NCBI GenBank assembly: GCA_012519615.1
Contig: JAAYPW010000081.1
Location: 1 to 45,872 of the forward strand
Direction: 5' to 3'
Source: Fusobacteriota bacterium
GTDB taxonomy: Bacteria; Fusobacteriota; Fusobacteriia; Fusobacteriales; JAAYPW01
Length of the DNA stretch: 45,872 bases
Below the pieces are notes generated by a model. That model had not been told where the DNA came from. It worked only from the letters and a program-made list of their open reading frames with translations, and did no database searches. This document shows, piece by piece, positions 1 to 45,872 of the stretch; position 1 is the first letter of the stretch, and every line of letters begins with the position of its first letter. The position numbers were made by a program, and so were the translations under genes.

Positions 1-729
1 AGTATTGTAAATAAAGAAACAATATTTACATTTGAAATACCAGTTCAATTACACAGAGAAAATATCAATCAATGTACAAACTACATAAAAGAAGATTCTA
101 ATGATGAGATAATTAAATTTAAAAATAGAGAAAAACTAAATTTATTAATTGTAGATGACGATGAAAACACAAGGACGTTATTAAAAGAAATTTTTTTAGA
201 TGAAAACTTTACGATATTTGAAGCTGAAAATGGTGAAAAGGCGGTTAAAATTACAAAAAATAATAAAATTGATTTTATTTTTATGGATATAAATATGCCG
301 ATTATGAATGGAAAAATTGCTGCTAAATTAATAAAAAAATACGATGAAAATATAAAAATAATAGGTATTACTGCAAATATATTAAATATAAAAGATCTAA
401 AAAATATTTATTTTGATGAATATATATTAAAACCATTTGATGAATTAATATTAAGAAAAAAATTATCTAAGTTTATAGAAGTAGAGAAGCTTAAAATAAA
501 CATAGAATACGTAGCATCTGATATAAATTTAGAAATTATTGGTAAAGAAATAAGTAGTGAACTATATAGTGCTGTTTCCAATGGAGATATTTTTACCATA
601 GATAAAGTACTTAATGATATAAAAAAAATAGATATAAATATCTATAATTATATTTTAAATTATACAAAAAATTATAAGTATGATGAATTATTAAAAAAAA
701 TAGAAAAAATAATAAATAAAATTAATTAA
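1..729 (+). CDS. Hybrid histidine kinase / response regulator, C-terminal part (5' end outside window)
   Basis: The frame is open from the first base, so this is the tail of a larger protein; 242 residues are visible. Residues 1-17 look like the last strand of a histidine-kinase ATPase domain. A receiver domain follows (about 46-160): acidic pocket VDDDE at 51-55, phospho-acceptor Asp96 in FMDINMP, Thr124 in the IGITAN motif and Lys144 in LKPF, so it should be phosphorylatable. The last 80 residues form a helical tail like the one that closes many hybrid kinases. The next gene has its own promoter, so this is the end of its unit. Ligand and output are unknown because the sensor part lies outside the window. 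Confidence 0.85.
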   Translation, partial: SIVNKETIFTFEIPVQLHRENINQCTNYIKEDSNDEIIKFKNREKLNLLIVDDDENTRTLLKEIFLDENFTIFEAENGEKAVKITKNNKIDFIFMDINMPIMNGKIAAKLIKKYDENIKIIGITANILNIKDLKNIYFDEYILKPFDELILRKKLSKFIEVEKLKINIEYVASDINLEIIGKEISSELYSAVSNGDIFTIDKVLNDIKKIDINIYNYILNYTKNYKYDELLKKIEKIINKIN

Positions 730-807
730 AATAACCTTGATAAATAAGGGAAAAACTCTGATACAATATAAAAAATTAAAACGATAGGAATTTTTTATAA
801 AAATACC

Positions 808-836
808 TTGCAATTTTTTTTAAAAAGGTGTATAAT
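808..836 (+). promoter_or_regulatory. Promoter of the cold-shock gene
   Basis: TTGCAA (808-813) and a consensus TATAAT (831-836) are separated by exactly 17 nt. Predicted transcription start near 843 would leave a leader of about 115 nt before the ATG at 957, as is usual for cold-shock mRNAs. Strong Shine-Dalgarno AGGAGG at 941-946. Confidence 0.8.
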
Positions 837-956
837 TAATTTAACTTTGATTCTGAGGTAATTTATTTTAATTGTTTTTTTCTATTGTAAATGAAGTAAA
901 TCAGTAAAATAGCAACAAAGAGTTAAAGGAAATATTTTTTAGGAGGATGTTTATTA

Positions 957-1160
957 ATGTTAAAAGGAACAGTAAAATGGTTTAATAGTGAAAAAGGATT
1001 TGGGTTTATTACTTCGGAAGACGGAAAAGATGTATTTGTACATTTCTCACAAATCAACAAAGATGGTTTCAAATCTTTAGAAGAAGGAGAAAAAGTAAGT
1101 TTTGAAGTTGTTGACGGTGAAAAAGGACCTCAAGCTTCTAATGTAACAATCGTAGACTAA
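957..1160 (+). CDS. cspA: Cold-shock protein (CspA family)
   Basis: A 67-residue single cold-shock domain of standard family length. The N-terminus [10 protein letters not shown], the RNP1 motif KGFGFI and the RNP2 motif VFVHF with aromatic RNA-contacting residues are all present. Such proteins bind single-stranded RNA and DNA and melt secondary structure in the cytoplasm, acting as RNA chaperones. It is monocistronic: a near-consensus promoter lies upstream and a strong intrinsic terminator follows 16 nt after the stop. The long leader suggests post-transcriptional control by temperature, known for the family but not shown here. Paralogue identity (A, B, D and so on) cannot be decided. Confidence 0.95.
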
Positions 1161-1176
1161 TTACATTAAATTTACT

Positions 1177-1207
1177 CCCCTAAGATTAATTCTTAGGGGC
1201 TTTTTTT
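1177..1207 (+). terminator. Intrinsic terminator after cspA
   Basis: Perfect 9-bp stem CCCCTAAGA (1177-1185) / TCTTAGGGG (1191-1199), 5-nt loop, followed by a C and seven T (1201-1207). Confidence 0.92.
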
Positions 1208-1279
1208 GTTTTTTTATAAAGATTATAAATTAACATTGATGTTTTTCATAAAAAAGAGGTATCTTTTTTTATAATAATA

Positions 1280-1288
1280 TGGTATAAT
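1280..1288 (+). promoter_or_regulatory. Extended -10 element upstream of waaA
   Basis: TGG followed by TATAAT (1283-1288), 38 nt before the GTG start. No convincing -35 at 16-18 nt spacing; the TGn extension may compensate. Confidence 0.5.
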
Positions 1289-1326
1289 ATTATTTGAATT
1301 TAAAATAGTAAAAGGGATGAGATATT

Positions 1327-2556
1327 GTGATAATATATAACTTTTTAAGAATAATAGTATATTTAATTTTAGCACCGATATCACGATTTAATCAAAATCT
1401 ATATCTGTTTTTAAAAAGAAGAATATTCAGAATAATGACTTATAATTTCAAGGAGGCTTTTTGGTTTCATATGGCTTCCATGGGTGAAGTAAATCTATCC
1501 CACGACCTGATAAAAAAAATTGCTAATAATCCTAATGAAAATATACTTATAAGTGTAGTTACAGATACAGGATATGAAACTGCAATTAATAAATATAAAA
1601 ATTATAAAAATGTCCAAGTTATATATTTTCCATTAGATGATTATTTTATTATAAAAAACATTGTGAAAAAAATTAATATTAAAAAACTTATTTTAATTGA
1701 AACGGAAATATGGCCAAATTTAATAAATATTGTATCTAAAAAAACAAAAATTATACTTGTAAATGGGCGTATAACTGAAAAAAGTTATAAAAAATATATA
1801 AAAATTAAATTTTTTATAGATAGAATTTTTAATAAAATAGATATATTTCTTATGCAAACAGAAGATGATGCAAATAGAATAAGAAAATTTAATATTAAAA
1901 GAGACAAAATTACTGTGGTTGGGAATTTAAAATTTAATATAGATTATGAAAAAAATAGTGAAGATTATAATAAAAATCTAATAAAAAAATTAAATTTTTA
2001 TTATAAACCAATTTTTATTGCAGGTAGTACTAGAGAGGGCGAAGAAGAGATTATACTTGAAGTTTATAATAACTTAGAGGATGATTTCAATCTAATTATC
2101 GCACCACGTCATATTGAGAGAGTAACTAAAATAACTAAATTAATTAGCGAAAAAGGGTATAATTATAAAAAATGGAGTCAATTAGATGAAGAGACTGATA
2201 TTAAAAATACCATTATTATAGTAGATGAAATTGGTATTCTTAGGAGCTTATACCAAATATCAGATATTGTATTTGTAGGGGGAACTCTTGTAAATGTTGG
2301 TGGTCATAGTTTATTAGAGCCATTATATTACGGTAAAACTCCTATTTTTGGTAAATATACACAAAACGTATCGGATATTGCAAGTGCAATTTTAAAAAGA
2401 GAGATTGGTTACATTGTTAATAATAAAGAGGAATTTATAAGTGCAATTAAAAAAATTAAAAATGAGAATAATTTAAAAAAATATAATATAGATAAATTTT
2501 TTGATGAACATAAAAATGTATTAAATACAGTTTATAATAATATTATAAACTTGTAG
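1327..2556 (+). CDS. waaA: 3-deoxy-D-manno-octulosonic acid (Kdo) transferase
   Basis: 409 residues. It transfers Kdo from CMP-Kdo to the lipid A precursor at the inner face of the cytoplasmic membrane, the first core-LPS step, so it indicates an LPS outer membrane. A hydrophobic N-terminal anchor (about 1-20) is followed by the acceptor-domain signature FHMASMGEVN, then IETEIWPN, VNGRI, AGSTREGEE and the donor-site motif GGHSLLEPLYYGK. Length is close to the usual 410-430. The GTG at 1327 is chosen because AAGGGA sits 9-10 nt upstream; no ATG fits. First gene of a unit with trmB and purA (15-nt gap). The number of Kdo residues added cannot be read from sequence. Confidence 0.93.
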   Translation: MIIYNFLRIIVYLILAPISRFNQNLYLFLKRRIFRIMTYNFKEAFWFHMASMGEVNLSHDLIKKIANNPNENILISVVTDTGYETAINKYKNYKNVQVIYFPLDDYFIIKNIVKKINIKKLILIETEIWPNLINIVSKKTKIILVNGRITEKSYKKYIKIKFFIDRIFNKIDIFLMQTEDDANRIRKFNIKRDKITVVGNLKFNIDYEKNSEDYNKNLIKKLNFYYKPIFIAGSTREGEEEIILEVYNNLEDDFNLIIAPRHIERVTKITKLISEKGYNYKKWSQLDEETDIKNTIIIVDEIGILRSLYQISDIVFVGGTLVNVGGHSLLEPLYYGKTPIFGKYTQNVSDIASAILKREIGYIVNNKEEFISAIKKIKNENNLKKYNIDKFFDEHKNVLNTVYNNIINL

Positions 2557-2571
2557 TTTTTAGGAGGAGTT

Positions 2572-3243
2572 ATGTGGCAACATTTTTTTGAAAGAGAGAA
2601 GAAGATCTTAAATCCTTATATTATGAAATTAAACGATCATAAAGAATATATTATGTATGATAAAGAGATAATCAATAGCTATAAAAATAGATGGAATGAA
2701 TATTTTAAAAATGATAATCCAATCTATTTAGAAATTGGTTGTGGTGCAGGAAATTTTACAATAAAAAATAGTGTTAAATATCCAAATAGAAATTATTTAG
2801 CAGTTGAACTTAGATTTAAAAGACTAGTATTGGCATCAGAAAAAGCAACTAAAAGAGATTTAAAAAACCTTGTCTTTTTAAGACAAAATGGAAATGATAT
2901 ACTTAATTTTATTGGTAGTAACGAAATTGATGGTATCTATATTAATTTTCCAGATCCATGGGAAAAAAAGGTAAAAAATAGAATTATACAACCTAAATTA
3001 TTTGAATTAACAGATAAAATAATGAAAAAAAATGGAAAAATATTTTTCAAAACTGATCATTATGGATACTATCTTGATGTGCTAGAAAAGCTAGAATCAA
3101 TTAATAATTATAAAATTTTATTTCATACAGATGATTTACATAATAGTATAAAAAAAGAAGATAATTTAACTACAGAATTTGAAGACTTATTTTTAAAGCA
3201 GAATCTAAAAATTAATTATATAGAAATTGAGAAAGAGGTGTAA
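2572..3243 (+). CDS. trmB: tRNA (guanine-N7-)-methyltransferase
   Basis: 223 residues; makes m7G46 in tRNA variable loops using S-adenosylmethionine. The SAM-binding motif LEIGCGAGNF is followed by an acidic motif I-like AVELR, and the family-specific stretch INFPDPWEKK then NRIIQ. KTDHYGYY matches the later TrmB motif with the catalytic Asp region. Strong Shine-Dalgarno AGGAGGAG just upstream of the ATG. It lies 15 nt after waaA and 3 nt before purA, so all three are probably co-transcribed. The N-terminal 50 residues are less conserved, as in other TrmB. Confidence 0.94.
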   Translation: MWQHFFEREKKILNPYIMKLNDHKEYIMYDKEIINSYKNRWNEYFKNDNPIYLEIGCGAGNFTIKNSVKYPNRNYLAVELRFKRLVLASEKATKRDLKNLVFLRQNGNDILNFIGSNEIDGIYINFPDPWEKKVKNRIIQPKLFELTDKIMKKNGKIFFKTDHYGYYLDVLEKLESINNYKILFHTDDLHNSIKKEDNLTTEFEDLFLKQNLKINYIEIEKEV

Positions 3244-4527
<1,284 letters not shown>

Positions 4528-4533
4528 ATTTAA

Positions 4534-4567
4534 ACTCCTCTTTTACACTCTAAAGAGGAGTTTTTTT
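4534..4567 (+). terminator. Intrinsic terminator after purA
   Basis: Perfect 10-bp stem ACTCCTCTTT (4534-4543) / AAAGAGGAGT (4552-4561) with an 8-nt loop, followed by six T. Confidence 0.93.
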
Positions 4568-5133
4568 AATAATATATAAATTAAAGTAGAAATTTAGATA
4601 AAAAAATTGTATAATTAAATATAGATAAATTCTTAAATAAGAAGGTATATTTTTAAAAATATAATATATACAAAATCAAATCTAAATATAGAAAATTTAA
4701 ATGTAGATAAATCACCTTGTAGATACCAAAATTTATACTTAATTAAAACTAAATTCAAATTTAAAATTTAATTTTAGCAATGGATAAAAAAAGAAAGACA
4801 TTGAATCTACTTCTAAAAAAATTAGTAATAAAACAATAATTACATTATAGATTAAAATGAAATTTTAAAAACAGCGAGAACATCTCTAACAAAACGCACA
4901 TATAAGATTTTTTCAAAGCAAAATATCAAGTGAAAAAATATTATGAAATAATATTAAAAATATAGGAATGAAAATTAAAAAAATAATCGTAAATAACAAA
5001 AAAATATGGATAAAATAAATACATGGTAATACAATTTAAAAAAGACTATATAATAAAATGATAATTACATTATAAATGAATAAAGATAAAATTACACAAT
5101 ATATTATATTTTAAAATTTATAAAGGAGGAAAA
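4568..5133. other. Long non-coding spacer between purA and xseB
   Basis: About 570 nt with stop codons in all frames and no recognisable gene. It contains one copy of a dispersed element (4632-4767, listed separately) and an imperfect 24-nt direct repeat: 4826-4849 and 5051-5074 match at 22 of 24 positions (core ATAATTACATTATA). xseA, which often precedes xseB, is absent. AAAGGAGG at about 5121-5128 is the xseB ribosome-binding site. I see no clear promoter or structured RNA of a known family. Confidence 0.6.
4632..4767 (+). repeat. Dispersed non-coding element, copy 1 (+ orientation)
   Basis: Aligned with the reverse complement of 22221-22370. The core (GGTATATTTTT, then AATATAATAT, then TACAAAATCAAAT and TAAATATA) agrees at about 42 of 47 positions; a second block starting AATTAAAACTAAATTCAAA (4741 on) agrees at 25 of 27. 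The block spacing is nearly kept (136 against 150 nt), so this is shared ancestry rather than chance AT content. Confidence 0.6.
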
Positions 5134-5376
5134 ATGGAAAATACAAAAAAAGATAATAAAAAATCAAAAGGGACTTTTGAGGAAAAACTAGAATCGCTTG
5201 ATAATATAATTATTCAAATGGAAAATGATGAATTAGATCTAGAAGATTCAATAAAGAAATACGAGGAAGCAGTTAAATTAATAAATGAATGTGAAAAAAT
5301 TATAGATAAAGCAGAGGGTAAAGTTAAAAAAATCATAGAAGATAATGAAAATATTATGTATCAATTATTTGAATAA
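5134..5376 (+). CDS. xseB: Exodeoxyribonuclease VII small subunit
   Basis: 80 residues, normal length for XseB. The family core TFEEKLESLDNIIIQMEN begins at about residue 14, with the following DLEDSIKKYEEAVKLI helix hairpin. Several XseB copies coat the large subunit XseA to form the single-strand exonuclease that degrades DNA into oligonucleotides. The Shine-Dalgarno AAAGGAGG is strong. ispA follows 12 nt later, a pairing common in bacteria. XseA is not in the window, so it must be elsewhere for the enzyme to be complete. Confidence 0.93.
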   Translation: MENTKKDNKKSKGTFEEKLESLDNIIIQMENDELDLEDSIKKYEEAVKLINECEKIIDKAEGKVKKIIEDNENIMYQLFE

Positions 5377-5388
5377 GTTGGAGGAAAA

Positions 5389-6267
5389 ATGGAAAAATAT
5401 CTAAAAGAGAGTTCATTAATTATAGAAAACAGCATAAAAAATGAACTTAGTGAGATTAATTATCCTACAGTTTTAAAAGAAGGGATTAGTTATGCACTAT
5501 TAAATGGTGGAAAAAGATTACGACCAATACTTCTTTTAATGACTTTAGAATTATTTGAGATTAATATTGAATTAGGATTACAATACGCAGTAGCAATTGA
5601 ATGTATACATAATTATTCTCTGGTACATGATGATTTACCTGCACTAGATAATGATACATATAGAAGAGGACAATTAACGGTTCATAAAAAATTTGGCGAA
5701 GCAGAAGCTATTTTAATTGGAGATGCACTATTAACACATGCATTTCATATATTAGCAAAAGAACATAGAGATATTTCTCACAATCAAATGATAAAAATCT
5801 TACAGAAAGTCACAGAAGCTGCTGGGATTAATGGTATGATTGGTGGTCAATTTATAGATGTAACAAGTGGAGATAAGAAAGTTGATTTAAGTACATTACA
5901 GTATATACATATTAATAAAACAGGTAAAATGATGAAATTACCAATTGAAATTGGACTTATATTAGCAAATGCTAAACAAGATGATATTGACACTATGATT
6001 AAATTTGCAGAATTATTAGGTATATCATTTCAAATAAAAGATGATATACTTGACGTTGAGGGAAATTTTAAAAAATTAGGAAAAACAATCGGAAAAGATA
6101 AAAATCAAAATAAAATAACTTATCCAGCACTTTTTGGAGTAAACGAATCAAAAAAAATATTAGAAGATAAAATATCGTTAGCAAAAGAATTAATTATAAA
6201 AAAATATGGGGTTAAAGCAGAAAAGTTTGTTTCTTTATGTGATTATATGATGAATAGGGAGAGTTAA
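5389..6267 (+). CDS. ispA: Polyprenyl synthetase (farnesyl/geranylgeranyl diphosphate synthase type)
   Basis: 292 residues. Condenses isopentenyl diphosphate with allylic diphosphates to make C15 or C20 precursors of undecaprenyl and quinone side chains. The substrate motif GGKRLRP is near residue 43, the first aspartate-rich motif DDLPALD is followed by DTYRRGQLTVHK, and the second aspartate-rich motif DDILD is in the C-terminal third. The two-residue insertion in the first motif is typical of bacterial short-chain (type II) enzymes. Shine-Dalgarno GGAGG lies 7 nt upstream of the ATG. The proB start codon follows immediately (1-nt gap). Exact chain length is not assignable. Confidence 0.93.
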   Translation: MEKYLKESSLIIENSIKNELSEINYPTVLKEGISYALLNGGKRLRPILLLMTLELFEINIELGLQYAVAIECIHNYSLVHDDLPALDNDTYRRGQLTVHKKFGEAEAILIGDALLTHAFHILAKEHRDISHNQMIKILQKVTEAAGINGMIGGQFIDVTSGDKKVDLSTLQYIHINKTGKMMKLPIEIGLILANAKQDDIDTMIKFAELLGISFQIKDDILDVEGNFKKLGKTIGKDKNQNKITYPALFGVNESKKILEDKISLAKELIIKKYGVKAEKFVSLCDYMMNRES

Positions 6268-6268
6268 A

Positions 6269-7366
6269 ATGGCTAAAAAAAATATAATTATAAAAATCGG
6301 AAGTAGTAACTTAGTAAAAGATGGTAAAGTAGATATAGATAAAATGAATTATTTGTCAAATATTATAAAAAAATATAAAGGGAAAGATTATGAATTTATA
6401 ATTGTGAGCTCTGGTGCTGTTGCAATTGGGAAAGAACGGATGAAAACTACAGATTTAGTCTTAAAAACAAAACAAAAACAGGCAATGTCTGCAATAGGGC
6501 AACCTCTTCTTATGAAAAAATATGATGAAGCATTTAGTAAAAATGATATAATTACAGCACAAGTTTTACTAACTAGAGATGATCTAGAAAATCGTAAACG
6601 TTATATAAAAGCAAGAGATACATTACTAGAACTTTTGGAATTTAATGTTGTACCTATAATTAATGAAAATGACACGGTATCTACAAAAGAGATTAAAATT
6701 GGAGATAATGATAATCTTTCTGCAAGAGTGGCATCTGCTGTAGAAGCAGATATATTGATTATTTTATCGGATATAGATGGACTTTATGATAAAAATCCTA
6801 GTACAAATCCTAATGCAAATCTAATTAGTGAAGTTAAAGAATTAACCGATGAAATATGGAAAAATGCTGGTGGAAGTGGAAGTAGTGTAGGTACAGGTGG
6901 AATGGTTACTAAATTAGAAGCAGCGGAGATATGCATGAAAGTTGGAACAGCAATGTATATTATTAACGGTAAGGACATTGGAAATTTAGAAAAAGTATTA
7001 AATGATGAGCAAGTTGGGACAAAATTTATCCCTAACGAAAAAATTGTAAATAGAAAAAAAATGTGGATAGGTTATAGTTTAAGAGCACAAGGTAGAATAT
7101 ATATTGATGATGGAGCAGAAGAAGCACTTAAAAACGGAAAAAGTCTTTTACCGAGCGGAATTACAAGAATAAAAGGTAGTTTTGAAGTTGGTGATATGGT
7201 CTCTATTTATAACAAAAAACGGAAAGAGATTGCAAGGGGAATAGTAAATTATAATTCAGATGAGATCTTTAAAATAGAGAGAAGACGTAGTGAAGAGATT
7301 GAGGAATTACTAGGATATAAAAGTAGAGAAGAGGTAATTCATAGAGATAATTTGATAACAATATAG
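6269..7366 (+). CDS. proB: Glutamate 5-kinase (with PUA domain)
   Basis: 365 residues: amino-acid kinase domain (about 1-255) plus a C-terminal PUA domain (about 275-355). Phosphorylates L-glutamate in the first step of proline synthesis. Motifs: KIGSSNLV for nucleotide binding, VSSGAVAIG, INENDTVS, GDNDNLSARVA for glutamate binding, LSDIDGLYDKNP and GTGGMVTKLEAAEI. The start ATG follows ispA by 1 nt with GGGAGAG upstream, implying coupling. The partner proA, usually next to proB, is absent here; an HAD hydrolase follows instead. Confidence 0.95.
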   Translation: MAKKNIIIKIGSSNLVKDGKVDIDKMNYLSNIIKKYKGKDYEFIIVSSGAVAIGKERMKTTDLVLKTKQKQAMSAIGQPLLMKKYDEAFSKNDIITAQVLLTRDDLENRKRYIKARDTLLELLEFNVVPIINENDTVSTKEIKIGDNDNLSARVASAVEADILIILSDIDGLYDKNPSTNPNANLISEVKELTDEIWKNAGGSGSSVGTGGMVTKLEAAEICMKVGTAMYIINGKDIGNLEKVLNDEQVGTKFIPNEKIVNRKKMWIGYSLRAQGRIYIDDGAEEALKNGKSLLPSGITRIKGSFEVGDMVSIYNKKRKEIARGIVNYNSDEIFKIERRRSEEIEELLGYKSREEVIHRDNLITI

Positions 7367-7378
7367 AGGGAGATGTTT

Positions 7379-8182
7379 ATGGAAAAGATTAAAGCAATTT
7401 TCATAGATTTAGACGGGACTTTATTAAATACAGAAAAAAAGATATCTGAACTTAATAAAAAAGTTATAAAAAAACTTATAGAAAAAGGGATAAGCGTCCA
7501 TATTGCAACTGGAAGAAGTTACTATTCTATGAAAAGTTACAAAGATGAATTAGGTTTAGATACAGAAATAATATGTTATAACGGTGCTAAAATTATAGAT
7601 GGATTAACAGAAGAGACAATAAATGAGATTCTTTTAAAAGAAGATGTAAGTAAGAAAATAATAGAAATTGGCAGAAAAAACAATATACATATGAATGTAT
7701 TTCAAAATGAGAAACTTTATGTAGAAAATGAAAATGAGATTATTCAAAATTATAAAATAACTTCATCTATTAATTATAATATAAAAAACTTTAATACATT
7801 TAATAATTATGAATTTTTAAAAATAATGTTTATTGATGAAAATAGCATTTTAAAAAAGGTAGAAAAAGAGATTAGAGCAGTATTATCTAATGAAGTTTAT
7901 CTTGCATATTCAAGATCGACATATTTAGAAATTTTAGATAAAAATGTATCTAAAGGTGGAGCAGTAGGAGTTGTTATAGATAGAAGAAAGTTAAAAAAAG
8001 AGGAAACAATGGCAATTGGAGATGCAGAAAATGATATAGAGATGCTTGATATTGTGGGAACACCTGTTTGTATGGGAAATGCAGATGAAAATATAAAAAA
8101 TAGATATAAAAATATAGCACCATCTAATGACGAAAGCGGTTTAGGTGTATTTTTAAATGAATATTTTAAATTAAACTTATAA
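7379..8182 (+). CDS. Cof-type HAD-superfamily hydrolase
   Basis: 267 residues. Motif I FIDLDGTLLNT with the nucleophile Asp is at the N-terminus, the motif II Thr lies in HIATGRSY, and motif III/IV is MAIGDAENDIEML; a cap domain is inserted between them, the Cof (type IIB) arrangement. Such enzymes dephosphorylate sugar phosphates, flavin mononucleotide or similar small substrates; the substrate here is unknown. I prefer the ATG at 7379 over the one at 7373 because the Shine-Dalgarno GAGGGAG (7366-7372) directly abuts the earlier ATG but stands 6 nt from the later one. It lies between proB and dnaE in one unit. Confidence 0.9.
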   Translation: MEKIKAIFIDLDGTLLNTEKKISELNKKVIKKLIEKGISVHIATGRSYYSMKSYKDELGLDTEIICYNGAKIIDGLTEETINEILLKEDVSKKIIEIGRKNNIHMNVFQNEKLYVENENEIIQNYKITSSINYNIKNFNTFNNYEFLKIMFIDENSILKKVEKEIRAVLSNEVYLAYSRSTYLEILDKNVSKGGAVGVVIDRRKLKKEETMAIGDAENDIEMLDIVGTPVCMGNADENIKNRYKNIAPSNDESGLGVFLNEYFKLNL

Positions 8183-8201
8183 AATGAAAAGGATTGATAA
8201 A

Positions 8202-11200
8202 ATGAATAGAGATTATGGTGGATTTGTGCACTTACATTTGCATACAGAATATAGTCTTTTTGATGGCGTAGGAAAAATAGATGAATATTTGGATAGAGCG
8301 AAAGAATTGGGTATGGGTGCTATGGCTGTTACAGATCACGGAAATATGTTTTGTGCTGTATCATTTTATCAGAAAGCTATAAAAAAAGGGATTAAGCCCA
8401 TAATCGGGATAGAATCATATATTTCGAGTAATGATGTAGAAAAAAAAGATAAAACTATGTATCACCTTATTTTACTTGCAAAAAACAATATTGGATATAG
8501 AAATCTACTAAAATTATCGTCTTATGGATATACAGATGGATTTTACTATAAACCGAGAATTGATAAAACTATTTTAAAAAAATATAGTGATGGAATTATA
8601 GGGTTATCTGCTTGTATGCATGGGGAGATCCCATCTTATTTACTACAAAATAATTTAGAAATGGTAGAAAAATCATTATACGAGTATATTGATATTTTTG
8701 GAAAAGATGATTTTTATATTGAATTACAGGCAAATGGATTAAAAGAACAAGAGATATTAAATGATGATCTATTTAAATTAGCACAAAAACATGGAATTAA
8801 AGTTGTTGCAACAAATGATGTACATTATGTACATTATGGAGACGATAATTTACAAGACATACTACTTTGTCTACAAACAGGATCAAAACTTGATGATAAA
8901 AACAGAATGAAAATAGATACTGATGAACTTTATTTTAAAAGTAAAAGTCAAATGTTGCAAAAAATGAACATTTATGATAATGCAATTGAAAATACAGTGG
9001 AAATTGCAAAAAAATGTAATGTTAGTATAGAATTTGGAGTTTTTAAATTTCCAGAATATGAAACACCAGTTGGATTTAATAAAATTTCTGAATATTTAAA
9101 ATATTTAGTTTATAAAGGTCATGAAAAAAAATATAAAGATACAAAAGATGAGAAAATATTAGAGAGAATAGAGTATGAATTAGATGTTATAACGAAAATG
9201 GGTTATTCAGAATATTTTGTTGTAGTTTGGGATTTTATACAATTTGCTAAACAAAATAAGATAATGGTAGGCCCTGGAAGAGGTTCTGCAGCAGGAAGTA
9301 TTATCTCATATTTACTAGATATAACAGATATTGATCCGATTAAATATAATCTTATTTTTGAAAGATTTCTGAATCCACAAAGAATAAGTATGCCGGACAT
9401 AGATGTAGATTTATGTAACGAACGTAGACAGGAAGTTATAAACTATATTGTAAATAAATATGGGAAAGATAAAGTTTCGCAGATTATCACTTTTGGTACA
9501 TTAAAATCAAGGGCAGCTATTAGAGATGTAGGACGAGTATTAGGGGTGCCTATAGCAAAAATTGATAGACTAGCAAAAATGTTGATAGATGGGGATGATT
9601 TAAGTAATTCTCTAAAAAATATACCTAGTTTACAAGATTTATATAAAAAAGATAGTGAAATTCAAAAAGTTATTGACTATTCATTAAGATTAGAAGGGAA
9701 AGTAAGACATGCTTCGATCCATGCAGCTGGAATTGTAATATCAAGAAAAAGTCTTCATGAAGATGTACCTCTATATTCTGATAATAAATCAAATATTGTA
9801 TCTACACAATACCAGATGAAGGAGTTGGAAGATTTAGGTTTACTTAAAATGGATCTACTTGGATTGAAAAACTTAAGTCTCTTAGAAAAAGCATTAATAT
9901 ATATAGAAAAGGATAAAAATATTAAAATAAATTTAGATGAAATAAAGCTAGATGATGAAAAAACATATAAATTACTTAGTAAAGGTGATACAAGTGGTGT
10001 ATTTCAGTTGGAATCATCTGGTATTAGAAACTTATTAAAAAGGATATCACCTACGGAATTCGAAGATATTATCGCAATTTTAGCATTATATCGCCCTGGG
10101 CCTCTAGGTAGCGGAATGGTAGATAGCTATATAGATGCAAAACATAAAAAAATCGAAGTAAAATATATGCATCCTAAGCTAGAAGAGGTTTTGAAAGAGA
10201 CACATGGTGTAATATTATATCAAGAACAAGTTATGAAAATTGCAAATATATTAGCAAATTATACTCTTGCAGAAGCTGATTTACTTAGAAGGGCAATATC
10301 TAAAAAAGATTTTGATATTATGGAGGAAAATAAAAATAAATTTATAAATCGCGCAAGTGAAAATGGGGTAGATGAAAAAATTGCTGAAAATATATTCATC
10401 TTAATTGATAAATTTGCAGGATACGGTTTTAATAAATCACACTCTGCTGCATATGCACTTATTGCATACCAAACAGCGTATTTAAAAGCTAATTATACTG
10501 TCCCATATTTTGCTGCATTAATGAGTAGCGAATCTAATAACCTTGATAAACTAAGTTTTTATCTTGAGGAAGCGAAAAAAAACATGATTGAGATATTACC
10601 ACCAGATGTAAATAAATCAGAGTTTTTATTTAAAATTGATAATAATCGTATAAGATTTGGACTATCGGCAATTAAACATTTTGGAGATAATATCGCTAAT
10701 TTAATTGTGGAAGACAGAGAGAAAAATGGTAATTATATGGATTATGAAGATTTTGTATTTAGACTTAAAAAAAATGGTAATATTAATAGGAAACATTTAG
10801 AAGCAGTGGTATTATCAGGAGCACTAGATTCATTAGAGGGAAATAGAAAACAGAAATATGAAATTATAGACAAAATTCTAGATAATATAACTAAAAAAAT
10901 AGATAGGGAGAATGATATAAGACAATCTCTTTTTGCACATACAAAAATACCTAATATTAAATTAGAGTATGAAAATCTAATTGAATATACTACAGAAGAG
11001 AAATTAAACAAAGAGAAAGAGTATTTAGGTGTATATATATCGGGACATCCTATAGATAAATATAGATTAAAGCTAGAAAAATTTAAATTAGATAAAGTTT
11101 CAGAAATTTATGAACAAAATAAAACAAAAGTTAAAATTGCTGGAATAATTACTAATTTAAATAAGAAGTTAACAAAAGCTGGACAAGTTATGGCTGAATT

Positions 11201-11624
11201 TACTCTAGAAGACTATACGGCTAGTATAAAAGTTATTGTTTTTCCAAATAAGTATAAAGAAATAGGACATTTGATTATGGAAAATAATCTTGTTTATATT
11301 GATGGTGAAGTTAGTAAAAATTATTTTAATAATATAACAGAGATAAAAATAAATATATTTAATATAAAAAATCTTGATGAAATAGAGGAAATTAAAAAAT
11401 TTAAGGTATATATTCTTTTAGAAGGGGATAATTTTTCAAAATCAATAACATTAAAAAAAATCTTGAAAAAATATAAAGGTGAAAATGAAACGTTACTTGC
11501 AATTAAGCAAAATAATAAAAAAAGTATTGTAAAACTAGATAAGGAATACTACGTAAATCCAACAGAATTATTTATTTTAGAAGTAGAAGAGTTGTTAGGT
11601 AAAAATACAATTGCAATTAGATAA
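8202..11624 (+). CDS. dnaE: DNA polymerase III alpha subunit (DnaE type)
   Basis: 1140 residues from the ATG at 8202; another in-frame ATG at 8184 lacks a ribosome-binding site, whereas AAAAGG stands 9 nt before 8202. Domains in order: PHP (FVHLHLHTEYSLFDG, VTDHGNM, TNDVHYV), polymerase palm with PDIDVDL (Asp401 and Asp403 as catalytic metal ligands) and Asp551 in KMDLLGL, thumb/fingers, tandem HhH near 780-900, and an OB fold near 985-1060 (KIAGIITNLN). The PHP histidines look intact, which in some DnaE is linked to proofreading activity; unproven here. Length fits E. coli DnaE (1160). Last gene of the xseB unit; a promoter for accB overlaps its 3' end. Confidence 0.96.
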   Translation: MNRDYGGFVHLHLHTEYSLFDGVGKIDEYLDRAKELGMGAMAVTDHGNMFCAVSFYQKAIKKGIKPIIGIESYISSNDVEKKDKTMYHLILLAKNNIGYRNLLKLSSYGYTDGFYYKPRIDKTILKKYSDGIIGLSACMHGEIPSYLLQNNLEMVEKSLYEYIDIFGKDDFYIELQANGLKEQEILNDDLFKLAQKHGIKVVATNDVHYVHYGDDNLQDILLCLQTGSKLDDKNRMKIDTDELYFKSKSQMLQKMNIYDNAIENTVEIAKKCNVSIEFGVFKFPEYETPVGFNKISEYLKYLVYKGHEKKYKDTKDEKILERIEYELDVITKMGYSEYFVVVWDFIQFAKQNKIMVGPGRGSAAGSIISYLLDITDIDPIKYNLIFERFLNPQRISMPDIDVDLCNERRQEVINYIVNKYGKDKVSQIITFGTLKSRAAIRDVGRVLGVPIAKIDRLAKMLIDGDDLSNSLKNIPSLQDLYKKDSEIQKVIDYSLRLEGKVRHASIHAAGIVISRKSLHEDVPLYSDNKSNIVSTQYQMKELEDLGLLKMDLLGLKNLSLLEKALIYIEKDKNIKINLDEIKLDDEKTYKLLSKGDTSGVFQLESSGIRNLLKRISPTEFEDIIAILALYRPGPLGSGMVDSYIDAKHKKIEVKYMHPKLEEVLKETHGVILYQEQVMKIANILANYTLAEADLLRRAISKKDFDIMEENKNKFINRASENGVDEKIAENIFILIDKFAGYGFNKSHSAAYALIAYQTAYLKANYTVPYFAALMSSESNNLDKLSFYLEEAKKNMIEILPPDVNKSEFLFKIDNNRIRFGLSAIKHFGDNIANLIVEDREKNGNYMDYEDFVFRLKKNGNINRKHLEAVVLSGALDSLEGNRKQKYEIIDKILDNITKKIDRENDIRQSLFAHTKIPNIKLEYENLIEYTTEEKLNKEKEYLGVYISGHPIDKYRLKLEKFKLDKVSEIYEQNKTKVKIAGIITNLNKKLTKAGQVMAEFTLEDYTASIKVIVFPNKYKEIGHLIMENNLVYIDGEVSKNYFNNITEIKINIFNIKNLDEIEEIKKFKVYILLEGDNFSKSITLKKILKKYKGENETLLAIKQNNKKSIVKLDKEYYVNPTELFILEVEELLGKNTIAIR

Positions 11625-11639
11625 AAAATATGCTAAAAT
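11611..11639 (+). promoter_or_regulatory. Promoter of the acc genes, overlapping the dnaE 3' end
   Basis: TTGCAA (11611-11616), 17-nt spacer, TGC extension and TAAAAT (11634-11639). The -35 lies in the last codons of dnaE. Start would be near 11646, about 40 nt before the accB ATG. Confidence 0.7.
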
Positions 11640-11687
11640 ATTTTAATAAAATAAAAATTAATTAAATATCAGGAGGTTTTAAATAAA

Positions 11688-12110
11688 ATGGATGTAACAG
11701 AAATAAAAAAATTGATGCAAATACTTAATGATACAGACGTTACTGAGATTACTCTAGAATCAGAAGGGACGAAAGTTTTATTAAAAAAAGATATGCTAAA
11801 AGCATCATTACCTAAAATCGTTGAAGAAACTTCTATTTCTGAAGATGTAGAGGAAACGGTGATTAGTCAAACAGGTACATTAATTTCAATGAGTGTTGGT
11901 AAATTTTATTATAAAAAAAATACAAATACACCAATAATTAAATTGGGTGATAAAATAGAAAAAGGACAAATTATAGGTTATATTGAATCTATTGGTATTA
12001 AAACGGATGTTATAAGTGATAAAGCCGGTATTGTAAAAGAAATTTATCTTGAAAATGGTGGTAATGCTGAATTTGGGCAAAACTTAGTATTATTAGAGGT
12101 AAATAATTAA
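11688..12110 (+). CDS. accB: BCCP-like biotinyl-domain protein lacking the biotinylated lysine
   Basis: 140 residues with the AccB layout: an N-terminal helix region (1-35), short linker, and a C-terminal biotinyl/lipoyl domain (about 65-139). The domain aligns without gaps to normal BCCPs (GDKIEKGQIIGYIES ... GIVKEIYLENG ... FGQNLVLLEV), but the usual EAMK turn reads ESIG: Gly103 stands where the biotin-carrying lysine should be, and the nearest lysine (Lys105) is two positions too late. It is followed by an intact biotin carboxylase gene, so it may be a structural or regulatory subunit or a carrier that uses no biotin. Own promoter and strong AGGAGG. Family assignment is firm; carrier activity is doubtful. 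Confidence 0.8.
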   Translation: MDVTEIKKLMQILNDTDVTEITLESEGTKVLLKKDMLKASLPKIVEETSISEDVEETVISQTGTLISMSVGKFYYKKNTNTPIIKLGDKIEKGQIIGYIESIGIKTDVISDKAGIVKEIYLENGGNAEFGQNLVLLEVNN

Positions 12111-12135
12111 TTTTATATTATTAAAAATAGAAAAA

Positions 12136-12188
12136 GGGAGGGAGTTATTATAAGAATATAATTATTCTTAGGTAACGTTTAATAGATG
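12136..12188 (+). promoter_or_regulatory. Hairpin-bridged ribosome-binding site of accC
   Basis: The only strong Shine-Dalgarno, GGGAGGGAG (12136-12144), is about 42 nt before the accC ATG (12186). Between them an 8-bp perfect stem TAAGAATA (12151-12158) / TATTCTTA (12163-12170) with a 4-nt loop can be extended by GTTA (12144-12147) / TAAC (12173-12176). Folding leaves 9 nt between hairpin and ATG. An in-frame TAG directly precedes the ATG, so no upstream start is possible. Confidence 0.6.
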
Positions 12189-13529
12189 TTTGAAAAAATA
12201 TTAATAGCAAATAGAGGTGAAATTGCTGTTAGGATTATAAGAGCGGCTAGAGAATTAGGAGTTAAAACAGTAGCAGTATATTCAGAAGTAGATAAAGATT
12301 CACTACATGTAAGATTAGCAGATGAATCTGTATGTATAGGTTCGTCAATGAGTTCAGAAAGCTATTTAAAAATACCGAATATAATTGCAGCAGCTGAAAT
12401 GACAAATGCTGATGCTATACATCCAGGATATGGATTTTTAGCAGAAAATGCTGAGTTTGCAAAAATATGTGAAACATATAATATTGTATTCATCGGACCA
12501 TCTGCTGAGTGTATCACAAAAATGGGTGATAAAGCAACTGCAAGAGAAACAGCAATGGCAAATAACGTACCTGTAACTCCTGGCTCGAAAGCTATAATTC
12601 ATACAATTGAGGAAGCAAAAAAAATTGTAAACGAAGAGATTAAATTCCCTGTTATGATAAAAGCAACTGCAGGTGGCGGTGGAAAAGGGATGAGAATTGC
12701 TAAAAATGAGAAAGAGTTAGAAACAAATTTCGTAGCAGCAAGAAATGAGGCTAAAGCTGCATTTGGAAATCCAGATGTATATATAGAAAAATATATTGAA
12801 CAACCGAAACACATTGAGATACAGATTATAGGAGATAAACATGGAAATGTTGTACATTTAGGTGAAAGAGATTGTTCTATCCAAAGAAGACACCAAAAAC
12901 TTGTAGAGGAATCACCTTCATTAATATTAACAGATGATATTAGAACAAAAATGGGTGAAGCTGCTGTAAGACTTGCAAAAGCAATTAATTATGATAGTGC
13001 TGGTACATTGGAATTCTTAGTTGATAAAAATAAAAATTTCTATTTTATGGAGATGAATACAAGAATACAAGTAGAACATACTGTTACAGAGATGATAACG
13101 GGTGTAGACTTAATAAAAGAGCAAATTATAGCTGCAAGTGGAGAAAAACTTACAGTAACACAAGATGATGTGAATTTAAATGGATTTGTAATTGAATGTA
13201 GAATAAATGCAGAGGATCCAGATAATAATTTCATGCCTAGTGCTGGTAAAATAGAAAATTATATTGCACCTGGTGGAATAGGTGTAAGAATAGATAGTCA
13301 CTCTTATTCAGGATATGAGATTCCACCTTATTATGACTCTATGATCGCTAAATTAATAGTACATGGTAAAACTAGAGAAGAAGTTGTATCGAGAATGAAA
13401 AGAGCATTAAGAGAGTATATAATTGAAGGTGTTAAAACAACAATACCTTTCCATCTTAGAGTTTTAGATAATGAAAAATATGTTAAAGGTGAATATTCAA
13501 CAGACTTTATAGAAAAAGAATTTAGTTAA
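12186..13529 (+). CDS. accC: Biotin carboxylase (acetyl-CoA carboxylase subunit)
   Basis: 447 residues, full length. ATP-dependent carboxylation of biotin on the carrier protein. N-terminal domain [32 protein letters not shown]-grasp glycine loop [37 protein letters not shown] and the active-site [10 protein letters not shown] are all intact, then the C-terminal biotin-carboxylase domain to the end. A canonical N-terminus and an in-frame stop just upstream fix the start at 12186. It follows the lysine-less BCCP by 75 nt; accA and accD are not in the window. Could alternatively serve another biotin-dependent enzyme, for instance a decarboxylase or pyruvate carboxylase. Confidence 0.96.
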
Positions 13530-13586
13530 TAATTTATTATAATAAAATTTCATGGCAAGAAAAACAAATAAGGGGAGGGGTTTTAA

Positions 13587-13946
13587 ATGGCAGATTTAGG
13601 TAATATTAAAATTTCGAATGAAGTAGTAGCAATAATTTCTGGGATTTCTTCTACAGAAATTGAAGGTGTCTACGCAATGAGTGGAGGAATTACAGAAGGC
13701 ATTTCAACAATTCTTGGGAAGAAAAATTTTTCTAAAGGGGTAAAAGTTGAAACAAATGAAAATGAAACAAAAATTGATGTGAATTTAATTGTAGATTATG
13801 GTGTAAAAATTCCTGAAATTGCTGCGAAAGTGCAACAAAATATAATGTCTGCAGTTACTAATATGACAGGATTAGAAGTAGCGGAAATTAATGTATATGT
13901 ACAAGGGATTAATATTCCTAAAGAGGAAACAAAGGAAGAAGAATAA
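13587..13946 (+). CDS. Asp23/Gls24 family envelope stress protein
   Basis: 119 residues. Starts with the typical LGNIKISNEVVAIISG and contains the family signature IEGVYAMSGG, then VDYGVKIPEIA and an amphipathic C-terminal region ending NVYVQGI. Asp23 proteins are abundant cytoplasmic proteins tethered to the membrane by AmaP and are linked to envelope homeostasis and alkaline shock. amaP and a DUF2273 gene follow, as in Firmicutes. Strong Shine-Dalgarno GGGGAGGGG. A hairpin between this gene and amaP may lower downstream expression, fitting an excess of Asp23 over its anchor. Confidence 0.92.
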   Translation: MADLGNIKISNEVVAIISGISSTEIEGVYAMSGGITEGISTILGKKNFSKGVKVETNENETKIDVNLIVDYGVKIPEIAAKVQQNIMSAVTNMTGLEVAEINVYVQGINIPKEETKEEE

Positions 13947-13956
13947 ATTTTAATAT

Positions 13957-13980
13957 AGGGGTGTATATATATTCACCCCT
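13957..13980 (+). terminator. Hairpin between asp23 and amaP (possible attenuator)
   Basis: 7-bp perfect stem AGGGGTG (13957-13963) / CACCCCT (13974-13980), followed by AAATTTTA, which is only a short T run. Partial termination or mRNA end protection is plausible. Confidence 0.5.
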
Positions 13981-14004
13981 AAATTTTATGGAAGGTGAAA
14001 TAAT

Positions 14005-14601
14005 ATGATAATATGGGGTTTACTATTTTTTATTTATTGGCTAGGAATACTAATGATGTCATCAACGGTATTGTATATAGCGATATTTCCAGAAAAAATT
14101 GATATATATTCTAACTACTTAGAATATACTAATTTTAATATTATTAAAATTATAATTATATCAATTGCATTATTTTATATCATAATGAGTATTTCTAAAG
14201 TTTTTTTTGTTTTTAGTAGAGATGACAAAAATGTAAAAATAAGCAACAAGTATGGTGATATAAATATCTCTTTTTCAGCAATAGATAATTTAATAAAAGC
14301 ATTAATTATTAATATTGATTTTATAAAAAGTGCAACTGTTAGAACATATATTAAAAAAAATAATATAAATGTTAAAATTGATTTAAATGTAGATGCTGTC
14401 AGAAGTTTAAGTGAGCAACTAAAAGATTTACAAGATTTAATTAAAAAAGAGATTAAACATAAAACAAGCATTGAAATACAAAATCTAGATATAAAAGTTA
14501 AAAAACTAAACCATGATTCGAAATATGTTTATGAAGAAAAATACGTTGAAGAAGAAAATAACGAAAAAAACATTGAAAATGATTTTTCTGAGGTGAAATA
14601 A
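14005..14601 (+). CDS. amaP: Alkaline-shock response membrane anchor protein AmaP
   Basis: 198 residues. Two hydrophobic membrane helices at about 3-28 and 46-70, followed by a soluble Asp23-like fold (about 80-170: KYGDINISFSAI, then KIDLNVDAVRSLSEQL and IEIQNLDIKVKKL) and an acidic tail. AmaP binds Asp23 and holds it at the cytoplasmic membrane. Its position between asp23 and the DUF2273 gene is the standard arrangement. Shine-Dalgarno GGAAGGTG lies upstream of the ATG. The next gene starts 1 nt after the stop. Confidence 0.87.
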   Translation: MIIWGLLFFIYWLGILMMSSTVLYIAIFPEKIDIYSNYLEYTNFNIIKIIIISIALFYIIMSISKVFFVFSRDDKNVKISNKYGDINISFSAIDNLIKALIINIDFIKSATVRTYIKKNNINVKIDLNVDAVRSLSEQLKDLQDLIKKEIKHKTSIEIQNLDIKVKKLNHDSKYVYEEKYVEEENNEKNIENDFSEVK

Positions 14602-14602
14602 A

Positions 14603-14833
14603 ATGAATGATTTTGAAAAGATAATTGAGTTTATGCAGATTAACTTTAGAAGGATAATAGGTGCTATATTTGGATTTATATTTGGAATCTTGTGGATTAA
14701 ATTTGGATTTTTAAATACAATTGGTATTTTATTATGTACAATAATATTTTCAATAATATTTAATTTAATACCAAAAAATGTTAGTATTAAAAAATTAATA
14801 ATAAAATTTTTGAATAATGGAGAGGATTTTTAA
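14603..14833 (+). CDS. DUF2273-like small membrane protein
   Basis: 76 residues with two hydrophobic helices (about 15-35 and 38-56), a glycine-rich first helix (IIGAIFGFIFGILWIKFG) and a basic C-terminus. DUF2273 proteins accompany asp23 and amaP and probably help anchor or organise the complex; no enzymatic function is known. Shine-Dalgarno GAGGTG is inside the amaP end, suggesting coupling. Assignment rests on topology and context more than on strong sequence motifs. Confidence 0.75.
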   Translation: MNDFEKIIEFMQINFRRIIGAIFGFIFGILWIKFGFLNTIGILLCTIIFSIIFNLIPKNVSIKKLIIKFLNNGEDF

Positions 14834-14834
14834 C

Positions 14835-15245
14835 GTGAGTATGAGACAAGCAAGGGAACATCTTTTCAAAATATTATTTGAATCAGATTCAAATAGTGTT
14901 TTACCTATAAATATAATTTATGATTATATAAACAGGGATGAGAATATTATAAAAAAAGAATATATGGATTTTATAGTAAAATACAGCGAAGAGATATCAG
15001 CGAATATAGATGAAATTGATAAGACTATTGATATAAATATGAGAGGCTGGGATATAAATAGAATTGGAGTTGTAGATAGAGTTTTACTTAGAATATCAAC
15101 TTATGAGATTTTATATGATATTATACCACAAAATATATCGATTAATGAAGTTGTTGAACTAGCTAAAATATACGGTGAAGAAAAAAGTTATGAGTTTATA
15201 AATGGTGTATTGGCAAATATAATCAAATTTAAAAAGAGTAACTAA
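14835..15245 (+). CDS. nusB: Transcription antitermination factor NusB
   Basis: 136 residues. The family start RQAREHLFKILFESD, the central WDINRIGVVDRVLLRISTYE and the C-terminal SINEVVELAKIYGEEKSYEFINGVL match NusB. With NusE it binds boxA RNA to allow antitermination on rRNA operons. I choose the GTG at 14835 because GGAGAGGA lies 8 nt upstream and it begins 1 nt after the previous stop; a longer reading from 14817 would swallow the ribosome-binding site. It closes the asp23 group. Confidence 0.93.
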   Translation: MSMRQAREHLFKILFESDSNSVLPINIIYDYINRDENIIKKEYMDFIVKYSEEISANIDEIDKTIDINMRGWDINRIGVVDRVLLRISTYEILYDIIPQNISINEVVELAKIYGEEKSYEFINGVLANIIKFKKSN

Positions 15246-15275
15246 TTTTTCTAATATAAGGGAGTGCTATTTAGT

Positions 15276-17201
15276 ATGAAAGCTAAAAAAATCGGAATAA
15301 TTATGGAAAAGAATAAAATTAGGGATAAAATATTAATTAACTTTCAGAGAAATGGTTATAAAATTTATGTAATTCCAGAAGATGAAGAGATTATAAGTAC
15401 AATAAAAAAAATGAATCTAAGTCTTATTATTATTAGCAAATCAGAACAAAAAGAAATTTTAGAATATTTATCATTAATAAAAGGTGATGAGGAATTAGAA
15501 GAGATCCCTGTATTAATTACACTGGATAAAAATATGGAGAATTCTGATATTGTAAAAATTCTAAAAAACGGTGCAACTGATATTGTATACGTTAAAGATG
15601 AAAACATAATACCGATACTAAATATGGTTAACAAATTTTGGGATAATAAACCTTCTAAATTTGAGATGGAAACTAGGGAAATTGAAGAGATATATATTAT
15701 AAAAATTACTGGAAATATAGATTTAAGCTCAAATTTTAAATTACAAAATAAGGTATCGGAGCTACTTAAAGAGGGAGTTAAAAACTTTATAATCAATATG
15801 GAAGAGATTGATTATATAGAATCTGTCGGGATTAGTACAATGGTCCAAATAAAAAAAAATATCGAACAAAAACTGGGAGAAATTAAATTTGTAATTAAAT
15901 CAAGTCAGATAAAAAAATTAATTTCAATGGTAAAATTAGATAAATATTTTGAAATACATAATGATGTTCACGATATTATTGAAATACCAGGAAGTTTAAG
16001 AAAAATAAAAGTGGTTATTATTGATGATGGAAAGTTCATGAGAAAATTAATTTCAGATACACTAAAAATAGAAGGGTTTGAAACAATTGAATTTGAAAGC
16101 GCTTTAGTTGCACTAGATGAAATTCAAAATATTTCTCCAGATCTTATTTTAGTTGATTATGAGATGCCTGATATGAATGGACTAGATTTTATTAAAAAAT
16201 TTAATCCGCAATTAAAAGGAATTCCTACAGTAATGCTTACAACTGAAAGAAATATTGATATTGCTTTAAAAGCAATAAGATTAGGTGCAGCAGACTTTTT
16301 AAATAAACCATTTGATAGATATGAATTAATCGAGATTTTAAAAAAAATAGACCGTGGAAATAAATTAAAGCAGGAAAATGAAAGACTATTTTTTAAATTA
16401 AAAAGAAGAGAAAAAGAATTAGAAAGAAAAAATAGAGAGTTATCTAAATTGTATGAAGCTTTAGAAGACGAATTAGAGATGGCATCAGAAATTCAGAAAA
16501 ATTTACTTCCTATTAAATTTCCAGAGATACCAGGATACAATTTTGCAGTAAAATATCAACCATCACAAGATATTGGTGGAGATTTTTATGATATTGTATC
16601 TATGAGTAACGGTTATTATGGAATAGCTTTTGCAGATGTATCTGGTCACGGAATACCAGCTGCACTTCTTTCCACAATGTTTAAGGTATATCTTATGACC
16701 TATTCTGAAGATATAATTTCACCTGCAGAAACTATGGAATTACTTAATGATGTTGTTGTAAAAACTTTTCCAGAGGGAAAATTTATAAGTTTATTTTATT
16801 TAGTTATAAAATTAGATGACAATAAAGTAATGTATTGTAAAGCAGCACAAGAGCCAGGTATTCTAATAAAAAAAGATGGAACTATTGAGGAACTTATTAC
16901 TAAAGGACAAGTGCTAGGATTATTCTCGGAAGAAGACTTTCCTGGAATGATTGAGTTTGAAGAGAAAGAACTTGTTTTAGATCCTGGAGATAAAATTTTC
17001 TTATATACAGATGGAATTATTGAGGCGCAAAATAAAGACGAAATATTTTATGGAATTGAAAGATTAAAGGAATTATTAGCAATAAATCATTCTAAAAAAG
17101 GACAGGAATTATTAGATATAGTATATGGTGACTTAATGGATTATTTGGAAGGATTACCGGTAATTGATGATTTAACAATGTTTGTTATTGAAAAAGAGTA
17201 A
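15276..17201 (+). CDS. Multidomain SpoIIE/RsbU-type protein phosphatase (pseudo-receiver, STAS, receiver, PP2C)
   Basis: 641 residues with four modules. Residues 1-120 resemble a receiver, but the phospho-Asp position reads Ser (SLIIISKS), so it is probably a pseudo-receiver. Residues 125-230 form a STAS domain with the ESVGIS loop that carries the phospho-Ser in anti-sigma antagonists. Residues 245-365 are a complete receiver (IIDDGK, Asp294 in LVDYEMPDMNG, Lys in NKPFD). A coiled coil (365-405) leads to a PP2C/SpoIIE phosphatase (GGDFYD, DVSGHG at 454-459, TDGIIEA). The logic is a phosphorylation-controlled phosphatase acting on a STAS partner, perhaps its own STAS domain. The ATG at 15276 follows GGGAGTG; a GTG at 15264 lies inside that site. 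Confidence 0.9.
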   Translation: MKAKKIGIIMEKNKIRDKILINFQRNGYKIYVIPEDEEIISTIKKMNLSLIIISKSEQKEILEYLSLIKGDEELEEIPVLITLDKNMENSDIVKILKNGATDIVYVKDENIIPILNMVNKFWDNKPSKFEMETREIEEIYIIKITGNIDLSSNFKLQNKVSELLKEGVKNFIINMEEIDYIESVGISTMVQIKKNIEQKLGEIKFVIKSSQIKKLISMVKLDKYFEIHNDVHDIIEIPGSLRKIKVVIIDDGKFMRKLISDTLKIEGFETIEFESALVALDEIQNISPDLILVDYEMPDMNGLDFIKKFNPQLKGIPTVMLTTERNIDIALKAIRLGAADFLNKPFDRYELIEILKKIDRGNKLKQENERLFFKLKRREKELERKNRELSKLYEALEDELEMASEIQKNLLPIKFPEIPGYNFAVKYQPSQDIGGDFYDIVSMSNGYYGIAFADVSGHGIPAALLSTMFKVYLMTYSEDIISPAETMELLNDVVVKTFPEGKFISLFYLVIKLDDNKVMYCKAAQEPGILIKKDGTIEELITKGQVLGLFSEEDFPGMIEFEEKELVLDPGDKIFLYTDGIIEAQNKDEIFYGIERLKELLAINHSKKGQELLDIVYGDLMDYLEGLPVIDDLTMFVIEKE

Positions 17202-17213
17202 TTAGGAGTAAAA

Positions 17214-18170
17214 ATGGATAAATATATATTACAGGATATAACAAAAGATGACGCCATAGATTTATTCTCTTTAAAAGGATCAAAATTAATGGATTTATAT
17301 AGTGTTGCAAATAAAGTTCGTGAAAAATATTGTGGAAATGAGCTATATACATGTACTATTAGCAATGCTAAATGCGGTATTTGTGAAGAAAATTGTAAAT
17401 TTTGTGCACAATCATCTCATTATAATACGAAAATAGAGGCTTATGGATTAAAAACAGTTGAAGAGTTAACAAAAGAGCTTGATATAGCAGTAGAAATTGG
17501 TTCTGAAAATTTTGGTATTGTAACAAGTGGTAGTACAATTAATATAAATAGTATTGAATTTGAAAAACTAAAAGAATTTTATAAAGAGAACAATAAAAAA
17601 AATATAAAATCATGTGCTTCAATAGGGTATTTAACTTATGAAGCAGCAATCTCTTTAAAAGAAAGTGGATTAACTAGATATCATAATAATCTTCAAACAT
17701 CAGTTGAAAGCTATAGAGATATTGTAGCGACAACACATAGCATTAACGATAGGATAAATTCTATAAAAAATGCTAAAAAAGCTGGTTTAAAAGTATGTAG
17801 TGGCGGTATAATTGGGATGGGAGAGACAGATAGAGATCTTGTGAGTATGGCATTTACACTAAAAGAATTAGATGTTGACTGTATACCGATTAATATATTA
17901 AATCCTATAAAGGGAACTCCTTTTGAAAATTATAATATAGAATCTATTGAACGAATTTTAAAAATGATTGCAATATATAGATTAATCTTAAAAGATAAAA
18001 ATATAAAAATAACAGCAGGTCGTGAAAGTATACTTAAGGATTTTATGGGGATGGCATTTATGTGTGGAGCAAATTCACTAATGATAGGTGGGTATTTAAC
18101 TATTAAAGGTAGAAGTATTGAGGAAGATAAAAAATTAGTAAACGATATAAAAAAAATGTGGGGAATTTAA
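17214..18170 (+). CDS. bioB: Biotin synthase
   Basis: 318 residues. Radical-SAM enzyme converting dethiobiotin to biotin. The N-terminal ISNAKCGICEENCKFCAQS holds the CxxxCxxC ligands of the [4Fe-4S] cluster, followed by an E-x-G-S-x-NFGIVTSG segment, the substrate motif YHNNLQTS and CSGGIIGMGE. The C-terminal NPIKGTP and TAGRES (Arg for the [2Fe-2S] cluster) are present. Start ATG has TAGGAG upstream, 12 nt after the phosphatase stop. bioF follows directly; bioA and bioD are absent, so biotin may be made from an imported intermediate or with genes elsewhere. Confidence 0.94.
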   Translation: MDKYILQDITKDDAIDLFSLKGSKLMDLYSVANKVREKYCGNELYTCTISNAKCGICEENCKFCAQSSHYNTKIEAYGLKTVEELTKELDIAVEIGSENFGIVTSGSTININSIEFEKLKEFYKENNKKNIKSCASIGYLTYEAAISLKESGLTRYHNNLQTSVESYRDIVATTHSINDRINSIKNAKKAGLKVCSGGIIGMGETDRDLVSMAFTLKELDVDCIPINILNPIKGTPFENYNIESIERILKMIAIYRLILKDKNIKITAGRESILKDFMGMAFMCGANSLMIGGYLTIKGRSIEEDKKLVNDIKKMWGI

Positions 18171-18171
18171 A

Positions 18172-19308
18172 TTGAATTTTTTTAATGATAAGATAAAAAA
18201 AGTTGAAAAAGAAAACAGGTTAAGAGAATTAAAAAAAATTGATAAAATTATTGGGAAAAAAATATATATAGACGGTAAACAGTATGTAGACTTCTCTTCA
18301 AATAATTATCTAGGGCTACGAGATGACAAAAGAGTTATAGAAGTAGCTCATTTTGCTATAGATAAATATGGATTAGGAAGCGGGGCCTCTAGAATTGTAT
18401 CAGGTGATGCTGATATATTTTATGAATTCGAAAAAAATATTGCAAAATTTCATAATAAAGAGTCTGCATTAATATTTAATAGTGGCTATGATGCAAATGT
18501 TGGGATTATATCAGCTATAATGACTAAAGAAGATATAATTTTTACCGATAAATATAATCATGCAAGTATATATGATGGAATGTTTTTAAGTAATGCGAAA
18601 ATAATAAGATATAGCCATAATAATATAACCGATTTAGAAGAAAAACTTATAAAATATAGAGATTCTTATAAAAAGGCTATGGTTGTAACAGATAGTGTAT
18701 TTAGTATGGATGGAGATAAAGGAAATCTAAAAGAGATAGAAAAACTTAAAATAAAATATGATTTTATATTTATGGTAGATGAAGCGCACGGAATTGGAAT
18801 ATTTGGTGAGAATGGTAATGGCATTGTAAATGAACAGCAAATAAAATCGGCGGATATAATTATGGGTACTTTAGGTAAAGCTTTTGGTCTAACTGGTGCT
18901 TATGTTGCATCATCACAAAGTATTATACGTTATCTAATTAATTATAGTAGGAGTTTTATTTTCTCAACAATGCTACCTCCAGCTATAATAGCTTCTGCTA
19001 ATAAAACATTAGAATTAATACAAAATGAAAAATTTAGAAGAGAAAAAATAATCGAATTATCAAATTATTTAAGACAAGAATTGAAATATAAGGGTTATAA
19101 TACTTTAGAATCAAATACCCAAATTGTACCAGTAATTTTTAATAGTGATATAGATGCAATTAAAATAAGTAAAAAACTATATGAGAATAATTTATATGTA
19201 CCAGCAATAAGATATCCTGCTGTACCTGCAAACAAACCTAGACTTAGAATCTCAATTAATTTTAATATAACTAAAGAAGATATTGATAAAATTATAATAA
19301 ATTTATAA
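18172..19308 (+). CDS. bioF: 8-amino-7-oxononanoate synthase-like alpha-oxoamine synthase
   Basis: 378 residues, PLP fold type I. It would join pimeloyl-ACP/CoA and alanine to make 8-amino-7-oxononanoate. Motifs: DFSSNNYLGL near the N-terminus, GSGASRIVSG, NSGYDANVG, DEAHGIGIFG and the PLP-lysine motif GTLGKAFG. The TTG start at 18172, 1 nt after bioB, has only a weak ribosome-binding site, so translation may depend on coupling. KBL (2-amino-3-ketobutyrate CoA ligase) or serine palmitoyltransferase-like functions share the fold; bioB next door favours BioF. Confidence 0.85.
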   Translation: MNFFNDKIKKVEKENRLRELKKIDKIIGKKIYIDGKQYVDFSSNNYLGLRDDKRVIEVAHFAIDKYGLGSGASRIVSGDADIFYEFEKNIAKFHNKESALIFNSGYDANVGIISAIMTKEDIIFTDKYNHASIYDGMFLSNAKIIRYSHNNITDLEEKLIKYRDSYKKAMVVTDSVFSMDGDKGNLKEIEKLKIKYDFIFMVDEAHGIGIFGENGNGIVNEQQIKSADIIMGTLGKAFGLTGAYVASSQSIIRYLINYSRSFIFSTMLPPAIIASANKTLELIQNEKFRREKIIELSNYLRQELKYKGYNTLESNTQIVPVIFNSDIDAIKISKKLYENNLYVPAIRYPAVPANKPRLRISINFNITKEDIDKIIINL

Positions 19309-19338
19309 AAAGGAAAAATTAATTTATAGAGTATATAA

Positions 19339-19387
19339 TTTATATAAGGTGGTTATATAAAAAATGATTTAATAGGTGATGTATATG
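19339..19387 (+). promoter_or_regulatory. Hairpin with Shine-Dalgarno in its loop, then a two-codon ORF
   Basis: TTTATATAA (19339-19347) pairs perfectly with TTATATAAA (19353-19361), leaving GGTGG as the loop. It is followed by ATG ATT TAA (19364-19372), then a second ribosome-binding site AGGTG and the ATG (19385) of the next gene. The layout could couple the mini-ORF to the gene. Confidence 0.4.
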
Positions 19388-19597
19388 AATTTGAGAGTGT
19401 GGAATAATTTACAGTGTGAAATTTTCAAAGATGAAGGTGTGCTTGATATATTAGAAATTTATCAAGTGGGCTCTTTGATTGCTCATCTTAGATGTTTAGG
19501 TGACAAAGAGAGAATAATTGTAGAAGCAAAAGAAATTATACAACAATACCGAAATCAGTGTAAGGAGTGCTCCAATATGGAAGAGGAGGCATTTTAA
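19385..19597 (+). CDS. Hypothetical small protein
   Basis: 70 residues; not a family I recognise. It holds a hydrophobic-helical centre (DILEIYQVGSLIAHLRCL), four cysteines (Cys10 and Cys41, plus CKEC near the end) and an acidic C-terminus. The start ATG at 19385 follows AGGTGAT; two codons further upstream (19376, 19379) would overlap that site. The paired C-terminal CxxC could bind metal or be redox active, but nothing else supports this. It lies between bioF and ridA with a terminator after it, so it may be transcribed alone. Codon use matches its neighbours. Confidence 0.7.
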   Translation: MNLRVWNNLQCEIFKDEGVLDILEIYQVGSLIAHLRCLGDKERIIVEAKEIIQQYRNQCKECSNMEEEAF

Positions 19598-19610
19598 ATT
19601 TGAATTTTAG

Positions 19611-19653
19611 AAATCTATTATCATTATATTAATATAGTGGCAATAGATTTTTT
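19611..19653 (+). terminator. Two-tier hairpin terminator before ridA
   Basis: AAATCTATT (19611-19619) pairs with AATAGATTT (19642-19650), enclosing an inner stem CATTATA / TATAGTG with a TTAA loop; T run follows (19648-19653). Confidence 0.8.
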
Positions 19654-19683
19654 AATATAAAATATAACAATAGGAGGGGAAAA

Positions 19684-20058
19684 TTGATAAAAAAAATTAA
19701 TACAATAAAAGCACCAAAAGCAATTGGACCTTATTCACAAGCAGTGATACATAATAATATTATTTATTGTTCTGGACAAATTGCAATATCACCTTTAACA
19801 AATGAGATCGTTAAAGAAGATATTATAATTCAGACCGAACAAATTTTAAATAATCTAAAAGAGATCTTAATAGAGGCAGGTTCAGATTTAGATAATGTTT
19901 TAAAAATAACAATATACTTAAAAAGTATAGATAATTTTTCAATAGTTAATGAGGTATACGGAAAATATATTACAAAAAAACCTGCAAGATCTGTTGTGGA
20001 AGTTTCGAATTTACCAAAAAATACATTAATTCTAATCGATTGTATTGCTTTTAAATAA
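19684..20058 (+). CDS. ridA: RidA family reactive-intermediate deaminase
   Basis: 124 residues, standard length. Hydrolyses enamine/imine intermediates released by PLP enzymes such as threonine dehydratase. Family motifs: KAPKAIGPYSQAV near the N-terminus, CSGQIAISP, and the C-terminal KPARSVVEVSNLPKNTLILIDCIA with the conserved Arg that binds the carboxylate. TTG start with strong AGGAGGGG upstream. Flanked by terminators and spacers, so probably its own transcript. Confidence 0.94.
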   Translation: MIKKINTIKAPKAIGPYSQAVIHNNIIYCSGQIAISPLTNEIVKEDIIIQTEQILNNLKEILIEAGSDLDNVLKITIYLKSIDNFSIVNEVYGKYITKKPARSVVEVSNLPKNTLILIDCIAFK

Positions 20059-20078
20059 ATTTATATAAAAATATAATA

Positions 20079-20126
20079 GAGGAGGGAGTTATTAATATAA
20101 GAATTTATTAATAGCTAAAAAAAATG
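20079..20126 (+). promoter_or_regulatory. Hairpin-bridged ribosome-binding site of the cyclase gene
   Basis: AGGAGGGAG (20080-20088) is 35 nt before the ATG (20124). A 10-bp stem, AGTTATTAAT (20087-20096) with ATTAATAGCT (20107-20116) and one G-U pair, folds out the intervening bases, leaving exactly 7 nt. A TAG in frame at 20112 excludes upstream starts. The site begins like that of accC (shared GGAGGGAGTTATTA). Confidence 0.6.
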
Positions 20127-21951
20127 AGAGATGATGATAGTATATTAAATAATTTTAATAAGAATATTAATATTATTGGTGCTTTAATATTACTATTTTT
20201 ATTCATATATATGATTAATGGATTTTTTTATCATGTAAGAGAATATAAAAAAAATAAAGTTGAAAATTATTATAATTTAAAAAATATTAAAATGGAAAAA
20301 TCAATGTTTTATAATAATTTAAAATTTTATATTGCATTATCAGAGAAAACAATTAAAGATGAAAAACTAAAAAAATTAATTAGTAATCTTAATAATGAAA
20401 ATATAAAAGATATTGAAAATATTTTATATGGTGTACAAAAAATCTTATCATGTGAGAATATTTATATAATGGATAAAAATGGTGAAGTAATAATAAGTGT
20501 AGATAAGAATTTTTATAATAATAATTACTCGTTTCGTCCGTATTTTCAAAATGGATTAAAAGGAGAGGTAACTGTATACCCTGCTCTAGGAATTACAACA
20601 AATGAACGAGGTATATATAGGTATGCCTTTTTATATCGATAATGAGATTTCGTATGTTTTTTCTCTAAAATTAAATACAAAACTTATGGAAGAAGTACTA
20701 TACAGTTTAAATGAAAAAATATTCGTCGTATCTGAAGAAAACATAATATTTTTTTCTAATGAGAATAGTGCAATTTATAAATATATAGATGAAAAAACAG
20801 AAAATGAGATAAATAATTTATATGAAACTAAACAATTTTCTAATCAAAAATTAACTAAATATGAATATAATTTTAGTGAAGATAATATAAATATTAACGG
20901 AAAAAAATATAAGCAGATAAAAAAAGATATAGAATACGGTTGGAAAACATATATTTATTATGATATAGAAGAATTAAGTTCTTTGAAAAACACTGAATAT
21001 CTATCAATTTTATCAAAAAATATGGTAAATATATTTTTATTTTTTATATTTTTAACAATGTTTATTTTCTATAAAATTTTATTGAAAAAAGATGGCGAAA
21101 AAAATGAACTATTACAAATTATAGATAAATCACCAATAAGTATGATAATTGTAAATGATATTGGGATAATTACATATGCAAATGAGAAAATATATGATTT
21201 AACAGGATATGAAAAATATGAGATAATTGGTAAAAATGTCAATATCTTTAATAGTGAATATCAAACAGATAAAATTGATAATAAATTATGGAATAAAATA
21301 AAAAATGGAGAAATTTGGTCAGGTAAATTGTTTAATAAGCGTAAAAATGGGACAATATATTTGGAAAAAATGACAATAGTTCCTATAAATACAGGTAACG
21401 GATTTGATAAGTTTCTTGCTATAAAGGAAGACTCAACTGAAAATCAAAGCTATATAACTACAATATCTAATTGTGCAAAAACAGATAAATTTACTGGAAT
21501 ATATCATCGTAGTTCAGGTTTTATTTTTTTAGAAAAATTAATAAATCAAAGCAAAATTAGTCAAAATAAATTTACATTATGTTTTATCGGAATTGATGAT
21601 ATTAAATATGCTAATAAAGCATATGGATATAAATTTGGAGATAATATAATTAAAGAATTTGTTAAGGTGGTAAAAGAGAACTTAAATGATGATAATATAT
21701 TTTTTAGAGCTAGTGGAGATGAATTTATAATACTATTTCCTAGAAGAGAAAAAAGCGATGTAATAGGAAACTTAAATTCTATATTGACTAAATATTCTGA
21801 AATAATTACGGACAAAGGTCATCCATATATATATTCAGCAACTTATGGATGTTCCGAATATGATTCTGCGAGAGATATAAATTCAGATATTTTAGTGCAG
21901 GAAGCTAGTAAAGAGATGTATGATAAAAAAGAATATAATAAAAATAATTAA
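20124..21951 (+). pseudogene. Membrane sensor diguanylate cyclase (Cache-like, PAS, GGDEF) split by a frameshift
   Basis: Two overlapping readings (20124-20642 and 20602-21951) together make one protein of about 609 residues. The first has a membrane helix (about 17-37) and the start of an extracytoplasmic Cache-like sensor; the second resumes the sensor at the equivalent point (IGMPFYIDNE), then has a second membrane helix, a PAS domain (ITYANEKIYDLTGYEKYEII) and a GGDEF domain with the signature ASGDEF. The break falls in a (TA)4 run at 20612-20619; one more TA would restore the frame. The GGDEF variant SGDEF may still make cyclic di-GMP. It may be a true pseudogene, a phase-variable gene or a sequencing error. 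Confidence 0.75.
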
Positions 21952-21952
21952 A

Positions 21953-21992
21953 TAAAAAAAACGATAGATATTAATTCTATCGTTTTTTTTTA
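21953..21992 (+). terminator. Intrinsic terminator after the cyclase gene (bidirectional form)
   Basis: ACGATAGA (21961-21968) pairs perfectly with TCTATCGT (21976-21983); flanking A7 and T8 runs extend the stem and allow termination on either strand. Confidence 0.9.
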
Positions 21993-22388
21993 GTATAAAT
22001 GAAAATATAGACTAGTACTAGAGTATCGTGTCATAGCACACTAGCAGTTAAATTATGAATTTTCATAATTTATACTTAAAAGATATAACTTTTTTAGTAT
22101 AAATCATAAAAAAATTTATAAATTTACTATATGAAGAGTTTCTTTGCGTCACAAAAATATTTATATGAGTTTTATTATAGGTATTATTGCCATTTATTTT
22201 AATATATTGTAAAAAAAGTGTTTTAATTTTGAATTTAGTTTTAATTCTATATAAATTATGATACTTACAAAGAGTTTAGCTACATTATTATTGCTTCACA
22301 AATTTTATATATTTACATTTGATTTTGTAAATATTATATTAGAAAAATATACCTCCCTATTTTAGCATCTATATAGTATATTAATAGT
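21993..22388. other. Long palindrome-rich non-coding spacer upstream of fprA
   Basis: About 400 nt with no supportable gene. It holds nested inverted repeats at 21992-22106 (AGTATAAAT at 21992 and 22095, both complementary to ATTTATACT at 22068; a 20-nt palindrome at 22051-22070) and, on the minus strand, a copy of a dispersed element (22221-22370). A reverse-strand small RNA ending at the bidirectional terminator is possible but not demonstrated. Confidence 0.55.
22221..22370 (-). repeat. Dispersed non-coding element, copy 2 (- orientation)
   Basis: The reverse complement matches 4632-4767 in two blocks (about 42 of 47 and 25 of 27 positions). Its right edge, on this strand CTCCCTATTTTAGCAT, also matches a third copy at 26420-26462. 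It lies directly before the 11-bp repeats and promoter of fprA. Confidence 0.6.
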
Positions 22389-22421
22389 AAGATTAAATTA
22401 AGATTAAATTAAGATTAAATT
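22389..22421 (+). repeat. Three perfect tandem 11-bp repeats upstream of the fprA promoter
   Basis: AAGATTAAATT occurs three times in a row (22389-22399, 22400-22410, 22411-22421) without mismatch, 11 nt before the -35. An 11-bp period puts each unit on the same helix face, as for OmpR/PhoB-type regulators. Confidence 0.75.
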
Positions 22422-22432
22422 TATATCAATTA

Positions 22433-22461
22433 TTGAAAAAAAAAATAACATATGCTATACT
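22433..22461 (+). promoter_or_regulatory. Promoter of fprA
   Basis: TTGAAA (22433-22438), 17-nt spacer, extended TGC and TATACT (22456-22461). Shine-Dalgarno AAGGAGGA precedes the ATG at 22496. Confidence 0.8.
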
Positions 22462-22495
22462 ATATACAATTAAATAAATTTTAAGGAGGAAAAAA

Positions 22496-23698
22496 ATGAA
22501 TTGTGCAGTAAAAATTATTGACGAAATATATTGGTTAGGGACAAATGATAGAGAAACTCATCTATTTGAAAATGTATGGCCTTTAGAGAATGGTGTTTCA
22601 TATAATTCTTATATAATCATTGATGAAAAAATAGTACTTGTAGATACAGTTAAAGATACAAAAATGGAGGAATATCTATTTAAAATTAAAAACTTAATTG
22701 GAGATAGAGAGATAGACTATTTAGTAATTAATCATATGGAACCAGATCATTCAGGATGCATAACTGCAATTAGTAAAGAATATCCTAATATTAAAATTGT
22801 AGGAAATTCAAAAACATTTGATTTTTTAAAAGAATTTTACGGTGAATTTCCAAATTTAGTAGAAGTTAAAGACTTAGACGAGTTAAATATTGGTAGTAGA
22901 ACTTTACAGTTTTATTTTACACCAATGGTACACTGGCCAGAAACAATGATGACTTATGATAAAAAAACAAAACTGCTATTTACTGGTGATGCATTTGGAA
23001 CATTTGGTACTTTAGATGGTGGTATATTCGATGATGAGGTTAATCTAGATTTTTATGAATCAGAAATGAGAAGATACTATTCAAATATAGTTGGAAAATT
23101 TGGGATGATGGTACAACGTGCAATTAAAAAAGTATCTAGTTTAGATATAAAAATATTAGCTTCAACACATGGACCAATATGGAGAACTAATCTAAACTAT
23201 GTATTAAGTAGATATGATATGTGGAGTAAATACGAACCAGAAGATAAAGATGGTATTGTGATTATATACGGTTCAATGTATGGAAATACTAAAAAAATGG
23301 CAGATGCAATTGCAAGAAGTATTGCAGAAGAGGGATTAAAAAATGTAAAAGTATATGATTCCTCTAAGACACACCTTTCTTATTTAATTAATGAAATTTT
23401 TAGATGTAAAGGAGTTATACTAGGAAGTTGTGCTTATAATGCTGCTATGTATCATCCCATGGAAATATTAACTACAAAATTAATACATACTGGTGTAAAA
23501 GATAGATTATTCGCAGCATTTGGTACATATGCGTGGAGTGGTGGTGGTGTAAGCAACTTAAATAAATTTGCTGAAGCGATTAAATGGGAAGTTGTATCAG
23601 AATCAGTAGAAGCAAAATGTAGTCCAAAAGCTGATGATATTGCAAAATGTGTACAAATAGGTAAAGATATGGCTAATAAAATAAAAGCAGGTTTATAA
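22496..23698 (+). CDS. fprA: Anaerobic flavodiiron protein (FprA, oxygen or nitric-oxide reductase)
   Basis: 400 residues. N-terminal metallo-beta-lactamase domain with the diiron ligand motif His80-x-Glu82-x-Asp84-His85 and a later STHGPIW, then a C-terminal flavodoxin domain beginning near residue 250 (YGSMYGNTKKMADAIA, FMN phosphate loop). Such enzymes reduce O2 to water or NO to N2O in the cytoplasm of anaerobes, taking electrons from rubredoxin or F420. No rubredoxin domain is fused at the C-terminus. The strong promoter with upstream 11-bp repeats suggests regulated, probably oxidative-stress-induced, expression. xth overlaps closely (1-nt gap), linking O2 removal with DNA repair. Confidence 0.95.
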   Translation: MNCAVKIIDEIYWLGTNDRETHLFENVWPLENGVSYNSYIIIDEKIVLVDTVKDTKMEEYLFKIKNLIGDREIDYLVINHMEPDHSGCITAISKEYPNIKIVGNSKTFDFLKEFYGEFPNLVEVKDLDELNIGSRTLQFYFTPMVHWPETMMTYDKKTKLLFTGDAFGTFGTLDGGIFDDEVNLDFYESEMRRYYSNIVGKFGMMVQRAIKKVSSLDIKILASTHGPIWRTNLNYVLSRYDMWSKYEPEDKDGIVIIYGSMYGNTKKMADAIARSIAEEGLKNVKVYDSSKTHLSYLINEIFRCKGVILGSCAYNAAMYHPMEILTTKLIHTGVKDRLFAAFGTYAWSGGGVSNLNKFAEAIKWEVVSESVEAKCSPKADDIAKCVQIGKDMANKIKAGL

Positions 23699-23699
23699 A

Positions 23700-24458
23700 A
23701 TGAAATTAATATCTTGGAATGTAAATGGGATAAGAGCAGTTTATCAAAAAGGATTTATAGAATGGGTACTAAAGGAAAATCCCGATATTTTATGTATTCA
23801 AGAAACAAAGGCACAAGAAGAACAATTGGATGATAATTTAAAAAATATTTTAGGATATAAAAGTTATTTTTCAAGTGCAAAAAAGAAGGGATATAGTGGT
23901 GTAGCAATTTATACGAAAGATCTACCATTAAATGTAAAAACTAGTAATATAGAAAACATTGATAATGAAGGTAGAATTTTAATAGCAGAATATAAAGATT
24001 TTATTTTAATAAATTGTTATTTCCCAAATAGTCAAGAAGCAGGAAAAAGATTAGAATATAAATTAGAATTTTGTAATAATATTATTAAAATCTCTAATAA
24101 ATATGTTAGTGATGGGAAAAAAGTGATTATTACTGGTGATTATAATATTGCACATAACGAGATAGACTTAACTAACCCTAAATCTAATGAAAAAAATCCT
24201 GGATTCTTAAAAGAAGAGCGAGATTGGATGAGTTATTTTTTAAATGAGGGATATATTGATACATATAGATATTTTTATCCAGATACAGTTAAATATAGCT
24301 GGTGGAGCTATAGACTTAAAGCAAGAGAAAGAAATGTTGGATGGAGAATAGATTATTTTTGTGTTTCTAAAAATATGATAAAAGATCTCGTAAGTGCTAA
24401 TATAGATAATGATACTTTTGGATCGGATCATTGCCCTGTTGCCATAAATATAAAATAA
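23700..24458 (+). CDS. xth: Exodeoxyribonuclease III (AP endonuclease)
   Basis: 252 residues. Base-excision repair enzyme cutting DNA 5' of abasic sites and removing blocked 3' ends. Signature residues: SWNVNGIRA at the N-terminus, the metal-ligand Glu in CIQETKAQ, GDYNIAH with catalytic Asp, and the C-terminal SDHCPV with the active-site His. The family's LDYF-type motif appears as GWRIDYF. Starts 1 nt after fprA, which fits a shared response to oxygen exposure. Confidence 0.95.
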   Translation: MKLISWNVNGIRAVYQKGFIEWVLKENPDILCIQETKAQEEQLDDNLKNILGYKSYFSSAKKKGYSGVAIYTKDLPLNVKTSNIENIDNEGRILIAEYKDFILINCYFPNSQEAGKRLEYKLEFCNNIIKISNKYVSDGKKVIITGDYNIAHNEIDLTNPKSNEKNPGFLKEERDWMSYFLNEGYIDTYRYFYPDTVKYSWWSYRLKARERNVGWRIDYFCVSKNMIKDLVSANIDNDTFGSDHCPVAINIK

Positions 24459-24473
24459 AAAGGAGTGGTTTTT

Positions 24474-25259
24474 ATGAAAAAATTAGTAATTTTATTTTTA
24501 TTGATTAGTATAGTAACAATAGGTTATGGAAAAAATATTTTTGAATATACTGATATAATTGGTGATGATAATGGTGCAGGAAATATTACATATCCTACAG
24601 ATGAAGTTTTTGTTAAAGGTGCATTTGATATACAAAAATTTAAAATATATGAAGATGGGGATGAATATTCCTTTGAATTTGAAGTTGGCACAAATTTTAA
24701 AAACGAATGGAAAAATAAAAATGGTTGGGATGTACAGATGTTTGATGTTTATATTAATTTAGGAAAAGGTAAAAATAAAATGGCCCTTGCTGGTAGAAAC
24801 ACTAAATTACATGAGGGATGGGATATTGCTCTAATTGTAGCACCTGAAGAGAATAAAAAGTTTTTAGAACGAGAAATAATTCCTAAAAATGATTTCGTTG
24901 CTGATGATGTAACAGAAGGTGAAGATTTAATTAATGATATAAAACTTCCAACATCGATTTTTATTGATAGCAATAAATTAACCGCGAAAATAAAAAAAAC
25001 AGAGTTTGCTAATCTAAATAATATAAAATTTATACAAGTATTTGTAACAGGAGCGGAAGGATTTCCAAGTAGTGAAGAAAGCTATATTAGAAATGTAAAT
25101 GAATTTCCAACAAAATGGAGATTTGGTGGTGGCAGCGATTATTTTGGTGATTCAAATGTTATTGATATATTAGGAGATAATAAAAATCTTGATAAGTTTG
25201 TTTCTACAGAAGATGAGACTATTTATCCTGTGGTAAACATGATAAAAGTAGGCAAATAA
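24474..25259 (+). CDS. Secreted glucodextranase C-terminal/DOMON-like domain protein
   Basis: 261 residues with a signal peptide (KKLVILFLLISIVTIGYG, likely cleaved near residue 19). The remainder matches the beta-sandwich domain found at the C-terminus of glucodextranase and related DOMON proteins: IGDDNGAGNITYPTD, FDIQKFKIYEDGDEY, VQMFDVYINL, then RNTKLHEGWDIALIV and RFGGGSDYFGD. These may bind sugars or haem at the cell surface or in the periplasm; the ligand here is unknown. The ATG at 24474 follows AAGGAGTG; a GTG at 24465 is inside that site. It follows xth by 15 nt, although no functional link is obvious. Confidence 0.75.
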   Translation: MKKLVILFLLISIVTIGYGKNIFEYTDIIGDDNGAGNITYPTDEVFVKGAFDIQKFKIYEDGDEYSFEFEVGTNFKNEWKNKNGWDVQMFDVYINLGKGKNKMALAGRNTKLHEGWDIALIVAPEENKKFLEREIIPKNDFVADDVTEGEDLINDIKLPTSIFIDSNKLTAKIKKTEFANLNNIKFIQVFVTGAEGFPSSEESYIRNVNEFPTKWRFGGGSDYFGDSNVIDILGDNKNLDKFVSTEDETIYPVVNMIKVGK

Positions 25260-25261
25260 AA

Positions 25262-25507
25262 TTGAAATTATCACTTGAAAATAGAGTTGCAATGATGAAA
25301 AACGAGCAAGAGAAGTTAAAAATTTCCTATGAATTAATCATGAAAAAGGAAGATAGTATAGCAACTAGAGCAGAATTAGAGATATATAAATATAAGATAA
25401 AAGAATTAGAAGATGGGATAAATTTAATAGAAAATTATCTTAAGAAAATAGATTTTAGGAAAATGGTGAATATAGATGAAGATAACATCAGGGATAGTAA
25501 AGAATAG
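25262..25507 (+). CDS. Small coiled-coil hypothetical protein
   Basis: 81 residues from a TTG start, 2 nt after the previous stop; the weak ribosome-binding site suggests translation by coupling. It is charged and almost wholly helical (heptads through ELEIYKYKIKELEDGINLIENYLKK) and lacks cysteine and hydrophobic membrane stretches. I do not recognise the family. Its end overlaps the rsmD start by 32 nt, a tight overlap that supports its being a real gene. The N-terminal start is uncertain; an internal ATG lies at 25292. Confidence 0.6.
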   Translation: MKLSLENRVAMMKNEQEKLKISYELIMKKEDSIATRAELEIYKYKIKELEDGINLIENYLKKIDFRKMVNIDEDNIRDSKE

Positions 25508-26030
25508 AAAAATTAAAAGTCAAAATAGTGTAAAAGTAAGACCTACATTGTCAAGAGTTAAAGAATCTTTATTTGATATAATGAATCCTTATATTGAAAA
25601 TAGTGTTTTTTTGGACTTATATAGTGGTACAGGAAGTATTGCACTAGAAGCTCTTAGTAGAGGTGCAAAACGAGCTATAATGATAGAGCAAAATGTAGAT
25701 GCAATTAAAATAATTATAGAAAATGTTAATAATATGGGTTTTGAGGATGTTTGTCGTGCTTATAAAAATGATGTACTTAGAGCAATTGAAATTTTGTCAA
25801 ATAAAAAAGAGATGTTTGATATAATATTTCTAGATCCGCCATATAATGAAGATTTATGTTTAAAAACAGTAGATAAAGTATGTAAATTTGGACTACTTAA
25901 GGATACGGGCCTTATTATAGTGGAGCATCATAAACATGAAAAATTACCTGAAGAGATAGGAAATGTAAAGAGAGTTGACGAAAGAAAATATAGTAATAAA
26001 ACGTTATCTTTCTATTCAAAATCAGAATAA
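25476..26030 (+). CDS. rsmD: 16S rRNA (guanine(966)-N2)-methyltransferase
   Basis: 184 residues. Makes m2G966 in 16S rRNA using SAM. N-terminal KITSGIVKNRKIKSQNS, VRPTLSRVKESLFDIMNPY, SAM-binding LDLYSGTGSIALEALSRGA, and the catalytic DPPY (FLDPPYNE) are all present. It overlaps the coiled-coil gene by 32 nt. A terminator-like hairpin lies 126 nt downstream, so it ends the fprA unit. Confidence 0.95.
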   Translation: MKITSGIVKNRKIKSQNSVKVRPTLSRVKESLFDIMNPYIENSVFLDLYSGTGSIALEALSRGAKRAIMIEQNVDAIKIIIENVNNMGFEDVCRAYKNDVLRAIEILSNKKEMFDIIFLDPPYNEDLCLKTVDKVCKFGLLKDTGLIIVEHHKHEKLPEEIGNVKRVDERKYSNKTLSFYSKSE

Positions 26031-26155
26031 TTATAAATTTTAAGTATAATAGAAATATATTTTGTATATCCAATAATGTAAAACTAGATATAAATATCTA
26101 TATAGTTTGTGTAAAAATGCAAATTAAAAGTTTATATATTTAAAAACTATATTAT

Positions 26156-26186
26156 AAATCCTTCTCCTATATTAAGAGAAGGATTT
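26156..26186 (+). terminator. Terminator-like hairpin downstream of rsmD
   Basis: 11-bp perfect stem AAATCCTTCTC (26156-26166) / GAGAAGGATTT (26176-26186). The following ATTTATTTA is a weak T tract. Confidence 0.6.
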
Positions 26187-26419
26187 ATTTATTTACATTA
26201 GAGAAGTTACCATTATTTTTAAAATTAAATCATAATTAATTTTTATTTTCTAGAGAAAACATAACTCTTAAGTTTTATTTTATAAAATTTTCTGTAGATT
26301 TATATTTTACAACATAAAAATTATATGTGTTTACCTTTTTAATTTACTTTAATCAGTGTAAATCTTTGGATAAAATAATATTTTAAATTTGATTTATTTT
26401 TACACGTAATCTTGTATAT

Positions 26420-26462
26420 ATAATATTAGAAAAAGTGTACATCCCTATTTTAGTATTTATAT
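26420..26462 (-). repeat. Dispersed non-coding element, copy 3 (core only, - orientation)
   Basis: The stretch ATATTAGAAAAA followed by TCCCTATTTTAG and TATAT matches 22336-22374 in order and nearly in spacing (one base of length difference, about 35 of 40 positions). Similarity outside this core is weak. Confidence 0.5.
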
Positions 26463-26580
26463 TTACCATTTATAAATTAGATATAAATACATAGGTTAAT
26501 TATATAAAACCTTAAAGAATAGTAAAATCATTAAAATAATAAATATTATAAAACTTTATGTTTTTTTTATAATAAAATTG

Positions 26581-26609
26581 TTGACAAATAATAGAAATAG
26601 GTATATAGT
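26581..26609 (+). promoter_or_regulatory. Promoter of the ORP-like cluster
   Basis: Consensus TTGACA (26581-26586), 17-nt spacer, TATAGT (26604-26609). The start would be at about 26616, inside the palindrome listed next. Confidence 0.88.
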
Positions 26610-26612
26610 ATA

Positions 26613-26630
26613 CATGTGCATATGCACATG
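26613..26630 (+). promoter_or_regulatory. Perfect 18-bp palindromic operator at the transcription start
   Basis: CATGTGCATATGCACATG is its own reverse complement and begins 4 nt after the -10 element. It is GC-richer than its surroundings. Position implies repression by a dimeric regulator; the DUF134 protein encoded next is a candidate. Confidence 0.75.
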
Positions 26631-26653
26631 ATTAAACTATGAAAGGGGAAAAT

Positions 26654-26953
26654 ATGAGGTTTTGTAGAAAAAAAAGAAATTGTAGGGAATTAGATAGAAA
26701 TATTATCTATAAACCGGTTGGATACAGAACATGTGAACTAGAAGTAGTTGAAATAGAGCTTGATGAATTTGAAGCGATTAGATTATGTGATATTGAAAAC
26801 AAAAGTCAGATAGAGGCAGGAGAATCAATGCATGTTTCAAGAACAACAATTCAGAGATTATTAGAAAGTGGACGGCGTAAAATTGCACAAGGATTATTAA
26901 ATGCAAATGCAATTAAAATAAAAAAATGTAACGGAGGATTAGAAAATGAGTAA
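26654..26953 (+). CDS. DUF134 family helix-turn-helix protein
   Basis: 99 residues. N-terminal basic, cysteine-containing part (RFCRKKRNC) leads into the DUF134 signature LDEFEAIRLCDIE and a sigma70 region 4-like helix-turn-helix (QIEAGESMHVSRTTIQRLLESGRRKI). DUF134 proteins are widespread in anaerobes beside NifX/Mrp proteins. Start ATG at 26654 follows AAAGGGGA; an earlier ATG at 26639 precedes that site. It is the first gene after a strong promoter with a palindromic operator, so autoregulation is likely (inference). Overlaps the next gene by 8 nt. Confidence 0.88.
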   Translation: MRFCRKKRNCRELDRNIIYKPVGYRTCELEVVEIELDEFEAIRLCDIENKSQIEAGESMHVSRTTIQRLLESGRRKIAQGLLNANAIKIKKCNGGLENE

Positions 26954-28148
26954 TGGTATGAAACAATTAGAACAAAGAGTAAAGGATAATATATCAAAAA
27001 TAAAGCACAAAATTGTAATAATGAGTGGTAAGGGTGGAGTTGGAAAATCAACAATTTCTACAAATATTGCTTATGGACTTGCATTAGAAGGAAAAAAAGT
27101 TGGACTTCTAGATGTAGATTTACATGGACCGAACATACCTATTATGATGGGGCTTGAAGGTCAAAAAATGAGTAGTTTTGATGAACCATTTTTAGCACAT
27201 GAAAATTTAAAAGTTATATCATTAAGCTTTTTTTTGCAAAACTCTGAGGATCCAATTGTTTGGAGAGGACCTGCTAAAATAGGTGCCATAAGACAATTAA
27301 TCGGTGATGTAAAATGGGGAGAATTAGACTATTTAGTTGTGGATTTACCACCAGGAACAGGCGATGAACCTCTTACAATTGCACAAGATTTAGGTAAAAT
27401 CGACGGAAGCGTAATCGTAACAACGCCCCAAGAAGTAGCGTTACTTGATTTAAGAAAATCAATTAAATTTTCAAATTTAGTAAATATGCCAATTATGGGA
27501 ATAGTAGAAAATATGAGTGGTTTTGTTTGTCCTAATTGTAATGAAGTTACTGAAATATTTAAAACAGGTGGTGCAAATAAAATTGCTAAAGAGTATAGAT
27601 TAGATGTTCTTGGAAAAATACCGTTAAATCCAGAAATAATGATAGCTGGTGATACTGGTAAACCATTTATATATTTTAATTCAAGTAGTATCGAGGCAAA
27701 AGAATTACAAAAAATAGTAAATCAAATTATTGAGAAATCTGAAAATAAAGAGAATGAAAAAAATAAAGAAACTAATGAAAAATCAGATATTATAAAAATT
27801 GCATTTCCCACAAATGACAGAGTAACTGTAGAGGACCATTTCGGACATTGTAAAGAATTTGCAATATTCGATGTGAAAAATGGAAATATTTTAGAAAAAA
27901 ACTTTATTACTGCTCCACCACATGAACCAGGACTTTTACCAGTATTTTTAGGTGAAAAAAATGTAAATGTTATAATTACAGGTGGAATGGGTCAAAAAGC
28001 AATTGATTTATTTAAAGAGAGAGATGTTGATGTTATTTTAGGTGCTAGTGGAGATATAGAATCTAATCTTAATGAATATCTAAAAGGGGAACTATATTCT
28101 GGAAATTCTACATGTAATCATGGCGAGGGTGAAGGGTGTAATCACTAA
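26946..28148 (+). CDS. Mrp/NBP35-type Fe-S carrier ATPase fused to a NifX-like cofactor domain
   Basis: 400 residues. The Mrp part (1-255) has the deviant Walker A GKGGVGKST at 28-36, switch motifs DVDLHGPNIP and DLPPGTGDEP, and the Fe-S-bridging CPNC pair (Cys195, Cys198). After a lysine- and glutamate-rich linker, residues about 283-385 form a dinitrogenase cofactor (NifX/NifB C-terminal) domain: DHFGHCKEFAIFD, GLLPVFL and ITGGMGQKAI. The tail ends in a Cys/His cluster (CNHGEGEGCNH), a possible metal site. Mrp proteins load or transfer Fe-S clusters; NifX-like domains bind Mo- or Fe-S clusters, so both steps may act on one client. Overlaps the preceding gene and the next start (TAATG). Confidence 0.9.
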   Translation: MSNGMKQLEQRVKDNISKIKHKIVIMSGKGGVGKSTISTNIAYGLALEGKKVGLLDVDLHGPNIPIMMGLEGQKMSSFDEPFLAHENLKVISLSFFLQNSEDPIVWRGPAKIGAIRQLIGDVKWGELDYLVVDLPPGTGDEPLTIAQDLGKIDGSVIVTTPQEVALLDLRKSIKFSNLVNMPIMGIVENMSGFVCPNCNEVTEIFKTGGANKIAKEYRLDVLGKIPLNPEIMIAGDTGKPFIYFNSSSIEAKELQKIVNQIIEKSENKENEKNKETNEKSDIIKIAFPTNDRVTVEDHFGHCKEFAIFDVKNGNILEKNFITAPPHEPGLLPVFLGEKNVNVIITGGMGQKAIDLFKERDVDVILGASGDIESNLNEYLKGELYSGNSTCNHGEGEGCNH

Positions 28149-28963
28149 TGGAACTTACTGTTTTAATAGAAAATCTTGTTTATAATGAGGGATTAACTAG
28201 TGAACACGGATTATCTTTTTATATTGAAGCAGATAATAAGAAAATCTTATTTGATACAGGTCAAACAGATAAATTTTATGATAATGCATTAAATTTAGGA
28301 ATTGATTTAACAGAAGTTGACTATCTTGTTATAAGCCATGGTCATTATGATCATACAGGTGGAATTGAGATATTTCTTAGAAGAAATCATAAAGCTAAGA
28401 TAATAATAAAAAAAGATGCACTTAATGATAAATATTCTAATAGCACTGGTAAAATAAGATATATAGGTATAAAAAACAAAAATATTTTATTAGAAAACAG
28501 TCACAGAGTAACCTATGTAAATGATATATTTAAGATTGATAATATAAGTTTTATAGGTAAAATAAGGAGAATAAATGAGTTTGAACAAAGTGAAAAAAAG
28601 TTATTCATTCTTAATGAGGACAACTCTTATACTGAGGATATGTTCACAGACGAGCAAGTGATGATTATAGAAAATAATGATAAAATTGCAATTATCACAG
28701 GGTGTGCACATAGTGGGATTATAAATATAATAGATGAAGTAAAGAGCTATTTCCCAAATAAAAAGATAAATTCTATAGTTGGTGGATTTCATTTAAAAGG
28801 GGTAAACAAAGATAGAGTATTAAAAACTATAGGTAGAATTGTAGAAGAAAATATTAATCAAATTGGGATAAATCACTGTAGTGGAATAGAATTTTACTGT
28901 GAACTAAATAATAAATGTAGTGGAGTAGAATATCTATATACAGGGAAAAAAATAATATTTTAA
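28148..28963 (+). CDS. MBL-fold metallohydrolase
   Basis: 271 residues. Metal-ligand motif SHGHYDHTGG (HxHxDH) near residues 62-69, GCAHSGIINI, and GGFHLKG for the later ligands. The layout matches the RFAP-synthase-like MBL proteins that often accompany NifX genes in anaerobes. The ATG overlaps the stop of the Mrp fusion, so translation is coupled. The substrate is unknown; in this cluster a role in handling a cofactor or precursor is inference. Confidence 0.85.
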   Translation: MELTVLIENLVYNEGLTSEHGLSFYIEADNKKILFDTGQTDKFYDNALNLGIDLTEVDYLVISHGHYDHTGGIEIFLRRNHKAKIIIKKDALNDKYSNSTGKIRYIGIKNKNILLENSHRVTYVNDIFKIDNISFIGKIRRINEFEQSEKKLFILNEDNSYTEDMFTDEQVMIIENNDKIAIITGCAHSGIINIIDEVKSYFPNKKINSIVGGFHLKGVNKDRVLKTIGRIVEENINQIGINHCSGIEFYCELNNKCSGVEYLYTGKKIIF

Positions 28964-28978
28964 AAAGGGGTTGATAAT

Positions 28979-29350
28979 ATGAGAATAGCATTTACAGTTT
29001 TGAATAGTAATGGCAGTGAATTAGATGAAAGATTTGGACGTGCAGAATACTTTGCAATTTATGATACTGATACAAAAGATACAGAGATAATTGACAATGA
29101 TGCAAAAAATGAAAGTGGCGGTGCTGGTGGTAAGGCAGTTAAAATTTTATTTCAAAATAAAGTTCAAGCTGTAGTATCAGGGGAATTTGGTCCAAAAGCT
29201 GTTATAGCATTGAAAGATTTTGAGATAAAAGCTTACAGAAAAGGAAATTCTAAAACAATTTCTGAAGCACTATATAAATTTGGTGAAAATTCATTAGAGG
29301 AGATTGACGAATCAACGGTAAAATCGCATAATGGACTATATAAAGTATAA
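28979..29350 (+). CDS. NifX/ORP-like metal-cluster-binding protein
   Basis: 123 residues. The whole protein is one dinitrogenase iron-molybdenum-cofactor domain: ELDERFGRAEYFAIYDTD, ESGGAGGKAVKIL, VVSGEFGPKAVIAL. The orange protein of Desulfovibrio, which carries a Mo-Cu-S cluster, belongs to this family. No cysteines or His-rich tail are present, unlike in the preceding fusion protein. Shine-Dalgarno AGGGG. It is followed by about 770 nt without a normal gene. Confidence 0.87.
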   Translation: MRIAFTVLNSNGSELDERFGRAEYFAIYDTDTKDTEIIDNDAKNESGGAGGKAVKILFQNKVQAVVSGEFGPKAVIALKDFEIKAYRKGNSKTISEALYKFGENSLEEIDESTVKSHNGLYKV

Positions 29351-29365
29351 TTATTTAAAATGTGT

Positions 29366-29469
29366 ATAGCGATATATTTAATAAAAATACAGTAAAATAC
29401 TTTTAAAAAGATAAAATAAATTTAAAAAAAATGATTAAAAATGGAAATATTTTTTAATTATATCGCTAT
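29366..29469. repeat. 16-nt inverted repeat in the 3' region of the NifX gene
   Basis: ATAGCGATATATTTAA (29366-29381) and TTAATTATATCGCTAT (29454-29469) are complementary at 15 of 16 positions across a 72-nt spacer. The ATAGCGATATA core is distinctive in this AT-rich DNA. Confidence 0.6.
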
Positions 29470-29956
29470 TCTACAGAAAAAAGGGTATATTTTTATACTA
29501 ATATTTTTTATTTTGGAAGTTTTATTAAATAGTTTTTATTTTAGTTTTTTTATATTTATAACTTCTCTTATATTTTTAATAGTGTATTTAATGATGGCAG
29601 AAGTTAAAATTAAATAAATATTAAAAAAAATGGCGAATAATTAATTTAGTTACTTTAATAATAAATTATGGAATAATATAGTGAATATATTTTGGAATAG
29701 ATTTGCAAAAGGTAATATTAATTATGCAAAAAAAATAAAATTATTGGGATTAATTTTAGGTGCATTAGTAAGTCATTTTTATATTATGTATTTAATGATG
29801 AAATAATTATTATTTTATAGATTTTATTTTAGTAATATTATAATTATTGTGTTTATTCTAATGGTATTAGGTATAATTGCAAAATCAAATCTAATAAAAA
29901 GATATGGAAAAGATAAATATAATATAGAAATTAAGTTAAAATTTCAAAATATCTAA
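29441..29956 (+). pseudogene. Decayed membrane-protein gene or string of tiny membrane ORFs
   Basis: One reading frame holds three hydrophobic segments separated only by in-frame stops: 29441-29617 (58 residues from an ATG, two helices), 29645-29806 (GTG at 29681 possible, one helix) and 29807-29956 (one helix then a basic tail, KRYGKDKYNIEI). All use the same frame, suggesting a single gene with nonsense mutations; alternatively three very small membrane proteins. No strong ribosome-binding site is visible for any of them. I do not recognise the family. The frame continues openly to about 30028, consistent with decay. Confidence 0.4.
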
Positions 29957-30117
29957 ACTTTAGGTATATTGAAAATTATATTTAAAGAAAACGGTCACCA
30001 TATTTTACTAATAATAGAATTATTATAAATTATTCAAGTACATTCATTAGCATTATTAATGAAATAGATAGATAAATTTTAAAAAATTAAAATAGAAAAT
30101 TAGGAGTGAAAATTAAA

Positions 30118-30492
30118 ATGGAAAAAGAAGTTTTAGAAAATTATCATAATGGATATAATTGTGCACAATCAATTTTAAAAGCATATGCGAAAGAAAATAA
30201 TATTGATGAAAAACTGATACTTAAAATGGCAACTGGACTTGGTTCAGGAATGTTTTCAAAAGAAACTTGTGGTGCTGTAAGTGCTGCTATTATGATAATG
30301 GGATTAAAACATACAAATGACGACCCTCTAGATAGAAATAATACAAGAGAAGTTTTTAAAAGAATAAAACAGTTTGAAAAAGAGTTTAAAGAGGAAAATA
30401 GTTCATTTAATTGTTTTGAATTGAAAACAAGATATAAAGTAGATTGCAATAATATTATTAGAAAAACTGCTTGTTTATTACAAAATGACTAA
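30118..30492 (+). CDS. C_GCAxxG_C_C family protein
   Basis: 124 residues. The family's cysteine pattern is seen in YNCAQS, ETCGAVSAAIMIMG, NCFEL, VDCNNI and TACLL. Members are small redox proteins found beside metal-cluster genes in anaerobes; some homologues carry selenocysteine, but here all positions are Cys codons. The start ATG at 30118 follows TAGGAGTG; a GTG at 30106 is inside that site. It begins the second half of the ORP-like cluster; the next gene lies 22 nt downstream. Confidence 0.88.
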   Translation: MEKEVLENYHNGYNCAQSILKAYAKENNIDEKLILKMATGLGSGMFSKETCGAVSAAIMIMGLKHTNDDPLDRNNTREVFKRIKQFEKEFKEENSSFNCFELKTRYKVDCNNIIRKTACLLQND

Positions 30493-30514
30493 GAGTTGTA
30501 AAAAAGGGGAAAAA

Positions 30515-30793
30515 ATGATAAAAAAATATCATGAAGCAATAAAAACTTTGGATTTAAATAATAAATTTACAATTAAAACTCTAAAAGAACATTATAAAGA
30601 AAAAATTAAAGAAAATCATCCAGATTTAAGTAAAAATACAGCTGATGGTAAAACAATTCAAAATATAAAAGAAGCATATGAATTACTACTTGATTATATT
30701 GAGCATTACGAATTTTCTTTTAATGAAAGTGATATTAAATTAAAACCCGAAGATTATATAAAACAAAAATTTGAAAATGAGTGGAAAATATAG
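30515..30793 (+). CDS. Minimal J-domain protein
   Basis: 92 residues, almost all J-domain: helix II basic region (LKEHYKEKIKE) then the HPD loop at 35-37 and helix III (TIQNIKEAYELLLDYI). The glycine-rich, zinc and substrate domains of DnaJ are missing, so it probably recruits an Hsp70 (DnaK or HscA-like) to a particular client. Start ATG at 30515 follows AAGGGGA. It sits between a cysteine-rich protein and two Fe-S ATPases, reminiscent of HscB in Fe-S cluster assembly; that link is inference. Confidence 0.85.
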   Translation: MIKKYHEAIKTLDLNNKFTIKTLKEHYKEKIKENHPDLSKNTADGKTIQNIKEAYELLLDYIEHYEFSFNESDIKLKPEDYIKQKFENEWKI

Positions 30794-30814
30794 TAAGAAA
30801 GGTGATGTTTTATA

Positions 30815-31654
30815 ATGAAAATTGCGATATTAAGTGGAAAAGGTGGAACAGGAAAGACCACAATATCAACAAATTTATTTCATATTGCAGAAAACTTTAC
30901 TTTATTTGATACAGATATCGAAGAACCAAATACTCATATTTTTTTAAAAGGTGATATACTCGATGAAAGTGATATCCACACTTATTACCCTGTTGTTAAT
31001 GAAAAATGTAATCTTTGTGGTAAATGTGGTGATTTATGTAAATTTAATGCAATAATCCCTGCAAAAAGTAAAGTTATAGTTTTTAAAGAGAGTTGCCATT
31101 TTTGTGGTGGGTGTAAAATTGTATGTGCTCAAAATGCAATTGAATATGAAAAAAGAGAGATTGGAAAAATTTATAAAAAATCTTATTCTGATAAAGAATA
31201 CTATTATGGTAAGTTAAATATTGGTGAATTATCTGGTGTAGGGATAATATCTAATTTAAATAGTATACGTGATAATTATGAAAATACCATTACAGATTGT
31301 CCGCCGGGGACATCATGTTCTACTGTTGAAGCTCTAATGGGTGTTAATTATGCTATTTTAGTTACAGAACCAACCCCTTTTGGCGTTAGTGATATGAAAA
31401 TGGTAGTTGAATTATTAAAAAAATTAAAAATAAAGTTTGATGTGATTATTAATAAAGCTTGTTTAGGTGATGATGAGATATATAAATATTGCAAATCAGA
31501 AAATATTGAAATAATTGGAGAGCTACCATTTAACAAAGAGATAGCAAAATTAAATTCTAATGGTAAATTAATTACAAATGATAAAAAATATTATAATATT
31601 TTTAAAAAAATTCTTATGAAAATAGAAAATAAAGGTAGTGTTGTAAATGTCTAG
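30815..31654 (+). CDS. MinD-type P-loop ATPase with inserted 2[4Fe-4S] ferredoxin domain (first)
   Basis: 279 residues. Deviant Walker A GKGGTGKTT at 8-16, DTDIEEPN as the second motif, then two CX2CX2CX3C clusters (CNLCGKCGDLC and CHFCGGCKIVC) inserted before TDCPPGTSC. This is the architecture of the ORP-complex ATPases in Desulfovibrio. Overlaps the next gene, a paralogue, by 8 nt. Probable role: ATP-driven cluster assembly, insertion or localisation of the ORP complex, judged from relatives. Confidence 0.93.
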   Translation: MKIAILSGKGGTGKTTISTNLFHIAENFTLFDTDIEEPNTHIFLKGDILDESDIHTYYPVVNEKCNLCGKCGDLCKFNAIIPAKSKVIVFKESCHFCGGCKIVCAQNAIEYEKREIGKIYKKSYSDKEYYYGKLNIGELSGVGIISNLNSIRDNYENTITDCPPGTSCSTVEALMGVNYAILVTEPTPFGVSDMKMVVELLKKLKIKFDVIINKACLGDDEIYKYCKSENIEIIGELPFNKEIAKLNSNGKLITNDKKYYNIFKKILMKIENKGSVVNV

Positions 31655-32513
31655 ATTAAATGAGATAGTAGTAATATCAGGAAAAGGTGGAACAGGGAAA
31701 ACAACATTAACAGCATCGATTATCCCATATCTTGGTAACTGTGTAATTGCTGATTGTGATGTGGATGCACCTGATTTAGATATATTGTTTGAAAAAAAAT
31801 TAATTTCACATAAAGAGTTCAGTGGTTCAAATAAAGCATATATTAATAATGAAACATGTATAAAATGTAATAAATGTATTGAAAATTGTAAATTTAATGC
31901 AATTTCAGATAACTATATTATAAACGAAATGAGATGTGAAGGTTGTACAGTTTGTGAATATATATGTCCTGTTGACGCAATATCGATGTATAAAGCAAAA
32001 ACAGGTGAACTATATATATCAGAAACAGTGTATGGGGAGATTGTCCATGCAAAATTAAATCCTGGCGAGGAGACTTCTGGAAGATTAATATCAGAAGTTA
32101 GGAAAAAATCGAAAGAGATTGCAAAGAATAATAGTATAAATAATATTATTATAGATGGTGCACCAGGTGTAGCTTGTAACGTAATATCATCTATTACCGG
32201 TGTTACTAAGGTAATAATTGTGACAGAACCAACAATGTCAGGGATACATGATTTAAAAAGAGTATATGAATTAACAAGTAAATTTAGATTGGAAGTGGAA
32301 GTTGTTATTAACAAATATGATCTTTCAATAGAAAAATCAACTGAAATAGAAAAATATTGTATGGAAAATAAGATTAAATTGGAATTAAAAATCGCATTTA
32401 ATGAAAATATCGTAAAAGCAATAACAAAAAAACAGATACCATCAATATATTTAAAAAATTGGTTTATGGAATTAGGATTTGACAAATGGTGTGATAGTCT
32501 CGTAAATAAATAG
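31647..32513 (+). CDS. MinD-type P-loop ATPase with inserted 2[4Fe-4S] ferredoxin domain (second)
   Basis: 288 residues, a paralogue of the preceding gene. Walker A GKGGTGKTT, DCDVDAPDLDIL, ferredoxin pairs CIKCNKCIENC and CEGCTVCEYIC, and IDGAPGVACN. The two likely form a heterodimer, as the paired ORP ATPases are thought to. It is the final gene of the cluster, ending just before a very strong hairpin. Confidence 0.93.
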   Translation: MSRLNEIVVISGKGGTGKTTLTASIIPYLGNCVIADCDVDAPDLDILFEKKLISHKEFSGSNKAYINNETCIKCNKCIENCKFNAISDNYIINEMRCEGCTVCEYICPVDAISMYKAKTGELYISETVYGEIVHAKLNPGEETSGRLISEVRKKSKEIAKNNSINNIIIDGAPGVACNVISSITGVTKVIIVTEPTMSGIHDLKRVYELTSKFRLEVEVVINKYDLSIEKSTEIEKYCMENKIKLELKIAFNENIVKAITKKQIPSIYLKNWFMELGFDKWCDSLVNK

Positions 32514-32517
32514 ATTA

Positions 32518-32569
32518 TAATATAAAATATTAGGGGGTAGAGAATTCTATCCCCTAATATTTTATATTA
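32518..32569 (+). terminator. Very long hairpin at the end of the ORP-like cluster
   Basis: 24-bp stem (32518-32541 with 32546-32569), one G-U pair and a 4-nt GAAT loop. Centre TTAGGGG / CCCCTAA. A terminal T tract is weak, so it may also protect the mRNA 3' end. Confidence 0.8.
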
Positions 32570-32593
32570 AATATATAAATTTAAATAAATATA

Positions 32594-32622
32594 TTGAGTT
32601 TTATAGAAATATAGAGTAAAAT
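32594..32622 (+). promoter_or_regulatory. Promoter of the hybrid kinase gene
   Basis: TTGAGT (32594-32599), 17-nt spacer, TAAAAT (32617-32622). Confidence 0.6.
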
Positions 32623-32659
32623 ATAGTATGACATATATTATTAGAAAGGAGTGGTATTT

Positions 32660-34198
32660 TTGAAAACAGTGATAAGAGTTATTTTGTTAATTATTTTATT
32701 TTTAACTAATTATGACTTTTTAAAATCTGATTTTGTAAAAGACAATATTAAAGAAATAAACTATGAAATAAGCAAAGTATTTGATGATAGCTTTAATTCT
32801 TTAATGCAAAATCAGTATTCTCCAATTGTAGAAGAGGTAGAGGAGAGTTGTTCCTTTACAAAAAGATATTTAGGAGTTATGTTAGTATTAAGTTCAGTGT
32901 TCTTATTTATATTTATATTTATGTATTATGAAGTGAAAAGACGAAAAAGAGAGATAGAATATAAGCTTATGCGTGAAAATGAATTAAATAAAAAAATTGA
33001 GGAGATTAAAACATTAAATGAGGAATTAAGTGAGTTAAATAAAACATTAAAAGAGGAAAAAGAGCGTTCCGAATCAGTAAGTGAACTAAAATCAATTTTT
33101 GTATCAAATATGAGTCATGAAATTAGAACACCATTAAATGGGATTGTTGGAGTTATTGATTTTTTAAAAGATTCTAAGCTAGATGAAGAGCAAAAGGAGT
33201 TAATTGATTTATTAGAGATTTCATCTAAAAACTTAATGCAGATTATAAATGATATTTTAGATTTAGCAAAAATCGAAACAGGAAAAATATGTTTAATTGA
33301 ATCAAATTTTCGTCTTACAGATGTAGTTAATTCAAGTCTGAAAATAATTGAAAGTTTAATTATTAGTGATAAAAAAAATATAATAATAAAAAAAGATATT
33401 GAGGGATTATTTTCAGATTATGTAAAAGGTGATAAAATAAAGATTGAGCAAATTCTTGTAAACTTATTAAGCAATGCATATAAATTTACAGAATTTGGGG
33501 AAATACTTCTAAAATTGGAGCTTCTATCAAAAACAAATGATCAAATTTTAGTAAAATTTACTATAAAAGATACTGGTATTGGTATAGATGAAAGTATTAT
33601 ACCTAAAATAAAAAACCGTTTTGTACAAGAAGATAATAATCTTGAAAAAAAATATAAAGGAACAGGACTAGGACTGGCTATTGTTACAGAACTTATCGAA
33701 TTATTGGGAGGATCAATAAATATAAATAGTAAAACGAATATGGGAACAGAAGTAAGTTTTGAATTAAAATTTAAAAATGTTGATGAACACATATATATCG
33801 ATAACATTGATAATGAATTTAAAATAAGAGAGAGTACTAAAATTTTAATTGTTGAAGATAATGCTATAAATAGAAATATAATAAAAAAAGGTTTGAGTAA
33901 ATATAGTATTAGAATAGATATTGCAGAGGACGGTGTCGTAGCAAAACAATTATTTGATAATAATAAATACGATATTATTTTACTAGATATACAATTACCA
34001 GATATAAGTGGTTATGATGTGTGTAAATACATAAGACTTTATGATAAAGATGTAAAAATAATTGCTGTAACTGCATATGCAAATAAGGATTCCAAAGAAA
34101 AAGCGTTAAATGTAGGTATGAATGAATATATTACAAAACCATTTAAAATGAAGGAATTATTAGAAAAGATAGAAAAAGTATTAAATAGAGAAAAATAA
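32660..34198 (+). CDS. Hybrid histidine kinase with receiver domain
   Basis: 512 residues from a TTG preceded by AAAGGAGTGG. Two membrane helices (about 3-17 and 73-95) enclose a short extracytoplasmic loop of about 55 residues; a coiled coil leads to HisKA with phospho-acceptor His153 (MSHEIRTPLNG), a HATPase domain (LLSNAYKFTE, DTGIGI, GTGLGLAIV) and a C-terminal receiver with Asp443 in LLDIQLP and Lys in TKPFK. No DNA-binding output is attached, so it may phosphorylate a separate regulator or phosphotransfer protein. Its neighbours do not reveal the signal. Confidence 0.93.
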   Translation: MKTVIRVILLIILFLTNYDFLKSDFVKDNIKEINYEISKVFDDSFNSLMQNQYSPIVEEVEESCSFTKRYLGVMLVLSSVFLFIFIFMYYEVKRRKREIEYKLMRENELNKKIEEIKTLNEELSELNKTLKEEKERSESVSELKSIFVSNMSHEIRTPLNGIVGVIDFLKDSKLDEEQKELIDLLEISSKNLMQIINDILDLAKIETGKICLIESNFRLTDVVNSSLKIIESLIISDKKNIIIKKDIEGLFSDYVKGDKIKIEQILVNLLSNAYKFTEFGEILLKLELLSKTNDQILVKFTIKDTGIGIDESIIPKIKNRFVQEDNNLEKKYKGTGLGLAIVTELIELLGGSININSKTNMGTEVSFELKFKNVDEHIYIDNIDNEFKIRESTKILIVEDNAINRNIIKKGLSKYSIRIDIAEDGVVAKQLFDNNKYDIILLDIQLPDISGYDVCKYIRLYDKDVKIIAVTAYANKDSKEKALNVGMNEYITKPFKMKELLEKIEKVLNREK

Positions 34199-34241
34199 AT
34201 TTAAAAAAATTAAAAAAGGTATTAAAAAAAAATGAAAAGTA

Positions 34242-34250
34242 TGTTATAAT
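34242..34250 (+). promoter_or_regulatory. Extended -10 element upstream of tktN
   Basis: TGT followed by TATAAT (34245-34250). The -35 region (TTAAAA at 17-nt spacing) is weak. Confidence 0.5.
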
Positions 34251-34304
34251 TAAAAGAATATATTTTTAAATAATATGAATAAAAATATCGAAAGGAGCAA
34301 TTTT

Positions 34305-35141
34305 ATGTTTGATGTAAAGAGCTTGGAAAAAAAGGCAATTGAAATTAGAAAAATGATTGTTGATATGATATGTGCTGCAAATTCAGGACATCCTGGCGGA
34401 TCATTATCTGCAGTAGATATACTTGTATCGCTTTATTATGGAGGCGTTTTAAATGTTGATCCCAAAAACTCTAAAGATGAAAATAGAGATAGATTCGTAT
34501 TAAGTAAAGGGCATTCTGCTCCAGCTTTATATGCAGTTTTAGGAGATAAAGGTTTTTTTGATAAAAATATATTAAATACACTTAGAAAATACGGCTCACC
34601 TTTACAAGGTCACCCTGATATGAATAAAGTGGCAGGAATAGATGCTTCAACAGGTTCTTTAGGTCAAGGATTGTCAATTGCATGTGGAATGGCTATATCA
34701 GCTAAAATATATAAAAATGATTATCGAGTACATACTATTCTGGGCGATGGTGAGTTGCAAGAGGGTCAAATATGGGAAGCTATGATGACAGCAGCACACT
34801 ATAAATTAGATAATTTAGTAGCTGTAGTTGATAATAATAATCTACAAATAGATGGAAATGTAGATAAAGTTATGGGAATTGAGCCACTAGATGAAAAGTT
34901 TAAATCTTTTGGATGGGAAGTAATTAAAATAGATGGTCATAATATTAAAGAGATTCTAGAAGCTTTTGAAACAGCTAAAACAATAAAAAATAAACCTACA
35001 GTTATAATAGCAAATACAATAAAAGGTAAAGGAGTATCTTTTATGGAGAATGTTTGTGGTTTTCATGGTGTTGCTCCAACTTGTGAAGAAAAAGAGAAAG
35101 CATTTTCAGAATTAAATGTTTGTTTAGGAAAATATTGTTAA
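34305..35141 (+). CDS. tktN: Transketolase, N-terminal subunit
   Basis: 278 residues. The thiamine-diphosphate-binding half: SGHPGGSLSAVDIL, the LSKGHSAPALYA segment, GDGELQEGQIWEAMM with the metal-binding Asp, and NNNLQIDG. It transfers two-carbon units between sugar phosphates in the pentose phosphate pathway. The ATG at 34305 follows AAAGGAG; an earlier ATG at 34275 would include that site. The partner subunit follows 54 nt downstream. Confidence 0.95.
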   Translation: MFDVKSLEKKAIEIRKMIVDMICAANSGHPGGSLSAVDILVSLYYGGVLNVDPKNSKDENRDRFVLSKGHSAPALYAVLGDKGFFDKNILNTLRKYGSPLQGHPDMNKVAGIDASTGSLGQGLSIACGMAISAKIYKNDYRVHTILGDGELQEGQIWEAMMTAAHYKLDNLVAVVDNNNLQIDGNVDKVMGIEPLDEKFKSFGWEVIKIDGHNIKEILEAFETAKTIKNKPTVIIANTIKGKGVSFMENVCGFHGVAPTCEEKEKAFSELNVCLGKYC

Positions 35142-35150
35142 TAAAAAATA

Positions 35151-35198
35151 AGGAGGTGAAAAATCGTTGTTTGTTTAACAACGATTATAATATATATG
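35151..35198 (+). promoter_or_regulatory. Hairpin-bridged ribosome-binding site of tktC
   Basis: AGGAGGTG (35151-35158) is 37 nt before the ATG (35196). Between them AATCGTTGTT (35162-35171) pairs perfectly with AACAACGATT (35177-35186) across a 5-nt loop, leaving 9 nt before the ATG. The frame has no other ATG, GTG or TTG back to a TGA at 35157. Confidence 0.7.
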
Positions 35199-36122
35199 GA
35201 AGAAAAAGCAACAAGAATAGCTTATGGAGAAACATTGGCTTCATTAGGTGAGACAAATCCTAATATAGTTGTATTAGATGCTGATTTATCGGGATCGACA
35301 AAAACATCAGTTTTTGCAAAAAAATTCCCAGAAAGATTTATAAATGTAGGTATTGCTGAACAAGATTTAATGGGTACAGCAGCTGGAATTGCTTCTACAG
35401 GTAAAATTGTGTTTGTATCAACATTTGCAATGTTTGCAGCAGGTAGAGCATATGAACAAATAAGAAATACAATAGCGTATTCTAAATTTAATGTAAAAAT
35501 TTGCCCTAGTCATGCTGGAATTTCAGTAGGTGAAGATGGAGCGTCGCATCAAGCTATTGAGGATATTGCTTTAATGAGAGTTATACCAGAAATGAAAGTA
35601 TTATGTCCTGCTGATGCTATAGAAACAAAAAAAATGTTAGAAAAAGCGATAGAATATAATGGACCTGTATATATTAGACTTGCAAGACTTGCAACACCAA
35701 TTATATTTGATGAAAATTATAATTTTGAAATAGGCAAAATCAGTACACTTAGAGAAGGAAATGATGTAACAATTGCAGCAATGGGAATGCTTGTAGGGGA
35801 AGCAATAGAAGCGTCTAAAATTTTAGAAAAAGAAGGTATAAAAGCAAGAGTTTTAAATGTGTCTACAATAAAACCTCTGGATAAAGAAACAATACTAAAA
35901 GCAGCAAAAGAAACTAAATTTATAGTAACTGCAGAAGAACACTCAGTTATTGGTGGATTAGGAAGTGCAATTTCTGAGTTTTTATCTGAAGAATATCCTA
36001 CAAACGTTTATAAAATTGGTATTTATGATAGATTTGGTGAAAGTGGAACTGGTAAAGAATTATTAGAAAAATTTGGACTTAAAGCAAAGGATATAGTTGC
36101 AAAAGTTAAAGAAAAACTCTAA
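35196..36122 (+). CDS. tktC: Transketolase, C-terminal subunit
   Basis: 308 residues. Pyrimidine-binding half: VLDADLSGST, NVGIAEQDLMGTAAG with the conserved Glu that activates thiamine diphosphate, SHAGISVGEDGASHQA, and the C-terminal transketolase domain ending ELLEKFGLKA. Forms an alpha2beta2 enzyme with tktN, as in archaea and many anaerobes. The unusual ribosome-binding arrangement may set the subunit ratio. A terminator follows immediately after the stop. Confidence 0.95.
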   Translation: MEEKATRIAYGETLASLGETNPNIVVLDADLSGSTKTSVFAKKFPERFINVGIAEQDLMGTAAGIASTGKIVFVSTFAMFAAGRAYEQIRNTIAYSKFNVKICPSHAGISVGEDGASHQAIEDIALMRVIPEMKVLCPADAIETKKMLEKAIEYNGPVYIRLARLATPIIFDENYNFEIGKISTLREGNDVTIAAMGMLVGEAIEASKILEKEGIKARVLNVSTIKPLDKETILKAAKETKFIVTAEEHSVIGGLGSAISEFLSEEYPTNVYKIGIYDRFGESGTGKELLEKFGLKAKDIVAKVKEKL

Positions 36123-36123
36123 T

Positions 36124-36150
36124 AAAAGGCGGCTTATGTCGCCTTTTATA
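36124..36150 (+). terminator. Intrinsic terminator after tktC
   Basis: 10-bp stem AAAAGGCGGC (36124-36133) with GTCGCCTTTT (36138-36147), one G-U pair, TTAT loop, T-rich tail. Confidence 0.85.
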
Positions 36151-36192
36151 ACTAGTTATAAAAATATTGTAGTGGTTGAGGGGCTGGAAAAT

Positions 36193-36855
36193 ATGATTGA
36201 ATTTTCTAATGTAATAAGGATTGGAAAAAGAGATAAAAAAATAATTTTAAATAATATAAACTTTAAAATAGATAAAGGTGAATTTGTTTATTTAGTAGGT
36301 GCATCGGGTTCTGGAAAAAGTACAATATTTAAATTGATATATAGAGATATAAGGGCTACAAAAGGAAAAGTACTTATTAAGGGAACAGATATTACTAAAC
36401 TAAGAAATAGAGCAGTTGCTTTTTTAAGAAGAAAAATAGGGGTTGCTTTTCAGGATTTTCAATTAATAGAAACAAGAACTGTATATAAAAATATTTCATA
36501 TTCTTTAGAAATCATTGGCAAATCTAGAAAAGAAATTGATGAAAGAATCGAAGAAATATTAAAATTTATTGATATGGAAAATAAAAAATTTGAAATTGTA
36601 TCAGAATTGTCAATAGGGGAAAAACAAAGGATTTCAATTGCACGTGCTATAATTAATAATCCTGATATTTTACTATGTGATGAAATAACAGCTAATTTAA
36701 ATGAGGAGATTAAAAAAAACATATTAATGTTATTATTTAAATTAAAAGATATAGGAACAACAATTATTTTTGCTACACATGATAAAGAGTTAATAAAAGA
36801 TTTTCCGCAACGCATAATTGAATTAGATGAGGGAGTTGTGGTATATGATGATTAA
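36193..36855 (+). CDS. ftsE: Cell-division ABC transporter ATPase FtsE
   Basis: 220 residues. Walker A GASGSGKST, Q-loop FQDFQLIE, signature LSIGEKQRISIARA (SIGEK instead of the usual SGGEQ), Walker B ILLCDEI and the switch His in ATHDKEL. FtsE with FtsX couples ATP hydrolysis to septal amidase activation. The signature is slightly degenerate but the adjoining ftsX and envC support the call. ATG at 36193 follows GAGGGG; longer readings run back through the terminator. Confidence 0.93.
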   Translation: MIEFSNVIRIGKRDKKIILNNINFKIDKGEFVYLVGASGSGKSTIFKLIYRDIRATKGKVLIKGTDITKLRNRAVAFLRRKIGVAFQDFQLIETRTVYKNISYSLEIIGKSRKEIDERIEEILKFIDMENKKFEIVSELSIGEKQRISIARAIINNPDILLCDEITANLNEEIKKNILMLLFKLKDIGTTIIFATHDKELIKDFPQRIIELDEGVVVYDD

Positions 36856-37714
36856 AATATTAGAAGAGGTGCGAGAAAATATAAAAAATGATAAGAATCT
36901 TTTTTATTATTCTCTTGTTACAATGATTATTATTTTTTTTATATTTAATTTTTTTTGTATGATGGCTTTAAATTTACTTAAATTTAATGAATATTTAAAA
37001 TCAAATATGCAATTAAAAATCTATATAGAAAAAAACACAACAAAAGAAGAAAATTTATATTTAGAGAAAAAACTATTAAAATATGATGAAATTATAAAAA
37101 CAAAATATGTTTCAAAAGACATTGCATTAGAAGATTTATCAAAAAATTTAGATTTAAATTTTGATTATACAGATAATCCATTACCAGATGCTATTTTTGT
37201 AAGGATAAAAGAAAATACTGATATAGATAAACTAATTAAAATTATAAAAACTGAAAAAAAAGTAGAAAGTGTTGAAGTAAAAAATGAATTCTTAAATAAA
37301 ATTAAAAGATTAAATAAGGCATTAAATAAAGTAACTATATATATTTCGTTTATCGTATTAGGTTCAATATTTATTTTAATATTCAATCTTATTCAATCAA
37401 CAATATTAATTCGTAAAAAAGATATAAAAATTATGGCATTAGTAGGAGCAACTAGACTTTATATTGAAATGCCATTTATAATAGAATCTATTATAGTTGT
37501 TATTTTAGCTTCATTAATCTCTACAGCTGTATTTATCCCAATATATAACATTTTAAGAGAAAGTGCAAAAGTTGTTGCACCATTTGTATCAATGGCTTCA
37601 TGGCAAGAAGTTATAATTCCTACTATAATACTTGTATCTGTTACGGGTATACTGATTAGTGTATTATCAACAGTTATAACTATGAAAATAAATTTAAAAT
37701 TATATGGTGAATAG
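36845..37714 (+). CDS. ftsX: Cell-division membrane protein FtsX
   Basis: 289 residues. One N-terminal membrane helix (about 20-45), a periplasmic loop (about 45-160), and three C-terminal helices, the FtsX topology; KKDIKIMALVGATRLYIEMPF matches the conserved cytoplasmic turn. Transmits conformational changes from FtsE to the periplasmic amidase activator. Start ATG at 36845 lies inside ftsE (11-nt overlap) with GAGGGAG upstream. Confidence 0.93.
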   Translation: MMIKILEEVRENIKNDKNLFYYSLVTMIIIFFIFNFFCMMALNLLKFNEYLKSNMQLKIYIEKNTTKEENLYLEKKLLKYDEIIKTKYVSKDIALEDLSKNLDLNFDYTDNPLPDAIFVRIKENTDIDKLIKIIKTEKKVESVEVKNEFLNKIKRLNKALNKVTIYISFIVLGSIFILIFNLIQSTILIRKKDIKIMALVGATRLYIEMPFIIESIIVVILASLISTAVFIPIYNILRESAKVVAPFVSMASWQEVIIPTIILVSVTGILISVLSTVITMKINLKLYGE

Positions 37715-37716
37715 TT

Positions 37717-38847
37717 ATGAAAAAAAAATTATATATTGTATTTTTTATTTTGGGAACATTTTTTACATATTCAAATAATATTGAAAATATGCAAGAAGAA
37801 GTAAAAAAAATCGAAAAAGGTATTGAGGAAAAGAAGCAGCAAATTGCCGAAGTTAGTCGTGAACAAAAAAAATATTACGATGATTTAAGAAAACTTGATA
37901 AAGAAGTGAAAACTCTTGAAAATGATAGAAATAAAATTGAAAATAAGCTAAAAACTTTAAATAGAAATATAGATTATGGGGAGAGTACATTAATAATGGC
38001 AACAGAAGAGATGAATTGTAAAAATACCGAGATAAAATCAAAAATACTACTTTGGTATAAATATGGTTCCAAAGGTAGAGTGGAATATATTTCTGTGGGT
38101 GATACATATTTAGATGTTATCGAGCGTGAAGAAAATCTAAAAAAAATGTTGGAACATGATAAAAAAAATATATACGGACTTGTAAATACAAAAAATAGAA
38201 TAGAAGAGGAAAAAGAAAAAATTTTAAATAATAAACAGGAAGTTGAACTCTTAAAAGCAGATTTAATTTTAAAGAAAAAAGAACTTGATAGTAAGCAAAA
38301 GGAAAGAAATATTATACTAAAGAAACTAGGAAATCAAAAATCTTTTTATGAAAAGGAAGTCAAAAAATTAAATTCTCAAAAACAGGAAATTGAGAAAAAA
38401 ATACAACAGATTATCCTTGCAGAAACCAAAGCTGTAAGAGATATGAGTTTAGAAGAGATTATAAGTGAAATAGACTATATGGTTTATCCTATAGATGGTA
38501 TCATTGCAGTAAGATTTGGAGATTGGAAGCAAGGCAAAATCAAAAGTAGTGCAATTGAGATTAAATCTGAATTAGGGTCAAGGGTAGTAGCAGCATCAAA
38601 AGGTAGAGTTATTTATTCTGGAAAATTTCAGAATCTTGGTAAAGTTATAATAATAGACCATGGATATAACCTTGTAACAGTATATGGAAATATGATACAT
38701 AGTATTGTAAAAGTAGGAGAAATTGTAGAGCGAGGTCAAAATATAGGTGTACTAGGTATGTCAACGAATGAAAGAGATGCAAGACTTTATTTTGAATTAA
38801 GATCCAAGGCAATGCCTATTAATCCGCTATTATATTTAAAAAAATAG
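37717..38847 (+). CDS. envC: EnvC-like divisome amidase activator with degenerate LytM domain
   Basis: 376 residues: signal peptide (1-18), a long coiled coil (about 20-245) and a LytM/M23 domain (about 255-375). The M23 metal ligands are missing: the HxGxD-like site reads SSAIEIK, and the C-terminal HxH reads RLYFELR. This is the EnvC state, in which the domain activates a peptidoglycan amidase instead of cutting. It follows ftsX by 2 nt, the gene whose product recruits EnvC. PcsB-like function cannot be excluded. Confidence 0.9.
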   Translation: MKKKLYIVFFILGTFFTYSNNIENMQEEVKKIEKGIEEKKQQIAEVSREQKKYYDDLRKLDKEVKTLENDRNKIENKLKTLNRNIDYGESTLIMATEEMNCKNTEIKSKILLWYKYGSKGRVEYISVGDTYLDVIEREENLKKMLEHDKKNIYGLVNTKNRIEEEKEKILNNKQEVELLKADLILKKKELDSKQKERNIILKKLGNQKSFYEKEVKKLNSQKQEIEKKIQQIILAETKAVRDMSLEEIISEIDYMVYPIDGIIAVRFGDWKQGKIKSSAIEIKSELGSRVVAASKGRVIYSGKFQNLGKVIIIDHGYNLVTVYGNMIHSIVKVGEIVERGQNIGVLGMSTNERDARLYFELRSKAMPINPLLYLKK

Positions 38848-38867
38848 AAAATAAGTAAGGGAGATTT

Positions 38868-39383
38868 ATGAAAATTGAATTATTTATAATATTAATCTTA
38901 GTAATATATATTTTAATAATTTTTATTAAATCAGAAATATCAAAATTTAAAGTAAAACGTAACTTAAAAAAGGGATTATTAGGTGAGATAAAAGCAGCCA
39001 ATTTTCTACAAAAAAAAGGGTATAAAATTATATCTTATCAGAAAGAGGTTAGATATAATTATAATGCTAATGGTGAAGAAATAGAGGTTAGAGTAAGACC
39101 TGATTATATTGTAAAAAAAAATGGAAAAAAATATATTGCAGAAGTAAAAACAGGTGAATTTGTATCTGATTTTAAAAAAAATAGTCAAACTAGAAGACAG
39201 CTTTTAGAATATGATTTTGCAATGGATAATTACGGAACTTTATTAATCGATATGGAGAAAGATAAAATTATAAAAATAGAATTTAAGAAAAAAAAAAATC
39301 GTTTTAATATTTATTTACTAAGATTATTACTGATATTTTCAGTTTTAATTAACTTAATATTATATTATTATATCAATGTTTAG
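38868..39383 (+). CDS. Membrane-anchored PD-(D/E)XK nuclease-like protein
   Basis: 171 residues. Membrane helices at both ends (about 2-20 and 147-170) flank a small domain with the nuclease-fold signature: Glu40, Asp79 in RPDYIV and Glu92-x-Lys94 in AEVKTG. The pattern fits restriction-endonuclease-like (PD-(D/E)XK) folds, of the type seen in YraN or NERD-like proteins. Substrate unknown. It lies between envC and nadK in a close-packed unit, with AAGGGAG before the ATG. Confidence 0.65.
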   Translation: MKIELFIILILVIYILIIFIKSEISKFKVKRNLKKGLLGEIKAANFLQKKGYKIISYQKEVRYNYNANGEEIEVRVRPDYIVKKNGKKYIAEVKTGEFVSDFKKNSQTRRQLLEYDFAMDNYGTLLIDMEKDKIIKIEFKKKKNRFNIYLLRLLLIFSVLINLILYYYINV

Positions 39384-39415
39384 ACAATTTTATATGGTAT
39401 AAAAGGAGAATTCTT

Positions 39416-40213
39416 ATGAAAAGTGTGTTTATAGTTTATAATTCATACAAAGATACTAGTGTTAAATTATATAACGATATAAAAAACAAGTTAAAAAAAT
39501 TAAATATTAGAGAAGAAAATAAAGAAAACTATAAGAATGCTGACTTTATGATAGTTATAGGAGGAGACGGGACTTTACTTAGAGCATCAAAATATCTAGT
39601 AGATGAAAATATTCCTGTTATAGCTATTAATCAAGGGAGTTTGGGATTTTTAACAGATATTAAAACGGAAGAAACATTTGAAATGATAAATCTTTTTTTA
39701 GAAAATAGATATAACTATGAAGAACGAAACTTTTTGGAATTAAATGTAAATAATAAAATATTTTATGCGTTAAATGATATAGTAATTTCAAAAAATGGGA
39801 TATTATCAAGAATAAAAAAAATCGACCTATTCTCTAACGGAATCTATGTAAATACCTATAGAGCAGATGGGATTATTTTTGCAACACCTACAGGTAGTAC
39901 TGCATATTCATTATCATCAGGCGGTCCTATTGTACATCCAAAATTAAAAGTAACCATTATTACTCCAATAGCACCACATACATTAAGTGCTAGGCCAATT
40001 ATAATAGATGGAGATGATATTATTACATTTAAAGTTTTGGAGAACACAGATGATTTAAGCATAACAATTGATGGACAAGAATCTATTAATTTTACAGAGA
40101 AAAATATGAGTATTAAACTATCGAAAAAGAAAATAATCTTAGTTAAACCAGAAAATAGAGATTATTACTCGATTTTAAGAACAAAATTAAAATGGGGTGA
40201 CAAACTTTGTTAA
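39416..40213 (+). CDS. nadK: NAD kinase
   Basis: 265 residues. Phosphorylates NAD to NADP. Motifs: VIGGDGTLLRA with the GGDG signature, NQGSLGFLTD, TPTGSTAYSLSSGGPI and TPIAPHTLSARPI. Followed by recN whose TTG start lies inside its 3' end, a common nadK-recN pairing. Confidence 0.96.
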   Translation: MKSVFIVYNSYKDTSVKLYNDIKNKLKKLNIREENKENYKNADFMIVIGGDGTLLRASKYLVDENIPVIAINQGSLGFLTDIKTEETFEMINLFLENRYNYEERNFLELNVNNKIFYALNDIVISKNGILSRIKKIDLFSNGIYVNTYRADGIIFATPTGSTAYSLSSGGPIVHPKLKVTIITPIAPHTLSARPIIIDGDDIITFKVLENTDDLSITIDGQESINFTEKNMSIKLSKKKIILVKPENRDYYSILRTKLKWGDKLC

Positions 40214-41865
40214 AAGAACTTAGAATTAAAAATCTTGCAATAATTAAAGAGATAAATTTAAATATTAAAGAAAAATTTATTGTCTTAACAGGTGAAACAG
40301 GTGCTGGAAAATCAATTATTTTAGATGGGATAAATTTATTGATTGGGGAAAAAGTGCATACAGATATGATAAGAAAAGATGCAGATGTGCTACTTGCAGA
40401 GGGTGTGTTTAATATAAATAGCGATTCAATTGAAAAATTAGAAGAGATAAATATTGAACCAGACGATGAGCTTATTATTAAACGAACAATTGAAACAGCA
40501 GGAAAAAATAAAATTTTATGTAATGACAGTAGAATTACTTTAAGTGGATTAAAAAATGTGATGAAAACAGTTGTGGATTTAGTTGGACAACATACACATC
40601 AAATGCTTTTAGATAAAAATCAACATCTTAATTTAATTGATAAGTATTTAGATGATGAAGGAGAAGTGCTAAAAAAAGATATAAGAAGTATTCATAGTAG
40701 ATATATTGAAATAAACTCTAAAATTTATAATATAGAGGAGGAAATTAAGGAATTAAGGGAGAAAAAGGATTATTACCAGTTTCAATTAAATGAGATAAAT
40801 AAAGCTAACCTAATAGAAAATGAAGATGTAATATTGGAATCAGAGTATAAAATACTGTTTAATGCTGGAAAAATTAAAGATAATCTCACAGATAGCGTAT
40901 TAAAATTACGTAATGGAGATACAAATATTATGTCAATGTTGTCATCTGTAAAACACAATATTGAAAAAATATCGAATTATTCTGAAGAATTTAGTAAAGT
41001 TTATGATAAAATTGATGAAATTTATTACGATATTGAAGAAGTATTTTATTCAATAGATAATAAATTGGAAGATATAGAGTGTAATGATAATAGATTAAGC
41101 GAAGTTGTTGAAAAACTAGATATAATAAAAAAATTAAAATTAAAATATGGATTTGAAATAAAAGAGATTTTAGAGTATAAAGAAATATTAAAAAATAAAA
41201 TCGCATTAACAGAAAATAATTCTGAAATTGATATATTAAATAAGGAAAAAAAGATACTTGAAGAGGAACATAAAAATAATTCCATAAAATTAACAGAAAA
41301 AAGAAGGAAAATAGCAAATGATATAGAATATAAGATAGTAAAGGAATTATCCGATCTTAATATGGAAAATATAAAATTTAAAGTTCATTTTGTTAAATTA
41401 GCTGAAATGAACCCAACTGGAAATGAAAATATAGAATTTTTAATATCTACAAACATAGGAGAGGATATGAAACCTCTTTCTAAAATTGTATCTGGAGGAG
41501 AGATTTCAAGAATTATGCTTGCTTTAAAAAGCGTTTTTTCAAAAGTAGATAACATCTCCTTACTTATATTTGATGAGATTGATACAGGAATTGGCGGGGA
41601 AACAGTAAAAAAAATTGCAAATAAGTTGGATGAATTAAGTAAATATACACAAATAATATGTATAACACATTCGCCACATATTGCATCACGTGCAAAGCAA
41701 CATTTTTATATTGAGAAAAAAATAGTAGATAATGAAACTATTACATATGTTAATGAATTAGATAATGAAGGTAGAATAAATGAGATATCAAGGATGCTAT
41801 CTGGAAATACTAAAAGTGAAATTGTCAGGGAACATGCAATTTCTTTATTAAGAGGGGAGGAATAA
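40207..41865 (+). CDS. recN: DNA repair protein RecN
   Basis: 552 residues, full length. SMC-like ATPase of double-strand break repair. Walker A GETGAGKS near residue 30, a long coiled coil in the middle, signature VSGGEISRIMLALKSVFS and Walker B LLIFDEIDTGIGGETV, then THSPHIASRA. TTG start at 40207 with GGGGTGA upstream, overlapping nadK by 7 nt. Confidence 0.96.
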   Translation: MLKELRIKNLAIIKEINLNIKEKFIVLTGETGAGKSIILDGINLLIGEKVHTDMIRKDADVLLAEGVFNINSDSIEKLEEINIEPDDELIIKRTIETAGKNKILCNDSRITLSGLKNVMKTVVDLVGQHTHQMLLDKNQHLNLIDKYLDDEGEVLKKDIRSIHSRYIEINSKIYNIEEEIKELREKKDYYQFQLNEINKANLIENEDVILESEYKILFNAGKIKDNLTDSVLKLRNGDTNIMSMLSSVKHNIEKISNYSEEFSKVYDKIDEIYYDIEEVFYSIDNKLEDIECNDNRLSEVVEKLDIIKKLKLKYGFEIKEILEYKEILKNKIALTENNSEIDILNKEKKILEEEHKNNSIKLTEKRRKIANDIEYKIVKELSDLNMENIKFKVHFVKLAEMNPTGNENIEFLISTNIGEDMKPLSKIVSGGEISRIMLALKSVFSKVDNISLLIFDEIDTGIGGETVKKIANKLDELSKYTQIICITHSPHIASRAKQHFYIEKKIVDNETITYVNELDNEGRINEISRMLSGNTKSEIVREHAISLLRGEE

Positions 41866-41867
41866 TA

Positions 41868-42338
41868 TTGAGTTATAAAGACATAGTACTAAAGGCGATT
41901 ATTAATTCTAGTGAAAAAATGTTAAAAGTGAGACCAACATACAATGAAATTGGTGATGAAAAATCTCCTATTAGAGTAGAAGATTTTACAATAATTATGG
42001 GAATTGCAGGTAAAGTTAGTGGTCAATTAATATTTGGTTTTAAAGAAGAGGTTGTTAAAAAGATTGCAGAAATAATGATAGAACAAAATGTAGAATCTCT
42101 TGATGAATTAGCGGTTAGTGCTGTTGCTGAATTTACAAATGTTTTATCTGGAAATAGTACAATAGATATTGTAGAATCAGGTATAAATAAAAAAATAGGG
42201 ATGTCACCACCATCAATTGTACAAGGTAAAAACATGAGAATTTCTACAAAAGTTTTACCTATTGAAAAAATAGTTTTGGATTTTGGATCAACAATAGGAG
42301 AAGTAGTATTACATATAGCGTTAAAAGAAAAAGAATAA
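41868..42338 (+). CDS. CheX-like protein phosphatase (first of two)
   Basis: 156 residues. CheX fold: VRVEDFTIIMGIAGKVSGQLIFG-like core (seen from about residue 36), the catalytic ExxN motif Glu88/Asn91 in AEFTNVLSGN, and SPPSIVQGKN. CheX dephosphorylates CheY-P or other receiver domains. TTG start with AGGGGAGG upstream. No chemotaxis gene is nearby, so the target may be one of the receiver domains of this strain's signalling proteins. Confidence 0.87.
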   Translation: MSYKDIVLKAIINSSEKMLKVRPTYNEIGDEKSPIRVEDFTIIMGIAGKVSGQLIFGFKEEVVKKIAEIMIEQNVESLDELAVSAVAEFTNVLSGNSTIDIVESGINKKIGMSPPSIVQGKNMRISTKVLPIEKIVLDFGSTIGEVVLHIALKEKE

Positions 42339-42356
42339 ACTAGGGGAGGAATATTT

Positions 42357-42815
42357 ATGAAAGTAGAGTATATCAATCCTTTTATTTCTGCGACTTTTGA
42401 GATTTTAAAAATGACAGCAAATTTTAATCCTATAAAAGGGAAACTAACATTGAAAAACGAGCCTGTACCAAGTTATGGAGTATCAGTTTTAATCGGTGTA
42501 GTCGGCGAAGTTAAAGGTCAAATAATTTATAGTTTATCAGAAAAAACTGCAATGGGTATATCATCTAAAATGATGATGGGGATGCCAATAGAAGAATTTG
42601 ACGAAATGGCAAAAAGTGCAATATCAGAACTAGCAAATATGATAACAGGAAATGCCAGTACTCAATTATCAATGCAAGGTTTAGAAGTTGATATATCACC
42701 TCCTACTTTAGTTACAGGGACAAATGTACATATCACAACAAATACTATGCAAACAATTGTTGTACCAGTGGAAACAGAAGAAGGTATTTTTGAGATAAAT
42801 ATTGCTTTAGAGTAG
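42357..42815 (+). CDS. CheX-like protein phosphatase (second of two)
   Basis: 152 residues, a paralogue of the preceding gene (18-nt gap). ExxN at Glu91/Asn94 in SELANMITGN, GVVGEVKGQIIY and SPPTLVTGTN. Both catalytic residues are kept in both copies, so they may act as homo- or heterodimers. Shine-Dalgarno GGGGAGGA. Confidence 0.9.
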   Translation: MKVEYINPFISATFEILKMTANFNPIKGKLTLKNEPVPSYGVSVLIGVVGEVKGQIIYSLSEKTAMGISSKMMMGMPIEEFDEMAKSAISELANMITGNASTQLSMQGLEVDISPPTLVTGTNVHITTNTMQTIVVPVETEEGIFEINIALE

Positions 42816-42821
42816 AGTAGT

Positions 42822-43691
42822 ATGAATAAGACAAATAATTATGATATAATATCAGAATTTGAAAATTACATATTAATTGAAAAAGGGCTCTCTAAAAATA
42901 GTATAGAAAGTTATAAAAAAGATTTATATTTATTTTTTAATTTTCTAAATAATAAAAAATATAATGAAATAAAAGAAGAAGATATTTTAAACTATATGGA
43001 TTATATGGAAAAAAAATATAAGAGAAATAGTATCCTTAGAAAAATAAGTACAATAAAAATTTTTTACAATTTTTTAATATTTGAAGGTTATGAATTGGTA
43101 GAGGTGCCAACATCAAATATTGCAGATATAAATAAAGGTAGCTACATGCCACAGGTATTAGAACTTTCTGATATAGAAAAAATAATATCTGCAATAGATA
43201 ATTCTGATAATGGTAAAAGGGATCTTACTATCTTAAAAATTTTAATTGCTACAGGTGCGAGAGTTTCAGAAATAATTAATCTAAAAATAGAAGATATTGA
43301 CATGTCAAATTTTGAATATATTAGAATATTAGGTAAGGGGAGTAAAGGGAGAATTGTACCTCTGTACAAAGAAATAGGAATAGAATTAAAATCATATATA
43401 GAAAATAATAGAGAATCAAAATCAAATGACTATAAAATATTTAATATAAGCAGACAAACATTTTGGAATAACTTAAAAAAATATGCTAAAAATGCTAAAA
43501 TAAATAAAAATGTACATCCTCATATTTTTAGGCATACTGTGGCAACTGAGATGATAAAAAATGGTGCAGATATAAGAGTAGTACAAGAAATTTTAGGGCA
43601 TAGTAGTATTGCAACCACAGAAAAATATACTCATTTAAATAAAAATGAGATAAAAAAAATATACGATAAAATTGGTATTGGTGATGATTAA
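42822..43691 (+). CDS. xer: Tyrosine recombinase (XerC/XerD type)
   Basis: 289 residues. N-terminal SAM-like core-binding domain (about 10-100), then catalytic domain: Arg147 in GARVSEI, the Lys of GKGSKGRIVP, HIFRHT (His and Arg), HxxxxTTEKY with the nucleophile Tyr. Length and motifs fit a chromosome-dimer resolving Xer protein; no dif-like site is obvious here and no mobile element surrounds it. Which paralogue (C or D) cannot be decided. Confidence 0.92.
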   Translation: MNKTNNYDIISEFENYILIEKGLSKNSIESYKKDLYLFFNFLNNKKYNEIKEEDILNYMDYMEKKYKRNSILRKISTIKIFYNFLIFEGYELVEVPTSNIADINKGSYMPQVLELSDIEKIISAIDNSDNGKRDLTILKILIATGARVSEIINLKIEDIDMSNFEYIRILGKGSKGRIVPLYKEIGIELKSYIENNRESKSNDYKIFNISRQTFWNNLKKYAKNAKINKNVHPHIFRHTVATEMIKNGADIRVVQEILGHSSIATTEKYTHLNKNEIKKIYDKIGIGDD

Positions 43692-44168
43692 ATGATTAAT
43701 AAGATATTTGAAATATTAGGCGATAAATATGAAGATGAATATCATTTAATGAAAAATGGAAAATTAAGAGAAATTTATTATGAATATTCTAAAAAGAAAA
43801 GCATTTTTAAAAAAGAAGATGCTTTTTTATATGGAATATTCTCTTTTTTATTGGAAAAATATGATGATGCAATAGAATATTTATTAAAAGATATTGAAAA
43901 TATTCATATTTTAGACTTAGATATATTATATGAAATAATTGGTGTAGCTTATCTTAACAAAAAAAATTATCTAGAAGCAACAAAATATTTTATATTATCA
44001 ATTAGTATTAATCCAAATAACTACGCTAGTAAATATAATCTTGGTATTACTTACTTAAAAAATAATAATTTCACGTATGCATATAAAATATTTTTAGAAA
44101 TTCAAAGCTCAAGCTTTTCTAATGAAAATATTGATAAAATAGTAAATTATATTAAAACAAAGTTGTAA
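43692..44168 (+). CDS. TPR-repeat protein
   Basis: 158 residues, starting directly after xer. Helical repeats are visible: AFLYGIFSFLLEKYDDAIEY, then YEIIGVAYLNKKNYLEATKY and SKYNLGITYLKNNNFTYAYK with the TPR spacing of conserved small and large residues. No enzymatic motif. Probably a protein-interaction module; partner unknown. A weak terminator overlaps its stop. Confidence 0.8.
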   Translation: MINKIFEILGDKYEDEYHLMKNGKLREIYYEYSKKKSIFKKEDAFLYGIFSFLLEKYDDAIEYLLKDIENIHILDLDILYEIIGVAYLNKKNYLEATKYFILSISINPNNYASKYNLGITYLKNNNFTYAYKIFLEIQSSSFSNENIDKIVNYIKTKL

Positions 44169-44187
44169 TAATTATAACTATTTTTAT
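44161..44187 (+). terminator. Weak hairpin terminator overlapping the TPR stop codon
   Basis: AGTTGTAA (44161-44168) with TTATAACT (44172-44179), 8 bp with one G-U, then ATTTTT. Confidence 0.45.
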
Positions 44188-44188
44188 A

Positions 44189-44218
44189 TTGTAATTTTTT
44201 TTTTAATTATGATATAAT
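44189..44218 (+). promoter_or_regulatory. Promoter of mscS
   Basis: TTGTAA (44189-44194), 18-nt spacer, extended TGA and TATAAT (44213-44218). Start near 44225; Shine-Dalgarno AAAGGAGA. Confidence 0.75.
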
Positions 44219-44253
44219 AGGTCAATAAAAAGAATAGAAAGGAGAAGAATTAT

Positions 44254-45069
44254 ATGGAAACAGAACAAATTGAATTAGTTGCAGAGGAAACATTAACTTA
44301 CACGGAAAAAATATTTGAAAAACTTGTAAATTACGCACCAAAATTAGCTGTGGCAATATTAGTTTTAATTGTAGGAATGTTTATCGTAAAAATTTTAACA
44401 ATTATATTAGGAAAAACAATGGAGAGATCAAAATTTGATACAACTTTAAAAGCTTTCCTAAAATCAATAATCGGCGGATTACTTAAAATTTTATTGTTTA
44501 TTACGGTTGCATCTATGTTAGGAATTCAAATGGCGTCATTTGTTGCAATAATTGGTGCTGCGAGTTTAGCAATAGGACTTGCACTTCAAGGGAGTTTATC
44601 AAACTTTGCAGGTGGAGTATTAATACTTATATTTAGACCATTTAGAGTAGGAGATCATATAGATATCCAAGGTTTCTCAGGAATAGTTGCAGACATAGAA
44701 ATACTTTATACTGTGATAGATACAATGGATAATAAAAGAATAACTATTCCAAATGGTGGACTTGCTAATAGTAGTGTAGTAAACTATTCTAAAAATGAAA
44801 CAAGAAGATTAGATCTTTCATTTAAAATTGAAGGGGAAAAAGATGTAAAAAAAGTAAGAGAAGTACTTACAAAAACTATAAAAACATGTAAAAATATAAT
44901 TAATGATAAAGAAGTTACTATTGAAGTAATTGCACATAGCGAAGCTTTTTTTAATGTAATTACCAAATCATGGGTAAAAAGTAGTGAATATGATGATGCA
45001 AAATTTAGTGTACTAGAATCTGTAAAAAATGAATTTGAAAAAAATGAAATTAAAATAACAAGTATATAA
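44254..45069 (+). CDS. mscS: Small-conductance mechanosensitive channel
   Basis: 271 residues. Three membrane helices in the first 120 residues; the pore helix GAASLAIGLALQGSLSNFAG shows the alternating Ala/Gly packing of MscS, followed by the beta domain (FRVGDHIDIQGFSGIV, RITIPNG) and the C-terminal cage. Opens under membrane tension to release solutes after hypo-osmotic shock. Has its own promoter. Confidence 0.95.
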   Translation: METEQIELVAEETLTYTEKIFEKLVNYAPKLAVAILVLIVGMFIVKILTIILGKTMERSKFDTTLKAFLKSIIGGLLKILLFITVASMLGIQMASFVAIIGAASLAIGLALQGSLSNFAGGVLILIFRPFRVGDHIDIQGFSGIVADIEILYTVIDTMDNKRITIPNGGLANSSVVNYSKNETRRLDLSFKIEGEKDVKKVREVLTKTIKTCKNIINDKEVTIEVIAHSEAFFNVITKSWVKSSEYDDAKFSVLESVKNEFEKNEIKITSI

Positions 45070-45120
45070 TTTTAGATTAATTATATTATTAAACTTAAGT
45101 AAAATGGAGGTTATATTAAA

Positions 45121-45872
45121 ATGAGTAAAAAATTATTTAATTTGTTTTTGCTACTAAGTTTTGTATTTTTAGTAACAAATACACAGATAGTAAACGCAAA
45201 AGAGGCTGTAAAGAAAGAGAGTATTTTTATTGTTGACCAAATAGCAAACAATTCTGCGGATTTTACACCAGAATTACAAGAACAGATGCTAGAGGTAATT
45301 AAAATCCTTAATGAAAAAAACTGGGTTAATTTAAAATTAGTTGGACATACAAGTAATACAGGTACAGCTGCACATAATATGGAATTATCTAAACGTAGAG
45401 CTGAAAAAGCAAAAGAATTTTTTGTTAGCAATAATGTAGATACTGATAGAGTTACAACAGATTGGAAAGGTATGAATGAGCCTATAGCAGATAATAATAC
45501 TGCTGAAGGTAGAGCAAAAAATAGAAGGGTAGAGATTCTATTAATCACTTTAAATGAATATCCAATGGAACCGCATATTGTAGGTGTTTATGAAGGTGAA
45601 AATAGATCAAAAGAAGTGGTAATAAATGTTATTAAAGAAGAAAACGTTGAATATACTGCAACAATAAATGGAGAGAACTATATTTTAGGAACACCATTCT
45701 GGAAAGACGGGGAAAATAAAGTTGTAGTTACTGGTAAAAAAAATGGGTTAGAAAGTTCATCAGAAATGAATTTTTCTATGAAAAAAATACCTGTTGATTT
45801 AAATGCGCCAAATATTCCAAAAATTAATGGTATAGAAAATGGTGAAGTTTATACAGAAGGTGTAGTAATTAC
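45121..45872 (+). CDS. OmpA-like periplasmic/outer-membrane protein, 5' part (runs off the window)
   Basis: The frame stays open from the ATG at 45121 to the last base (250 residues visible). A signal peptide (1-26, ending VNA) is followed by an OmpA C-terminal-like peptidoglycan-binding domain (about 30-140: LVGHTSNTG, NMELSKRRAEKAKEFF, GRAKNRRVEI) and then Ig-like or other beta repeats. Placing the OmpA domain at the N-terminus rather than the C-terminus is unusual. It probably links the outer layers to the wall. AGGTTA-rich Shine-Dalgarno with GGAGG upstream. Confidence 0.8.
   Translation, partial: MSKKLFNLFLLLSFVFLVTNTQIVNAKEAVKKESIFIVDQIANNSADFTPELQEQMLEVIKILNEKNWVNLKLVGHTSNTGTAAHNMELSKRRAEKAKEFFVSNNVDTDRVTTDWKGMNEPIADNNTAEGRAKNRRVEILLITLNEYPMEPHIVGVYEGENRSKEVVINVIKEENVEYTATINGENYILGTPFWKDGENKVVVTGKKNGLESSSEMNFSMKKIPVDLNAPNIPKINGIENGEVYTEGVVI

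Follow-up and report, generated by a model that had tools for sequence, protein, structure and literature searches.

The tktC locus raises the question of how a ribosome could select a start codon whose Shine-Dalgarno (SD) sequence lies far beyond the usual distance, a situation found at three genes of the window (the whole stretch of 45,872 nt analyzed here, with a GC content of 25%), where SD and start codon are 37-44 nt apart. The window is one contig of a draft genome of 1.80 Mb in 158 contigs, belonging to an order that also contains Fusobacterium, Ilyobacter and their kin; the closest named matches are approximately 70% identical across tktC. The extended SD of this gene, AAGGAGGTGA (35150..35159, plus strand), is followed on the same strand by a hairpin (35162..35186) with arms at 35162-35171 and 35177-35186 and a loop at 35172-35176, that is, 10 perfect base pairs and a 5-nt loop, after which 9 nt remain before the ATG at 35196. 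The hairpin has a predicted stability of -10.8 kcal/mol (z of -3.3), and only one of 200 shuffles was equally stable. The gene itself (35196..36122, plus strand; NCBIfam transketolase) encodes the C-terminal subunit of transketolase and has homologues in 60 of 60 relatives; its ATG start is right, as homologues start no more than two codons away. The tktN ORF holds GAAAGGAG (window 34275-34305) followed by an ATG about 30 nt in, and from the sequence this internal ATG is probably the true tktN start.

At accC (biotin carboxylase, 12186..13529, plus strand, with residue 1 at position 1 of the TIGR00514 profile), the SD GGGAGG (12136..12141, plus strand) precedes a 13-bp hairpin with one internal loop and the base GTTAT/GTAAC (12144..12176, plus strand; -10.5 kcal/mol, 1 of 200 shuffles as stable), and 9 nt separate the hairpin from the ATG at 12186. 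The third gene, encoding a diguanylate cyclase, carries the SD GGAGG (20081..20085, plus strand) and an 11-bp hairpin (20087..20116, plus strand; -9.4 kcal/mol, 0 of 200 shuffles as stable) that ends 7 nt before the ATG at 20124. The cyclase gene (window 20124-21951) appears split, with a 172-aa N-terminal ORF, membrane-anchored by sequence (20124..20642, plus strand; Pfam), overlapping the ORF of the PAS-GGDEF part in a different frame (20602-21951; Pfam), which suggests a frameshift or an assembly error. No Rfam family was matched at gathering score within the window, and a scan match at window position 36923 was discarded as a false positive inside a coding region. The initial annotation had proposed a hairpin-split ribosome-binding site at tktC, accC and the cyclase gene, and the arrangement is real at all three.

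Scanning all long open reading frames over 76% of the genome (1.36 of 1.80 Mb) identified GGAGG as the spacing-peaked SD core; its positions cluster as usual 4-13 nt ahead of the ATG, most often at 7-8 nt, and form a further broad shoulder approximately 26-56 nt upstream. GGAGG was located 20-58 nt upstream in 55 genes that lack an in-frame start at the usual spacing, and in 44 of them one strong hairpin fills the gap, compared with 7.95 +/- 2.46 (maximum 14) in 200 sets of dinucleotide shuffles of the same spacers. Control regions contained far fewer hairpins: 4/55 in segments immediately preceding the same long-spacer SDs and 20/215 ahead of ordinary SDs. The stems were perfect in 31 of 41 cases, with a stem GC of 22% and loops mostly of 3-8 nt. 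Starting from the stem instead of the SD, we found that 51 of the 325 genes lacking an adjacent SD have a perfect stem, 8 bp or longer, that stops 3-13 nt short of the ATG, and an SD-like motif stood directly 5' of the stem in 41 of these 51, against 7% of background windows. When only the motif GG[ATC]GGTGA was searched and pairing was ignored, a closing stem of at least 8 bp was present at 28 of 43 long-spacer sites, compared with 1.9 (maximum 6) in shuffles, which served as the control here because decoy motifs overlap the real sites (10-12 matches). Pair counts on 24 sites are circular, these sites having been selected for pairing. Altogether, the search methods yielded 68 candidate genes across the 76% of the genome covered, and by extrapolation we estimate a genome-wide total of about 70-90, since a few of the candidates could have arisen by chance and weak SDs (the AAGAGG of T4 gene 25, for example) escape detection; individual weak members of the set are uncertain. 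The expectation that the design recurs across this organism is thus strongly supported by the scan.

The geometry of these sites follows a simple rule. Spacer length increases with hairpin size (r = 0.92, slope 0.90), so that the residual spacing left after the hairpin is nearly constant, at 9.8 +/- 2.9 nt, with 42 of 44 sites within 5-16 nt; a residual of 5-14 nt was obtained for 91% of the real hairpins and for 56% of the shuffled ones. The sites combine an SD placed farther than usual from an authentic start codon with a stable stem that restores near-normal spacing. Longer spacers were also observed, including those of lpxC (155 nt, the longest), a 701-aa ORF resembling RNase R (97 nt), gyrA (86 nt), ybaB (63 nt) and others. 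The longest are closed by a 9-11-bp stem, several have a long or branched interior behind it, and in the long versions at gyrA and lpxC the closing stem is retained and lies 6 nt from the ATG.

The SDs of split sites match the anti-SD over 7.45 nt compared with 6.41 nt at ordinary SDs (p = 5e-6), the anti-SD being assumed since no 16S rRNA gene, 3' end included, was found in the draft assembly. A divergent anti-SD was considered as the cause and rejected, as the sole near-match, TGGATAACCTCCTTT, does not belong to 16S rRNA. Loss of the mRNA-unfolding ribosomal protein S1 was likewise rejected, since a full-length S1 is present. The extended SD AAGG[TC]GGTGA mostly accompanies spacer stems: among its 22 occurrences in the sample, 12 had a hairpin within 62 nt, 3 were at normal distance, 2 were coding and 5 were not placed at first, the seemingly unplaced sites proving on further reading to be longer-spacer versions. 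The stems are mostly unrelated in sequence genome-wide (the initial annotation had noted at least one unrelated stem among the three of the window), and some share a base motif, CTGCTAAC/GTTAGCAG or GAGTTAT/ATAAC, which most stems lack. Besides, AAGGYGGTGAN(0-6)CTGCTAA occurs four times in this genome and in none of the other 95 genomes of the order. These shared motifs suggest, at the level of sequence, partial common ancestry or a recognition element.

The genes concerned are mainly housekeeping genes. Profile searches named valS, gltX, pheS, pheT, gyrB, prfA, typA, murG, murI, mnmG and rsmI, as well as ylqF, recJ, hom, metX, ftsA, ftsH, smc, ribF, pseI and pseudouridine synthases, many of the proteins aligning from residue 1-5, while the N-termini of gyrA, lpxC, purM, lon, mutS, rarA and ybaB were read by eye. 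As the N-termini match curated families, the start codons are secure at many sites. Operon position does not set these genes apart, with members inside and outside operons and 40 of 45 sites lying behind a same-strand gene at varied distances, much as ordinary genes do. At one split site (L079 minus strand, SD near 15231 in strand coordinates), the gene is tilS-like and lacks an ATG, GTG or TTG where a start would be expected; an ATT about 10 nt past the stem is its possible start.

Comparison with relatives, which are members of other families of the order (our genome being the sole member of its family in the comparison set), indicated a marked enrichment in this lineage. The stem-first search returned 3 of 65 genes in a 450-kb sample of Fusobacterium vincentii, whose GC content is 28%, and 4 of 79 in other Fusobacteriales, with one SD-bearing case each, and 12 of 397 in 1.2 Mb from other phyla, none with an SD. 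A first method, requiring z below -2 and noncoding spacers, gave 46 of 1171 genes here (including the known false positive at 36923), whereas F. vincentii yielded 3 of 407, Ilyobacter 0 of 148 and a mixed set of relatives 3 of 243, some of these last being doubtful on inspection; the excess is about 5-10-fold, with Fisher p values from 5e-6 to 6e-8 depending on how the relatives' doubtful cases are treated. Convincing isolated split sites were seen at adk (L024, in one genome of family f3) and at a YfcC-like transporter gene of F. vincentii (L289). In 43 comparisons of orthologues (including tktC, gyrB, pheS, pheT, murG, mnmG and lpxD), all carried an SD-like motif at ordinary distance under a permissive test, and the split design was thus most simply gained in this lineage at those genes. 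The situation named in the initial annotation as speaking against the idea, in which relatives keep the gene start and have neither the hairpin nor the distant SD, does occur in other families; this absence shows a lineage-specific design and does not show that the design is without function here. A covariance-model search of 80 relatives gave five matches in the own genome and about 3 split-like sites among 29 loci cut from the others, counts that do not represent a fair rate because 83 candidates were scored per genome and the model was trained on this genome. The SD-stem motif was also found in 15 viral contigs, nearly all coding coincidences and none a split site.

Taken together, the parts, the spacing rule, the excess over chance, the start codons and the lineage enrichment demonstrated above make it highly probable that the candidate sites are split ribosome-binding sites, in which a fold brings the SD to normal distance, and that this design has expanded in the lineage. 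A strong, often 3'-extended SD would pair with 16S rRNA while the spacer RNA folds into a stem whose two ends meet, so that the start codon would effectively come to lie about 10 nt away. By analogy with T4 genes 25 and 38, the fold would form on the ribosome and be needed for efficient initiation; it would act as a constitutive spacer and not as a switch, and the design would have spread after separation from the other families of the order. A wider reading, which we regard as possible and put forward tentatively, is that structured spacers, ranging between short hairpins and branched domains as long as 155 nt with a partly shared closing-stem motif, constitute a routine second mode of initiation with its own SD variant, which an unusual ribosome or a trans-acting factor might read.

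Among the alternatives, chance hairpins of an AT-rich genome would account for about 8 of the 55 sites, against the 44 seen, and F. vincentii, at 28% GC, has only 3 noncoding sites in 407 genes against 46 in 1171 here; chance is refuted as the cause of the whole set and retains a negligible probability. The distant SD might instead serve a hidden start or a leader peptide, the gene start being misassigned, and some sites may indeed use non-AUG codons (two TTG starts in one scan, besides the ATT suggested for tilS). Against this, spacers open in frame number 14 of 68 compared with 17.5 expected, the other 54 being closed by in-frame stops about as frequently as in shuffles, no strong frame bias exists, and the N-termini agree with curated families. 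The spacers are not hidden coding sequence, and misassigned starts are a very improbable explanation.

A regulatory role deserves more weight, since stems that bring the SD close could act chiefly as thermosensors or as on/off switches targeted by proteins or ligands: AU-rich stems could melt, and the recurrent stem-base motifs and AAGG[TC]GGTGA could be recognition features. However, most stems are unrelated and the genes form a mixed housekeeping set, and the predicted accessibility of SD and AUG is close to that of ordinary genes, which leaves no sequestered state evident. In predicted folds of the full initiation region, at least 4/5 of the SD was free at only 19 of 44 sites, which speaks against the split-site reading, although the mean unpaired probability of the SD was 0.59 in hairpin and ordinary genes alike; the stem leaves both SD and AUG outside, which differs from an SD-sequestering RNA thermometer. 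We consider switching as the chief function rather unlikely. The purposes put forward in the initial annotation, setting subunit ratios or sensing temperature, likewise find no support in this mixed housekeeping set, whose members lie within operons as well as outside them. The hairpins might also be MITE- or REP-like palindromes that landed between SD and start and were tolerated, without function, as they fold out. The recurrent motifs suggest a shared ancestry of some sites, AAGGYGGTGAN(0-6)CTGCTAA is limited to this genome among 96 of the order, and the insert is absent from the orthologues, all of which would suit such an origin. Nonetheless, hairpins are not enriched upstream of the SDs, most stems have no common sequence and their arms are complementary despite differing sequences, and the split-site SDs are stronger than ordinary ones, which makes functionless repeats unlikely.

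Should the sites indeed be split ribosome-binding sites, an arrangement known chiefly from a handful of phage genes would be standard for about 5% of the genes of one bacterium, aminoacyl-tRNA synthetases and both gyrase subunits among them. Starts of this kind can be overlooked or wrongly placed by gene finders that look for an SD no more than about 15 nt away. Moreover, how much folded RNA the 30S subunit tolerates between an SD and its start codon becomes a testable question, as does the reason why one lineage uses split sites so often. The literature searched, most subscription journals lying outside it, contained no account of a cellular organism that uses split sites on a genome scale. 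In Staphylococcus aureus, an extended SD with longer pairing and a longer aligned spacing than in Escherichia coli has been described (PMC13009471), and extended pairing is shared with the sites reported here; a word search of that paper found no mention of a hairpin or stem-loop in the spacer. The resemblance to phage T4 claimed in the initial annotation has gained strong support from the genome scan, the mechanism being drawn by analogy. In T4 genes 25 and 38, the SD lies 22-27 nt from the AUG, the stem brings spacings of 22 and 27 nt down to 5 and 11 nt, respectively, stem-destabilizing mutations reduce initiation, and the gene 25 split site is confined to part of the T4-like phages (PMC3014915). 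Our own scan also detected in T4 denA an AAGGAG-hairpin-ATG arrangement with a 23-nt spacer leaving 7 nt; the GenBank start of this gene (L250 27518-27952) is a GTG at the hairpin edge, and a split site would mean initiation at the ATG 24 nt downstream. Overall, the architecture described in the current study matches that of T4 in every respect tested, with a distant SD and an intervening stem that restores the spacing. The present sites differ from T4 genes 25 and 38 in that their spacers can reach 155 nt and an SD variant is tied mostly to the stems, and whereas in T4 the design concerns few genes of one phage group, the 76% of this cellular genome that was covered holds about 68 candidates, essential genes included.
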